In this document: in pieces, positions 1 to 64,000 of the stretch
How the letters are laid out: each line of letters opens with the position of its first letter
Numbering within the stretch: the stretch's first letter is position 1
NCBI GenBank assembly: GCA_030699825.1
Contig: JAUYKV010000013.1
Span: 62,001 to 126,000, forward strand
Reading direction: 5' to 3'
Length of the DNA: 64,000 nt
DNA from: Pseudomonas sp.
GTDB taxonomy: Bacteria > Pseudomonadota > Gammaproteobacteria > Pseudomonadales > Pseudomonadaceae
Made by a program: the position numbers and the translations under genes
Notes under the pieces: generated by a model
Database searches by the model: none
Told to the model about the DNA's origin: nothing
The model's input: only the letters and a program-made list of their open reading frames with translations

Positions 1-822
1 CTGCTGCCCTTCATCATCGTCCTGAAGATCAGCTTTGCCGAAGCCGAAGTCGCTATTCCGCCGTACACCGACGTGTACACCTGGGCGGAGGACAAACTCT
101 CGGTGGTGATCAACCTGGGCAACTACATCTTCCTCAGTGAGGACGATCTGTACCTGGCCGCCTACCTCGGCTCGTTGCAGATGGCCTTCTTCAGCACCCT
201 CCTGTGTTTGCTGCTCGGCTATCCGATGGCCTATGCCATCGCCCGTGCCGATAAGGAAATGCAACTGGTGTACCTGCTGCTGATCATGATGCCGACCTGG
301 ACGGCGATCCTGATCCGCGTGTACGCCTGGATGGGCATCCTCAGCAATAACGGCCTGCTCAATGGCTTCCTGCAGAGCATCGGCCTGATCGACACCCCGC
401 TGCAGATCCTCAACACCAACATCGCGGTGTATATCGGGGTTGTGTACTCGTACTTGCCGTTCATGGTGCTGCCGCTCTACGCCAACCTGGTCAAGCACGA
501 CCAGAGCCTGCTGGAGGCCGCGGCCGACCTGGGCTCGAGCACCTACAACAGCTTCTGGAAAATCACCGTGCCGCTGTCGAAGAACGGCATCATCGCCGGT
601 TGCATGCTGGTGTTCATCCCGGTGGTCGGCGAGTTCGTGATCCCCGAACTGCTCGGTGGCCCGGAGACCCTGATGATCGGCAAGGTGTTGTGGCAGGAGT
701 TCTTCAACAACCGCGACTGGCCGGTGGCTTCCGCCCTGGCGGTGGTGATGCTGGCGATCCTGATCATTCCGATCATCCTGTTCAATCGTAACCAGGCGAA
801 AGAGATGGAGGGCAGAGCATGA
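1..822 (+). CDS. potH: Polyamine (putrescine/spermidine) ABC transporter permease PotH-like; 5' end lies outside the window
   Basis: Frame 1 is open from base 1 (LLPFIIVLKISFAEAEVAIPPYTD...); EAAxDLGSSxxxxFWKITVPLS permease EAA loop; overlaps the next permease. Confidence 0.9.
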   Translation: MLPFIIVLKISFAEAEVAIPPYTDVYTWAEDKLSVVINLGNYIFLSEDDLYLAAYLGSLQMAFFSTLLCLLLGYPMAYAIARADKEMQLVYLLLIMMPTWTAILIRVYAWMGILSNNGLLNGFLQSIGLIDTPLQILNTNIAVYIGVVYSYLPFMVLPLYANLVKHDQSLLEAAADLGSSTYNSFWKITVPLSKNGIIAGCMLVFIPVVGEFVIPELLGGPETLMIGKVLWQEFFNNRDWPVASALAVVMLAILIIPIILFNRNQAKEMEGRA

Positions 823-1718
823 AGCGTTACAGTTTCTCCGGCGTCATGCTGTGGGTCGGCCTGTTGTTCATCTACCTGCCGATGCTGATCCTGGTGATCT
901 ACTCGTTCAACGGCTCGCGCCTGGTCACGGTGTGGGGCGGCTGGTCGCTGAAGTGGTACATCGGTCTGCTCGACAACACTCAGTTGATGGGTGCGGTGAT
1001 GCGTTCTCTGGAGATCGCTTGCTACACCGCGATCGCCGCGGTGGCACTGGGCACCCTGGCGGCCTTCGTGTTGACCCGGGTCACCCGCTTCAAGGGCCGT
1101 ACCCTGTTCGGTGGCCTGGTTACCGCGCCGCTGGTGATGCCCGAAGTGATCACCGGTCTGTCGTTGCTGCTGCTGTTCGTGGCCATGGCGCAACTGATTG
1201 GCTGGCCGACCGAGCGTGGCATTCTGACTATCTGGATCGCCCACACCACCTTCTGTTCCGCCTATGTGGCGGTGGTGGTTTCGGCGCGGTTGCGTGAGCT
1301 GGACCTGTCCATCGAGGAGGCGGCCATGGACCTGGGCGCCAAGCCGTGGAAGGTGTTCTTCCTGATCACCATCCCGATGATCGCGCCCTCGCTGGCGGCC
1401 GGCGGCATGATGTCCTTCGCCCTGTCGCTGGACGACCTGGTACTCGCCAGCTTCGTCTCCGGTCCCGGTTCCACCACCCTGCCGATGGAGGTGTTCTCCG
1501 CCGTGCGTCTGGGCGTGAAGCCGGAAATCAACGCCATCGCCAGCCTGATCCTGCTGTCGGTGTCGCTGATGACCTTCATCATCTGGTTCATCGCCCGCCG
1601 CGCCGAGGAAAAGCGCAAGAAGTCGATTCAGCAGGCCATGGACGAAAGCACCGGCGCCCACCTGCAAAACGGCCCGGACAGCCGCCGCGACCCGTCGCAG
1701 GTTCACGCTGCGGTCTAG
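819..1718 (+). CDS. potI: Polyamine ABC transporter permease PotI-like
   Basis: Multi-TM protein with EEAAMDLGAKPWKVFFLITIPM EAA motif; 4-nt overlap with potH. Confidence 0.9.
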   Translation: MKRYSFSGVMLWVGLLFIYLPMLILVIYSFNGSRLVTVWGGWSLKWYIGLLDNTQLMGAVMRSLEIACYTAIAAVALGTLAAFVLTRVTRFKGRTLFGGLVTAPLVMPEVITGLSLLLLFVAMAQLIGWPTERGILTIWIAHTTFCSAYVAVVVSARLRELDLSIEEAAMDLGAKPWKVFFLITIPMIAPSLAAGGMMSFALSLDDLVLASFVSGPGSTTLPMEVFSAVRLGVKPEINAIASLILLSVSLMTFIIWFIARRAEEKRKKSIQQAMDESTGAHLQNGPDSRRDPSQVHAAV

Positions 1719-1735
1719 CTGGCGGTTTGAGTAAA

Positions 1736-1767
1736 CGGAAAAGGGTCACTGCGGTGGCCCTTTTCTG
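1736..1767 (+). terminator. Rho-independent-like terminator after potI
   Basis: aaaagggtcactgcggtggcccttttct stem-loop downstream of the potI stop. Confidence 0.6.
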
Positions 1768-1925
1768 TGGGAGATTTTCGGGCGACCCGGGCGGCGATCC
1801 GTGCGCAGCGAAGCGCCAGCCCGCCAGATTACGCCGCACCGCCCATCCTCGGCGTACTGACTGCGGCGAGTAGCGCCCTGCGGGTTGCCGAACGCATCAT
1901 TGCGGCTTCTAGCGCAACTGCTGGC

Positions 1926-2636
1926 TCACTCGAGGCTCCTGCCTTCGCCGGCTTCCTCATGGGTCACGCCGTCGCGGATGTGGTAGATGCGCTTGAAGGT
2001 GGGGATGATTTTCTCATCATGGGTGACGACGATGATTGCCGTCTCGAACTTGCGCGCCATGTCGTTGAGGATGCGCATGACCGCCATGGCGCGCGTGCTG
2101 TCGAGCGGCGCGGTGGGTTCATCGGCGAGGATCACCGGTGGCCGGTTGATCAGCCCGCGCGCAATGGCGACCCGCTGTTGTTCGCCGCCGGAAAGCTGCG
2201 AGGGCATGGCGCTGATGCGGTGTTGCACATCCAGGGCCGTCAGCAGTTCCAGGGCTTGTGCGCGCGCCTGGTCATTGGGCATGCCGGTCAGCATCGGTAG
2301 CAGGGCGACGTTGTCGGTGACATCGAGGAACGGAATCAGATACGGCGCCTGGAACACGAAGCCGATCTTGTCTCGTCGCAGGGCGCGCAAGTCGCGGACC
2401 TTCCAGCCATCATCAAAGATCACCTGGTCACCCAGGATCATCCGTCCGCCGCTCGGGTCTATGACTGCGCCAAGGCATTTGAGCAGGGTGCTCTTGCCCG
2501 AGCCGGAAGGGCCGATCAGGCCCACGACTTCGCCCGGTGCGACCTGCATGTCCACATGCTTCAGCGCGTCGACCGCGGTATCGCCTTTGCCGTAGCGCTT
2601 GCTCAAGCCTTCGATGCGGATGCCTTTACCGTTCAT
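1926..2636 (-). CDS. ABC transporter ATP-binding protein (LolD/MacB/DevA type)
   Basis: Walker A GPSGSGKST, signature LSGGEQQRVAIARGL, Walker B VILADEPTAPLD. Confidence 0.92.
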   Translation of the reverse strand: MNGKGIRIEGLSKRYGKGDTAVDALKHVDMQVAPGEVVGLIGPSGSGKSTLLKCLGAVIDPSGGRMILGDQVIFDDGWKVRDLRALRRDKIGFVFQAPYLIPFLDVTDNVALLPMLTGMPNDQARAQALELLTALDVQHRISAMPSQLSGGEQQRVAIARGLINRPPVILADEPTAPLDSTRAMAVMRILNDMARKFETAIIVVTHDEKIIPTFKRIYHIRDGVTHEEAGEGRSLE

Positions 2637-2637
2637 T

Positions 2638-3840
2638 TCAACCCCCTATTGCTTCGGCCGGATCGACCTTGAGCGCCATGCGGATGGCGATAAGGCTGGC
2701 GAGCACACAGATCGCCAGCACGGCGAAGAAACCGACGACGGAGTCCTGCGGTATCAGCAGCACATACTTGGGGAAAAACGGCGCGGCGAAGGTGGCGGTG
2801 ATCTTGCCCACCACGAAACCGATCAGGCCCAGGGCCAGGGACTGCTGCATGATCATGGCGGCGATGGTGCGGTTCTTGGTGCCGATCAGTTTCAGCACCG
2901 CAATTTCACGGATCTTGTCCATGGTCAGGGTGTAGATGATGAAGGCGACTATGGCTGCGCTGACCAGCGCCAGAATGATCAGGAACATGCCGATCTGTTT
3001 GGCCGAGGTGGCGATCAGTTTGCCGATGAGGATGGCTTCCATCTGCGGTCGGGTATAGGTCGTCAGCCGTTTCCAGCGGCGGATGGCTTCGGCCGCCTGA
3101 TCGGCCGCCTGCCCCGGTTGCAGCCGCACCAGCACGGCATTGACCGATTGGCTGGTTTCCTGCGAGGCATTGATGGCGGCAAGCAGGCCGGGCACTTCGG
3201 CGCGGTTGAAGGCCGGGTTGGCTTCAGTGCGCCGGCGGTTCTGCCAGAGGGTGTCGTTGTCCTTGAGGAACTGGGCCTGCTGGGCATCCTTCAACGGAAT
3301 GAACACCATCGGATCGCCGCTGGACGACACCATGCGCCGGGTCAATCCCACCACCCGGTACTGATTGCGGCGGATGTCGAGGCGGTCGCCCAGTTGGAAA
3401 CCGCTGGCGATATCGGCGACCGCCTCGTAGTGACTGCGGGTGATCTGCCGCCCGGCGATCAGGTACGGCGGCCAGCCGGGCGTGCCCGCCGCGCCGGGTG
3501 CGATGCCAACCACCATGGCGCGCACGTCGTCGTCGCCCCTGTCGATCTGCATGGTCAGGTAAGTCACGTTGGCGGCCTGGGCAATACCCGGCATGCCGAG
3601 GAGGCCGCGGTAGCGGTCGTCGTTGATGCTGGATGGCTCGGCGTAGGGGCCGAGGGTACCTTTTTGCACCACCCAGAGGTCGGCGCCGCTGTTGTCGAGC
3701 AATACCTTGCCGTCATCGACCATGCCTCTGTATACGCCCGCCATGACCAGGGTCACGCCGATCAACAGGCCCAGGCCGATGCCGGTGAAGACGAACTTGC
3801 CCCAGGCATGCAGGATGTCGCGACCGGCCAGGCTGATCAC
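2638..3840 (-). CDS. ABC transporter permease (FtsX/DevC type)
   Basis: GTG start (VISLAGRDILHAWGKFVFTGIGLGLLIGVTLVMAG); C-terminal FtsX-like TM region; overlaps the upstream adaptor gene stop. The longer ORF to 4320 is a shadow over the adaptor gene. Confidence 0.88.
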   Translation of the reverse strand: MISLAGRDILHAWGKFVFTGIGLGLLIGVTLVMAGVYRGMVDDGKVLLDNSGADLWVVQKGTLGPYAEPSSINDDRYRGLLGMPGIAQAANVTYLTMQIDRGDDDVRAMVVGIAPGAAGTPGWPPYLIAGRQITRSHYEAVADIASGFQLGDRLDIRRNQYRVVGLTRRMVSSSGDPMVFIPLKDAQQAQFLKDNDTLWQNRRRTEANPAFNRAEVPGLLAAINASQETSQSVNAVLVRLQPGQAADQAAEAIRRWKRLTTYTRPQMEAILIGKLIATSAKQIGMFLIILALVSAAIVAFIIYTLTMDKIREIAVLKLIGTKNRTIAAMIMQQSLALGLIGFVVGKITATFAAPFFPKYVLLIPQDSVVGFFAVLAICVLASLIAIRMALKVDPAEAIGG

Positions 3841-4973
3841 CGCGGCACTCCGGGCATTTGCTCGACCACATGCAGTCGGCTGCGCTCGGTCAGCGCCTTT
3901 TCGCGATAAACCACCACCTGGGCGCCGCTCTCGAGCCCTGCTGCGACCTGCACCCAGCCGTCCAGATCGGCGGCGCCGAGGCTGATGGGGGTGAACTGCA
4001 GGTCGCGATCGATGACCTGCCATACGCCGATACGGCCGGCCTGATAGCTGACTGCCGCATTGGGAAGCACCGGGGCCGCCGCAAGGGCGGGCAAGGCAAC
4101 GCTGACTTCGGCCAGCTCGCCAATCGACGGCAGGGCCTGCGCTGGAGCCTCGAACGCCACCTTGGCGAGGATTTCCTCGGTCACCGCGTCGGCCATGGGC
4201 TCCACGCGCAACACCCGGCCGTCCAGCGCCTGGCCGTTGCGCGAACGCAGCACAATGCTTGCCGGCAGGCCGGCCTCGAGCTTCGAGGCGCTGATCTGGT
4301 CGAAGCGTGTGTTGATCCACAGGCTGTCCGGGTCGATCAGTTCAATCACGGCCTGGCCCGCGACTATGGTCGTGCCCGGGTCGGCGTTACGCGCGGCGAC
4401 CACCCCGTCTGTCGGGGCGATCAGGCGCAAATTGCGTCGCTGCGCCACGAGTGCCTGGTAGTCGGAAGCGCCGCGCGCGAGGTCTTCGCGCGCGGCGGCT
4501 AGAACCGCATCGGCGATCTGCAGTTCCTGGCGCTTGGTACTGATGATTTCCTCGCTGGTCATGCGCTTGGCGAACAGTTTCTCGAAACGCTGTGCCTGGG
4601 ATTGCGCATAGCGGCGCCGTGCCTCGGCCTCGCGCAATACGGCTTCGGCGCGCTTGGCTGCCGCTTGCTGTGAGCGCACGCGCTCATCGAGATCGACCGG
4701 CTCCATTTCACCGAGCACCTGGCCGGCCTTCACCCGGTCGCCCACCTGCACATCCAGCCGTTTAATTCGCCCGGTCAGGGTGGGGCCGATCTTGTAGGTG
4801 TAACGTGCCTCGACCGTACCAATGCCGAACAGAGCAGGGCTGAGCGAGCGATCCTGCACGGTTGCCAGCGTCACCGCCACCGGGGCGAGGGGGCCGGAGC
4901 TCAGGCCGACATAGACGAACAGCGCGAGCAGCGGGACGAGCACCGCCAGGAGCGCCAGGGTGCGGCGTGTCAT
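3837..4973 (-). CDS. HlyD/RND-type periplasmic adaptor (membrane fusion protein)
   Basis: Signal anchor, lipoyl-like half motifs (RIKRLDVQVGDRVKAGQVLGEME; LIAPTDGVVAARNADPGTTI), coiled coil. Confidence 0.9.
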   Translation of the reverse strand: MTRRTLALLAVLVPLLALFVYVGLSSGPLAPVAVTLATVQDRSLSPALFGIGTVEARYTYKIGPTLTGRIKRLDVQVGDRVKAGQVLGEMEPVDLDERVRSQQAAAKRAEAVLREAEARRRYAQSQAQRFEKLFAKRMTSEEIISTKRQELQIADAVLAAAREDLARGASDYQALVAQRRNLRLIAPTDGVVAARNADPGTTIVAGQAVIELIDPDSLWINTRFDQISASKLEAGLPASIVLRSRNGQALDGRVLRVEPMADAVTEEILAKVAFEAPAQALPSIGELAEVSVALPALAAAPVLPNAAVSYQAGRIGVWQVIDRDLQFTPISLGAADLDGWVQVAAGLESGAQVVVYREKALTERSRLHVVEQMPGVPR

Positions 4974-5581
4974 TGCGCTGCGCTCGCGATGGCGCGCCGA
5001 TAAAGCGCAAACGCCCTGGGCGCATCCTCACGAATGCGCGCCACGTCCCCGGCCAGCATGGACTGCATGACCAGGCCCTGGATGGTGCCGATGAACAGCG
5101 TGGCCGCCGCCTGGCTATCCAGGCTGGCGCACAGCTCGCCGCAGGCCTTGCCCTTCTCGATGCAGCAGTGCAGACGCTCGCCGTAGCGTTGAATCAGGGT
5201 CTGTACCATGCGCTTGGCGGCCGTGCTTTCAGCGCGCTGAAGCTCGCCAAAGATCATGCGCGGCACCCCGGGGTGCTCGGCGACGAACTCGATATGGCTC
5301 ATGAACATGGCCTGCAACGCGGCCAGGGGCGATTCGATGCCGTGCGCGGCCCGGTCGACCCGAGCCAGGAGGCGCTCGGCAACCCACTCCATGACCGCCT
5401 GCCAGATGGCCTCCTTGTTCGGGAAATGACGGAACAAGGCGCCTTGGGTCAGCTTCATGTGCTTGGCGATTGCCGAAGTGGTGATCTCGCTGGGGTTTTG
5501 CGAGCCGGCCAGCTCAATCACCGCCTCGACCGTCACGGCCCGTCGTTCATCGGCGGGCAGGTGCTTCGATTGGGTATCCAC
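4970..5581 (-). CDS. TetR/AcrR-family transcriptional regulator
   Basis: N-terminal HTH: EITTSAIAKHMKLTQGALFRHFPNKEAIWQAV; heads the exporter operon. Confidence 0.92.
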   Translation of the reverse strand: MDTQSKHLPADERRAVTVEAVIELAGSQNPSEITTSAIAKHMKLTQGALFRHFPNKEAIWQAVMEWVAERLLARVDRAAHGIESPLAALQAMFMSHIEFVAEHPGVPRMIFGELQRAESTAAKRMVQTLIQRYGERLHCCIEKGKACGELCASLDSQAAATLFIGTIQGLVMQSMLAGDVARIREDAPRAFALYRRAIASAAQ

Positions 5582-5594
5582 TAGCGTGCTCCTC

Positions 5595-5626
5595 GGCTAA
5601 GATAGTAATCGATTACTATCTTAGCC
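5595..5626. promoter_or_regulatory. Perfect 32-bp palindrome, candidate TetR operator
   Basis: ggctaagatagtaatc|gattactatcttagcc; the arms are exact reverse complements; 14 bp upstream of the tetR start. Confidence 0.85.
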
Positions 5627-5952
5627 CGGTTGGTCGCCCTGTCAACCCGTCATGGAGGCACTATCGCCGCCGGCTAATGTTGCGCTTCCCGCCAGTGCAT
5701 GGCCCTCGCGCCGTTTTCCCGCGGTCGGTTCGGCGCTGGAGTTCAGTCTGTCCGGGTCAGGTGTTGCACAGGGGGTTGGGTCTTTCTGCAGGCGCGGATT
5801 TCGCGGCCGAAGCACAGCGGCGCACGGCGACTTCGCTGACGGCCGGGTGAAAAATCCACGTTGAGCCAATATGAATGGAACATTTGCCCGGCGACGGAGT
5901 TAAACCCTTAACACAGCGTGCAGAGGCCGATGTCTTGGGCAGAAAAGTTGAC

Positions 5953-6513
5953 ATGCACGACTCGGAAGAACGGTTGATCCAGCAGGCCCAGGCAGGCAAT
6001 CGGCATGCTTTCGCCTCGCTGATGCAACGCAACCAGGCGCGCGTGTTCCAGTTCGTCCGGCGTTTGTGCGCCGGCGGCGACGAGGCGCTGGACATCACCC
6101 AGGACACTTTCCTCAAGGCTTATCTGGCCCTGGATAAATGGCGGCCCGAGGCGCGCTTTCAGACCTGGTTGCTGCAGATCGCCCGCAACACCACCCTGGA
6201 TGTGCTGCGCCGGCAGCGGCGCCAGCCATGCGCAGCCCTCGAGGACTGCGGTCAGCTGGTCAGTCCCATGGCGTCCCCGGAACAGCAGTTGGCCGGTGCT
6301 CAGCGCCTCGCCCTGTTGGAGCGCCTGCTTGTCCGGCTGCCGCTGGAACACCGCGAAATCCTGCTGCTGCGTGAAGTCGAGGGTCTGTCCTATGCCGAGC
6401 TGGCGACCACCCTGGGCATCCAGCAGGGAACGGTCAAGTCGCGGCTGGCCCGGGCCCGCGAGGCCATGCTGAGTAGTTATCGACATGCGAACGGAGGGCA
6501 ACTGGATGACTGA
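5953..6513 (+). CDS. ECF-type RNA polymerase sigma factor (RpoE-like)
   Basis: Sigma region 2 (EALDITQDTFLKAYLALDKWRPEARFQTWLLQIARN) and region 4 (LLREVEGLSYAELATTLGIQQGTVKSRLARARE). Confidence 0.92.
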   Translation: MHDSEERLIQQAQAGNRHAFASLMQRNQARVFQFVRRLCAGGDEALDITQDTFLKAYLALDKWRPEARFQTWLLQIARNTTLDVLRRQRRQPCAALEDCGQLVSPMASPEQQLAGAQRLALLERLLVRLPLEHREILLLREVEGLSYAELATTLGIQQGTVKSRLARAREAMLSSYRHANGGQLDD

Positions 6514-6949
6514 GCACCCGGATATGGAGGCGCTGTCCGCCTACCTCGATGGCGAGTCTGACCCGCTGGAAAGCCGCTGTATCGCCACGCACTTGGCCGT
6601 CTGCCCCAGTTGCGCCACGGTTGTTCGCGACTTGCAGGCGATCAGTCAAGGTTTGCGCGCGCTGGTGCCTGAGCAACCGCCAGTCGATCTGACCGCGCGC
6701 GTCAGCGTCTTGCTCGACAGCCCGCGCCCGACTCGCCAGCGACCGGCCAGATGGCCTAAGCGGCTGCCGGTCGTCGCGGGGGCGGCGGCATCGCTACTGT
6801 TCGGCGTGCTGATCGGCTCCGCCTTGCCCCCGGAGCCGCCGGCATCCGCTGCGCTGAGCCTGAATGCTCTGGCCGTGCTGGGGAGTGCCCCGCCCGGCGC
6901 CCTCTGCGCCCGCCCCGAATCCTGCTACCTGAAGGTAACCCTGAAATGA
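6506..6949 (+). CDS. Anti-sigma factor with N-terminal zinc-finger-like domain and a TM segment
   Basis: AYLDGESDPLESRCIATHLAVCPSCATVV (HxxxCxxC); TM helix LPVVAGAAASLLFGVLIGSAL; overlaps the sigma gene. Confidence 0.85.
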   Translation: MTEHPDMEALSAYLDGESDPLESRCIATHLAVCPSCATVVRDLQAISQGLRALVPEQPPVDLTARVSVLLDSPRPTRQRPARWPKRLPVVAGAAASLLFGVLIGSALPPEPPASAALSLNALAVLGSAPPGALCARPESCYLKVTLK

Positions 6950-7410
6950 CGTACGCCTCCCTTCGTACCGCACTGGTCTTTTCGTTACTGGTCAATGTCG
7001 GCGTACTCGCCGCCGCAGGCTGGCAAATGCTCCCGCGCGACGGTCTGCCCATGCCTTCAGGGGCGCCGACCAGCCTGTCCCGCCACCTCCAGCTGAGCGC
7101 CGATCAACTGCAGCGCTGGCATGACGCCGAGGTGCTGTTCTTCGCCCGGTTGCACGCCTCCGGCGCCGCCATCAAGGAACACCGCGACCGCCTGATCGAG
7201 GCGATCTTCGCTGAGGCCCCGGACCCTGAGTTGATCGAGCGCGAGCGGATCGCGATCGCCGGCCTGCAAGACGCCCAGCAGCAACAGGTTATCGAGCAGC
7301 TTCTGCTCGAACGCAACATTCTCACTGCCGAACAACGTCAACGGCTGGCGCAACTGCTCACGCAGCAGCCGGTCGGGCCATCCGGTTTTGAAAGCCTGCA
7401 CCGCGAATAG
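6946..7410 (+). CDS. Periplasmic heavy-metal-sensor-like (CnrX/CpxP/Spy-like) protein
   Basis: N-terminal membrane anchor then helical LSADQLQRWHDAEVLFFARLHASGAAIKEHRDRLIEAIFAEAPD...ILTAEQRQRLAQLL. Confidence 0.75.
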   Translation: MTYASLRTALVFSLLVNVGVLAAAGWQMLPRDGLPMPSGAPTSLSRHLQLSADQLQRWHDAEVLFFARLHASGAAIKEHRDRLIEAIFAEAPDPELIERERIAIAGLQDAQQQQVIEQLLLERNILTAEQRQRLAQLLTQQPVGPSGFESLHRE

Positions 7411-7488
7411 AGCAGAAAGATGGAACAAAAAATCCCCGGGCAACGTTCAAGTAACAGAAACCAGCCGCTGCATTTATGGAGTCCCACC

Positions 7489-7977
7489 ATGTACCCGAAC
7501 CCCCGTGCCGCCATTCTCGCCCTGATCCTGGGCGCTGCTTCCTTGAGCTTTGCCGGCGTCAGCCTGGCCGCCGAAACCGCGCACCAGCACGGTTCCGCGG
7601 AGCATGAACTGCAACTGAACGCCGGCGAAAAATGGGCCACCGATGCGCCGCTACGCAAAGCCATGGGCGCGCTGAATGGCGCCATGCAGGCGTCATTGCC
7701 GGCCATCCATGACAATCAGCTGGGCGATGCGCAGTACGACCAGTTGGCGGTCCGGATCAATGATGAAGTGGCCTACATGGTCAAGCACTGCAAGCTCGAG
7801 CCCGAGGCCGACGCACAGTTGCACCTGATCATCGCCGAGCTGCTGGCCGGTGCCGACAGCATGGCCGGCAAGACGCCCGATCAGGCTCGTCGCAACGGGG
7901 CGGTCAAAGTCCTTGGCGCATTGCAAAGCTATGCCGAGTACTTCGCCGATACCTCCTTCGAAACCACCCGGCATTGA
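7489..7977 (+). CDS. Exported His-rich-start helical protein (DnrO-like hypothetical)
   Basis: Signal peptide ...FAGVSLAAETAHQHGSAEHELQLNAGEKWATDAPLRKAMGALN. Confidence 0.65.
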   Translation: MYPNPRAAILALILGAASLSFAGVSLAAETAHQHGSAEHELQLNAGEKWATDAPLRKAMGALNGAMQASLPAIHDNQLGDAQYDQLAVRINDEVAYMVKHCKLEPEADAQLHLIIAELLAGADSMAGKTPDQARRNGAVKVLGALQSYAEYFADTSFETTRH

Positions 7978-8214
7978 GCCGATGCTCATGCTGACAGCAG
8001 CAACGCCAGCCGGGCGGTTCGTCTTGAGGGCGGGGAAGGGCCGCCGCGGTGACCTTTTTTCGTTATGGACGGCGCTCGGCAGTTTTTCCGCTTCCGAGGC
8101 CGTCGCTGCGGCTCAGCAGTAATAAGCTGTATATCCATACAGATTGAGCTTGCCTGAACCTGCGTCACTGCGCATGCTGTGCGCCATCGCGACAAGGAAT
8201 CGATGATGGCGGCC

Positions 8215-10158
8215 ATGCGGCTCTTCCTCTGTGAAAAACCTTCCCAGGCCAAGGACATCGCCAAGGTGCTCGGGGCTACCCGGCGCGGCGACGGCTGCTG
8301 GCTGGGCAGCAACCTGACGGTGACCTGGTGCATCGGCCACCTGCTGGAAACCGCCCCGCCGGACGCCTACGACGCCCGCTACAAGCGCTGGGTGCTGACC
8401 GACCTGCCGATCATCCCCGAGCGCTGGAAGATGCTGGTAAAGCCCAAGACCGCCGGCCAGTTCAAGGCGGTCAAGCGCCTGCTCGGCGAGGCCGACGAAC
8501 TGGTCATCGCCACCGACGCCGACCGCGAGGGCGAGATGATCGCCCGCGAGTTGGTCGAGCATTGCCGCTACCGCGGGCCGATCCAGCGTCTGTGGCTGTC
8601 GGCCCTGGACGATGCCTCGATCCGCAAGGCCCTGGCCGCGCTCAAGCCCGGCAGCGACACCTTCAGCCTCTATCATTCGGCACTGGGCCGCTCGCGCGCC
8701 GACTGGCTGATCGGCATGAACATGAGCCGGCTGTTCACCCTGCTCGGTCAGCAGTCCGGTTATCAGGGCGTGCTGCCGGTGGGCCGGGTACAGACCCCGA
8801 CCCTGCGCCTGGTGGTCGACCGCGACCGCAGCATCGCCGCCTTCGTGCCGCTGCCGTACTGGGCCATCGAGGTGCCGCTGCTGGCCGCCGGCACCGCGTT
8901 CAGCGCCCAGTGGCGCGCCGCGGCGGAGGTCTGCGACGAGCAGGGCCGTTGCCTCGATCAGGCCCTGGCGCAAGCGGCGGCAACGGCCATGGGCAAGGCC
9001 GTCAGCGCGCGGGTCATCAAGCTGCGCACCGAACGTATGCGCGAGCTGCCACCCCTGCCGTTCGACCTCGGCACCCTGCAGGAAGTCTGCTCGAAGAAGC
9101 TCGGCCTCGGCGCCCAGGAAACCCTGGATATCGCCCAGGCGCTCTACGAAACCCACAAGCTGATCACCTACCCGCGCAGCGATTGCGGCTACCTGCCGCT
9201 CAGCCAGCACGGCGAGGCGCCTGCCATCCTCGCCGCCCTGGGGCTTGCCGATCCCGCTCTGGCCGGCCTGCGCGAACACCTGCAGCCGCAACGCCGTTCG
9301 CGGGCCTGGAACGACGCCAAGGTCAGCGCCCACCACGGCATCATCCCGACCGCCGCCGCGCAGAACCTCGAACGCCTGGTCGGCAAGCCGCGGGCCGTCT
9401 ACAGCCTGATCCGCGCGCGCTACCTGGCGCAGTTCCTGGCCAACCACGAATACGACCGCACCCAGGCCGACTTCGACTGCGCCGGCCAGGCCCTGCGCGC
9501 GGTGGGCAAGGTGATAGTCGAACCCGGCTGGCGGCGTGCCCTGCCCGAAGCCCTGGCGCCCGCCAAAGGCCGCGAAGCGCCCCCCGCGCAAGCCCTGCCG
9601 GCCCTGCGCGAAGGGCAGGACTGCAGAGTGACCGGCGTGACCCTCAAGGACCTCTGGACCCAGCCGCCGAAACCCTTCACCGAGGGCGACCTGATCAAGG
9701 CGATGAAGAACGTCGCCAAGCTGGTCGACGATCCGCGCCTCAAGCAGAAACTCAAGGACACCACCGGCATCGGCACCGAAGCGACCCGCGCCGGCATCAT
9801 CCAGGGCCTGCTCGACCGTGGCTACCTGCTCAAACAGGGCAAGGCCCTGGCCGCCACCCCGGCCGCCTGCAGCCTGATAGACGCCGTCCCCCGCGCCATC
9901 GCCGACCCCGGCACCACGGCGATCTGGGAACAGGCGCTGGACATGGTGCAGAGCGGCGAGATGAGCCTGGACGAGTTCGTCGCCAAACAATCAGCCTGGA
10001 TGAGCAAACAGGTGCAACGCTGCGCCGGCCTGCGCCTGACCATCAGCGGTCCCGCCAGCCCGGCCGCCGCCGCGCCCTGGAAGGGCAAACGCAAGCCTGG
10101 CAAGCGCAAGGCGCTAGCGGGGAGCAAGCGGGTGGGCAAACCGGCTGAGCGGGGGTGA
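8215..10158 (+). CDS. topB: DNA topoisomerase III (type IA)
   Basis: MRLFLCEKPSQAKDIAKVLG TOPRIM start, ATDADREGEMIARE, active site TYPRSDCGYLP. Confidence 0.95.
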   Translation: MRLFLCEKPSQAKDIAKVLGATRRGDGCWLGSNLTVTWCIGHLLETAPPDAYDARYKRWVLTDLPIIPERWKMLVKPKTAGQFKAVKRLLGEADELVIATDADREGEMIARELVEHCRYRGPIQRLWLSALDDASIRKALAALKPGSDTFSLYHSALGRSRADWLIGMNMSRLFTLLGQQSGYQGVLPVGRVQTPTLRLVVDRDRSIAAFVPLPYWAIEVPLLAAGTAFSAQWRAAAEVCDEQGRCLDQALAQAAATAMGKAVSARVIKLRTERMRELPPLPFDLGTLQEVCSKKLGLGAQETLDIAQALYETHKLITYPRSDCGYLPLSQHGEAPAILAALGLADPALAGLREHLQPQRRSRAWNDAKVSAHHGIIPTAAAQNLERLVGKPRAVYSLIRARYLAQFLANHEYDRTQADFDCAGQALRAVGKVIVEPGWRRALPEALAPAKGREAPPAQALPALREGQDCRVTGVTLKDLWTQPPKPFTEGDLIKAMKNVAKLVDDPRLKQKLKDTTGIGTEATRAGIIQGLLDRGYLLKQGKALAATPAACSLIDAVPRAIADPGTTAIWEQALDMVQSGEMSLDEFVAKQSAWMSKQVQRCAGLRLTISGPASPAAAAPWKGKRKPGKRKALAGSKRVGKPAERG

Positions 10159-10423
10159 GCACTACATGGTGTGCGGATTGCCGCAGTCAAAGGCGGTGTT
10201 CCGTTCGACTGGGAGGGCGGCCCGGGCCGCGTTCCGTTTGGAGCGTAGCGATACCCTACGGATCGCGGATTGCTCGAGGTAATGGGTGCTCAATGGGTCG
10301 TAGACATTGGTGGACAGCCAAGCGTTATTCACCCTTGGTCATCCGGGCTACCTCGCTGTCAGTGTCGAGTGCACCGGCAGGGCAGTCGCCAGCGGCGGAA
10401 AAGGTGGGCTCTGGCTCCGTGCT

Positions 10424-10738
10424 TCAGTCGGTTTGAGCACCTGGTTGGGTGCCGGCCTTCCGTTCACGCTTCTCCGCTCTGCGCTTTTCATCTGCTTTTA
10501 TGACATCTTCCAGTGTGCGTACATTTTCAGGCTGTGCGCGTTTGAATCGTCTCTCGTAGCTGTTCTCGATGAACTCCGGAAGCGGCGCTTTCCACTGCTC
10601 TTGCCGATGATTTGCGAGTGAGCTGAACGTGCGAGGATTCATGCCGAGTTCCCTCGCCATTTGGATATGGGCATGGCTCAGCTTGAATTTTGTTCTCGCC
10701 GTAAACCAAGGCTGCAGCTTGCTTTTCAACTGACTCAC
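10424..10738 (-). CDS. Conserved hypothetical protein
   Basis: Plausible composition: KFKLSHAHIQMARELGMNPRTFSSLANHRQEQWKAPLPEFIE. Confidence 0.65.
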   Translation of the reverse strand: MSQLKSKLQPWFTARTKFKLSHAHIQMARELGMNPRTFSSLANHRQEQWKAPLPEFIENSYERRFKRAQPENVRTLEDVIKADEKRRAEKRERKAGTQPGAQTD

Positions 10739-10969
10739 GTCTTACCGCTCTCAGAATACGATGGCTCCATTTTTACATATCGATACACCATTGTGGGGGG
10801 GGCGTGGAGTCAGGTCTTGCCTTTTGTCTTGTGTGGGACGTGGTGTCAGCGGTGATCTCCGCGTCGCTCGTTGGCGAACCCGACCCACCCGCAGTGGTCT
10901 AAACAACGATGGGATCGCGACCGATCAAAGCTTCTCGCCCAGGTTTGACGTTCGAACCCGGAGGAGCCA

Positions 10970-11149
10970 ATGGCCGTTGAGGCTAAAACAGCGGGTACGA
11001 CTAGGGAAACGGCATATCCGACCTTTGCAGTGGATCATGCGATTTACCCTGGGCGTCTTCATCCGCTCGCTGATGGTGCGAATCCAGACAAGGGTAAGGT
11101 CACCCAGGTTTTTGCATGTGCGCAAGACGCTCGCATGACCTCCAGTTGA
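10970..11149 (+). CDS. Small ORF, 59 aa (MAVEAKTAGTTRETAYPTFAVDHAIYPGRLHPLADGANPDKGKVTQVFACAQDARMTSS)
   Basis: ggaggag ribosome-binding site spaced before ATG; below the ORF-track length cutoff. Confidence 0.45.
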   Translation: MAVEAKTAGTTRETAYPTFAVDHAIYPGRLHPLADGANPDKGKVTQVFACAQDARMTSS

Positions 11150-11258
11150 AGCTCCGCGATGGAGCCTATCTCGCCGGTCGCCTGTATTCGTCTGCCGCAA
11201 TGTGTGATTTCGCGTGATGCTTGCCCTGCACAGTACTCACTGCCAAGGAACTTCACTT

Positions 11259-11543
11259 ATGGTTACTCACTACAAGGTTGCCGGGCATCTCGCCTGTGGC
11301 AGCCATGGCGACAATCTCCCCGCCACCACCGACCTTGTGCGGGTTAAATGCCGCAACTGCCGCGGCACCGATGCGTTCAAGGAGGCCCGCAGAGAGGCGC
11401 GCAACGCGGCGCGCCGAGCAGCGCGCAAAGCCAAGGTCGCTCACGCCGCGAATGACTGGCGCGCAGCCTGGCTGGAGAAACTCACCAACCTGCCTGGGCT
11501 GCAGCGACTGCCGAGGGGGTTCAGCGGCCAGCCCTACGTCTAG
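11259..11543 (+). CDS. Small basic hypothetical protein with His/Cys pairs
   Basis: MVTHYKVAGHLACGSHGDNLPATTDLVRVKCRNCRGTDAFKEARREARNAARRAARKAK. Confidence 0.5.
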   Translation: MVTHYKVAGHLACGSHGDNLPATTDLVRVKCRNCRGTDAFKEARREARNAARRAARKAKVAHAANDWRAAWLEKLTNLPGLQRLPRGFSGQPYV

Positions 11544-11689
11544 CCATGCGCAAGAGTATTGATCCGACTCTCGGGCTGCCGCGTGCAGCGTGAGTTGCCC
11601 GCGGATCGTTGGATAATTTTTGACGTGCGCTTCGAACCGACCTCTGCCAATCATGACCGGCAGAGGCTGACTCAGGCCAGCGGGTTGCC

Positions 11690-11962
11690 TCAGAGCGATG
11701 CGCTGCACCGAATGTAGCCCAGCTTCTCTTCCGTCAGGCCCGCCAGTTGCGCCTCCTGGACGCGTCCTTCACGAATCAGCTGACCGAACACGAAGAGCAG
11801 CTGCGAGTAGCGATAGTCGTATTTGCGCTCGATCTCGCGTTGCTTGCGCGCCAGGTACTCTTGGAGCGGCCACATTTCGTGCGGCTCCGCTACGGCGGCG
11901 GCTCGTGCTTTGAAGTCGGCCATGATCTCGGCCAACTCGGCGGTGGAGCACTTGAGGTTGTG
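11690..11962 (-). pseudogene. Second copy of the FRP-like gene; start codon not retained and 45 bp deleted internally
   Basis: Nearly identical in sequence to the 13062-13382 gene, but lacks its ATG and the residues AAEKKLAHRVFEAAL. Confidence 0.75.
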
Positions 11963-12028
11963 TGAACCATGGCACCCGTTAGCCATCCGTGCCAGAATTT
12001 GAGAGTGCGCAAGCGAGAGGTTTTTCCC

Positions 12029-12253
12029 ATGGATCTGCAGAAAATTGAGGATGAAGCCCTCCACCTTCCAAAAGAAGAGCGGGCACAGCTGATCCAGCGG
12101 TTGGTGTTGAGTCTGGACGCCCCGTCAGAAGAAGAGCTTAGATCCGACTGGTTAATTGAGGCTCGGCGGAGAGCCGAAGAGCTTGATAGTGGCTCGGTCC
12201 AGGCCGTGCCCAGTGAAGAGGTTATGCGGAAGGCTCGAGCACTGATCAGATGA
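12029..12253 (+). CDS. Addiction-module antitoxin (unstable antitoxin / TIGR02574-like)
   Basis: MDLQKIEDEALHLPKEERAQLIQRLVLSLDAPSEEELRSDWLIEARRRAEELDSGSVQAVPSEEVMRKARALIR; overlaps the toxin start (ATGA). Confidence 0.8.
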   Translation: MDLQKIEDEALHLPKEERAQLIQRLVLSLDAPSEEELRSDWLIEARRRAEELDSGSVQAVPSEEVMRKARALIR

Positions 12254-12354
12254 GTTATTTTTTTCACCCGGCAGCGGAAGCCGAGTTTCTGGAATCAGTC
12301 GGTTATTACGAATCGATGGTTCCGGGATTGGGTGGTGCCTTCATAGAGGGTTAG
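12250..12354 (+). pseudogene. Truncated ParE/RelE-family toxin (34 aa remnant)
   Basis: MSYFFHPAAEAEFLESVGYYESMVPGLGGAFIEG* matches only the ParE N-terminus and then runs into unrelated sequence. Confidence 0.75.
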
Positions 12355-12494
12355 AGGGTAGGGTCAGGAGAGGGTAGGGTCGGACCCACGTAAAAACTTG
12401 ATTTCAAAGAAAAATATCACCGGATAAGGACAAAAATATCGCTTATACGGCCTATTTCGGTATCAAAATTCGTGCTTTAAGAGGGCGTCCGCGG

Positions 12495-12821
12495 ATGAAG
12501 TCAATGGACAGCTTGGATAGCGTTACACATGATTGCGTTGGTATGCCGGCGAAGGGTGTATCAATCCGGCGGGATGATTACATGGGTCGTGAAAGTCCGT
12601 TATGGTGCCTATTTATTGAAAGGCAGGCAACGGAAGAGGACTTGGAAAACAATCAGCATCTGGAGGATGTTGGGCAGGCAATTTGGATGACGGCGGTTGA
12701 AATTAAGTTCTGCCCCTACTGCGGCAAAGAACTCACTGTTGCCAAGTTTCTTAATTCACCAAGTGACTTTGGACGTTTCGTTCACATTGACTCTTCAGGC
12801 TGGACTGACCAACGTCAGTAA
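12495..12821 (+). CDS. Hypothetical protein with a zinc-ribbon-like FCPYCGKEL
   Basis: ORF with a single CxxC knuckle (KFCPYCGKELTVAKF). Confidence 0.5.
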   Translation: MKSMDSLDSVTHDCVGMPAKGVSIRRDDYMGRESPLWCLFIERQATEEDLENNQHLEDVGQAIWMTAVEIKFCPYCGKELTVAKFLNSPSDFGRFVHIDSSGWTDQRQ

Positions 12822-13061
12822 TACGAACAATGCATAACCCGTGCGGCCAAGAGAACAATCAGGGACAGATCGCGATTAACTCTTGAGCTTGCATAGTCGA
12901 GAGTGGCCGGGCCTATTGCCCGGCGTGGGCGCTATCTGCAATCAGTCGAACCTTCATGGATAGTGTCCCGGAGTTTGTGACCCCTCGTGGTCCCGTGCGG
13001 CTTGACGCAAAAGCCGTGGTCCGCCCACATTGTCCGTGAAGGCGCTTGGATCGCCTTGGCC

Positions 13062-13382
13062 TCAGAGTGATACGAGGCACCGAATGTAGCCCAGCTTCTC
13101 TTCCGCCAGGCCCGCCAGTTGCGCCTCCTGGACGCGGCCTTCACGAATCAGCTGACCGAACACGAAGAGCAGCTGCGAGTAGCGATAGTCGTATTTGCGG
13201 TCAATTTCGCACTGCTTGCGTTCCAGGTACCCCTGGAGTGGCCACATTTCGTGCGGCTCCGCTACGGCGGCGGCTCTTGCTTTGAAGTCGGCCATGATCT
13301 CGGCCAGCTCGGCGGTGAGCGCCGCCTCGAATACGCGGTGTGCGAGCTTTTTTTCGGCGGCGGACCACTTGAGGTTGTGCAT
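13062..13382 (-). CDS. Fluorescence Recovery Protein (FRP)-like protein
   Basis: 106 aa with AGGAG ribosome-binding site; WSAAEKKLAHRVFEAAL...MWPLQGYLERKQCEIDRKYDYRYSQLLFVFGQLIREGRVQEAQLAGLAEEKLGYI aligns without gaps to the recalled Synechocystis FRP pattern (WSQAETQSAHALFRKAY...LWKLHDFLSAKRHEIDGKYDDRQSVIIFVFAQLLQEGLVQAEEL). Confidence 0.8.
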   Translation of the reverse strand: MHNLKWSAAEKKLAHRVFEAALTAELAEIMADFKARAAAVAEPHEMWPLQGYLERKQCEIDRKYDYRYSQLLFVFGQLIREGRVQEAQLAGLAEEKLGYIRCLVSL

Positions 13383-13517
13383 GGATGCTCCTGACAGGCG
13401 CGGCGGGCCTGTTTGGGATATGGGATAGTCGGGACTCTGGCAGGAGCCATAGCGCTCCCTGGCCCCGGCTGCGGTTCTATTAAAACCCTTCTCTGGGGCA
13501 CTCCGCGACCCTTAGTC

Positions 13518-13601
13518 TGTACTCGCAGCAGGCAGTGCAGCATGGATTATTGGTGCGGCGCACAGCTGGCGGGTTGTCGCTGCGCTCCGAAGCCACCCTA
13601 C
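13518..13601 (+). repeat. Dispersed intergenic repeat, copy A
   Basis: TGTACTCGCAGCAGGCAGTGCA...AGCTGGCGGGTTGTCGCTGCGCTCCGAAGCCACCCTAC; related copies near 23.9 and 62.8 kb. Confidence 0.8.
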
Positions 13602-13916
13602 CTCCGAGCGACTCGCCGCTCGGTGTGTCTTGCCGCCACATGAAGGCGGCCTTGCGCTGGTGCTCGATAATTCCACAACCTCTGCGTCGCGAGTGAACCC
13701 ACGGCGACTCGAAGTGTCTGTCAGCTGGAGGGCTGCAGGGATGGCATAGCGGATTATGCGTCCCGCCCCGGTTTTCTCTGCGCGCACGCTCGGTCGTGCC
13801 GTGGCAATCCCATGCTCGCTATCAGGCTGCGCAGGCGCCCCGTGTTGGCTGTTACGCCCTGGTTCATCGGTTCGGCCATCGGGCTTTTATTCTTTCCTTT
13901 TCATGTGAAGATCACC

Positions 13917-14576
13917 ATGTCCCTATCTCGTTATCTGTCTGCACTTCTTCCCCACTTTTCCTGGCTCCAGCGCCGCGCCCTTGGCGCCAGCCTGCTCGCT
14001 GTTTTCGCGATCGTCGACGTGCAGGCCGCCGAGAATGAGCGCTGGGTCAGCGACAGCCTGAACACCTATGTGCGCAGCGGTCCGACTGACGGCTATCGCA
14101 TCGTCGGCACCCTCAAGTCCGGGCAGAAGGTCGAACTGCTCGGCGTTAAGGGCGAGTACAGCCAGATCCGCGGCGAATCCGCTGACGCCGTCTGGATTCC
14201 CAGTCGCGATCTGCAGGAGGTTCCCGGCCAGGCCGAGCGACTGCCGCAACTGGAACAGCAGGTGGCCGAGCTCAGCGCCCAGCTCAAGGTCATCGATGAC
14301 AACTGGAAGACCCGGGTGCAGGGCATGCAGGAGACACTGGATTCGCGCAAGGCGTTGATCGAAGAGCTGGAGGCCAGCCGCAAGGCCCTCGACGCCGAAT
14401 TGAGCAACAGCCAGTCCGAACTGCGCACCGCCCAGGCGCGCCTGGGCGATGAGAACAATCAGCTGCTGATGCGCTACCTGGTCTACGGTGGCGGTATCGC
14501 CGGCATCGGCCTGCTGCTCGGGCTGATCCTGCCGGCGCTGACCCGGGGGCGCAAACGCAACGACCGCTGGTTCTGA
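13917..14576 (+). CDS. TIGR04211-type SH3 domain protein (membrane-anchored)
   Basis: SH3b region RWVSDSLNTYVRSGPTDGYRIVGTLKSGQKVELL, coiled coil, C-terminal TM. Confidence 0.85.
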   Translation: MSLSRYLSALLPHFSWLQRRALGASLLAVFAIVDVQAAENERWVSDSLNTYVRSGPTDGYRIVGTLKSGQKVELLGVKGEYSQIRGESADAVWIPSRDLQEVPGQAERLPQLEQQVAELSAQLKVIDDNWKTRVQGMQETLDSRKALIEELEASRKALDAELSNSQSELRTAQARLGDENNQLLMRYLVYGGGIAGIGLLLGLILPALTRGRKRNDRWF

Positions 14577-14695
14577 ACCTGTTGCCGATGGCCGTGCGTC
14601 CGGCCTGGCCCTGCTCCTCCCACAAGTCGCTGTCAGGCTCATCGGTTAATGGGCGCATAGCTTTTCCCTTGGCAGGGCAGCCGCGCCGTTTTGGA

Positions 14696-15277
14696 TCAGT
14701 CGCCAGGCTCCGTTGGCCACTGGCAGAAGCAGCCCACCGCCATGGTGTTGCTGGCGTTGACCGGGCGCCCGGCGCTCAGGGCCTCGAGGATCGGCTCGAT
14801 AAAACTGTTGCTCGAGTTGCAGGTGAGGCCTTCGCTGTAGGGACCGAGATAGGCCAGTTGGCCCTGCCGGTCCCAGATCGCCACTGCCGGGCTGGCCGGT
14901 ATGCCGGCGCTGCCGGGGAGCGGGGCGAGGGCCTGCATGGCGCTGAGGGTGGCCGGTAGCTGGCCCTTGCTGCCAGGCTTCTGCACGGCATGGAAGCTCA
15001 CGCCCAGAGGGCCGAAGTGTTCGATCAGTTCGGCCAGGTGTTGCTGATTGCCGATGTTGCACGGGCAGGCCGGGTCCCAGAAATGCACCAGGCGGATCGG
15101 CCCGGGGCCGGCCAGTTCGGCGGGCAGGCGCAGTTCGGCGCCGGCGAACAGCGCGGTCTGCTGGTCGAAGCTGCGCACATAGCGCGCCTCGAACCACTGG
15201 AAGGCGGCGAGCAGGACGGCTATCCAGAGCAATACGATGAGGCTGGCGAACAGGGTCTTGCGGCTGGGGCGGGCCAT
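14696..15277 (-). CDS. DUF6436-like, thioredoxin-fold membrane-anchored protein
   Basis: N-terminal TM; IRLVHFWDPACPCNIGNQQHLAELIEHF. Confidence 0.7.
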   Translation of the reverse strand: MARPSRKTLFASLIVLLWIAVLLAAFQWFEARYVRSFDQQTALFAGAELRLPAELAGPGPIRLVHFWDPACPCNIGNQQHLAELIEHFGPLGVSFHAVQKPGSKGQLPATLSAMQALAPLPGSAGIPASPAVAIWDRQGQLAYLGPYSEGLTCNSSNSFIEPILEALSAGRPVNASNTMAVGCFCQWPTEPGD

Positions 15278-15401
15278 GGCACTATCGGTCGATGAAAGGA
15301 CGCATAGCTTGCCATGACCTGCCGGGCAGCAGAATATCTTTAGCCGGCCGTGTGGTTGCCTATGCCTCGCGGGAAGTCCGCCTGTTTTGATGGAAAGCTT
15401 T

Positions 15402-16334
15402 ATGTCAGAACGTTTTCAACCCGCCGACCTGGTCGCCAATCTGCGCCCCTTGGCCGCAGCGACGGCGACCCTGCCGCATGAGCAGGCCTACCGGCGTTTC
15501 TACGGTTTCGATGGGCTGCCGACCGAGGGCAGTCTGCTTGGTTATTTTCAGGTCGGCACTTACCGGATTGCCGCCCAGGTCTGGTGGCCGCAGGAGCCGC
15601 GGGGCACCTTGTTGTTGTTGCATGGCTATTACGACCACAGCGGCCTGTATCGCCATGTGATCGAGTGGGCGCTCGGCATGGGCTTTGCCGTGCTGGCGGT
15701 CGACTTGCCGGGGCACGGCCTGTCCAGCGGTGCGCGCGCCAGCATTGACGACTTCGCCGAGTATCAGCTGGTGCTGCAGGGCGCGCTGGAGCAGGCGGCT
15801 GCCCTCGACTTACCGCAGCCCTGGCACCTGTGTGGGCAAAGTACCGGCGGCGCCATCCTGATCGACTACCTGTTGACCGGCAAACCCGCGCCCGAGGTGG
15901 GCGAAGCGATTCTGCTGGCGCCGCTGGTGCGCCCGCGGGCCTGGGCCTGGTCGCAGTTGAGCTATCGCCTGTTGAAACCCTTTGTCCGCGAGATTCCGCG
16001 GCGCTTCAGCGACAACTCGAGCGACCCCGAGTTTATCGACTTCGTCCACAACCACGACCCGTTGCAGGCGCGCAGCCTGCCAACCGCCTGGGTCGGCGCC
16101 TTGAGCCAATGGGTGCCGCGGATCGAGGGGGCGCCGCGCAGCCTGCGCAGCCCGCTGATCGTCCAGGGCGAAGCGGACATGACCGTGGACTGGCCGCACA
16201 ACCTGGAGATCTTGCAGGACAAGTTCGCCGCGCCGGAGATTTTGCGCCTGGCCGAGGCGCGCCATCACCTGGCCAACGAATCAGCGGCCCTGCGTCAGCG
16301 CTATTTCGATTTTCTCCGCGAGCGCCTGGCCTGA
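15402..16334 (+). CDS. Alpha/beta hydrolase (lysophospholipase-like)
   Basis: LLLLHGYYDHSGLYRHVIEWAL, DLPGHGLSSG, LCGQSTGGAILIDYLL. Confidence 0.88.
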   Translation: MSERFQPADLVANLRPLAAATATLPHEQAYRRFYGFDGLPTEGSLLGYFQVGTYRIAAQVWWPQEPRGTLLLLHGYYDHSGLYRHVIEWALGMGFAVLAVDLPGHGLSSGARASIDDFAEYQLVLQGALEQAAALDLPQPWHLCGQSTGGAILIDYLLTGKPAPEVGEAILLAPLVRPRAWAWSQLSYRLLKPFVREIPRRFSDNSSDPEFIDFVHNHDPLQARSLPTAWVGALSQWVPRIEGAPRSLRSPLIVQGEADMTVDWPHNLEILQDKFAAPEILRLAEARHHLANESAALRQRYFDFLRERLA

Positions 16335-16582
16335 TCGGCGCGGATTGAGCGCAGAACCAGGCGTTGGGCTGAGAGGTTGTGAAAAAATTCCCGCCTACTG
16401 CGACCGCTGCCGACGTTACGCTGTCGTGCTGCAGACGGTGTAGGGGCGGCTTCAGCCGCGAAGCTTTTGCGGCGTATCGATGGGAGCGATCGATAATAGG
16501 CGGTGGCCGTCATCCCGGATTGCGCCAAGGCTTATCCGGGCTACGTAGCGCAGCAGGCTCATCGGCCGCAGCGCGGTTTCCG

Positions 16583-17350
16583 TCAGATCCCCTGCGGTGG
16601 CGGCACCAGGTTGGCGCTGCTCTGGCCGACCGCCAGGCCGGCGCGGATTGCTGCCAGGGCGGCCTGGTAGTAAGCCTGACCTTCTGCCGATTGGGCGAAG
16701 CTGACGAATTCTTCCAGCTCCGGATCGGACAGTTCGCGGTAGACGTGCAGCAGGGTGTTGTCCAGATCCGCGCCGATCTGTTCGATCAGGCGCTGGCGCT
16801 GGGTGTTGAGCAGGCTCTGTGCGCTATCGCCGCCGAACAGGCCGGGGAGCATCTGGCTGAGGCTGTCGGCTGCGACCCCGGCCAGGGCCAGGCTGACTTC
16901 GGCGCCGGCCTCCTTGGCCGGCAGCGCCTGGGCCAGGTGGCGGATCAGCAGGCGCCGGGTGGCGCTGGCGTCGATGCGCGGCAAGCCATCGGCATACAGT
17001 GCCAACTGGTCGCGGCGGGTGGAGAGCTGTTCGGCGGCGACCACCTTGCGCCCCAGTTCCGACTGGAAAAACTGCAGGGCGGGCTGCGGATCGCCGAGAT
17101 TTTGCCGCAGGCCCTGTTGGGCGCGTTGATCGATCGCCAACGGGGCAAAGCGCTGGTTGCTGTTATTCACCAGCGCCTCATACAGCGCGGGCGGCAGGCT
17201 GCTGCGATAGCGCGCCTGTGCGGCGCTCAGGGCGTCGTTGAAATGCGCGCGTTGTTGCGGCCAGCCGGCGGCCTGGTAGAGCTGTACTTGAGCATCTGCC
17301 AGGCTGGGGAGGCTGAGCAACAACAATAAAACGATGGATAAGACGCGCAT
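16583..17350 (-). CDS. DUF2059-like exported protein
   Basis: Signal peptide; C-terminal LSDPELEEFVSFAQSAEGQAYYQAALAA. Confidence 0.75.
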   Translation of the reverse strand: MRVLSIVLLLLLSLPSLADAQVQLYQAAGWPQQRAHFNDALSAAQARYRSSLPPALYEALVNNSNQRFAPLAIDQRAQQGLRQNLGDPQPALQFFQSELGRKVVAAEQLSTRRDQLALYADGLPRIDASATRRLLIRHLAQALPAKEAGAEVSLALAGVAADSLSQMLPGLFGGDSAQSLLNTQRQRLIEQIGADLDNTLLHVYRELSDPELEEFVSFAQSAEGQAYYQAALAAIRAGLAVGQSSANLVPPPQGI

Positions 17351-17436
17351 ACAGACTCCTGTCTAGCGGGCGACTATTTTCGATGGCTTGGCGGCGCTTG
17401 TCGAGGCATAGCCTGCCGGCTGATAGAATCGCCGGC

Positions 17437-18066
17437 ATGCCTATTTCAACTGATGTCACACTGTTAAAACGCATCGTCGACGACCTGGCCGAACGAGGCT
17501 GGTCGTTGCAACCCGCGTTCGTTCCTCAGGCTCTGACCCTCGAACTGGCCAATGAGTGCCGCAAACGTGCCGCGCAGGGTGATTTAACCCCCGCCAGCAT
17601 CGGCCATGGCTCCGGTCAGGAAGTACGCGAAGGGGTGCGCGGCGACCATATTCAATGGCTGGATGCCGGCGTGTCGCCGGCGTGCGAGCAGTATCTAGCG
17701 CTGATGGATGGGCTGCGTCAGGCGCTCAATCGTGAGCTCTATCTGGGCCTGGAAGACTACGAGTGCCACTTCGCCTGGTACCCGCCCGGCGCCTTCTATC
17801 GGAAACATCTCGATCGCTTCCGCGATGACGACCGCCGTGCGGTGTCGGCGGTGTTTTATCTCAACCCGGATTGGCAGCCGGAGCAAGGTGGCGCCTTGCG
17901 CCTGTACCTGGCGGACGAGACGACGCGCGATGTGCAGCCGCAGGCCGGCAGCCTGCTGGTGTTCCTTTCCGCCGACCTGCCCCATGAGGTGTTGCCGGCC
18001 AGCCGCGAGCGCTTGTCGCTGACCGGCTGGTTCCGCCGCCGCCGCGGCGGCGGTGGGGTGTTTTAG
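17437..18066 (+). CDS. 2OG-Fe(II) oxygenase
   Basis: CHFAWYPPGAFYRKHLDRFRDDDRRAVSAVFYLNPDWQPEQGGALRLY...LPHEVLPASRERLSLTGWFRR. Confidence 0.88.
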   Translation: MPISTDVTLLKRIVDDLAERGWSLQPAFVPQALTLELANECRKRAAQGDLTPASIGHGSGQEVREGVRGDHIQWLDAGVSPACEQYLALMDGLRQALNRELYLGLEDYECHFAWYPPGAFYRKHLDRFRDDDRRAVSAVFYLNPDWQPEQGGALRLYLADETTRDVQPQAGSLLVFLSADLPHEVLPASRERLSLTGWFRRRRGGGGVF

Positions 18067-18272
18067 GCCTGCATCTCGTAGCCCGGACAAGCCTTGGCGC
18101 AATCCGGGAGCGGTGGGGCATGCACAGGCTTTTCCGGGATTGCATCAGGCTACGAGGAGAGTGCCCATGGCCGCGATTGACGGTGAGGTCGAAATCGCCA
18201 GCGGGCCTGGTTGGGGCGTTTGGTTTAGCCAACGCGAAACCTATCGATGGTGGTGAAAACCCGGGAGGTTTT

Positions 18273-18761
18273 ATGCAGAAGATTCTGGTCAGTCGCTGTC
18301 TGCTCGGCCACCGCGTGCGCTATGACGGCGGCGCCCACGGCCCTTTCGACCTGCTCCAGCGCTGGCAGGCCGAGGGCCGGGTGGTCGCGCTCTGCCCGGA
18401 GGTCGCCGGCGGCTTGCCAACGCCGCGGCCGGCGGCGGAAATCCCCTCGGGCCAGGGCGCACAGGTGCTCGACGGCCGGCTGCCGGTACTGACTATCGAC
18501 GGCGAGGAGGTCACGGCGGCCTTTGTTGCCGGCGCCGAGCAGGCCCTGGCGCTGGTCCGCCAGCACGGTATGCGCCTGGCCCTGCTCAAGGCGCGCAGCC
18601 CGTCGTGCGGCAACCGCGAGAACTACGACGGCAGCTTCAGCGGGGTGAAAGTCGCTGGCGAAGGCGTCACCGCCGCTGCCCTGCGTCGTGCCGGGGTGCA
18701 GGTGTTCAGCGAAGAGGAATTGCCCGCCGCCGAGGCGGCGTTGCGGGCGTTGGAACAGTAG
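18273..18761 (+). CDS. DUF523 family protein
   Basis: MQKILVSRCLLGHRVRYDG...ALLKARSPSCGNRENYDGSFSG. Confidence 0.88.
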   Translation: MQKILVSRCLLGHRVRYDGGAHGPFDLLQRWQAEGRVVALCPEVAGGLPTPRPAAEIPSGQGAQVLDGRLPVLTIDGEEVTAAFVAGAEQALALVRQHGMRLALLKARSPSCGNRENYDGSFSGVKVAGEGVTAAALRRAGVQVFSEEELPAAEAALRALEQ

Positions 18762-18898
18762 TCGCTTGCGGATGGGTTGAGTTCCACGATACCCATACTG
18801 TTGGGTTACGCGGCGCGTGAGATTCGCAGCGTCTGTGGATAAACGACAGTCGCCGCTAACCCAACCTACGCGCCTCCCACAGGGTTGTGACATCGGCA

Positions 18899-18930
18899 TG
18901 AAAAAGGGAAGCCGAAGCTTCCCTTTTTTG
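18899..18930. terminator. Bidirectional terminator between DUF523 and serA
   Basis: aaaaagggaagccgaagcttccctttttt. Confidence 0.8.
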
Positions 18931-18944
18931 CATCGCACCAGTGC

Positions 18945-20174
18945 TTAGAACAGCACACGGCTGCGGATGGTGCCGTTGACGTGTTGCAGCTTCTCCAACG
19001 CCAGGTCGGAGTAGTCGGCGTCGACGTCGATCACCACATAGCCGACCTTGTCGTTGGTCTGCAGGAACTGGCCGGAGATGTTGATGGCGTTTTCGGCGAA
19101 CACCTTGTTGATCTCGCTCATCACGCCCGGCACGTTCTGGTGAATGTGCAGCAGGCGGTGCTTGCCCGGGTGCGCCGGCAGGGCGACTTCGGGGAAATTG
19201 ACCGAGGACACCGAGGTGCCGTTGTCGCTGTACTTGACCAGCTTCTCCGCCACTTCCAGGCCGATGTTGGCCTGGGCCTCGGCGGTGGAACCGCCGATGT
19301 GCGGGGTCAGGATCACCCGATCCAGGCCGCGCAGCGGGCTTTCGAACTCTTCGTCGTTGGACTTCGGTTCGACCGGGAACACGTCGATGGCAGCGCCGAT
19401 CAGGTGCTCGTCCTTGATCGCGGCGGCCAGGTGCTCCAGCTTGACCACGGTGCCGCGGGCGGCGTTGATCAGGATGCCGCCCTTCTTCATGGCGCGTATT
19501 TCCTTCTCGCCGATCATCCACTGGGTCGACGGCAGTTCCGGCACATGCAGCGAGATGATGTCACACAGGCCCAGCAGGTCGTGCAGCTTGGCGATCTGGG
19601 TGGCGTTGCCCAGCGGCAGCTTGGTCACGGTGTCGTAGAAGAACACCTGCATGCCGAGGGCTTCGGCCAGCACCGAGAGCTGGGTGCCGATCGAGCCGTA
19701 GCCGACGATGCCGAGTTTTTTGCCGCGGATCTCGAAGGAGTTGGCCGCCGACTTGATCCAGCCACCACGGTGACAGGAGGCATTCTTCTCGGGAATACCG
19801 CGCAGCAGCAGGATGGCCTGGGCCAATACCAGCTCGGCCACCGAGCGGGTGTTCGAATAGGGTGCGTTGAATACTGCGATACCGCGCTCGCGGGCGGCGT
19901 CGAGGTCGACCTGGTTGGTACCGATGCAGAAGCAGCCGACGGCGACCAGCTTGTTCGCGCAATCGAAGATATCGGCGGTCAGCCGGGTGCGCGAACGAAT
20001 ACCGATGAAGTGCGCTTCGGCGATCTTTTCTTTCAGTTCGTCGTCGGACAGCGCGCCCTTGTGGTACTCGATGTTGGTGTAGCCGGCAGCCTTCAGGGTG
20101 TCCACGGCATTCTGGTGGACGCCTTCGAGAAGAAGGAACTTGATCTTGCTCTTGTCGAGAGAGGTCTTGCTCAT
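18945..20174 (-). CDS. serA: D-3-phosphoglycerate dehydrogenase
   Basis: LLEGVHQNAVDTLKAAGYTNIEYHKGAL, GIVGYGSIGTQLSVLAEALGM, C-terminal ACT domain. Confidence 0.96.
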   Translation of the reverse strand: MSKTSLDKSKIKFLLLEGVHQNAVDTLKAAGYTNIEYHKGALSDDELKEKIAEAHFIGIRSRTRLTADIFDCANKLVAVGCFCIGTNQVDLDAARERGIAVFNAPYSNTRSVAELVLAQAILLLRGIPEKNASCHRGGWIKSAANSFEIRGKKLGIVGYGSIGTQLSVLAEALGMQVFFYDTVTKLPLGNATQIAKLHDLLGLCDIISLHVPELPSTQWMIGEKEIRAMKKGGILINAARGTVVKLEHLAAAIKDEHLIGAAIDVFPVEPKSNDEEFESPLRGLDRVILTPHIGGSTAEAQANIGLEVAEKLVKYSDNGTSVSSVNFPEVALPAHPGKHRLLHIHQNVPGVMSEINKVFAENAINISGQFLQTNDKVGYVVIDVDADYSDLALEKLQHVNGTIRSRVLF

Positions 20175-20362
20175 CGGAGTACCTGTTGTCCCATAAATTA
20201 GTGTCAGGGAAATGCATCGGCGGCGTTGCCGAGCGGACCCCGCTGAATCGGCTCGGAGCACGATTGACGGGGTGCGTATGCTAGCATGATCTTCTTTTTC
20301 CATGCTCGGTTGCGACCTGAATGGTTCTCAGGGCGACCATGAATTGTTTGAGAGTTCACTTG

Positions 20363-21757
20363 ATGACTACCGCTGCCCTGATCGAAGAGCTGAAGACCCT
20401 GGTTGAACCCGGCAAGGTGCTCACCGACGCCGATTCCCTCAACGCCTACGGCAAGGATTGGACCAAGCATTTCGCTCCGGCCCCTTGCGCCATCGTCTTT
20501 CCCAAGAGCATCGAACAGGTGCAGGCCATCGTCCGTTGGGCCAACCGGCACAAGGTTGCCCTGGTGCCTTCCGGCGGGCGCACTGGACTCTCCGCTGGCG
20601 CCGTGGCGGCCAACGGCGAAGTGGTGGTGGCTTTCGACTATATGAACCAGATTCTCGCCTTCAACGAATTCGACCGTACCGCGGTCTGTCAGCCCGGCGT
20701 GGTGACCAAGCAGCTGCAGCTGTTTGCCGAAGAGCAGGGGCTGTACTACCCGGTGGATTTCGCCTCCAGCGGATCGAGCCAGCTGGGCGGCAATATCGGC
20801 ACCAATGCCGGCGGGATCAAGGTGATTCGCTACGGCATGACCCGCAACTGGGTCGCCGGCCTGAAGGTCGTCACCGGCACCGGCGAGCTGCTGGAGCTGA
20901 ACAAGGACCTGATCAAGAACGCCACCGGCTACGACCTGCGCCAGCTGTTCATCGGCGCCGAAGGCACCCTCGGCTTCGTCGTCGAAGCCACCATGCGTCT
21001 GGATCGCGCGCCGCAGAATCTCACCGCCATGGTCCTCGGCGCGGCCGACTTCGACTCGATCATGCCGGTGTTGCACGCCTTCCAGAACAAGCTGGACCTG
21101 ACCGCCTTCGAGTTCTTCTCCGACAAGGCCCTGGCCAAGGTCATGGGCCGCGGCGACGTGCCGGCGCCGTTCGAGACCGAGTGCCCGTTCTATGCGCTAC
21201 TGGAGTTCGAGGCCAGCAGCGAGCAGGTGGCCGAAGCGGCCCTGGCCACCTTCGAGCATTGCGTCGAACAGGGCTGGGTGCTCGACGGGGTGATGAGCCA
21301 GAGCGAGCAGCAACTGCAGAACCTGTGGAAACTGCGCGAATACATCTCCGAGACCATCAGCCACTGGACCCCGTACAAGAACGACATCTCGGTAGTGGTC
21401 TCCAAAGTGCCGGCCTTCCTCCACGACATCGACGCCATCGTCGGTGAACACTACCCGGACTTCGAGATCGTCTGGTTTGGCCACATTGGCGACGGCAACC
21501 TGCATTTGAATATATTGAAGCCGGAGGATCTGTCCAAGGACGAGTTCTTCGCCAGGTGCGCCACCGTCAACCAGTGGGTGTTCGAGACCGTGCAGAAGTA
21601 CAACGGCTCGATCAGCGCCGAACACGGCGTCGGCATGACCAAGCGCGATTACCTGCATTACAGCCGCTCCGAGGCGGAAATCGGCTATATGAAGGCGATC
21701 AAGGCGGTGTTCGACCCGAACGGCATCATGAACCCGGGCAAGATTTTCCCGCTTTGA
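20363..21757 (+). CDS. FAD-binding oxidoreductase, D-2-hydroxyglutarate dehydrogenase-like
   Basis: VPSGGRTGLSAGAV, GNIGTNAGGIKVIRYG, FGHIGDGNLHLNI, SAEHGVGMTKRDYL. Confidence 0.9.
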   Translation: MTTAALIEELKTLVEPGKVLTDADSLNAYGKDWTKHFAPAPCAIVFPKSIEQVQAIVRWANRHKVALVPSGGRTGLSAGAVAANGEVVVAFDYMNQILAFNEFDRTAVCQPGVVTKQLQLFAEEQGLYYPVDFASSGSSQLGGNIGTNAGGIKVIRYGMTRNWVAGLKVVTGTGELLELNKDLIKNATGYDLRQLFIGAEGTLGFVVEATMRLDRAPQNLTAMVLGAADFDSIMPVLHAFQNKLDLTAFEFFSDKALAKVMGRGDVPAPFETECPFYALLEFEASSEQVAEAALATFEHCVEQGWVLDGVMSQSEQQLQNLWKLREYISETISHWTPYKNDISVVVSKVPAFLHDIDAIVGEHYPDFEIVWFGHIGDGNLHLNILKPEDLSKDEFFARCATVNQWVFETVQKYNGSISAEHGVGMTKRDYLHYSRSEAEIGYMKAIKAVFDPNGIMNPGKIFPL

Positions 21758-21773
21758 TTGGCACCAGGCCCAT

Positions 21774-21845
21774 GTAGCCCGGATAAGCCTTAGCGCAATC
21801 CGGGGCAGCGGCTTCCCGGATTGCGCCGGGGCTTATCCGGGCTAC
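21774..21845. repeat. Paired inverted REP-like element
   Basis: gtagcccggataagccttagcgcaatccggg...cccggattgcgccggggcttatccgggctac. Confidence 0.8.
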
Positions 21846-21988
21846 GCATCTAAGCATTTATCCGTGCGGCCAGAGGCTCTTGCCCCCTGGTCGGTTGCAA
21901 TGACGGCCCGCCTTGAAGCGGGCATGATCGCCCTACACGGCACGCTCCCACAAAGAGTCGTGCAGCGCATTCGCATAAGGAGTCGCCC

Positions 21989-22654
21989 ATGAGTTACCAG
22001 CACCAGTACATCGACGGCACCCATATTCACTTTCCCATGGGCAAGGTGGTGTGCATCGGCCGTAACTACGCCGAGCACGCCAAGGAACTGAACAACCCGG
22101 TGCCCAGCGAGCCATTGCTGTTCATCAAGGCCGGCAGCTGTGTGGTGCCGCTGGATGACGGTTTCACCCTGGTCGAGGGCCGTGGCGACGTGCACTTTGA
22201 GGCGGAAATCGCCGTACTGATCGGCAAGCCATTGTCGCGCACACCGAATGCCGAAGAAGTGCTGGACGCTATTTCCGGCTTCGCCCCGGCCCTCGACCTG
22301 ACCCTGCGCGACCTGCAGGCCAAGCTCAAGGACAAGGGCTACCCCTGGGAAATCGCCAAGTCCTTCGATGGCGCCTGTGTGCTGGCGCCCTTCGTGCCGG
22401 GCGATGCGCTGGAGGACCTGAGTGATATCGGCATTCGCCTGACGATTAACGGCGAAGTGCGTCAGGACGGCAACAGCCGCGATATGCTCAACCCGATCCT
22501 GCCGATGATCCAGCACATCGCCGGTCACTTCAGCCTGCAGCCGGGTGATGTGATCCTCACCGGTACGCCGGTCGGAGTCGGGCCGTTGCACAAGGGCGAC
22601 GAGCTGGTGCTGGAGCTGGTCGGTCACTCATGCTTCGCCAGTCGCGTGCTGTAA
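21989..22654 (+). CDS. Fumarylacetoacetate hydrolase family protein
   Basis: VVCIGRNYAEHAKELNNPVPSEPLLFIKAGS...GDVILTGTPVGVGPL. Confidence 0.9.
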   Translation: MSYQHQYIDGTHIHFPMGKVVCIGRNYAEHAKELNNPVPSEPLLFIKAGSCVVPLDDGFTLVEGRGDVHFEAEIAVLIGKPLSRTPNAEEVLDAISGFAPALDLTLRDLQAKLKDKGYPWEIAKSFDGACVLAPFVPGDALEDLSDIGIRLTINGEVRQDGNSRDMLNPILPMIQHIAGHFSLQPGDVILTGTPVGVGPLHKGDELVLELVGHSCFASRVL

Positions 22655-22923
22655 CCGGCTCATCGTGTCTCGACTTGAATAGATAGTCTGTCGCTTTACG
22701 TGGGCGCGGATGGGTGGTATTCCGCTTCATGCGCGAAATTTTCAGCGCTTTCAAGGTCAGTCGCGGCTAAAGCCCCTCCCACACAAGACAGGCGTTTCAC
22801 CGATATTTCAACGTTATCGTGACACTGGTCGTGTACGGGGCGCCTGGAGGCGCCCTCTGTCGGTAAGCGAACCTTAAGCCTTGGCCGCTAGTCTGACGGC
22901 CATGCTTTTCTCGAGTCGTGCCG

Positions 22924-23856
22924 ATGCCTGCCAAACGCTTTCGTTTCATGCGCCCGCGCCATTTGCTCCTGCTATCCCTGGTCGTTGCCACGGCGCTGCT
23001 GGTCGACTTTCTGCGCCTGGACGAGCGCGCCTGGTTCTGGTTCGCGGAAGGCAGGCGCAGTGTTGCCGAGCAGCAGGCGAGCATCTGGCTGCCGGGTTAT
23101 CGGGTGGTTGTGCAGGGGCGGTCGCTGGACGGCCTGGAGCGCGACGAAACCTCAGGGCTGACCTACAGCCCCGCCAGCGACACCCTGTTCGCCGTGACCG
23201 GCAAGAACCCGCAACTGGTCGAATTATCGCTGGCCGGCGAGGTGCTGCGGCGTATCCCGCTGCGCGGCTTCTCCGATCCCGAGGGGGTCGAGGTCATCGC
23301 CGATGGACGCCTGGCGATCATCGACGAACGCCGGCGCAGCTTGACGGCGTTCAGTATCGACGCCGACACCCTGAGCCTGGATGCCGCGGACTATCCGTCG
23401 TTCGACCTGGGCTTTGCCGATTCCGCCAACAAGGGCTTCGAGGGGATTGCCTGGGACTCGCGCAATCAGCGTGTGCTGCTCGGCAAGGAGCGCGGTCCGC
23501 TGGGGCTGTTCAGCTTGCCGTTTCCCGGCGAGGACGGCGCCGCCGGGACGCTGCAGGCGTTGCCCTCGACGCGCGCCTTCGTGCGCGATATCTCTTCGTT
23601 GAGTTTCGATGCGCGCACCGGTCACTCCCTGGTGCTGTCCGACGAGTCGCGTCTGCTGCTGGAGCTGGATGGCCAGGGGCAACCGGTCAGCTTCATCAGC
23701 CTGATCGGCGGTCTCAACGGTCTGCACCGGAGCATCAAGCAGGCCGAAGGCGTGACCATGGATGCGGCGGGCAATATCTATATCGTCGGCGAACCCAACC
23801 TGCTCTATGTGTTCAGCAAGGCCGCGCCGGTGGAGCTGCCCACGCAGATCGATTAA
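22924..23856 (+). CDS. SdiA-regulated-like domain protein
   Basis: N-terminal TM; beta-propeller-like DETSGLTYSPASDTLFAVTGKNPQLVEL, FSDPEGVEVIADGRLAIIDERR. Confidence 0.75.
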   Translation: MPAKRFRFMRPRHLLLLSLVVATALLVDFLRLDERAWFWFAEGRRSVAEQQASIWLPGYRVVVQGRSLDGLERDETSGLTYSPASDTLFAVTGKNPQLVELSLAGEVLRRIPLRGFSDPEGVEVIADGRLAIIDERRRSLTAFSIDADTLSLDAADYPSFDLGFADSANKGFEGIAWDSRNQRVLLGKERGPLGLFSLPFPGEDGAAGTLQALPSTRAFVRDISSLSFDARTGHSLVLSDESRLLLELDGQGQPVSFISLIGGLNGLHRSIKQAEGVTMDAAGNIYIVGEPNLLYVFSKAAPVELPTQID

Positions 23857-23894
23857 GCGTCCCGACGCCCTCGAACAACCCGCAATCCGTAGGC

Positions 23895-23994
23895 TGTCAC
23901 TCGCCGCAGGCAGTGCACCGTGGATCATGGGAACGGTACAAAGCTGGCGGGTTGTCGCTGCGCTCCGAACGGCCGGCGCCCCGGTCTGCCCTAC
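23895..23994 (+). repeat. Dispersed intergenic repeat, copy B
   Basis: TGTCACTCGCCGCAGGCAGTGCACCG...AAAGCTGGCGGGTTGTCGCTGCGCTCCGAA...CCCTAC. Confidence 0.78.
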
Positions 23995-24077
23995 AGTTCC
24001 CGGACGTATCGCCGAGGGTTGCGCGTCCCGCAATCCGTGTCAAAAGGCCGAGGGTCGACTCGACCCGGCTGTCCAGG

Positions 24078-24752
24078 TTATTGGCGGGTGAGGCTTTTCA
24101 CCCCGTCGGCGGTGCCGAGCAGCAGCAAGTCCGCCGGGCGTGCGGCGAACAGGCCATTGGTGACCACGCCGACGATGTTGTTGATCTGCGCTTCCAGTTC
24201 GCGCGGGTTGACGATCGACAGGTTGTAGACGTCGAGGATCTGGTTGCCGTTGTCGGTGGTCACGCCCGCGCGGTACACCGGGTCGCCACCGAGCTTGACC
24301 AGTTCGCGGGCGACATGGCTGCGCGCCATCGGGATCACCTCCACCGGCAGCGGGAAGGCGCCGAGCACCGGTACCAGCTTGCTGGCGTCGGCGATGCAGA
24401 TGAAGGTCTGCGCCACGGCGGCGACAATTTTCTCGCGGGTCAGGGCGGCGCCGCCGCCTTTGATCAGGTTGAGGTGCTCGTCGCTTTCATCGGCGCCATC
24501 GACATAGAACTCCAGGTCGCTGACGGTATTCAGCTCATAGACCGGAATGCCGTGGCCCTTGAGGCGCGCGGCAGTGGCTTCGGAACTGGCCACGGCGCCG
24601 TCGAACTCGGCCTTGTGCCGGGCCAGGGCATCGATGAAACAGTTGGCCGTGGAGCCGGTGCCGACCCCGACGACGCTCTTGGCGTCGAGCTTGGGGAGGA
24701 TGAAGTCGACGGCAGCCTGGGCGACTGCTTGCTTGAGTTGATCCTGGTTCAT
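24078..24752 (-). CDS. rpiA: Ribose-5-phosphate isomerase A
   Basis: [43 protein letters not shown]. Confidence 0.95.
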
Positions 24753-24832
24753 CGCGGTCTCTGCACCTGGGGGAATCGGAAGGCGCGAATTATAGCCGCA
24801 TGTGGCTGAAATCCTCGCCTTCCGCACGACTT

Positions 24833-26107
24833 CTACGAAGCTTCGCGATACGGGTTGCGCGGATCGTGCTGCCAGTCGAGGAACGGCTTGCCGGTGTCCT
24901 GGGGCACCATCTCGATGCAGCTCTCCACCGGGCAGGTGATCTGGCACAGATTGCAGCCCACGCATTCGGCGTCGATTACCTCGTATTTGTGCGTACCGTC
25001 GGCCTGCTTGAGGCTGGCGATGGCCTGGTGCGCAGTGTCTTCGCAGGCGATGTGGCAGCGACCGCAGCCGATGCAGGCGTCCTGGTCGATCTTGGCGATC
25101 ACCTGGTAGTTGATGTCCAGGTACTTCCAGTCGGTGGTGTTGCCCACCGCACGGCCGGAGAAGTCGGCCAGGCTGGCATAGCCCTGACTGTCCATCCAGC
25201 GCGACAGGCCGTCCTGCATCTGCTCGACGATGCGAAAGCCATGCAGCATGGCGGCGGTGCACACCTGTACCGCGCCGCAGCCGAGGGCCACGAACTCGGC
25301 CGCGTCGCGCCAGCTGCCGATGCCGCCGATGCCGCAGATCGGCAGGCCGCGGGTCTCGGGGTCGCGGGCGATCTCGGCGACCATGTTCAGCGCGATGGGT
25401 TTGACCGCCGAGCCGCAGTAGCCGCCGTGGGTGCTCTGGCTGCCGACGATGGGGTTGGCGACCATGCGCTCCAGGTTGACGCTGGTGATCGAGTTGATGG
25501 TGTTGATCAGCGACACCGCATCGGCCCCGCCGCGGTAGGCGGCGCGGGCGGCCAGGCGTATGTCGGTGATGTTCGGCGTGAGTTTGACGATCACCGGCAG
25601 CGCGCTGTAGGTCTTGCACCAGCGGGTGACCCTTTCGACGTATTCCGGCACCTGGCCGACCGCCGCGCCCATGCCGCGCTCGGGCATGCCGTGGGGGCAG
25701 CCGAAGTTCAGCTCGATGCCGTCGCAGCCGGTGGCCTCCACCAGTGGCAGGATGGCCTTCCAGGACTCCTCGACGCAGGGCACCATCAGCGAGACGATCA
25801 GCGCACGGTCCGGCCAGTCCTTCTTCACCTGGGTGATTTCGCGCAGGTTGATTTCCAGCGAGCGGTCGGTGATCAGTTCGATATTGTTGAAGCCGAGCAC
25901 CTCGCGATTGGCGCCGAAGTGCGCCGAGTAGCGCGACGACACGTTGACCGCCGCCGGGTCTTCGCCGAGGGTCTTCCAGACCACGCCGCCCCAGCCCGCC
26001 TCGAAGGCGCGGACCACGTTGTAGGCCTTGTCGGTGGGCGGCGCGCTGGCCAGCCAGAACGGATTGGGTGCCTTGATACCGGCGAATTCGATGGATAGAT
26101 CGGCCAT
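24833..26107 (-). CDS. preA: NAD-dependent dihydropyrimidine dehydrogenase subunit PreA
   Basis: DHOD-like domain plus C-terminal 4Fe-4[20 protein letters not shown]...[13 protein letters not shown]. Confidence 0.93.
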
Positions 26108-27475
26108 TTATGCGGCCTCCGCGTTGCGCATCAGATGAGAGTGGATGGCCTCGGCGGCCAGCTTGCCGTGCTGCACGGCCTGTACGGTGAGGTCCTGGCC
26201 CAGGGCGATGCAGTCGCCGCCGGCATACACGCCGGGCACGCTGGTTTGCAGCTGGGCGTCGACCCAGATGCGTTCGCCCTCGCGCTGCAGTTCGCCGGCC
26301 AGCGGGTCGCTCAGGGCCTGGCCGTCGAAGGCCTGGCCGATGGCGCTGAAGATGGCGTCGGCGGCCAGCTCGAAGCTTTCCCCGCTCGCCTGCAGGCGGC
26401 CGTCGACCTGCTGGGTGCGGGCGAAGCGCATGCCGCGCACCTGACCCTGCTCGTCGAGCAGCACGGCCTCGGGCTGTGCCCAGGTCAGCAGGCGCACCTG
26501 GTTGGCCTTGGCGATGGCCTGTTCGTGCTCGGTGGCGCCCATCTCCGCGAAGCCGCGGCGGTAGACCAAGTTGACGTCGCGGGCGCCGAGCTTGCTCATC
26601 TGCACGGCCATGTCGATGGCGGTGTTGCCGGCGCCGAGGACGATGCAGCGCTCGGCCAGCGGCAGCTGGCTCAGGTCGTCGCTCTGGCGCAGTTCGCGGA
26701 TGTAATCGGTGGCGGCCAGCAGGCCCGGCGCATCTTCATGGGCCAGGCCGAGTCGCTTGCTGGCAGCCAGGCCGATGCCGAGGAACACCGAATCGAACTG
26801 CTGGTGCAGCTCGCTCAGGCTCAGATTGTCGCCCAGCCGCTGGCCGTGACGGATCTCGATGCCGCCGATCTGCAGGAGGAAGTCCACCTCGCGCTGGGCG
26901 AAGTCGTCCACCAGCTTGTACTTGGCGATGCCGTACTCGTTGAGGCCGCCGGCTTTCTCGCGGGCCTCGAAGATCACCACCTCATGACCATGCATGGCCA
27001 GGCGATGGGCGCAGGACAGCCCCGCCGGGCCGGCGCCGACCACGGCGATGCGTTTGCCGCTGGCCGGGGCGCGCTGGAACGGGTGCTGGCTGAACTGCGC
27101 GTGGTCGATGGCATGGCGCTGCAGCAGGCCGATCAGCACCGGCGCGCATTCCTGGGCGTTGTTACGCACGCAGGCCTGCTGGCAGAGGATTTCGGTGGGG
27201 CAGACGCGGGCGCAACTGCCGCCGAGGATATTCGCCGAAAGGATGGTTTGCGCCGCGCCCTGGACGTTGTCCTGCTGGATGCTGCGGATAAACGAGGGGA
27301 TGTCGATCTCGCTGGGGCAGGCGTTGACGCAGGGCGCGTCGTAGCAGTACAGGCAGCGCGAACTTTCCAGGGCGGCCTGGCGAGCGCTGAGCGGCGGGGC
27401 CAGATCGCTGAAGCGATCGGCCAGTTCGGCGGCGTCGGCATGCGGGCGCGGCAGGTGGCTGAGGGTGTCTATCAC
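26108..27475 (-). CDS. preT: NAD(P)-dependent oxidoreductase, dihydropyrimidine dehydrogenase subunit PreT
   Basis: [45 protein letters not shown]; directly abuts preA. Confidence 0.92.
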
Positions 27476-27593
27476 GGTAATTGCCTCACGGTTTTATGGC
27501 TTTTATTGGGCAGTTAACAGCGGATAAGCGGCCGTCCGGCCTCTGTAGGCCGGTGTGGCGGAATAGGTGTTGCACCAGTGGTGGGACTCTTAA

Positions 27594-27661
27594 GTGGGAG
27601 GGGCTTTAGCCGCGAAAAATGTCGATAGCTCAGGATCTATCGCGGCTGAAGCCCCTCCCAC
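27594..27661. repeat. Inverted intergenic repeat
   Basis: gtgggaggggctttagccgcga...tcgcggctgaagcccctcccac. Confidence 0.75.
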
Positions 27662-27682
27662 AGGTTCTTCTGTGTCCCTGGC

Positions 27683-29134
<1,452 letters not shown>

Positions 29135-29193
29135 TCAGGCTGACCGGTGCGTGCCGGTTCTTGGTGTTATGGCGAGTCAGGCGGGAGTGTTTA

Positions 29194-29266
29194 AATTCCT
29201 GTCATGCCTGACAGGAATTGAATCTAGTCGCTGCTTTGTGATTGATCAAGATTATTTTTTGATCAA
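29194..29266. promoter_or_regulatory. Candidate operator region between hydA and the NCS1 transporter
   Basis: aattcctgtca-tgcc-tgacaggaatt (perfect 11-bp arms) followed by two TTGATCAA palindromes. Confidence 0.55.
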
Positions 29267-29720
29267 TTTAATAAAAGTTAACTCATTGAAAATAAACGTG
29301 AAAATATATAAACAAACAAAATTGTGGGTGGCCTTGCCTTTTTGACGCACTTGACAAGAAGCCAATATGGTCGAGATTTCCTATGGAAAATCAGCCGGTT
29401 GAGTGGCGCCTGTGAGCCGGGTCTGGCGCTGGAAAAAAAGTTGCCTGCACCGGTCTGAATCCTGACTATGCTGACAGACTTTACCGGCCAGCCACCGACG
29501 AATCGGCGAGACAGTCGCAGAGGATAGCTCCCTTTTATAAAGCTGTTTAAGATCAGCTGGTTAACTTGTATTGGTGAGACATTCGAGTGAGCGTGCGCAG
29601 TTTTGGCACGCTTATGGGTCGTCGCCGCTAGCGAGCTGGCCGGCCCCGGGATACACCCATACTCCGGCCATCGGCTCATCCCGATGAGCGAACAATCAGA
29701 ACAATTCCTGGAGAGGCTCC

Positions 29721-31208
29721 ATGCAGCAGAGCAGATCGCAAGTGACCGAGCGCGATGGTTTGTACGAACTGGCCGCCGGCCCCGACGTACTCGACAGCCC
29801 GCGCTACAACCACGACATCGCCCCGACCCAGGTGCACGAACGCACCTGGAACAAGTGGCACATCACCGCGCTCTGGGTCGGCATGTCGATCTGCGTGCCC
29901 ACCTACACCCTCGGCGGGGTGCTCACCGCCTACTTCGGCTTGTCGGTCGGCGAGGCGCTGCTGGCGATCCTGCTGGCCAACATCGTGGTGCTGGTACCGC
30001 TGACCCTGAACGCCTTCCCCGGCACCAAGTACGGCATTCCCTTTCCGGTGCTGTTGCGCTCGTCGTTCGGCGTGATCGGCTCCAACGTGCCCTGCCTGAT
30101 CCGCGCGGTGGTGGCGTGCGGCTGGTTCGGCATTCAGACCATGTTCGGCGGCCTGGCCATCCACCTGCTGCTCGGCTCGATCTTCGAGGGCTGGAAGAGT
30201 CTGGGCGGCACCGGCGAGGTGATCGGCTTCATGATCTTCTGGACCCTCAACCTGTGGATCGTGCTGCGCGGCGCCGAGTCGATCAAGTGGCTGGAAACCC
30301 TCTCCGCGCCGCTGCTGGTGCTGGTCGGTGCCGGTCTGCTGGTGTGGGCGCTGCCCAATGTGTCGATGAGCGAGTTGCTGGCGCAGCCACCCAGCCGTCC
30401 CGAGGGTGCCAGCGTCACTGGCTACTTTCTCGCCGGCCTGACCGCCATGGTCGGCTTCTGGGCCACCCTGTCGCTGAACATTCCCGACTTTAGCCGCTAC
30501 GCCAAGAGCCAGAAGGATCAGATCATCGGCCAGATCATCGGCCTGCCGCTGACCATGTTCCTGTTCGCCGCCCTCGGCGTGGTGCTGACCGCCGCCTCGG
30601 CCTCGCTGGTTGGCGAGACCGTGTCCGATCCGGTCAGCCTGATCGGCCATATCCAGAGCCCCGGCTGGGTCGCCCTGGCCATGGCGCTGATCATAGTCGC
30701 GACCCTGTCGACCAATACCGCGGCGAACATCGTCTCGCCGACCAACGACTTCCAGAATATCGCGCCCAAGCTGATCGACCGAACCAAGGCGGTGCTGCTC
30801 ACCGGCCTGATCGGCCTGGCGCTGATGGGCCATGAGCTGCTGAAGAAGCTCGGCCTGCTGGTCTCCGATCTGAGCCTGGAAAGCGTCTATTCCAACTGGT
30901 TGCTGGGTTATTCGAGCCTGCTCGGGCCGATCGCCGGGATCATGGTGGTGGACTATTTCCTGATCAAGAAACAGCAGCTCGACCTCGCCGGTCTGTACCG
31001 CGACGACATCTATCCGGCCTGGAACTGGATCGGCTTTGCCGCCTTCGTCGTGCCGGTGGCATTGACCCTGTTGTCGCTCGGCAGCAATGCCTTCAGCTGG
31101 TTCTACGACTACGGCTGGTTCACCGGTTCCTTCCTCGGCGGGCTGATCTATTTCGCTCTGGGCAGCCTGCGCGGGGCGCAACCGCTGATGGTCAAGGCGC
31201 CGGTGTGA
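29721..31208 (+). CDS. NCS1 family nucleobase:cation symporter
   Basis: ERTWNKWHITALWVGMSICVPTYTLGG, NCS1-like 12-TM protein, GIMVVDYFLIKKQQLDLAGLY. Confidence 0.92.
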   Translation: MQQSRSQVTERDGLYELAAGPDVLDSPRYNHDIAPTQVHERTWNKWHITALWVGMSICVPTYTLGGVLTAYFGLSVGEALLAILLANIVVLVPLTLNAFPGTKYGIPFPVLLRSSFGVIGSNVPCLIRAVVACGWFGIQTMFGGLAIHLLLGSIFEGWKSLGGTGEVIGFMIFWTLNLWIVLRGAESIKWLETLSAPLLVLVGAGLLVWALPNVSMSELLAQPPSRPEGASVTGYFLAGLTAMVGFWATLSLNIPDFSRYAKSQKDQIIGQIIGLPLTMFLFAALGVVLTAASASLVGETVSDPVSLIGHIQSPGWVALAMALIIVATLSTNTAANIVSPTNDFQNIAPKLIDRTKAVLLTGLIGLALMGHELLKKLGLLVSDLSLESVYSNWLLGYSSLLGPIAGIMVVDYFLIKKQQLDLAGLYRDDIYPAWNWIGFAAFVVPVALTLLSLGSNAFSWFYDYGWFTGSFLGGLIYFALGSLRGAQPLMVKAPV

Positions 31209-31353
31209 GGCAACAGCAGCGCGGGCAATCGGGAACGCCGCCCGGCCGCGTCTACAGATGCACGTTGCCTTTGTAGGAGCGGGCTTGCCCGCGAAACGAT
31301 TGAGCAGGCGCGTCCAGCGCTAACGAAAATCAGAAAGGCCCAAGGAGATCACC

Positions 31354-32637
31354 ATGAACACTGCCGTTGACGTCCTGCAATCCAGCCAGCCACACATCAA
31401 CAGTGAACGCCTGTGGCAGTCGCTGATGGAACTGGCCAAGCTCGGTGCCACCGTCAAGGGCGGGGTCTGTCGTTTGGCCCTGACCGACCTTGATCGCCAG
31501 GCCCGCGACCTGTTCGTGCGCTGGTGCGAAGAGGCCGGCTGCACGGTGACGGTCGATGGCGTCGGCAATATCTTCGCCCGCCGGGCCGGGCGTAATCCCG
31601 CATTGCCGCCGGTGATGACCGGCAGCCATATCGACACCCAGCCCACCGGCGGCAAGTTCGACGGCTGCTTCGGCGTGCTGGCCGGCCTGGAGGTGCTGCG
31701 CACCCTCAACGATCTGGGGCTGCAGACCGAGGCGCCGCTGGAGGTGGTGGTCTGGACCAACGAGGAAGGCTCGCGCTTCGCCCCCTGCATGATGGGCTCC
31801 GGGGTGTTCGCCGAGAAGTTCACCCTGGAACAGACCCTGGCCAAGCGCGATGCCGAGGGCGTCACGGTCGGCGAGGCGCTGAACGCCATCGGCTATGCCG
31901 GGCCGCGGGCGGTCACCGGGCATGCGGTGGGCGCCTATTTCGAGGCGCATATCGAGCAGGGGCCGATCCTCGAGGATCAGCGCAAGACCATCGGCGTGGT
32001 GCTCGGCGCGCTCGGGCAGAAGTGGTTCGATCTGACCCTCAAGGGCGTCGAGGCCCACGCCGGGCCGACCCCGATGCACCTGCGCAAGGACGCCCTGGTA
32101 GGCGCCGCCGCGGTGGTCGCCGCGGTCAACCGGGTGGCCCTGGACCATCAGCCGCACGCCTGCGGCACGGTCGGTTGCCTGCAGGCCTATCCCGGTTCGC
32201 GCAACGTGATTCCCGGCGAGGTGCGCATGACCCTGGATTTCCGCCACCTCGAGCCGGCGCGCCTGGATTCGATGATCGACGAGGTGCGCGGGGTGATCGA
32301 GGCAACCTGTGCTGAGCACGGCCTGAGTTTCGAACTGACCCCCACCGCCGATTTCCCGCCGCTGTATTTCGACCCGGATTGCGTCGAGGCGGTACGCGGC
32401 GCAGCGCAGAGCCTGGGGCTGACCCATATGGACATCGTCAGCGGCGCCGGCCATGACGCGATCTTCCTCGCCGAATTGGGCCCGGCCGGGATGATCTTCG
32501 TGCCCTGCGAGGGCGGCATCAGCCACAACGAGATCGAGAACGCCGCGCCCGAGGACCTGGCCGCAGGCTGCGCGGTGCTGTTGCGGGCGATGCTGGCCGC
32601 GTCGGCGGCCGTCGGCAAAGGCCAACAGGCGGCCTGA
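31354..32637 (+). CDS. Zn-dependent amidase (beta-ureidopropionase / allantoate amidohydrolase family)
   Basis: TGSHIDTQPTGGKFDGCFGVLAGLEVL, VWTNEEGSRFAPCMMGSGVF, GAGHDAIFLAELGPAGMIFVPCEGGISHNEIE. Confidence 0.92.
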   Translation: MNTAVDVLQSSQPHINSERLWQSLMELAKLGATVKGGVCRLALTDLDRQARDLFVRWCEEAGCTVTVDGVGNIFARRAGRNPALPPVMTGSHIDTQPTGGKFDGCFGVLAGLEVLRTLNDLGLQTEAPLEVVVWTNEEGSRFAPCMMGSGVFAEKFTLEQTLAKRDAEGVTVGEALNAIGYAGPRAVTGHAVGAYFEAHIEQGPILEDQRKTIGVVLGALGQKWFDLTLKGVEAHAGPTPMHLRKDALVGAAAVVAAVNRVALDHQPHACGTVGCLQAYPGSRNVIPGEVRMTLDFRHLEPARLDSMIDEVRGVIEATCAEHGLSFELTPTADFPPLYFDPDCVEAVRGAAQSLGLTHMDIVSGAGHDAIFLAELGPAGMIFVPCEGGISHNEIENAAPEDLAAGCAVLLRAMLAASAAVGKGQQAA

Positions 32638-32864
32638 TTGGCCGGATTGCCATCCAGGTGCTGCGCTTGAGTCCCCCGGCGTTCGTCGCGGTGATCATCG
32701 TCCACCTGGCTGGTGCGCTCGCTGGTCCGGTTCGTCGGCATCAGCCTGTTCGTGGTCTCGGCTTCAGCCGTTGATCGCTGCGGCAACACACCACGCTTGG
32801 CCCGCTGGCAACGAGTGGCGATACTGTCGGCCTGTTAGCCCAAGCTGTTTGTCGTGAAGGTGTT

Positions 32865-33314
32865 ATGAAGCTGAAAAGCCTGTTCCTCGTTGTGCTTGCC
32901 CTGACCCTGACTGCTTGCGGGGGTGTCGATCCGAATTCACCACAGGGCCAGCGCCAGGCCATCTTCAAGCAGATGCTCAAGGTCAGCGAAGACCTCGGCG
33001 GCATGTTGCGTGGGCGCATCGCCTTCAAGGAGCAGCTTTTTGTCAGCGGTGCGGCCGAACTCGATCGACTGACCCGCACGCCCTGGCAGCACTTTCCCCA
33101 GGTCAGGGAAGAAGGCGGTGAAACCCGCGCCAAGGATGAGGTCTGGCAACGCCAGGAGCGTTTTCAGCAACTGGCCCGCGAGCTCGAGGCAGGTACTGCC
33201 GCGCTGGTCGCCGCAACCGCTGCCCGCCCGCTGCAAAGCGCCGAGCTGGTCGCCCCCGTGCAGCGCGTCGAGGACAGTTGCAAGGCCTGTCACGAAGAGT
33301 TTCGCGCGTTCTAG
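32865..33314 (+). CDS. Cytochrome c'-like lipoprotein
   Basis: Lipobox LTLTAC; C-terminal heme motif CKACH. Confidence 0.82.
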   Translation: MKLKSLFLVVLALTLTACGGVDPNSPQGQRQAIFKQMLKVSEDLGGMLRGRIAFKEQLFVSGAAELDRLTRTPWQHFPQVREEGGETRAKDEVWQRQERFQQLARELEAGTAALVAATAARPLQSAELVAPVQRVEDSCKACHEEFRAF

Positions 33315-33331
33315 TGGATCTTGCGCTTTTC

Positions 33332-33409
33332 GTAGGAGCCAGCTTGCTGGCGAGCCCTGCAGATCAAAAACATCGTCGGAGTGCCGAACCACAGCAAGCT
33401 GGCTCCTAC
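33332..33409. repeat. Inverted intergenic repeat
   Basis: gtaggagccagcttgctgg...agcaagctggctcctac. Confidence 0.75.
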
Positions 33410-33539
33410 AGTGTCCATGTGCTTGGCGCGACACTGGGAGCCTGTTGTCTCGCGGCCTAGCCCCCGGCCAGATCGCGGCATAGGTTACGGATACCTGGTG
33501 CGCGCAGCGTACCTTACGTGTGTTGGTCATCGCGCCGGC

Positions 33540-35249
<1,710 letters not shown>

Positions 35250-35617
35250 CTAGTTCAATCCGCCAGCGGATGAGCGCAGAGAATTTCTGGGGGCCACCGC
35301 CGGCAGGCGTGGGAGCGGTGTTGGCCGCGAAGCTGTTGCGGCGCGTCGAAGAATTCGCGGGCAAGCCCGCTCCCACAGAGGGTGAGCCCAGATGGGTTGT
35401 CAGTTATTCATGTTGCGGGCAACAAAAAGGCTATGTACCTGTTAACTGTTGAGCCTGATCGCAACCTCGTGGGAAGGGCCGGGCGGCGTTCCGCTTTAGC
35501 CGCGAAACATTGTCAGTGTTTCGAAGATTTTCGCGGATGAAACGCAACGCCGCAATCTTGGTGGGCTGAAGCCCACCCTACCTTGGCCTACACACGTAAC
35601 GAGTACAGAGCCAACAA

Positions 35618-35652
35618 AAAGCCCCGCACGGGGCGGGGCTCTCGGTTTTGCT
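35618..35652 (-). terminator. Terminator downstream of metK
   Basis: aaaaagccccgcacggggcggggct stem with T-tract in the metK orientation. Confidence 0.6.
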
Positions 35653-35659
35653 GGCGGGC

Positions 35660-36850
35660 TTACAAACCGCCAGCGGCGCGCAGTTCGGCGGCCTTGTCGG
35701 TTTTTTCCCAGGTGAAGGCGGTAAAGATGTCGTCGTCGACGGTCATCTCGAGCGGGGTGCGGCCGAAGTGGCCGTAGGCCGCAGTGGCCTGGTACATCGG
35801 GTGCAGCAAGTCGAGCATCCGGGTGATCGCGTAGGGGCGCAGGTCGAAGTGCTCGCGTATCAGCTGGATGATCTTGTCGTCGCCGATCACGCCGGTGCCG
35901 AAGGTGTTGACCGAAATCGAGGTCGGCTGGGCCACGCCGATGGCGTAGGACACCTGGATCTCGCAGCGCTCGGCGAGGCCCGCGGCGACGATGTTCTTGG
36001 CCACGTAACGACCGGCGTAAGCCGCCGAACGGTCGACCTTGGACGGGTCCTTGCCGGAGAAGGCACCGCCGCCGTGACGGGCCATGCCGCCGTAGGTGTC
36101 GACGATGATCTTGCGCCCGGTCAGGCCGCAGTCGCCCACCGGGCCGCCGATGACGAACTTGCCGGTCGGGTTGATGTGGTACTGGGTGCCCTTGTGCAGC
36201 AATTCGGCTGGCAGGGTGTGCTTGACGATCAGTTCCATGACCGCTTCCCGCAGGTCGGCCTGGCTGACTTCCGGGTTGTGCTGGGTCGACAGCACCACCG
36301 CGTCGATGCCGACCACCTTGCCGTTTTCATAACGGCAGGTGACCTGGGATTTGGCGTCCGGGCGCAGCCACGGCAGCAGGCCGGACTTGCGCGCTTCGGC
36401 CTGGCGCTCGACCAGGCGGTGGCTGAGGACGATAGGCGCGGGCATCAGTACGTCGGTTTCGTTGCTGGCGTAGCCGAACATCAGGCCCTGGTCGCCGGCG
36501 CCCTGGTCTTCCGGTTTGGCCCGGTCGACGCCCTGGTTGATGTCCGGGGACTGCTTGCCAATGATGTTGATTACGCCGCAGGTGGCGCCGTCGAAACCCA
36601 CCTCGGAGCTGGTGTAGCCGATGTCGCAGATGACGTCGCGGACGATCTGCTCGAGGTCGACCCAGGCGCTGGTGGTGACTTCGCCGGCGACAATCGCCAC
36701 GCCGGTCTTGACCAGGGTCTCGCAGGCCACGCGGGCGTGTTTGTCCTTGGCGATGATGGCGTCGAGCACCGCATCGGAGATCTGGTCGGCGATCTTGTCC
36801 GGATGGCCTTCGGAGACAGACTCGGAGGTAAAGAGGGAGTATTCGCTCAT
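35660..36850 (-). CDS. metK: S-adenosylmethionine synthetase
   Basis: [45 protein letters not shown]. Confidence 0.98.
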
Positions 36851-36869
36851 CGATCGGTTTTCCTATTCG

Positions 36870-37883
36870 TTACCGGTGGGTGAGAGCGGCCCGTGGGCCA
36901 TTGTGTTGATCTGGTTTGGCGAAGTGCCGCACCTGAATCTGGAAACCATTGCGTAAACCCACGTACAGGCTTTCGCCCGGCGTGAGTCCCGCGGCGACCG
37001 CCCAGCGGGCCAGGTCGTCCTGTTCGAAACCGAGCCAGAGATCGCCGCAGGCTTGCCGGGCCCAGCTCTGGTTGTGGCTGCACAGCTCGGTGATCAGCAG
37101 GCTGCCGCCGCTTTTCACCTGCCGGGCCAGTTGCTTCAGCGCCTCGGCGGGGGCGGCGAAATGGTGCAGGACCATGTTCAGCACCACGCAGTCGGCGGCC
37201 GGGTAGTCATCGTTGAGGGCATCGGCAAGTTGCAGCTCGACGTTGCCCAGGCCTTCTTGTTCACAGCGCGTGCGCGCCAGTTCGAGCATCGCCGGGCTGT
37301 TGTCCAGTGCCGTGACCTGGCTGAAGCGATGTGCCAGCTCGGGCAAAAAAGCACCGTCGCCGGGGCCGATTTCCAGGGCCGTGGCTTGCGCTGCAAAGCC
37401 CAGGGCATCGAGCAGCGAGAGCAGGCTGTCGCGGTACTGCGGCAAGCCGGCGATCAGGTCCTGCTGGGCCTGGAAGCTGGCCGCCGAACGGGCGAAAAAA
37501 TCCTGGCTGGCGGCGGCGCGCTGGCCATGCACTTCGGCGATCCGCGCCTGGATAGCGCTGGGCAGCACCAGGGCATCGACTTCATCGAGCAGCGCCGCAT
37601 GCAGGGTGCCGCCGAGCCGCTCGCCTTGGGCTAGGGCGCGCCGGTAGAAGATCGCGTTGCCCTCGCGTCGCGTGGCCACCAGGCCGGCCTGGGCCAGCAC
37701 CTTTAAGTGGTGGCTCATGCCGGACTGGCCGGTGGCGAAGATCTGCGCCAGCTCCAGCACACCGAACGAGTCGTTGGCCAGGGCGCGCAGCACGTTCAGG
37801 CGCAACGGGTCGCCGCCGGCCTTGCACAGGGCGGACAGTTCATCGACGGGCTCGAAACGCAACTGGGGGGCACTCATATTCAT
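36870..37883 (-). CDS. ArsR-family regulator fused to a SAM-dependent-methyltransferase-like domain (SahR-like)
   Basis: N-terminal ArsR HTH (CKAGGDPLRLNVLRAL...TGQSGMSHHLKVLAQAGLVATRREGNAIFY) plus MTase motif LEIGPGDGAFLPEL; immediately upstream of metK. Confidence 0.88.
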   Translation of the reverse strand: MNMSAPQLRFEPVDELSALCKAGGDPLRLNVLRALANDSFGVLELAQIFATGQSGMSHHLKVLAQAGLVATRREGNAIFYRRALAQGERLGGTLHAALLDEVDALVLPSAIQARIAEVHGQRAAASQDFFARSAASFQAQQDLIAGLPQYRDSLLSLLDALGFAAQATALEIGPGDGAFLPELAHRFSQVTALDNSPAMLELARTRCEQEGLGNVELQLADALNDDYPAADCVVLNMVLHHFAAPAEALKQLARQVKSGGSLLITELCSHNQSWARQACGDLWLGFEQDDLARWAVAAGLTPGESLYVGLRNGFQIQVRHFAKPDQHNGPRAALTHR

Positions 37884-37914
37884 AAGCTGGGCAGTCTAGT
37901 CGGTCATTTTTCAT

Positions 37915-37958
37915 CCAGCAATACCAATATCAAAAAGTTTTGATATTGGTATTGCTGG
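37915..37958. promoter_or_regulatory. 44-bp near-perfect palindrome between the ArsR-MTase gene and tkt
   Basis: ccagcaataccaatatcaaaa-ag-ttttgatattggtattgctgg; 21-bp arms are exact reverse complements. Confidence 0.85.
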
Positions 37959-38077
37959 CGCTGAAGCCAGAAAACATTAGCTCTGCGACTATCTGTCATT
38001 GCCCCGGCGGGCTCCGCTGGGCGAAAATGGCCGCCTTTTTCGACCTTCCTGTTGCAAAACCCGTAGGAGATTCAGTG

Positions 38078-40075
38078 ATGCCCAGCCGTCGTGAGCGAGC
38101 CAATGCCATTCGTGCCCTGAGCATGGATGCCGTGCAGAAAGCCAACAGCGGCCACCCGGGTGCCCCTATGGGGATGGCGGACATCGCCGAAGTCCTCTGG
38201 CGCGACTACCTCAAGCACAATCCGAGCAATCCGGGCTTCGCCGACCGCGACCGCTTCGTACTGTCCAACGGTCACGGCTCGATGCTGATCTACTCGTTGC
38301 TGCACCTGACCGGCTATGACCTGGGCATCGAAGACCTCAAACAGTTCCGTCAGATGCACAGCCGCACCCCGGGCCACCCGGAATATGGCTACACCCCGGG
38401 CGTGGAGACCACCACCGGCCCGCTCGGCCAGGGCCTGGCCAACGCCGTGGGTTTCGCCCTCGCCGAGAAGGTCCTGGGCGCCCAGTTCAATCGCGAAGGC
38501 CACAGCATCGTCGACCACTTCACCTACGTGTTCCTCGGCGACGGTTGCATGATGGAAGGCATCAGCCATGAGGTCAGCTCGCTGGCCGGTACTTTGGGGC
38601 TGGGCAAGCTGATCGCCTTCTACGACGACAACGGTATCTCCATCGACGGTGAGGTCGAGGGCTGGTTCACCGACGACACGCCGAAGCGCTTCGAGGCCTA
38701 CGGCTGGCAGGTGATCCGCAATGTCGACGGGCATGACGCCGAAGAAATCAGGATCGCCATCGACACCGCGCGCAAGAGCGAGCAGCCGACCCTGATCTGC
38801 TGCAAGACCACCATCGGCTTCGGTTCGCCGAACAAGCAGGGCAAGGAAGACTGCCACGGCGCCCCGCTGGGTAACGACGAGATCGCCCTGACCCGCGCCG
38901 CCCTCGGCTGGAACCACGGCCCGTTCGAGATCCCGGCCGATATCTACGCCGAGTGGGACGCCAAGGAAACTGGCGCCGCCGCCGAGGCCGAGTGGGATCA
39001 GCGTTTTGCCGCCTACGCCGCCGCCTATCCTGAGTTGGCCAGCGAGTTCAAGCGGCGTATCGCCGGCGAGCTGCCGGCCGATTTCGCCGAGAAGGCTGCC
39101 GCCTATATCGCCGAGGTCGCCGAGAAGGGCGAAACCATCGCCAGTCGCAAGGCCAGCCAGAATGCGTTGAATGCCTTCGGCCCGCTGCTGCCGGAATTCC
39201 TCGGCGGCTCGGCGGATCTGGCCGGCTCCAACCTGACCCTGTGGAAAGGCTGCAAGGGCGTATCTGACGCCGATGCCAGCGGCAACTACATGTTCTACGG
39301 CGTGCGCGAGTTCGGCATGAGCGCGATCATGAACGGTGTCGCCCTGCATGGCGGCTTCGTGCCGTACGGCGCGACCTTCCTGATCTTTATGGAATACGCG
39401 CGCAATGCCGTGCGCATGTCGGCGCTGATGAAAAAGCGCGTGCTCTATGTGTTCACCCACGACTCCATCGGTCTTGGCGAAGACGGCCCGACCCACCAGC
39501 CGATCGAGCAGCTGGCCAGCCTGCGCTGCACGCCCAACCTCGATACTTGGCGTCCCTGTGACGCGGTGGAGTCGGCGGTGGCCTGGAAATACGCGATCGA
39601 GCGCAACGACGGCCCGAGCGCGCTGATCTTCAGCCGGCAGAACCTGCCGCACCAGTCGCGTGATGCCCGACAGTTGGCTGATGTGGCACGCGGCGGCTAC
39701 GTGCTCAAGGACTGCAATGGCGAGCCGGAGCTGATCCTGATCGCCACTGGTTCGGAAGTCGCTCTGGCGGTCGCCGCTTACCAGCAGCTGAGCGCGCAAG
39801 GTCGCCAGGTGCGCGTGGTGTCGATGCCGTCGACCAGCGTGTTCGATGCCCAGGACGCCGGCTACAAGCAGGCGGTGCTGCCGGTACAGGTTGGCGCGCG
39901 GATCGCCATCGAAGCCGCCCATGCCGACTACTGGTACAAGTACGTTGGTCTGGAAGGTCGCGTCATTGGCATGACCACCTTCGGTGAGTCGGCACCCGCC
40001 CCGGCGCTGTTCGAGCACTTCGGCTTCACCGTCGAGAACCTGCTGGAAACCGCCGCCGAGCTGCTGGAGGCCTGA
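38078..40075 (+). CDS. tkt: Transketolase
   Basis: [53 protein letters not shown]. Confidence 0.97.
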
Positions 40076-40078
40076 CCC

Positions 40079-40168
40079 CGTAGGATGGCGTTGAGCGAAG
40101 CGATACCCATCAATCGGTTGCGATGGGTATCGAAAAGCTCAGGCTACGCGCCCCGCCCCATCCTACGA
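40079..40168. repeat. Paired inverted intergenic repeat between tkt and epd
   Basis: cgtaggatggcg...gatacccatc...gatgggtatc...ccatcctacg nested inverted repeats. Confidence 0.7.
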
Positions 40169-40189
40169 GTGTTCCCCACCGAGATCGCC

Positions 40190-41257
40190 ATGTCTAATCG
40201 CCCCTACAGAATCGCCCTCAACGGTTACGGCCGCATCGGTCGCTGCGTGCTGCGCGCGCTGCATGAGCGCGGTACCGGGGCGCGCCTGGAAATAGTCGCG
40301 CTGAATGATCTGGCCGATCAGGCCAGCATCGAATACCTGACCCGCTTCGACTCCACCCACGGGCGCTTTCCCGGTGAGGTGAGGGTCGACGGCGACTGTC
40401 TGCATATCAATGGCGGCTGCGTGCAGGTGCTGCGTCAGGCGACGCCGGAAGGCATCGACTGGGCGGCGCTGGACATCGACCTGTTGCTCGAGTGCTCCGG
40501 CGCCTACCACAGCCGCGCCGACGCGCAGCGCTTCCTGGCGGCCGGCGCGCCGCGGGTATTGTTCTCCCAGCCGATGGCCAGCGACACGGATATCGATGCC
40601 ACCATCGTCTTCGGGGTCAACCAGCAGTGCCTGACTGGCGCGGAGAAGCTGGTCTCCAACGCCTCCTGCACCACCAATTGCGGGGTGCCGCTGCTCAAAT
40701 TGCTCAACGAGGCGGTGGGCCTGGAGTACGTCTCCATCACCACCATCCACTCGGCGATGAACGATCAGCCGGTGATCGATGCCTACCACCACGAAGACCT
40801 GCGCCGCACGCGTTCGGCCTTCCAGTCGGTGATTCCGGTGTCCACCGGCCTTGCTCGCGGTATCGAACGACTGCTGCCGGAACTAAGCGGGCGGATTCAG
40901 GCCAAAGCCATACGTGTGCCGACGGTAAACGTGTCCTGCCTGGACATCACCTTGCAGACTGCACGGGATACCAGTGCCGATGAAATCAATCGGGTGCTGC
41001 GTCAGGCCGCCGAAATTGGCCCGCTGCAGGGCTTGATTGCCTACACCGAGTTGCCCCATGCCAGTTGCGATTTCAACCACGACCCGCACTCGGCCATCGT
41101 TGATGGCAGTCAGACCCGGGTTTCCGGGCCGCGCCTGGTCAATCTGCTGGCCTGGTTTGACAACGAGTGGGGCTTTGCCAATCGCATGCTCGACGTGGCC
41201 GAACACTTTCTCGCCGTGTCTCCCGTTTCCATTCAACCAGCCCCCATGAAGGACTGA
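40190..41257 (+). CDS. epd: Erythrose-4-phosphate dehydrogenase (GAPDH family)
   Basis: [36 protein letters not shown]; tkt-epd-pgk-fba order. Confidence 0.93.
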
Positions 41258-41261
41258 TTTC

Positions 41262-42425
41262 ATGACCGTTTTGAAGATGATCGACCTCGACCTCCAGGGT
41301 AAGCGCGTGTTGATTCGCGAAGACCTCAACGTGCCGGTAAAAGACGGCGCGGTGACGAGCGACGCGCGCATCCTCGCCTCGCTGCCGACCATCAAACTGG
41401 CCCTGGAAAAAGGCGCCGCGGTAATGGTCTGCTCGCACCTGGGGCGCCCGAGCGAGGGCGAATACTCCGCAGAAAACAGCCTCAAGCCGGTCGCCGACTA
41501 CCTGAGTAAGGCGCTCGGCCGTGAAGTGCCGCTGCTGCGCGATTACCTCGGCGGCGTCGCGGTCCGGCCCGGCGAGCTGGTACTGCTGGAAAACGTGCGC
41601 TTCAACCCGGGCGAGAAGAAAAACAGCGACGAACTGGCCCGGCAATATGCCGCCCTGTGCGACGTGTTCGTCATGGACGCCTTCGGCACCGCCCACCGCG
41701 CCCAGGGCTCGACCCATGGTGTGGCCAAATTCGCCCAGGTCGCCTGCGCCGGTCCGCTGCTGGCGGCCGAGCTGGATGCCCTGGGCAAGGCGCTGGGCAA
41801 TCCGGCCAAGCCCATGGCGGCGATCGTCGCCGGCTCCAAGGTGTCGACCAAGCTCGATGTGCTGAACAGCCTGAGCCAGATCTGCGACCAGCTGATCGTC
41901 GGCGGCGGGATCGCCAACACCTTCCTCGCTGCCGCCGGTTTCCCGGTCGGCAAGTCGCTGTACGAGGCCGATCTGCTGGATACCGCCAAAGCCATCGCCG
42001 CCAAGGTCAGCGTGCCGCTGCCGGTGGACGTGGTGGTGGCCAAGGCCTTTGCCGAAGACGCCGAAGCGACCGTCAAACTGGTCGCCGATGTGGCCGATGA
42101 CGACATGATCCTCGATATCGGCCCGCAGACCGCACGGCAATTCGCCGAGCTGCTGAAGTCGTCGAAGACCATTCTGTGGAACGGTCCGGTCGGCGTGTTC
42201 GAGTTCGAACAGTTCGGCAACGGCACCAAGGTGCTGGCCGAAGCCATCGCCGCCAGCCCGGCGTTCTCGATTGCCGGTGGTGGCGACACCCTGGCGGCCA
42301 TCGACAAATACGCCGTGGCCGACAGGATTTCCTATATCTCCACCGGTGGCGGCGCTTTCCTCGAGTTCGTCGAGGGCAAGGTGCTGCCGGCCGTGGCAGT
42401 GCTGGAGCAGCGCGCCAAGGGCTAA
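41262..42425 (+). CDS. pgk: Phosphoglycerate kinase
   Basis: [44 protein letters not shown]. Confidence 0.97.
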
Positions 42426-42529
42426 GAAGCCGGCCGCGGGCGGGTTATGCCCAGATCCATGTAGATATTCAACAGCGCCGCCATGGCGGGCTGCTACGAT
42501 TAACGAGTCCCTCCGGGAGAAAGAACACC

Positions 42530-43594
42530 ATGGCACTTATCAGCATGCGCCAGATGCTCGACCACGCCGCCGAATTCGGCTACGGCGTGCCGGCCTTCAA
42601 CGTCAACAACCTCGAGCAGATGCGCGCCATCATGGAAGCCGCCGACAAAACCGACTCCCCGGTGATCGTCCAGGCCTCCGCCGGTGCGCGCAAATACGCC
42701 GGCGCGCCGTTCCTGCGCCACCTGATCCTGGCCGCCATCGAAGAATTCCCGCACATCCCGGTGTGCATGCACCAGGACCACGGCACCAGCCCGGACGTCT
42801 GCCAGCGCTCGATCCAGCTGGGCTTCAGCTCGGTGATGATGGACGGCTCGCTGAAAGAAGACGGCAAGACCCCGGCCGATTACGACTACAACGTCGCCGT
42901 GACCCGGCAGACCGTAGCCTTCGCCCACGCCTGCGGCGTGTCGGTGGAAGGTGAGCTGGGTTGCCTGGGCAGCCTGGAAACCGGCATGGCCGGCGAAGAA
43001 GACGGCGTCGGCGCCGAAGGCGTGCTCGATCACAGCCAGATGCTCACCGATCCGGAAGAAGCCGCCGACTTCGTCAAGCGCACCCAGGTCGATGCCCTGG
43101 CCATCGCCATCGGCACCAGCCACGGTGCCTACAAGTTCACCAAGCCTCCGACCGGCGACATCCTCGCCATCGACCGGATCAAGGAAATCCACAAGCGCAT
43201 TCCCAACACCCACCTGGTGATGCACGGCTCCAGCTCGGTGCCGCAGGAGTGGCTGGCGATCATCAACCAGTACGGCGGCGACATCAAGGAAACCTACGGC
43301 GTGCCGGTTGAGGAAATCGTCGAAGGCATCAAGTACGGTGTGCGCAAGGTCAATATCGACACCGACCTGCGTCTGGCCTCCACCGGTGCCATGCGCCGGC
43401 TGATGGCGAGCAACCCGAGCGAGTTCGACCCGCGCAAGTTCTTCGGCGCCACCGTCACCGCCATGCGCGACATCTGCATCGCCCGCTACGAAGCCTTCGG
43501 CACCGCCGGCAACGCCTCGAAAATCAAGCCGATCTCCCTGGAAGCCATGTTCCAGCGCTACGCCAAGGGCGAGTTGGCTGCCAAGGTCAACTGA
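42530..43594 (+). CDS. fba: Class II fructose-1,6-bisphosphate aldolase
   Basis: [55 protein letters not shown]. Confidence 0.97.
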
Positions 43595-43606
43595 GCCGAC
43601 GCGCAG

Positions 43607-43641
43607 TAACGAAGAAGCCCGCAGCGATGCGGGCTTTTTAT
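43607..43641 (+). terminator. Terminator after fba
   Basis: aagcccgcagcgatgcgggcttttta. Confidence 0.85.
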
Positions 43642-43719
43642 AGCCTGCCATCCCTGGCGGCCACCCTTCGGGCCGTCGCTGCGCGACGTTAAAAATGGTT
43701 CCCGGCCATTTTTTATGCG

Positions 43720-44403
43720 TTATGGAGTGGCGCTGACCAGCGGTCGATGCTCGATGCCCAGTTTGTAGAACTGTGCGCTGCCGGCCTCGGTCTCGTAGCC
43801 GCTGTTGTCCTGGGGGTAGACCCCGGCCTTGAAGTACAGGGGTTTCACCGCCCAGGCCGAATCGATCCGGGTTTTCCAGTTGATGTTGTTGAGGTTGATC
43901 GACAGCGTGCCTTTCGGGGTCAGGTGGATGACGTAGGTGAAGCGCTGATTCAAGGCGATGCCGCTGGCGATGCTGATGACCTGGACCGGTGCGTCGGGAT
44001 ACAGGCGCAGTTTGGCCACGATATTGCCGCTGGCGGCGTAGGCCTTGTACTGGTACTCCAGCTTGAGCAGTGGCGCGTTGCTTCGGTGGGCATGGATCTG
44101 GCCGATGACCAGCTTGCCGGTCGAAGGTACCTGGCTGATCGTCAGGGCGGCGCGCAGGAAGTTGTCGGCGCTGGGGTAGGTCCAGTTGTACAGCTCGCCG
44201 TCGCTGGAGGTTTCGCGCAACTCGCTGCGCGGGTATTTGGCATTCTCGGTGGTGCTGCCATTGACCGGGGCCCAGAAGAAGATCGTCCCCTCTTTCGACT
44301 GGAAATAATGATCCTGATAGCCACCGGCCAGCAGGGGGGTGTCGATGGTGGTGGCGGGGATGCCGACGGGGATACTCAGGTTCCAGGTGGCGAGATCGAT
44401 CAT
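43720..44403 (-). CDS. Polysaccharide lyase family 7 (alginate lyase), no signal peptide
   Basis: PL7 motifs YPRSELRE, KLVIGQIHAH, YFKAGVYPQ. Confidence 0.9.
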   Translation of the reverse strand: MIDLATWNLSIPVGIPATTIDTPLLAGGYQDHYFQSKEGTIFFWAPVNGSTTENAKYPRSELRETSSDGELYNWTYPSADNFLRAALTISQVPSTGKLVIGQIHAHRSNAPLLKLEYQYKAYAASGNIVAKLRLYPDAPVQVISIASGIALNQRFTYVIHLTPKGTLSINLNNINWKTRIDSAWAVKPLYFKAGVYPQDNSGYETEAGSAQFYKLGIEHRPLVSATP

Positions 44404-44913
44404 GACTGATTCTCCTACGAGAGAAATGATTTCAGTCGGGGGGCACATCTCATCCAGGAGTCAGTAACGGATTACTTGGCATTCCGGCGGGTGGCACACG
44501 CGAACTGGAAGGGATTGGGGCGGGGTTGCCGTTGGCCGCGAGAGGCGGCCATCCCTATAGCGGCAGGGTGCGCAGACGGATTAAGACCGTTCGTCGTTTT
44601 ACTGGCGTCAAAATATAGCCGGCGTGGTCCTGGCGTCGAGTCTGCCCCGACGTGGCGCCCGACCGCGCTGCCATCGCTTCTGCAGATGGCGTTGTTTTTC
44701 TACGGCTTTGCGCAGCCAACAGGTAGTTTTTCCGCGGCCTGCCTGGGGCGCCATGATCTGGCGCGCCTTTGGTGTCGGCAGCGGTTTTTCCAGCGGCTGG
44801 GGGCAGACGCTCCAGCCACTGGCAGGCAGGCGGCGGCAGTGGCTGGTTGCCCGAGCGGCGGGTTGCGGCATACTGCGCAACCCAGGCTCTACGAGAATCG
44901 CCCGGTACCGCCC

Positions 44914-45420
44914 ATGACCCCACTGAAATTCCTCCAGGGCTACCCGCTGCAGTTGCAAGAGCAGATCCGCCAGCTGATCGCCCGGGAGCGCCTGGGCGAC
45001 TACCTGGCTCAGCGCTACAGCGGCAAGCACCGGGTGCAAAGCGACAAGGCGCTCTACACCTATATCCAGGCGCTCAAGCAGGAACACCTGAAGAACGCGC
45101 CGGCCATCGACAAGGTGCTGTTCGACAACCGCCTCGACCTGACCCATCGCGCCCTCGGTCTGCACACCGCGATTTCCCGGGTGCAGGGCGGCAAGCTCAA
45201 GGCGAAGAAGGAAATCCGCGTTGCCTCACTGTTCAAGGAGGCGGCGCCGGAGTTTCTGCAGATGATCGTTGTGCACGAGCTGGCCCACCTGAAAGAAGCC
45301 GAGCACAACAAGGCGTTCTACAAGCTCTGCGAATACATGCTGCCCGAGTACCATCAGCTGGAATTCGATCTGCGCGTCTACCTGACCTGGCGCGAGCTGC
45401 AGGGGCGTAGTCGGGCCTGA
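44914..45420 (+). CDS. YgjP/M48-like metallopeptidase domain protein
   Basis: FLQMIVVHELAHLKEAEHNKAFYKL HExxH motif. Confidence 0.88.
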   Translation: MTPLKFLQGYPLQLQEQIRQLIARERLGDYLAQRYSGKHRVQSDKALYTYIQALKQEHLKNAPAIDKVLFDNRLDLTHRALGLHTAISRVQGGKLKAKKEIRVASLFKEAAPEFLQMIVVHELAHLKEAEHNKAFYKLCEYMLPEYHQLEFDLRVYLTWRELQGRSRA

Positions 45421-45458
45421 ACCGGCAGGCAATGCCGGGGCCGGTCGCCGCGCGCGCC

Positions 45459-45692
45459 TCAGCCGCGCAGCAGCAGATTGAGCTGGTCGACCACTTCCGC
45501 CCAGTCGGCGTCCTCGAGGATCTCCTCGCGCAGAAAGCCGGCCTGGGCGGCGCTCCAGAAGGGCGCGTCTGCCAGTTTGCAGGTGTCCGGCAAGGGCGAA
45601 TGCTCGGCGATGAAGCGCTCGATGCTGGCCTGTTCGGCCGGCAAGCCGAGCTGTTCGAACAGTGCCGAGAGATCGTGAATGGGGTTTTCCAT
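45459..45692 (-). CDS. DUF2789 domain protein
   Basis: MENPIHDLSALFEQLGLPAEQASIERFIAEHSPLPDTCKLADAPFWSAAQAGFLREEILEDADWAEVVDQLN. Confidence 0.85.
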   Translation of the reverse strand: MENPIHDLSALFEQLGLPAEQASIERFIAEHSPLPDTCKLADAPFWSAAQAGFLREEILEDADWAEVVDQLNLLLRG

Positions 45693-45803
45693 GATGTGCT
45701 CCTGCGGCGAGTGCGCCAGTCCATAGAGCCTAGCGCATCTCGACAGACACCGGCTGTCGGGTGCAGGCTCCAGGGTCTGCCGCTGGGCAGGGGTTTCCTT
45801 GGA

Positions 45804-46016
45804 TTTAGCAGGCCGTTGAAAAATGTAGGCGAGGCAGCCAAGACAAGGCCTGGGCGGCCCACTAAAATTACCGCAACGTAGCACGCGGACTAGCAGCCTT
45901 GGGCTGGCCCGCAGGACGAGCGAAGCGAGTCAAAGATGGACTGGCGTGCACGCGTGGCCATTTTTAACGCAGGATTGGCAACGTAGAACGTAGGTAGTTT
46001 TCAGCAGCCTGTTAAA
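45804..46016. mobile_element. MITE-like element with imperfect terminal inverted repeats
   Basis: Left agcaggccgttgaaaaatgtaggcg; right reverse complement taacaggctgctgaaaactacctacg; no coding capacity. Confidence 0.6.
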
Positions 46017-46028
46017 GGTGGTCACGGC

Positions 46029-46793
46029 ATGCATTTAGGGATTTCGCGCAGCTTGTTCGCGCTGGTGGTCAGCCTTGCGCTGCTGCTCCCGCCGTTGGCG
46101 CTGGCGCGCGAGTTGCTGGCGGTCGGCACCGATTTCCCGCGAATTTTCGAGCGCACGGCGGCGGGCGAATACCGGGGACTCGGCCCGGATATCCTGCGCG
46201 AGGTGCTCGAACCGCGTGGCTATAGCCTGCGCTTCGCGTCCTACCCCTGGGCCCGGGCGCAGCGTATGGTCGAACGGGGTCAGGCCGACATTCTTGTCGG
46301 TCCCTATCGCAGTCCGGCGCGCGAGGCGCGTTTTGCGTTTGTCGGGCAAGCCTTCTATCGCGACCGGATCGTCTTCTATTGCCGCCGCGGCAGGTCGTGT
46401 CAGTGGTCTGGCGATTTCCGCCAGCTGCTCGGCCAGCGCATTGGCGTGGTGCGTGCCTGGGCCTACGGCGCGCGTTTCGATGCCGAGCGCGAGAGGCTCG
46501 AACTGGTCACCGTGGATGGCGTCGACAACGGCCTGAGAATGCTCAGCCTGGGCCGTCTCGAATTCCTCGCCAGCAATCAGCGCAACACCCTGCCGGTGCT
46601 GCAGGCCCTGGGTTTGAGCGATGAGATCGGCCAGCTCGAATCCCCTGTCGATACCCAGGACGGTTACTTCGCCTTCCCTGCGCACGGCAGCCATGCACGC
46701 CTGCGCGAGGATTTCGCAGAGGGCTTTCGACAGTTGGTCGAGCGCGGACAACTGGCCCGGCTGGCGGCCCAGTGGCAGGTGGAAATTCCTTGA
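46029..46793 (+). CDS. Periplasmic substrate-binding-like protein (SBP_bac_3 type)
   Basis: Signal peptide; EYRGLGPDILREVLEPRGYSLRFASYPWARAQRMVERGQADILVGPY. Confidence 0.85.
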   Translation: MHLGISRSLFALVVSLALLLPPLALARELLAVGTDFPRIFERTAAGEYRGLGPDILREVLEPRGYSLRFASYPWARAQRMVERGQADILVGPYRSPAREARFAFVGQAFYRDRIVFYCRRGRSCQWSGDFRQLLGQRIGVVRAWAYGARFDAERERLELVTVDGVDNGLRMLSLGRLEFLASNQRNTLPVLQALGLSDEIGQLESPVDTQDGYFAFPAHGSHARLREDFAEGFRQLVERGQLARLAAQWQVEIP

Positions 46794-46829
46794 GAAAGGC
46801 CATGTACCGGTTGCGTATTGCGCGCAAAC

Positions 46830-46906
46830 GTAGGGTGGGCTTCAGCCCACCAAGACTGCTTTTGGCGGCGGTGGGCTAAAGTGGAACGCCGCCCGGCCCA
46901 CCCTAC
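46830..46906. repeat. Paired intergenic repeat
   Basis: gtagggtgggcttcagcccacc...cggcccaccctac. Confidence 0.7.
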
Positions 46907-46956
46907 AAAAACCAGTTGCAACCGTTAAGGTGGACGGAGCCATGCCTGTGTACGTG

Positions 46957-47036
46957 GGTAGCCTGGATAAGCACCAGCGCAATCCGGGAGCGCTCTCCCG
47001 GATTGCACCGCGTCCCGCGGTTTATCCAGGCTACCC
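46957..47036. repeat. Paired inverted REP-like element
   Basis: gggtagcctggataa...gcaatccgggagcgctctcccggattgc...ttatccaggctaccc. Confidence 0.75.
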
Positions 47037-47102
47037 TCGCCGATTCGATCTGCCAGCGGTCCACCGCCGGCGCAAGTCCTGTAGAGCTTTGAGCAAAGGC
47101 GT

Positions 47103-47585
47103 TCAGCAGACCCGTAGTACCTCGAACAGCTGAATGCTGCTGCCCATGCGCAGCTCCACCTGATCGCCTTCGCCGCAGCCGATCAGACGTTGCCCAAGCG
47201 GTGCGCGCGGGCTGATCACCCGCACTTCCTGACCTTCCAGCAGCAGCTTCAGACCGGCGCCATCGGGGCCGAGGAACAGGCATTGTTCGGCGCCCTCGGC
47301 ATCGGCCAGCCACACCAGGGCGCTGAGCTGAATGCCCAGTTGCGCATCGAAGGGCCGCAGCCGGAGTTTTTCCCAGACGCTCAGGGCCTGGCGAATCTCC
47401 TCGACCCGGCGCGCCTGCCCGGCGGCCAGATAGGAGGCCTCCAGGCCTAGGGTGTCGTACTTGTTCTCGGCAATATTCTCTTCATGGGTGGCCGCTTCAT
47501 AGGCGGTCAACGCCGCTTGCTGGGCCAGTGCCAGGTCGGTGTGCAGCTTGTCGAGAATCAGTTGCTGGAGCAGGGCTTTGTTCAA
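47103..47585 (-). CDS. GreA/GreB-family elongation factor-like protein
   Basis: N-terminal coiled coil (AALTAYEAATHEENIAENKYDTLGLEASYLAAGQARRVEEI) and C-terminal VRVISPRAPLGQRLIGCGEGDQVEL. Confidence 0.8.
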   Translation of the reverse strand: MNKALLQQLILDKLHTDLALAQQAALTAYEAATHEENIAENKYDTLGLEASYLAAGQARRVEEIRQALSVWEKLRLRPFDAQLGIQLSALVWLADAEGAEQCLFLGPDGAGLKLLLEGQEVRVISPRAPLGQRLIGCGEGDQVELRMGSSIQLFEVLRVC

Positions 47586-47701
47586 CGGTCACTCGCAGGG
47601 TCGGCAGGAAAAATCTCGGCCTATGCACCAAAGTCTAGTGTCATCATGGCTACCGAAGGCGGCATTGTGCACGGGTTGCTATCAAAAGTGAGGGTGTGGG
47701 C

Positions 47702-47932
47702 ATGAACATGATGCGGTCGATGGGCTATTTCTTCCTGTTTCTGCTGGTGCCGCTGGGCGCCTTGCTGGCCAGCTACCCGGGGCCGATTGCCGAGTGGTTG
47801 AGCGCTCTGTTCGGTGTGGAAATCAGCCGGGGCAACCTCGGCGCCGGCTTCATGCTGCTGGCGGCTATCTGCCTCAAGGTCGACCTGACCATTCGTCGTC
47901 GCGCCCAGGCCAGCGAAGCCAGCATCGCCTGA
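47702..47932 (+). CDS. Small membrane protein
   Basis: Two predicted TM segments, MNMMRSMGYFFLFLLVPLGALLASYPG... Confidence 0.6.
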   Translation: MNMMRSMGYFFLFLLVPLGALLASYPGPIAEWLSALFGVEISRGNLGAGFMLLAAICLKVDLTIRRRAQASEASIA

Positions 47933-48015
47933 CTGCTTGTGCGGCAATCTGCCAGCAAGCTGGCGCAATAGCCCACGGCCTTGGTTACACTGCGCTTCAT
48001 CTGCGGCGGGAGGCC

Positions 48016-48876
48016 ATGATGGAGACGACACAGTCCGACTACTCGATTTACCGGCAGGTAGTCACGCAACTGATAAATGATCAGGAGCAGCTGCCCAGCC
48101 TGCCGATCTTGACCCTGGAAATTCGCCGGGCGCTGGCCAAGCCCGAGGTCAGCATGACCCAGCTGGTCAGCTTGATCGGCAGGGATCCGGCGCTCAGTGC
48201 ATTGCTGATGAAGTACGCCTCCAGCGCCTTGCTGCGCACCCGCGTGGCGCCGAAAACCCTGCAGGACGTGTTGCGTGTGCTCGGCATGCAGCAGGTGGAT
48301 CGGGTGGTGATGCTGCACAGCGTCAAGAGCCTGTTCGTTCTGCACAGCCCCGGGCACAAGTTGCTGTTCATGGACGCCTGGCAGCGGCTGACCCTGAAGG
48401 CGAGTATCTGCGGCTTTCTCGCGCGCAAGGTAGGCCAGGTGCCGGCTGATCATGCGGTGCTCGCCAGCCTGCTCAGCGAGGTGGGCTCGCTCGCGGTGCT
48501 CTCGGCGTTCAAGGGCGGTGACCTGGTGCCGACGCCCGCGCGCTACCACAGCCTGTGCCAGGCCTATGGCGCATCGCTGGGGGTGATGCTGCTGAAAAAG
48601 TGGGCGGTGGATGCGGCCTACGTGGATATCGTGCGCGAGGCGGGCAACTGGACGCTGCAGCGCCAGCGGCAGATCGAGTTGCTCGATCTGGTCAACCTGA
48701 GTCTGTTCCACACCCTGCATGATAGCGCCAGCACCGCGCAGTTACCGGCGTTGGCCAGCCTGGCCGCCTACGCCAAGCTCAATGGCTTGCACAATGAGGT
48801 GGCGGCGGACGGTAGCCTGGCTCTGGTCAGCCAGCATTGGGACGAGATTCATGAGCTGGCCGCGGTGCTGCGCTAG
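48016..48876 (+). CDS. HDOD domain protein
   Basis: LPSLPILTLEIRRALAKPEVSMTQLVSLIGRDPALSALLMKYASSALLR. Confidence 0.85.
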   Translation: MMETTQSDYSIYRQVVTQLINDQEQLPSLPILTLEIRRALAKPEVSMTQLVSLIGRDPALSALLMKYASSALLRTRVAPKTLQDVLRVLGMQQVDRVVMLHSVKSLFVLHSPGHKLLFMDAWQRLTLKASICGFLARKVGQVPADHAVLASLLSEVGSLAVLSAFKGGDLVPTPARYHSLCQAYGASLGVMLLKKWAVDAAYVDIVREAGNWTLQRQRQIELLDLVNLSLFHTLHDSASTAQLPALASLAAYAKLNGLHNEVAADGSLALVSQHWDEIHELAAVLR

Positions 48877-48949
48877 CAGGCTGTTGAAAAACTACCTGCG
48901 CTGCCCCTCTCGATAGAAGAAAAGGGGCGTTAAAAACGGCCTGCTAGCG
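48871..48949. repeat. Short inverted-repeat element overlapping the HDOD stop codon
   Basis: cgctagcaggctgttgaaaaac...gttaaaaacggcctgctagcg with inner hairpin gcccctctcgatagaagaaaaggggc. Confidence 0.75.
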
Positions 48950-48977
48950 TTTCCCCTGCATTAACAGCAGAGCCCCT

Positions 48978-51155
48978 CTATGGCTTGCTGCGATCCTTGA
49001 GCAGGTGCGCGGTGAGGGTGCGCAACGGGCCGAGTTGCCGGCAGATCAGTGCCAGCTGGGTCTGCACCAGGCGCTGCTGGTCGTCCAGCGTATCCGCGCG
49101 TTGTTCCAGTTCGGCGGCCAGTTGTTCTTCGGCATCGCTCTGAATCGCCACCGCACGCTCTTCGGCCAGGCTTCTGGCGATTTCGTCGAGGCTGGCGGCC
49201 AGGCGTGCGGCACTGGCAGGCAGCGGGCTTTGCTGGTCGCCAAGAATAATTTCGCCGCGGTGCGCGCCGAGGCCCGAGAGATAACTCAAGAGGGTGTGCG
49301 ACAGCACCAGAAAGCGGAAACCGACGTCCGCCTCCTTACGGAAATGCCCGGGCTCCATCAGCATGTTGCCGAGGGTGGTGGACAGCGCGGCTTCGGCGTT
49401 GTGCGCATTGCGCCGGGCCAGGCGGTAGGCCAGGTCGTCGCGTTTGCCGCTGACGTACTGCTGGATGATCTGCCGGAGGTAGGTGCTGTTGCAGCTGAGG
49501 GTGTTGGCCAGCATGTGGTTTAGTCGCCGCCCCTGCCAGTCCGGCAGGATCAGGAACACCGCGAGGCCGGCAATCAGGCTGCCGATCAGGGTGTCGAATA
49601 GGCGCGGCAGGATCAGGCCGTAGCCGTCGCCGACCTGGTTGAAGCAGAACAACACCAGCAGGGTGATCGCCGCGGTGGCCAGGGTGTAGCGGCTGCTGCG
49701 GGTGGCGAAGAAGGCCACCCCGGCAGCGACGGCGAAGAAGGCCTGCACCAGCGGATTGGGGAACAGATCGAATAGCGCCCAGCCGAGCAGCAGGCCGAGC
49801 ACCGTGCCGGCGATCCGCTGCACCAGTTTGATGCGGGTGGCGCCGTAGTTCGGTTGGCAGACGAACACCGTGGTCAGCAGGATCCAGTAGCCCTGGGTCG
49901 GGTGAATCCAGTGCAGCACGCCATAGCCGGCGGCCAGGGCGATGGCAAGGCGCAGGGCATGGCGGAACAGCAGCGAGGTCGGGGTCAGTTGCTGGCGTAG
50001 GCGATCCACGACCTCCTTGAACGAGTGTGGCTCGCGATCCAGCAGGCTGCTGTCCTGTTGCTCGTCCAGGGCATCGGGGTTGCTGGCGTGGCCGAGCAAT
50101 TGGTCGAGGGCAGCGAGATTGTCGGCCAGGGCGCCCAGCGAGCGCAGCAACTGGCGCCAGGCCGGGTTGCTCTGCAGGCGCAGGTGCTGCAATGAGGCAT
50201 GCAGGTCGCCCAGCGCTTGGCTGCACTGCTCGCGGTACTCGAACGGCTGGCGCAACTCGATGGCCTGGGCCAGACGCTGACAGGCCTCGCCATGCAGACG
50301 CAGCAGGCGCTGGCAGCGGAACAGCACATCGCTGTGAAAGAAGGCTTCGGCCAGTTCGTTATAAGGGTAATGCGAGGAGCTGGCGCGCTCGTGGATGTCC
50401 TGGGCGAGGAAGTACAGCTTGAGGTAGCGGCTGACCTTGCTCCCCGGCCGGTCATTGCCGACCCGGTGGAGGATTATTTCCTTGGCGGCATTCAGTGCCG
50501 TCACCACCCGACCGTTCTGCTGGGCCAGGGCAAGGCGCCGCTGCTCCACGTCGAGTTGGCGCAGCGGCTCGAACAGCGCGGCCTTGAGTTTGAGGTACTG
50601 ACCCAGCTCGCGAAACAGCCGGGCCAGGCTGTGTTGCACCGGCTGGTTGGCGAACAGCGCATTCCAGATTACCGACAACACCCCGTACCAGGCCGCGCCC
50701 GCCACCAGCAGCAGCGGTTCCAGCCACAGGCCGGCGACGCCGCCGCGCTGCTCCACGCCGATCATGCTGTAGATGGCCAGGATCAGGGTCGCCGAGCCGA
50801 GGGTGGCGTAGCGTTCGCCGAGGGCGCCGAGCATGGTCAGGGCGAAACTGGTCAGGGCCAGGGCGCTGACGAACAGCCAGGGATAGGAGAACAGCCATTC
50901 CACCGCATAGGCCGCCGCACTGAAGCAGCCGAGGGTCACCAGCAGCGCGGTCAGGCGACCTTGCCAGCTGTCATCGGTCTCGGCCAGGGCGCTGGCAATC
51001 ACCCCGAGAAACAGCGGAATCAGCGCCTGCATCCAGTCCTGCGCCCAGCACAGCAGCAGGCTGCCGCCGAGGGCGATGAACACCCGCAGGCTGTAGCTGA
51101 ATTTATCCAGCGCCCAAAGGCGGCGCAGGGAATGGCGAAAAGAGGTGGCGGGCAT
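48978..51155 (-). CDS. yccS: YccS/FUSC family inner-membrane protein
   Basis: Two hydrophobic TM clusters, LYFLAQDIHERASSSHYPYNEL, NYGATRIKLVQRIAGTVLGLLLG. Confidence 0.88.
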   Translation of the reverse strand: MPATSFRHSLRRLWALDKFSYSLRVFIALGGSLLLCWAQDWMQALIPLFLGVIASALAETDDSWQGRLTALLVTLGCFSAAAYAVEWLFSYPWLFVSALALTSFALTMLGALGERYATLGSATLILAIYSMIGVEQRGGVAGLWLEPLLLVAGAAWYGVLSVIWNALFANQPVQHSLARLFRELGQYLKLKAALFEPLRQLDVEQRRLALAQQNGRVVTALNAAKEIILHRVGNDRPGSKVSRYLKLYFLAQDIHERASSSHYPYNELAEAFFHSDVLFRCQRLLRLHGEACQRLAQAIELRQPFEYREQCSQALGDLHASLQHLRLQSNPAWRQLLRSLGALADNLAALDQLLGHASNPDALDEQQDSSLLDREPHSFKEVVDRLRQQLTPTSLLFRHALRLAIALAAGYGVLHWIHPTQGYWILLTTVFVCQPNYGATRIKLVQRIAGTVLGLLLGWALFDLFPNPLVQAFFAVAAGVAFFATRSSRYTLATAAITLLVLFCFNQVGDGYGLILPRLFDTLIGSLIAGLAVFLILPDWQGRRLNHMLANTLSCNSTYLRQIIQQYVSGKRDDLAYRLARRNAHNAEAALSTTLGNMLMEPGHFRKEADVGFRFLVLSHTLLSYLSGLGAHRGEIILGDQQSPLPASAARLAASLDEIARSLAEERAVAIQSDAEEQLAAELEQRADTLDDQQRLVQTQLALICRQLGPLRTLTAHLLKDRSKP

Positions 51156-51345
51156 CCGGGCGACCTTGTGCAGCGTAGTGAGCAGACTAACGGAGTATGC
51201 GGACGTCTGGCACTCCCCTGGCGACACCTTTTCCTGCATCGGCGGCATGTCGGGCCTGCGCCAAAAAGTCATGGACTATCCTGTAAGCAGACAACCGTGC
51301 TGTGCCCATCTGTTGCTTCCCGTAGCGGCTGTCGTGGAGAGGGCC

Positions 51346-52755
51346 GTGAAGGTTTTCCCGATACCTCGTTTGCTCGTCGTCCTGGCCCTGCTGCTCTTGC
51401 CGCCGGGACTGCTGGTCGCTCAGACGGCGGTGCCCGCGCCGGTGGTGGAGTTGCGCGTCGACGGCGCGATTGGCCCGGCCAGCGCCGACTATGTGGTGCG
51501 CGGCCTGGCCCGCGCGGTGGAAGAGGGCGCACAGCTGGTGGTGCTGAGCATCGACACCCCCGGCGGTCTGGATACCTCGATGCGCGACATCATCAAGGCG
51601 ATTCTCGGCAGCCCGATCCCGGTGGCCAGCTTCGTAGCACCCAGCGGTGCGCGGGCCGCCAGTGCCGGCACCTATATCCTCTATGCCAGCCATATCGCGG
51701 CGATGGCGCCGGGCACCAACCTCGGTGCGGCCACGCCGGTGGCGATCGGCGGTACGCCTGGTTCACCGCAGCAGCAGCCGGCGGGGGACAAGGCGGAGAA
51801 GTCCGACAAACAGGCTGAAGGCGAGGCCGAGCAAGCCCCGGGCGACGCCATGAGCAAGAAGCAGATCAACGATGCCGCCGCCTATATCCGTGGCCTGGCG
51901 CAGATGCGTGGGCGCAATGCCGAGTGGGCCGAGCAGGCGGTGCGCCAGGCGGTCAGCCTGGCGGCCGAAGAGGCGCTCAAGCTCAAGGTGATCGACTATG
52001 TCGCCCGCGATCTGCCCCATCTGCTCAAGCAACTGGACGGCAAGAGCTTCATCGCCGCTGGCGTCGAGGCGAAGCTGCAAACCGCCGATGCCGTAGTGGT
52101 CAGCCATGCGCCCGACTGGCGCACGCGCTTGCTGGCGGTGATCACCAATCCGAGCGTGGCGCTGCTGTTGATGATGATCGGCGTCTACGGCCTGTTCTTC
52201 GAATTTTCCAACCCGGGCAGCGGCGTCGGCGGTGTGCTCGGCGGTATCTGTCTGATTCTGGCGATGTATGCCCTGCAGCTGTTGCCGGTCAACTACGCTG
52301 GCGTGGCCTTGATCCTGCTTGGCATCGCCTTCATCGCCGCCGAAGCCTTCCTGCCGAGTTTCGGCGTGCTCGGCTTCGGCGGCCTGGTTGCCTTTGTCTT
52401 CGGTGCGCTGATCCTGATCGACACCGATGTGCCCGGCTTCGGCATTCCCCTGGGATTGATCGTGACGCTGGCCCTGACCAGCGGTGGAGTGATTTTCGCC
52501 ATCCTCAGCTTGGCCATGCGCGCGCGGCGGCGAGCCCTGGTCGGTGGCGACACCGAGCTGATCGGCAGCCTGGCGCGGATTCACGCGGTGCAACCGAGCA
52601 ACCCGCTGGGCGGCTGGGTGCAACTGCAAGGAGAGAACTGGCAGGTCGTCAGCCAGGTGCCGCTGCAACCCGGCCAGCAGGTGCGGGTGCTGGCGCGCAA
52701 AGGCTCGATGCTGGACGTCGCCACCACTGAAGACATACCGCCACAAGGAGACTGA
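51346..52755 (+). CDS. NfeD/ClpP-class membrane serine protease
   Basis: [45 protein letters not shown]-terminal NfeD domain. Confidence 0.92.
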
Positions 52756-52756
52756 C

Positions 52757-53515
52757 ATGGGTTTCGAATTGAGTTTTGCCACGCTGGCGGTGCTGTTGAT
52801 GGCGCTGCTGGTTTCGGCGTTTCGCATCCTGCGCGAATACGAGCGCGGCGTGGTGTTCCAGTTGGGGCGCTTCTGGAAGGTCAAGGGGCCGGGTCTGGTG
52901 ATCATCATTCCGGGCATCCAGCAGATGGTTCGCGTCGACCTGCGCACCATAGTGCTGGATGTGCCGACCCAGGACGTGATCTCCCGTGACAACGTCTCGG
53001 TCAAGGTCAACGCGGTGATCTACTTTCGCGTGCTCGACCCGCAGAAGGCGATCATCCAGGTCGAGGATTACCACGGCGCCACCAGCCAGCTGTCACAGAC
53101 CACCCTGCGCGCGGTGCTCGGCAAGCACGAGCTGGACGAGATGCTCGCCGAGCGCGAGCGCCTCAACATCGACATCCAGCAGGTGCTGGACGCGCAGACC
53201 GATGCCTGGGGCATCAAGGTGGCCAATGTCGAGATCAAGCACGTCGACCTCGACGAATCGATGATCCGCGCCATCGCCAAGCAGGCCGAGGCCGAGCGCG
53301 AGCGACGGGCCAAGGTGATCCATGCCGAGGGCGAGCTGCAGGCCTCGGAGAAACTCATGCAGGCCGCCGAAATGCTCGGCCGCCAGCCCGGCGCCATGCA
53401 ACTGCGCTACATGCAGACCCTGAGCAATATCGCTGGCGACAAGAGTTCGACCATCGTCTTTCCGCTGCCGATCGAACTGCTCCAGGGCATGGCCGAACTC
53501 AAGAGTAAGAAGTAG
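52757..53515 (+). CDS. Slipin (stomatin/prohibitin family)
   Basis: [45 protein letters not shown]. Confidence 0.95.
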
Positions 53516-53632
53516 CCGGTCCGTGGCCGTGCGGGCCCGCCCAGCGCGGCACCACTCGCTGCGGCCGAGGCTGCGGATGGCGGCTTCGATGAACCCCCGC
53601 TGCGAGAGTATTCTGGACACCATCGGCGCACC

Positions 53633-54007
53633 TTGGTGGTCCGTATCAACCACCAGCAGCCGCTGGTGATGTTCGTCCTGGAGTGGTGCGAGTTCTGCTG
53701 GTCGGCGCGCAAGCGGTTCAACGCCCTCGGCGTGGCCTATCGCTCGATCGACCTGGACTCGGTCGAGTACCAGTTGGGCGACCTCGGCGGCCGCCTGCGC
53801 CTGGCGCTGCGGGGCAAGAGCGGGATGCTCAGCATTTCGCAGATATTCGTCGGTGGCGAACTGCTCGGCGGCTGCAACGAACTGTTTGGCGCCTATGCCG
53901 ATGGCCGGCTGGCCATGTTGCTGCGTGCCCAGGGTATCGAGCAGGCCGAGACGCCAGCGCTCGATCCGACCATTCTGGCGCCGGTCTGGCTGCATTCACG
54001 CGGCTGA
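53633..54007 (+). CDS. Glutaredoxin-domain protein; N-terminus uncertain
   Basis: VMFVLEWCEFCWSARKRFNALGVAYRSIDLDS...FVGGELLGGCNELF. Confidence 0.78.
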   Translation: MVVRINHQQPLVMFVLEWCEFCWSARKRFNALGVAYRSIDLDSVEYQLGDLGGRLRLALRGKSGMLSISQIFVGGELLGGCNELFGAYADGRLAMLLRAQGIEQAETPALDPTILAPVWLHSRG

Positions 54008-54159
54008 CAAGCTGCCGCGTTCTGCGTCTTGATGTGGCTAAAACTCGGTTAAGTTCGGATAAATTAGGTTTTTCACCTTAACCTTGACGAATATACAGAG
54101 AGGCTAGTGCCATCGCTCTTCTACACTTCAAGGTACTCGGCTGAAGCAAGGAGAGGATT

Positions 54160-55284
54160 ATGCGTATCGGTGTCCCCAAAGAAATCAAGAACCATGAGTA
54201 CCGTGTTGGCCTGACTCCGCAATCGGTAGCCGAACTGACCGCCCTTGGCCATCAGGTCTGGGTCGAGAGCCTGGCGGGGGCGGCCATCGGCTTCGGCGAT
54301 GCCGATTATCAGGCGGCCGGCGCGCAGATCGCCCGGGACGCGGCACAGGTGTTCGACGAGGCGCAGCTGATCGTCAAGGTCAAGGAGCCGCTGACTGCCG
54401 AGCGCGCGCGGTTGCGTCCCGAACACACGCTGTTCACCTACCTGCACCTGGCGCCTGACCGGCCGCAGACCGACGAGCTGATGGCCAGCGGCGCCACCTG
54501 CATCGCCTACGAAACCGTCACCGACAGCCACGGTCGCCTGCCACTGCTGGCGCCGATGTCCGAGGTAGCCGGGCGCATGTCGATCCAGGCCGGAGCCAGC
54601 TGCCTGGAAAAAGCCAGGGGCGGGCGCGGTGTGCTGCTCGGTGGCGTACCGGGCGTGGCCCCGGGCAAGGTGGTGATTCTTGGCGGCGGCGTGGTCGGCA
54701 GCCATGCCCTGGCCATGGCGGTGGGGCTGGGCGCCGATGTCACGGTGCTGGACAAGAGCGTCGATGCCCTGCGGCGTCTGGACAACCAGTACGCCAGCCG
54801 CATCACCACCCTCTATTCGACCCGCGCTGCGCTGCGCGAGCAGATTCTCGCGGCCGACCTGGTGATCGGCGGGGTACTGATTCCCGGTGCCGCCGCGCCC
54901 AAGCTGATCAGTGCCGAGATGGTCAGGCAGATGCTCCCCGGCTCAGTGCTGGTGGACGTGGCGATCGACCAGGGCGGCTGTGCCGAGACCTCGAAAGCCA
55001 CCACCCATGCCGACCCGACCTACGTGGTCGACGGAGTGGTGCACTACTGCGTGGCCAACATGCCCGGCGCGGTGGCGCGCACCTCGACCCTGGCGCTGAA
55101 CAACGCGACCCTGCCGTTCGTCATTGCCCTCGCCGAGAAAGGCACGCGCCGTGCCCTGGAAGAAGACCCGCACCTGTGCAATGGCCTCAACGTGGCCAGG
55201 GGCATGATCACCTGCGCCAGCGTCGCCGAGGCCCATGGCCTGCCCTTCCGGTCGGCGACCAGCGTGCTGGAGCATCTGCTTTAG
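54160..55284 (+). CDS. ald: Alanine dehydrogenase
   Basis: [64 protein letters not shown]. Confidence 0.96.
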
Positions 55285-55583
55285 CCCCATGGCCGCGTAG
55301 GCCGGAGGGTGATCCGTAAGTCAGCGGTGCTTGGGAGCGGCCGGGCGGAGTTGCGCTTCAGCCGCGAAGCTTGCGCCGCTAAAGCCGTTGCCGCGAGTGA
55401 GGTTCGGCGTATGCAGCTGACTCGACTCCCCCGTCATTTACCTGCTGCGGCCAGCGCATCCCCCGAAATTGACCGTCAATCGCCCCGTCCGCAGCGGTCA
55501 TTCGGCGTACAGCTCTTGGTTAGCTCGACATTTGTGCATAAAATCGCCAGCCTTTCGCAGTTCCCCTTGCAGGCGAGCCCGCT

Positions 55584-56471
55584 ATGCCCGATTTCACCCA
55601 ACGCTTTCTGTTCGACGACACCGACATTCGTGGCGAGCTGGTCGTCCTGGGCGAGAGCTACCAAAACGTGCTGGCCAAGCACGACTACCCGCAGCCGGTC
55701 GCGCAGTTGCTTGGCGAGCTGCTGGCCGCTGCGTCCCTGCTGGTTGGCACCCTGAAGTTCGACGGCCTGCTGATTTTGCAGGCGCGCTCCTCGGGTGCGC
55801 TGCCGCTGTTGATGGTCGAATGCTCCAGCGCTGGCGAACTGCGCGGGATCGCCCGCTACCATGCCGAGCAAATTGGCGCCGATGCCGGTCTGGCCGAGCT
55901 GATGCCCGATGGCGTGCTGGCGATGACCGTCGACCCCACCCAGGGCCAGCGTTATCAGGGCATCGTCGACCTGGACGGCGCCACCCTGAGCGATTGCCTG
56001 ACCAACTATTTCGCCACGTCCGAGCAACTGGCCACGCGCTTCTGGCTGTGTGCCGACGGTCAGCGTGCGCGCGGCCTGCTGCTCCAGCAGTTGCCAGCCG
56101 ATCGTCTGAAAGATCCAGAAGAGCGCGAGGCCAGTTGGCAGCATGCGGCGACCCTTGCCTCCACCTTGAGTCACGCAGAGCTGCTGGGTCTGGACAACGA
56201 AACCCTGCTGCACCGCCTCTATCATGAAGAGCCGCTGCGCCTGTTCGAGCCGTGCCCGCTACAATTCCGTTGCAGCTGCTCGCGTGAACGTTCGGCCAAT
56301 GCGCTGGTCAGTTTAGGTCAGGCCGATGCAGAACTGCTGCTGAGCGAGCATGCCGGTCAGGTGGTGATCGACTGCCAGTTCTGCAATCAGCGCTATGCCT
56401 TCGACGCCGCCGACATCGCTCAGCTGTTCGCGGGAGGCGGCAGCGCAGCGCCTGCGCAGACCCTTCATTGA
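55584..56471 (+). CDS. hslO: Hsp33 redox chaperone
   Basis: C-terminal zinc site [10 protein letters not shown]...[11 protein letters not shown]. Confidence 0.95.
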
Positions 56472-56561
56472 GCGCGATAGCGTGACTCTATCGATCCGCT
56501 AGCGGATCGGGTGCTGCCAAGGGATGTGCTTTCTGGCATACTCCCGCGACTTTTTTCTCGC

Positions 56562-56588
56562 TGTAGTAGTGTTTCTGCTTTTACTACA
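56562..56588. promoter_or_regulatory. Inverted repeat in the pckA 5' region
   Basis: tgtagta-N13-tactaca upstream of the pckA ATG. Confidence 0.45.
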
Positions 56589-56629
56589 AATCGTTTGGAA
56601 AACTCGGCCCTTGGCCGACGGGGACCCCC

Positions 56630-58171
56630 ATGACGCAAGCCAACAACGCCGTGTACACCGACATCAGCGCAGCACAACTGGTCGAAGAAGCCATCCGCCG
56701 CGGTGAGGGCGAGCTGGCCGCCAGCGGCGCCCTGGTCGTACGTACCGGTCACCGCACTGGTCGTTCGCCGGCTGATCGCTTTATCGTCCAAGAGCCGAGC
56801 ACCGAGGCGCAGATCGCCTGGGGCCCGATCAACCGTCCGTTCCCTGCCGACAAATTCGATGCCCTGTGGGATCGTGTCGAGGCATTCAGTCGGGATCAGG
56901 ATCGTTTCGTGTCCCATGTCCATGTAGGTTCCGCCGATGAGCACTACCTGGCGGTCAAGATGACCACAGGCACGGCCTGGCAGAATCTGTTCGGTCGTCA
57001 GCTGTTCATCAATCCAGAAACCTACAACCCGGCCGGCAAGGACGAGTGGCAGGTGCTCAACGTGGCCAATTTCGAGTGCTCCCCTGAGCGTGACGGCACC
57101 AACTCCGACGGCTGCGTGATCATCAACTTCGCCGCTAAGAAGGTGCTGCTGGCCGGTATGCGTTACGCCGGTGAGATGAAGAAAGCCATGTTCTCGGTGC
57201 AAAACTTCCTGCTCCCGGAAAAAGACGTACTGCCGATGCATTGCGCCGCCAACATTGGCGAAGAGGGCGATGTGACCCTGTTCTTCGGCCTGTCCGGCAC
57301 TGGCAAGACCACCCTGTCGGCCGACGAATCGCGCTACCTGATCGGCGATGACGAGCACGGCTGGGGCGAGGGTGTGGTGTTCAACATCGAGGGCGGTTGC
57401 TATGCCAAGTGCATCGACCTGTCCGAGAAGAACGAGCCGGTGATCTGGAAAGCCATCCAGTTCGGCACCGTGCTGGAAAACGTCGTCCTCAACGAGGAAC
57501 GCGTGCCGGATTACACCGACGACAGCCTGACCCAGAACAGCCGCGCCGCTTACCCGCTGGAATTCGTCGAGAAGCGTTCCGAGAAGAACCTCGGAGGCGA
57601 GCCCAACGCGGTGATCTTCCTGACCTGCGACCTGACCGGCGTACTGCCGCCAGTGTCGATCCTCAATGAAGAGCAGGCGGCCTATCACTTCCTCTCCGGT
57701 TACACCGCGTTGGTCGGTTCCACCGAGATGGGCAGCGGCAGCGGCATCAAGTCGACCTTCTCCACCTGCTTCGGCGCGCCGTTCTTCCCGCGTCCGGCTG
57801 GCGAGTACGCCGAACTGCTGATCAAGCGCATCCGTGGCTTCGGCTCCAAGGTCTATCTGGTCAACACCGGCTGGACTGGCGGTGGCTACGGCGTCGGCAA
57901 GCGCTTCAACATCCCGACTACTAGAGGCGTGATCGCCGCGATCCAGAGCGGTGCGTTGATCGGTACCGAGACCGAGCAGCTGCCGATCATCAACCTCAGC
58001 GTGCCGACTTCGGTACCGGGCGTCGAAACCAACCTGCTCAACCCGCGCAACACCTGGGCAGACCAGAACGCCTACGACGAAGCCGCCAAAGGCCTGGCCA
58101 AGCTGTTCATCGACAACTTCAAGAAGTTCGATGTGTCCGACGCCATCAAGCAGGCCGGCCCGCAGCTCTAA
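56630..58171 (+). CDS. pckA: Phosphoenolpyruvate carboxykinase (ATP)
   Basis: [47 protein letters not shown]. Confidence 0.97.
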
Positions 58172-58188
58172 GCCGCCAGCCGTCCCGC

Positions 58189-58217
58189 GCCAGAGCCGCC
58201 TTCGGGCGGCTTTGTCA
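58189..58217 (+). terminator. Terminator after pckA
   Basis: agccgccttcgggcggcttt. Confidence 0.8.
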
Positions 58218-58242
58218 TGTCCGAGCCGGCAAGGACGCGGTG

Positions 58243-60105
58243 CTACACCCCGGCGTGCCCTTGTGGTTGGCAGCAGGCGCCGCTCTGCGTCGCAGCACTG
58301 ACCGACAACGCTTGCCAGTGCCGCGCGAACGACTCGGCTGTCATGGGGCGGCCCAGCAGGTAACCCTGGCACTGGTCACAGCCTTCAGCCAGCAACCAGC
58401 CCTGCTGCTCCGGCGTTTCCACCCCTTCGGCAAGTACCGTCAGTTGCATGGATCTGGCCATGGCGATAATGGTATGGACTAACTGGCAGTCACTGCTATT
58501 GGCGGGCACTCCGGCCATGAAGCTTTTATCGATCTTCAGCTTGTCCAGGGCAAAGCGGCGCAGGTAGGCCAGCGATGAGTAGCCGGTGCCGAAATCGTCC
58601 ACCGATATCCGCACGCCCAGGGCCTTGAGGGCCTTCAGGGTGTTTTCCGCTTGATCGGTGTGGCGCATCAGTGCGCCTTCGGTGATTTCCAGCTCCAGGC
58701 AATGAGCCGGCAGGCCGCTGCTGGCCAGGGCCCGCGCGACTAGCTGGACGATGTCTTGCTGCATGAACTGGATCGGCGACAGGTTGACGGCAATGGTCTC
58801 CAGCAGCAGGCCTTCTTCGCGCCAGGCGCTGGCCTGGCGGCACGCCTCGTTCAGCACCCAGCTGCCGATCGGCACAATCTGCCCGCTGTCTTCGGCCAGC
58901 GGGATAAAGGTATCCGGCCCCACCTGACCATGTTGCGGGCTGTGCCAGCGCAGCAGCGCCTCGGCGCCCAGGCAATGGCCGTCCGCCAGGCGCATCAGCG
59001 GTTGAAAGTGCAGGCTCAGTTCATGGTTATGCAGGGCGCCGCGCAGGGAGCGCTCCAGCTCGAAGCGCGTCCGCGCATGCTCGGTCAGGCAGGGGATGTA
59101 GTGGGCGCAGGTGTTACGACCGTTGGCCTTGGCCCTGTACATGGCCGCATCCGCGTTGCGGATCAGTTCCGCCGCGTTGGCGCCATCGCCGGGGTACAGG
59201 GCAATGCCAATGCTGGCGCCCACATACAGCTCATGACCCTCTTCCAGCTGCAATGGCTGTTCGAGCAACTGTAGCAGGCTGCGGGCCACCAGGCTGGCCG
59301 TGCTCGGTGCCGGCAGCCGCTCGAGGATCAGCAGGAACTCGTCGCCCCCCAGCCGTGCCAGGGTATCTTCCTGGCGGCAGCGGGTCTGCAGGCGCTGGGC
59401 CACCGTGCGCAGCACGGCGTCGCCAAAACCATGGCCATAGCTATCGTTCAGGGTCTTGAAGCGATCCAGGTCGATAAACAGCACCGCGAGGTGGCCGCCG
59501 CGGCGCGTCACCTTGTCCAGTGCGTGCGCCAGCCTGTCGTACGCCAGCACCCGATTGGGCAAGCCGGTCAGCGAGTCGAAATGCGCCATTTGCTGCAACT
59601 GGCGTTGATAGCTCTCGACAAAGCGGATCAGCATCTGTGAGCCGAACAGCAATCCCAGCATCAGCAGGAATACCGCCAACGCATACACCGGCGCCCGCTC
59701 GACGAATACTTGCTGGAAACTCTTGCCGCTCACCAGCACCGCAAGCACCCCCGATCCCTCCCGGAGGCGAACCCAGGCGCCGAATGGCAGTTGTGCATCC
59801 AGCAGGGTAAAGCCTGACAATTCGACCCAGTTCGGCTCGGCCCGTGCCGCCTGGATCAGCTTGCGCTGGGCAGGAGAGGAGGCCTCGTCGCTGAGGAGCA
59901 GCGGTTGCAGCGAATCTTCAGGTGAGGCTGGTTCGCTCCCCTGCCACCACAGCAATAGACTCCGTGCCTGATCCTGTCGGCTCTGGTTGACACTGCGCTG
60001 CTCCAGCGCCATCGCCACTACAACCAGCAGCAGGATGCTGATGAAGGCCACACCGTTGACCGCCCAGAACTTGTAGCGCAATGGCACACGCCGTAATGCT
60101 TCCAT
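58243..60105 (-). CDS. Membrane-bound GGDEF-EAL protein (c-di-GMP cyclase/phosphodiesterase)
   Basis: Two TM segments; intact GGDEF (LARLGGDEFLLIL) and EAL (GAEALLRWHSP) motifs. Confidence 0.93.
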   Translation of the reverse strand: MEALRRVPLRYKFWAVNGVAFISILLLVVVAMALEQRSVNQSRQDQARSLLLWWQGSEPASPEDSLQPLLLSDEASSPAQRKLIQAARAEPNWVELSGFTLLDAQLPFGAWVRLREGSGVLAVLVSGKSFQQVFVERAPVYALAVFLLMLGLLFGSQMLIRFVESYQRQLQQMAHFDSLTGLPNRVLAYDRLAHALDKVTRRGGHLAVLFIDLDRFKTLNDSYGHGFGDAVLRTVAQRLQTRCRQEDTLARLGGDEFLLILERLPAPSTASLVARSLLQLLEQPLQLEEGHELYVGASIGIALYPGDGANAAELIRNADAAMYRAKANGRNTCAHYIPCLTEHARTRFELERSLRGALHNHELSLHFQPLMRLADGHCLGAEALLRWHSPQHGQVGPDTFIPLAEDSGQIVPIGSWVLNEACRQASAWREEGLLLETIAVNLSPIQFMQQDIVQLVARALASSGLPAHCLELEITEGALMRHTDQAENTLKALKALGVRISVDDFGTGYSSLAYLRRFALDKLKIDKSFMAGVPANSSDCQLVHTIIAMARSMQLTVLAEGVETPEQQGWLLAEGCDQCQGYLLGRPMTAESFARHWQALSVSAATQSGACCQPQGHAGV

Positions 60106-60355
60106 GCCTGGGTTCCATAGTCAGAAAAGAGATGATTGTATAGTTGAGAGGCGGCTCACATTATGCGCCGAATCAATGCTGACGAGGTTGCGCTGTATTT
60201 ATGAACATTGCCTATCGGCCTTGGCGGCTAACCGCGGCAACGTCCCGGAGTGGGCAGGCTTGTCGCGAGGCTATTCAGCGTATCACTCAGGCAAGCGTTC
60301 ATTTCGATTGCTGGACCATGGTCGTATACAGCCAACGGTTAAAGGCGTTACAGCC

Positions 60356-60427
60356 CCTGCACAGTTCCCTCGAATGTGTTTTCGGTTACCCGCAACTGCG
60401 TCCCGACAGGAAGCGGCGAGCGACGCC
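60356..60427 (+). pseudogene. Decayed partial duplicate of the recQ 5' end
   Basis: cctcgaatgtgttttcggttacccgcaactgcgtcccgacaggaagcggcga vs recQ cctcgaacgtgttttcggttttcagcagctgcgtcccggccaggaggcggcga. Confidence 0.7.
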
Positions 60428-60753
60428 AGCACCTCCCGCGACCGAGCTGCCGTCGGGCGGCTTTGTCATTTCCGCACGTCGCGCCGCTCCCCATGTGGGC
60501 GCGGACTTGTCCGCGAACGGCGATCCGTCGGCGAGCAGCGATGTTGCCGAGGGCTTTCGCGGCCAAGGTCCCTCCCGCTAGTCGCATCGCAGTCCTCATC
60601 GGCCGCGGGGTCCTAGCCCGGATGCGATCCGGGGAGCGACAATATCCGGGATTTGCACTCGGGCTACGAGGTCGCATCGTTTTTCGGGTGGCCTGACCCA
60701 CCCTCGCCGCGTTATGGTCACAGGCCATTCAGCGGTCAACGGAGTGACAGCTC

Positions 60754-62691
60754 ATGTACACCACCCTCGAACGTGTTTTCGGTTTTCAGCAGCTGCGTCC
60801 CGGCCAGGAGGCGGCGATCGGCGCCGTGCTGGGCGGGCGCTCGGCGGCAGCGATCTTTCCCACTGGCTCGGGCAAGTCGCTGTGCTACCAGCTGTCGGCG
60901 CTGCACCTGCCGCACCTGACCCTGGTGGTCTCGCCGTTGCTGGCGCTGATGCAGGATCAGCTGGCCTTTCTCGCCCGCCACGGCATCAGCGCCGCCAGCA
61001 TCGACTCGGCGCAGAGCCGCGAAGAGGCCTGCGCGGTGATGGCCAGGGCCAGGTCCGGCGAGCTGAAGATCCTGATGATCTCGGTCGAGCGCCTGAAGAA
61101 CGAGCGTTTCCGCAACTTCATCGGCCAGGTGCCGATCTCCCTGCTGGTGATCGACGAAGCTCACTGCATCTCCGAGTGGGGCCACAACTTCCGTCCCGAC
61201 TACCTCAAGTTGCCCGACTACCAGCGCCAGTTCGGCATTCCCCAGGTGCTGCTGCTCACCGCCACCGCTACGCCGCCGGTGATCGCCGACATGCAGGCCA
61301 AGTTCGCCATCGCCCCGGCGGATGTGATCACCACCGGCTTCTACCGACCCAACCTCAACCTGCTGGTCGAGCCGGTCAGTGGCGCCGACAAACAGCGCCG
61401 GCTGATCGAGTGGCTGGGGGCCAAGGCCGAGCAACCGAGCATCGTCTACGTCACCCAGCAGAAGACCGCCGAGCAGGTCGCCGAACGCCTGAGCCAGCGC
61501 GGCATTGCCGCCAGCGCCTATCACGCCGGCATGGCCCATGAAGCGCGCGAGGCGATCCAGCGCCGCTTCATGGGCGGGCAGATCAACTGCATCGTCGCCA
61601 CCATCGCCTTCGGCATGGGTATCGACAAGAGCGACATCCGCAACGTGGTGCACTTCGACCTGCCCAAGTCGATCGAGAACTACAGCCAGGAGATCGGCCG
61701 GGCCGGGCGCGACGGCCAGCCGTCCGACTGCCTGGTGCTGGCCAACCGCGACAGCCTCAACGTGCTGGAAAACTTCGTCTATGGCGACACGCCCGAGCAG
61801 GGCGGTATCCGCTGCGTGCTCGACGAGCTGCTGGCCAGCAGCCAGGACGGCCAGTGGGAACTGCTGCTGGGTGCCCTGTCCGAGCAGAGCAACATCCGCC
61901 AGCTACCGCTGAAAACCCTGCTGGTGCAGTTGGAGCTGCGCGGCATCATCGCCCCGCGCTACGCCTACTTCGCCGAATACCGCTTCAAGCACCTGCTCGA
62001 ACCCGAGGCCCTGCTGGCCAAGTTCGACGGCGAACGACGGCAGTTCGTCGAGGCCATCCTCGACAGCTCGCAACGCGCCCGCACCTGGTGCACCCTGGAT
62101 TTCGACAGGCTCTACCAGCAGCACCAGGCCGAACGCGGGCGGGTGGTCAAGGCGCTGGACTACTTCCAGGAAAAGGGCTGGATCGAGCTGGAAAGCAAAC
62201 AGATGACCGAGGTCTACGCGCTGCTCGATACCGGCTTCGACCCCGCAGCGCTGAGCGCTGAGCTGCATGGCTACTTCAAACAGCAGGAACGCAGCGAAAT
62301 CACCCGCATCCACGCCATGCTCGAACTGTTCGCCACCGAGCATTGTTTGAGTCAGCGCCTGGCCGTCTACTTCGGCGACCGCCAGGCTCCCGAGCGCTGC
62401 GGCCACTGCTCGGTGTGCCATGGCCAGGTCGCCCACCTGCCGGAGCCGCCGCCACTGCCGCCGCTGGCCGAACACGACCTGCAACACCTGTGCGACAGCT
62501 TTATCCAGCGCCACGCCGAGCTGAAAGGCAGCCCTCCGAGCGCCGAATGCCTGACCCGCTTCCTCTGCGGCATCAGCGTACCGCTGTTCACCAAGCTCAA
62601 GGCGCGCAGCATTGCCGGCTTCGCCGCGCTGGACAGCTACCCCTACGCCGAAGTGCGCGCCTGGACCGAGCAGCAACTGGCCATGGCTTGA
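60754..62691 (+). CDS. recQ: RecQ-family ATP-dependent DNA helicase
   Basis: FPTGSGKSLCYQL, VIDEAHCISEWGHNFRPDYL, QEIGRAGRDGQPS, RQC-like CGHCSVC. Confidence 0.93.
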   Translation: MYTTLERVFGFQQLRPGQEAAIGAVLGGRSAAAIFPTGSGKSLCYQLSALHLPHLTLVVSPLLALMQDQLAFLARHGISAASIDSAQSREEACAVMARARSGELKILMISVERLKNERFRNFIGQVPISLLVIDEAHCISEWGHNFRPDYLKLPDYQRQFGIPQVLLLTATATPPVIADMQAKFAIAPADVITTGFYRPNLNLLVEPVSGADKQRRLIEWLGAKAEQPSIVYVTQQKTAEQVAERLSQRGIAASAYHAGMAHEAREAIQRRFMGGQINCIVATIAFGMGIDKSDIRNVVHFDLPKSIENYSQEIGRAGRDGQPSDCLVLANRDSLNVLENFVYGDTPEQGGIRCVLDELLASSQDGQWELLLGALSEQSNIRQLPLKTLLVQLELRGIIAPRYAYFAEYRFKHLLEPEALLAKFDGERRQFVEAILDSSQRARTWCTLDFDRLYQQHQAERGRVVKALDYFQEKGWIELESKQMTEVYALLDTGFDPAALSAELHGYFKQQERSEITRIHAMLELFATEHCLSQRLAVYFGDRQAPERCGHCSVCHGQVAHLPEPPPLPPLAEHDLQHLCDSFIQRHAELKGSPPSAECLTRFLCGISVPLFTKLKARSIAGFAALDSYPYAEVRAWTEQQLAMA

Positions 62692-62791
62692 TGCAGCACG
62701 GCAATCGAATGCAGCGGATATGGATTGATGGTTGTGCCAGGTCGAGCGGCTCGCTCGCTCCGTAGAAGGGCGGTCCGGGCGGCGTACATCC

Positions 62792-62869
62792 GTAGGGCGG
62801 CTTCGGAGCACAGCGACAACCCGCCAGCTTTTGTGCCGCGCCGATAAACCATTGCTGCACTGCCTGCGG
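62792..62869 (-). repeat. Dispersed intergenic repeat, copy D (tandem with C)
   Basis: gtagggcggcttcggagcacagcgacaacccgccagctt...gcactgcctgcgg. Confidence 0.82.
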
Positions 62870-62954
62870 GTAGGGCGGCTTCGGAGCGCAGCGACAACCC
62901 GCCAGCTTTGTGCCGGGCCGATGAACCATTGGTGCACTGCCTGCGGCGAGTACA
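62870..62954 (-). repeat. Dispersed intergenic repeat, copy C
   Basis: gtagggcggcttcggagcgcagcgacaacccgccagctttgtgccgggccgatgaaccattggtgcactgcctgcggcgagtaca. Confidence 0.85.
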
Positions 62955-63068
62955 CCCTACGGACCGCGGATTGTTCGAGATAATTGGCGTTCCTCTCGGG
63001 CGCAGGGCTGTCCGGGCAGCGATCCGTTCGGAGCGTAGCGACAGCCCGTCGGATGCCGACCACGAATT

Positions 63069-63107
63069 ACGCCTTTCATCCCGATGCTGGATCGGGATGA
63101 AAGGCGT
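63069..63107. repeat. Perfect 17-bp-arm hairpin with 5-nt loop
   Basis: acgcctttcatcccgat-gctgg-atcgggatgaaaggcgt. Confidence 0.85.
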
Positions 63108-63918
63108 CAGGAAAGGGGAAAGAGCAGAACCGAGGCGGCGCTGGTGAGGGTCAGCCGCCGTCTCGGCTTTCGTTGCTTCACGCCCGGTGCCGGGCGCTTG
63201 GTCGATGTCACTGGCCGCCTGGACGAGTGCCAGGGTGCTGCGTTGGGTCGCCATGCTAGGCAGTTGAACGGATCTTCGTTAGCGCTATGGCTGTCTTTCC
63301 TGACCTATGGTCGGGTTATACCGTTCTACTGTTTCGCCTTGTACGATTTGCCCATGCGCGAGCTACGACGTTACGCGCTAAGCGCGGAGTTGGATTGCCA
63401 TCATGTGTTGTTGACCTGCACCCACGGCCGGACGTTTCGACTCCATGGTTACACGTGCATTCTGTGCTTTGGCACTGTGGCCAGCGTGCAGAATCACGCG
63501 GGTGCTGATTGGGGGACAAGTGATACTGCGTGTCGTCATTCGCTTAAGCCCTCCTTGTTGCTGTCCTGAGTCATAAGGTAGTCCGATTCCTGGCGAGAGG
63601 TTTAGTACGAGTAGCGATAAAACCTGATGCTTCAGGAATTAACACGCATAAACCCCGGCAACAGCGGCGTACGCCGTGGAGTGTGGCTATTTGCCATGTC
63701 GAGAATCGAGTTTGTGCCCGCCCACGGCTTGGCTTTTTGCGTCAGCCGGGCCGCGTGGCACGTTGAGTCCGCGCAGTCCGGAATGGCGCGCCGATCCTCG
63801 AGCAATCCCCCACGCTGCGCGCTTCCAGGCATTTTGGGGTCGACTACAGACATCCGTGCAAGCGCCGGAGGCTCTAGGTTAGACGGCTGTTATTTCAGCC
63901 GAACCACTTGGAGCAGAT

Positions 63919-64000
63919 ATGCCTAACCCGATCACCGTTCTCCGCGATACCACCCCCATGCCCATGCTCGACGCCTGCAAATGGGAAAAGCTTGCCGGCG
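63919..64000 (+). CDS. Start of a gene truncated by the window end; possibly a cupin-domain protein
   Basis: MPNPITVLRDTTPMPMLDACKWEKLAG...; only the N-terminus is visible. Confidence 0.4.
   Translation, partial: MPNPITVLRDTTPMPMLDACKWEKLAG

Follow-up and report, generated by a model that had tools for sequence, protein, structure and literature searches.

SahR is a repressor that is relieved by S-adenosylhomocysteine (SAH). SahR regulons have been reconstructed for eight of eight Pseudomonadaceae; the SahR core includes metK and sahR, and the motif of the gamma type is ATC-N10-GAT (PMC4239095). The P. aeruginosa gene PA14_07110/PA0547 has been named sahR (PMC7950407). SamR of Xanthomonadales has the same architecture, a related palindrome and metK among its targets, but it sits with metH1/metH2, has a larger regulon and is ~30% identical to SahR; it has been argued to respond to SAM, since it controls metK but not other SAM-cycle genes (PMC4239095). 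The SAH riboswitch (RF01057) occurs in the same genomes as the regulator studied here and also controls SAM-cycle genes; unlike the DNA operator at the sahR locus, it is an RNA element, located before ahcY on another contig. A different kind of precedent is quasipalindrome correction: template switching during replication converts imperfect inverted repeats into perfect ones in E. coli (PMC7202029) and yields multi-base compensatory changes (PMC8794818).

The 64-kb stretch of Pseudomonas DNA analysed here (the window) contains a locus that shares with the Pseudomonadaceae SahR regulon (PA0547/PA14_07110; PMC4239095, PMC7950407) the ArsR and methyltransferase domains, the location upstream of metK, the ATC-N10-GAT palindrome and the autoregulatory position, and differs from the published cases in the additional length that mirrored outer arms give its site. 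Since PA0547 has already been called SahR and the Pseudomonadaceae regulons have already been reconstructed, the regulator is not new. Our best explanation of the locus, held as a whole at a probability of about 0.72, is that the gene is the Pseudomonas version of the known SahR, an ordinary regulator that has for the most part been described before; only the covarying outer arms would surprise a specialist.

The sahR gene and its presumed operon

The sahR gene (36870–37883, minus strand) encodes a protein of 337 residues with an ArsR-type helix-turn-helix (HTH) and a SAM-dependent methyltransferase-like domain. Domain searches place the HTH at residues 24–71 (HTH_20/HTH_5) and a class-I SAM methyltransferase fold at approximately residues 156–277, with motif I reading EIGPGDG. 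None of the structure matches to solved proteins spans both domains, the best being single-domain methyltransferases and ArsR repressors. Orthologs are present in all 35 of the other same-genus genomes searched (73–84% identity), and the named records retrieved with the protein are nearly all from Pseudomonas and Stutzerimonas, the nearest being P. aestuarii, P. borbori and their relatives.

The metK gene (35660–36850, minus strand; methionine adenosyltransferase, TIGR01034, 608 bits) starts 19 nt past the sahR stop codon and is presumably in the same operon; the gap between the two genes is mostly −4 to 20 nt across loci. The ArsR HTH–methyltransferase fusion on the same strand upstream of metK, described in the first-pass annotation, is thus borne out by domain matches and gene order, and its assignment as a SahR-like regulator of metK is supported by the domains, the gene order, the motif and genus-wide conservation. 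An assignment to SamR was considered and rejected: the association with metH1/metH2 was not found, and the locus sits between metK and tkt in a Pseudomonas. PA0547 presumably occupies this same position between metK and tkt in P. aeruginosa and is, by gene order, a putative ortholog.

Core operator, predicted promoter and the divergent tkt gene

A perfect 44-bp palindrome (37915–37958) precedes sahR, with the sequence CCAGCAATACCAATATCAAAA-AG-TTTTGATATTGGTATTGCTGG. Its arms (37915–37935 and 37938–37958) are each 21 nt long, are 100% complementary and are separated by a 2-nt spacer, as the first-pass annotation had it, although the distance to the sahR start is 31 bp (37884–37914) and not the 32 bp given there. 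No other perfect inverted repeat with a short spacer is as long anywhere in the 64-kb window, where the next have 17 and 16 bp. The palindrome had been taken whole as the operator, but only its centre is conserved: the conserved portion is the central 24 bp, CAATATCAAAAnnTTTTGATATTG, and the ~10 bp at the outer end of each arm differ from lineage to lineage. The core operator ATATCAAAAAGTTTTGATAT (37927–37946) is the predicted SahR dimer site and fits the gamma-proteobacterial consensus (PMC4239095); within it, ATCAAAAAGTTTTGAT constitutes a 20-bp palindromic site of the ATC-N10-GAT type. The centre, TATCAAAACTTTTTGATA, is identical in 108 of 132 distinct upstream regions, the remainder being close variants, and the predicted site is found upstream of sahR in every Pseudomonas compared. 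An intrinsic terminator and a known structured RNA were also considered for the palindrome and rejected, as it has no terminator-like combination of GC-rich stem and T run and the window has no Rfam match at gathering thresholds.

The predicted promoter of sahR lies immediately downstream of the core on the minus strand. Its -35 box, TTGCTG (37916–37921), is within the sahR-side outer arm, with the TTGC conserved at 99–100% in 124 Pseudomonadaceae loci, and its -10 box, TAGACT (37893–37898), follows after a 17-bp spacer and ends 9 nt before the ATG. The arrangement TTG-NNN-TTGC-N17-TAGACT is conserved downstream of the core; among the 124 Pseudomonadaceae loci TAGACT is exact in 122 and the spacer is 17 bp in 121, and the pattern is present in 123 of the 132 upstream regions. 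Because the predicted -10 box ends only 7–10 nt ahead of the ATG across these loci, the sahR–metK mRNA is probably leaderless or near-leaderless, starting within a few nucleotides of the ATG. This predicted leaderless or near-leaderless arrangement (37881–37898 in the window) is kept over 120 loci, although sahR heads the metK operon.

The core operator is situated at about -41 to -60 relative to the predicted start and abuts the -35 region, and this fixed operator–promoter spacing argues that it acts on the sahR promoter. We envisage that dimeric SahR would bind this single 20–24-bp operator beside the -35 box of the sahR promoter and thereby set sahR–metK transcription, so that a change in SAH would change binding and adjust SAM synthesis. 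A location just upstream of -35 is unusual for simple repression, which makes activation by SahR possible, and the position is compatible with either sign of regulation.

The divergent neighbour is tkt (38078–40075, plus strand; transketolase, TIGR00232, 1018 bits), and it had been proposed that the palindrome also regulates tkt together with epd, pgk and fba. A shared operator serving both sahR–metK and tkt would suit the divergent arrangement, with tkt less than 400 bp away in 96 of 132 loci, and a bound dimer could in principle influence both sides. However, the spacing is constant only toward sahR, being exact to its promoter in 121 of 124 loci, whereas the distance to tkt is 124–282 bp in some loci and ~2.3 kb in others, and the operator is also kept where tkt was not found. 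Among the 36 loci without tkt within 400 bp, 14 have it ~2.3 kb off, behind a LysR gene; in the rest it was not found in the flanks examined, which were 2.5 kb or 1.5 kb long and very short in two. Furthermore, an alignment of the window's clade reveals that tkt has a conserved promoter-like element of its own, TTGCCC-N18-GAAAAT (37999–38028, plus strand), which lies 40 bp beyond the palindrome and stays beside tkt even where other genes separate tkt from the operator. As the operator persists without a nearby tkt and the promoter-like element moves with tkt, control of tkt by the operator appears unlikely, and control of the genes downstream of it more so; we therefore regard a shared operator as distinctly improbable and tkt as probably a bystander.

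In P. peli, a TDT-type transporter gene (identified by reading) and a LysR gene intervene before tkt, and the LysR reading frame ends within the palindrome. The same pair separates tkt from the sahR operator in scattered members of Pseudomonas (locus L119, 308–2454; also L116, L150, L161, L121 and L140), and in L119 the left arm and core of the palindrome encode the C-terminal residues of LysR (STSKSNIKTF). A mirrored, tkt-facing -35 box in the left arm was considered as a promoter and rejected, since the clade has no plausible conserved -10 box at the proper spacing.

Regulon size, the ahcY riboswitch and the ligand

The window's genus normally has one genomic site, compared with a published SahR core of ahcY, metH, metF and metK across all Proteobacteria (PMC4239095). 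The operator pattern ATATCAA-N6-TTGATAT was scanned for in 120 Pseudomonas genomes, with the reversed pattern as a control; it is present in all 120, usually exactly once, and the control mostly gives no site. Additional one-mismatch sites are sporadic and their sequences are unlike between most genomes. The window's own genome has no second site with up to one mismatch; it is 79% complete, so that a further site could be missed, and complete relatives likewise show none that recurs. The wider regulon envisaged earlier, with the same site at ahcY, metF and metE, was therefore not recovered, and with the pattern occurring usually once in the 120 genomes and once in our own, SahR in Pseudomonas appears to regulate its own gene and metK from a single site. 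This result concerns the size of the regulon and not membership of the SahR group.

In place of an operator, ahcY has the SAH riboswitch: the single RF01057 element of the own genome lies directly before it, and the riboswitch is present in 13 of 13 genomes of the genus and in none of six genomes from other families. Recycling of SAH by ahcY would thus be handled apart from SahR. A genome of another family that lacks the riboswitch (G036, locus L195) has tkt divergent from sahR–metK–ahcY, consistent with SahR having once covered ahcY; in the simplest scenario, ahcY would have left the SahR operon in Pseudomonas and come under the riboswitch. Two one-mismatch sites in G036 were set aside as not being beside methionine genes; by reading of the sequences, one lies between aminotransferase-like and aldehyde-dehydrogenase-like genes and the other beside flagellar genes. 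Scanning the other families with two mismatches returned mostly background. The claim concerning the methionine cycle is accordingly narrowed: the Pseudomonas SahR is apparently confined to one site, serving its own gene and metK, with SAH recycling under the riboswitch, so that two SAH sensors would split the methionine cycle in this genus.

The methyltransferase-fold domain would form the ligand pocket of SahR, and the ligand is probably SAH. A response to SAM, as in SamR, or an active methyltransferase domain is the less favoured reading, although one of some weight: the only target remaining in Pseudomonas is metK, but the Pseudomonadaceae protein has been published as SahR (PMC4239095), and the riboswitch-free relative G036 has ahcY, the gene most tied to SAH, in the same cluster. 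SAH is thus retained as the more probable ligand.

Mirrored outer arms of the palindrome

Perfect covarying stems are usually taken as proof of a functional RNA structure, and the outer arms of this palindrome urge caution in reading genomes in this way: such stems here lie in apparently untranscribed promoter DNA, have several independent origins and are best explained by a mutation process. Extended arms, taken as those with 11 or more additional paired positions beyond the 18-bp core, are present in 20 of 132 loci. Most belong to the window's clade, where 15 of 16 members have them, and the others are five further loci (L006, L032, L109, L143 and L186). The extended-arm label requires six changes on the protein tree, at least five of which are forced by supported branches; the outer 13-bp arms are palindromic in some lineages only and have several independent origins. 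Over the 132 loci the arm pairs have 527 paired positions versus 422 ± 12 in shuffles, an excess inflated by the relatedness of the loci, so that more weight is placed on the tree count and on the slid control, in which 42.6% pairing in register falls to 22–29%.

The sahR-side arm, which holds the -35 box, is promoter sequence common to non-palindromic relatives, and for this reason the tkt-side arm is likely to be a derived mirror copy of it. In the extended lineages the GCAA/TTGC blocks are mirrored, and three variable positions lie between these fixed blocks. Eight different states of these positions occur among the 20 extended sites, every one of which has all three perfectly paired. The three variable pairs show 19 two-sided changes and no one-sided change across 14 distinct sequences, totals that describe a set chosen for extended arms (one partial) and not a random sample. 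Within the window's clade the left, right and joint triplet states each need six changes, the equality of which means that no broken intermediate is seen there.

Mirrored blocks could signify that the outer arms provide additional protein contacts, either for two SahR dimers or through a longer operator. We give this little credence: the three positions between the blocks vary freely and yet remain paired, for which a sequence-reading protein has no need, and most species lack the block on the tkt side. The main rival holds that selection maintains the long palindrome as a hairpin in DNA or RNA (a cruciform near -35, an attenuator or a processing signal), the compensatory changes then reflecting selection. 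The compensated arm changes themselves, the retention of long arms in 15 of 16 clade members and the strong folding of the intergenic region (single-strand z = -5.1, with none of 200 shuffles equally good) speak for such a hairpin. However, most Pseudomonas that share this operator and promoter lack it, it has neither a T-run terminator nor an Rfam match, and no G–U intermediate occurs at the three covarying positions in the 14 distinct sequences. Moreover, the predicted start points of sahR and tkt are both outside the palindrome and neither predicted transcript covers it, bearing in mind that the promoter boxes are assigned by consensus and that an upstream gene or an unseen promoter could give a transcript that crosses it. 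Selection for a hairpin is thus considered unlikely, although less so than additional protein contacts.

Recurrent template-switch copying appears to be the best explanation of the outer arms, because it accounts, with no function invoked, for the perfection of the arms, their repeated origin and the coupled changes. The extra 10–13 bp on each side of the 44-bp palindrome would not be required for binding, and template switching during replication at the operator hairpin would have produced the mirror copy of the promoter arm and maintained its perfect match in some lineages. Perfect arms, multi-base compensated changes and repeated independent origin are all observed, the inverted repeats being made more perfect as in quasipalindrome correction (PMC7202029, PMC8794818); the present case differs in that the process is deduced from sequences at a transcription-factor operator over genus-level divergence and not observed as mutation. 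We advance only tentatively, at somewhat less than even odds, the broader proposition that template switching recurrently lengthens the regulatory palindromes of transcription factors in bacteria and preserves their perfection, giving RNA-like covariation in non-transcribed DNA, or, in a stronger form, that the long arms adopt a DNA structure with a tuning effect on the SahR promoter.

Three other inverted repeats were noted in the window. A 17-bp perfect inverted repeat with a 5-nt spacer (ACGCCTTTCATCCCGAT) lies at 63069–63107 and is without a T run, and an imperfect, REP-like repeat (GTAGCCCGGATAAGCC...) lies at 21774–21845. A 32-bp perfect palindrome (5595–5626; GGCTAAGATAGTAATC/GATTACTATCTTAGCC) is located 13 bp upstream of a TetR-like gene (4970–5581, minus strand) that precedes a gene for an efflux-type membrane fusion protein, both identified by reading; it is probably the operator of the TetR-like gene and the second unusually long perfect operator palindrome of the window.
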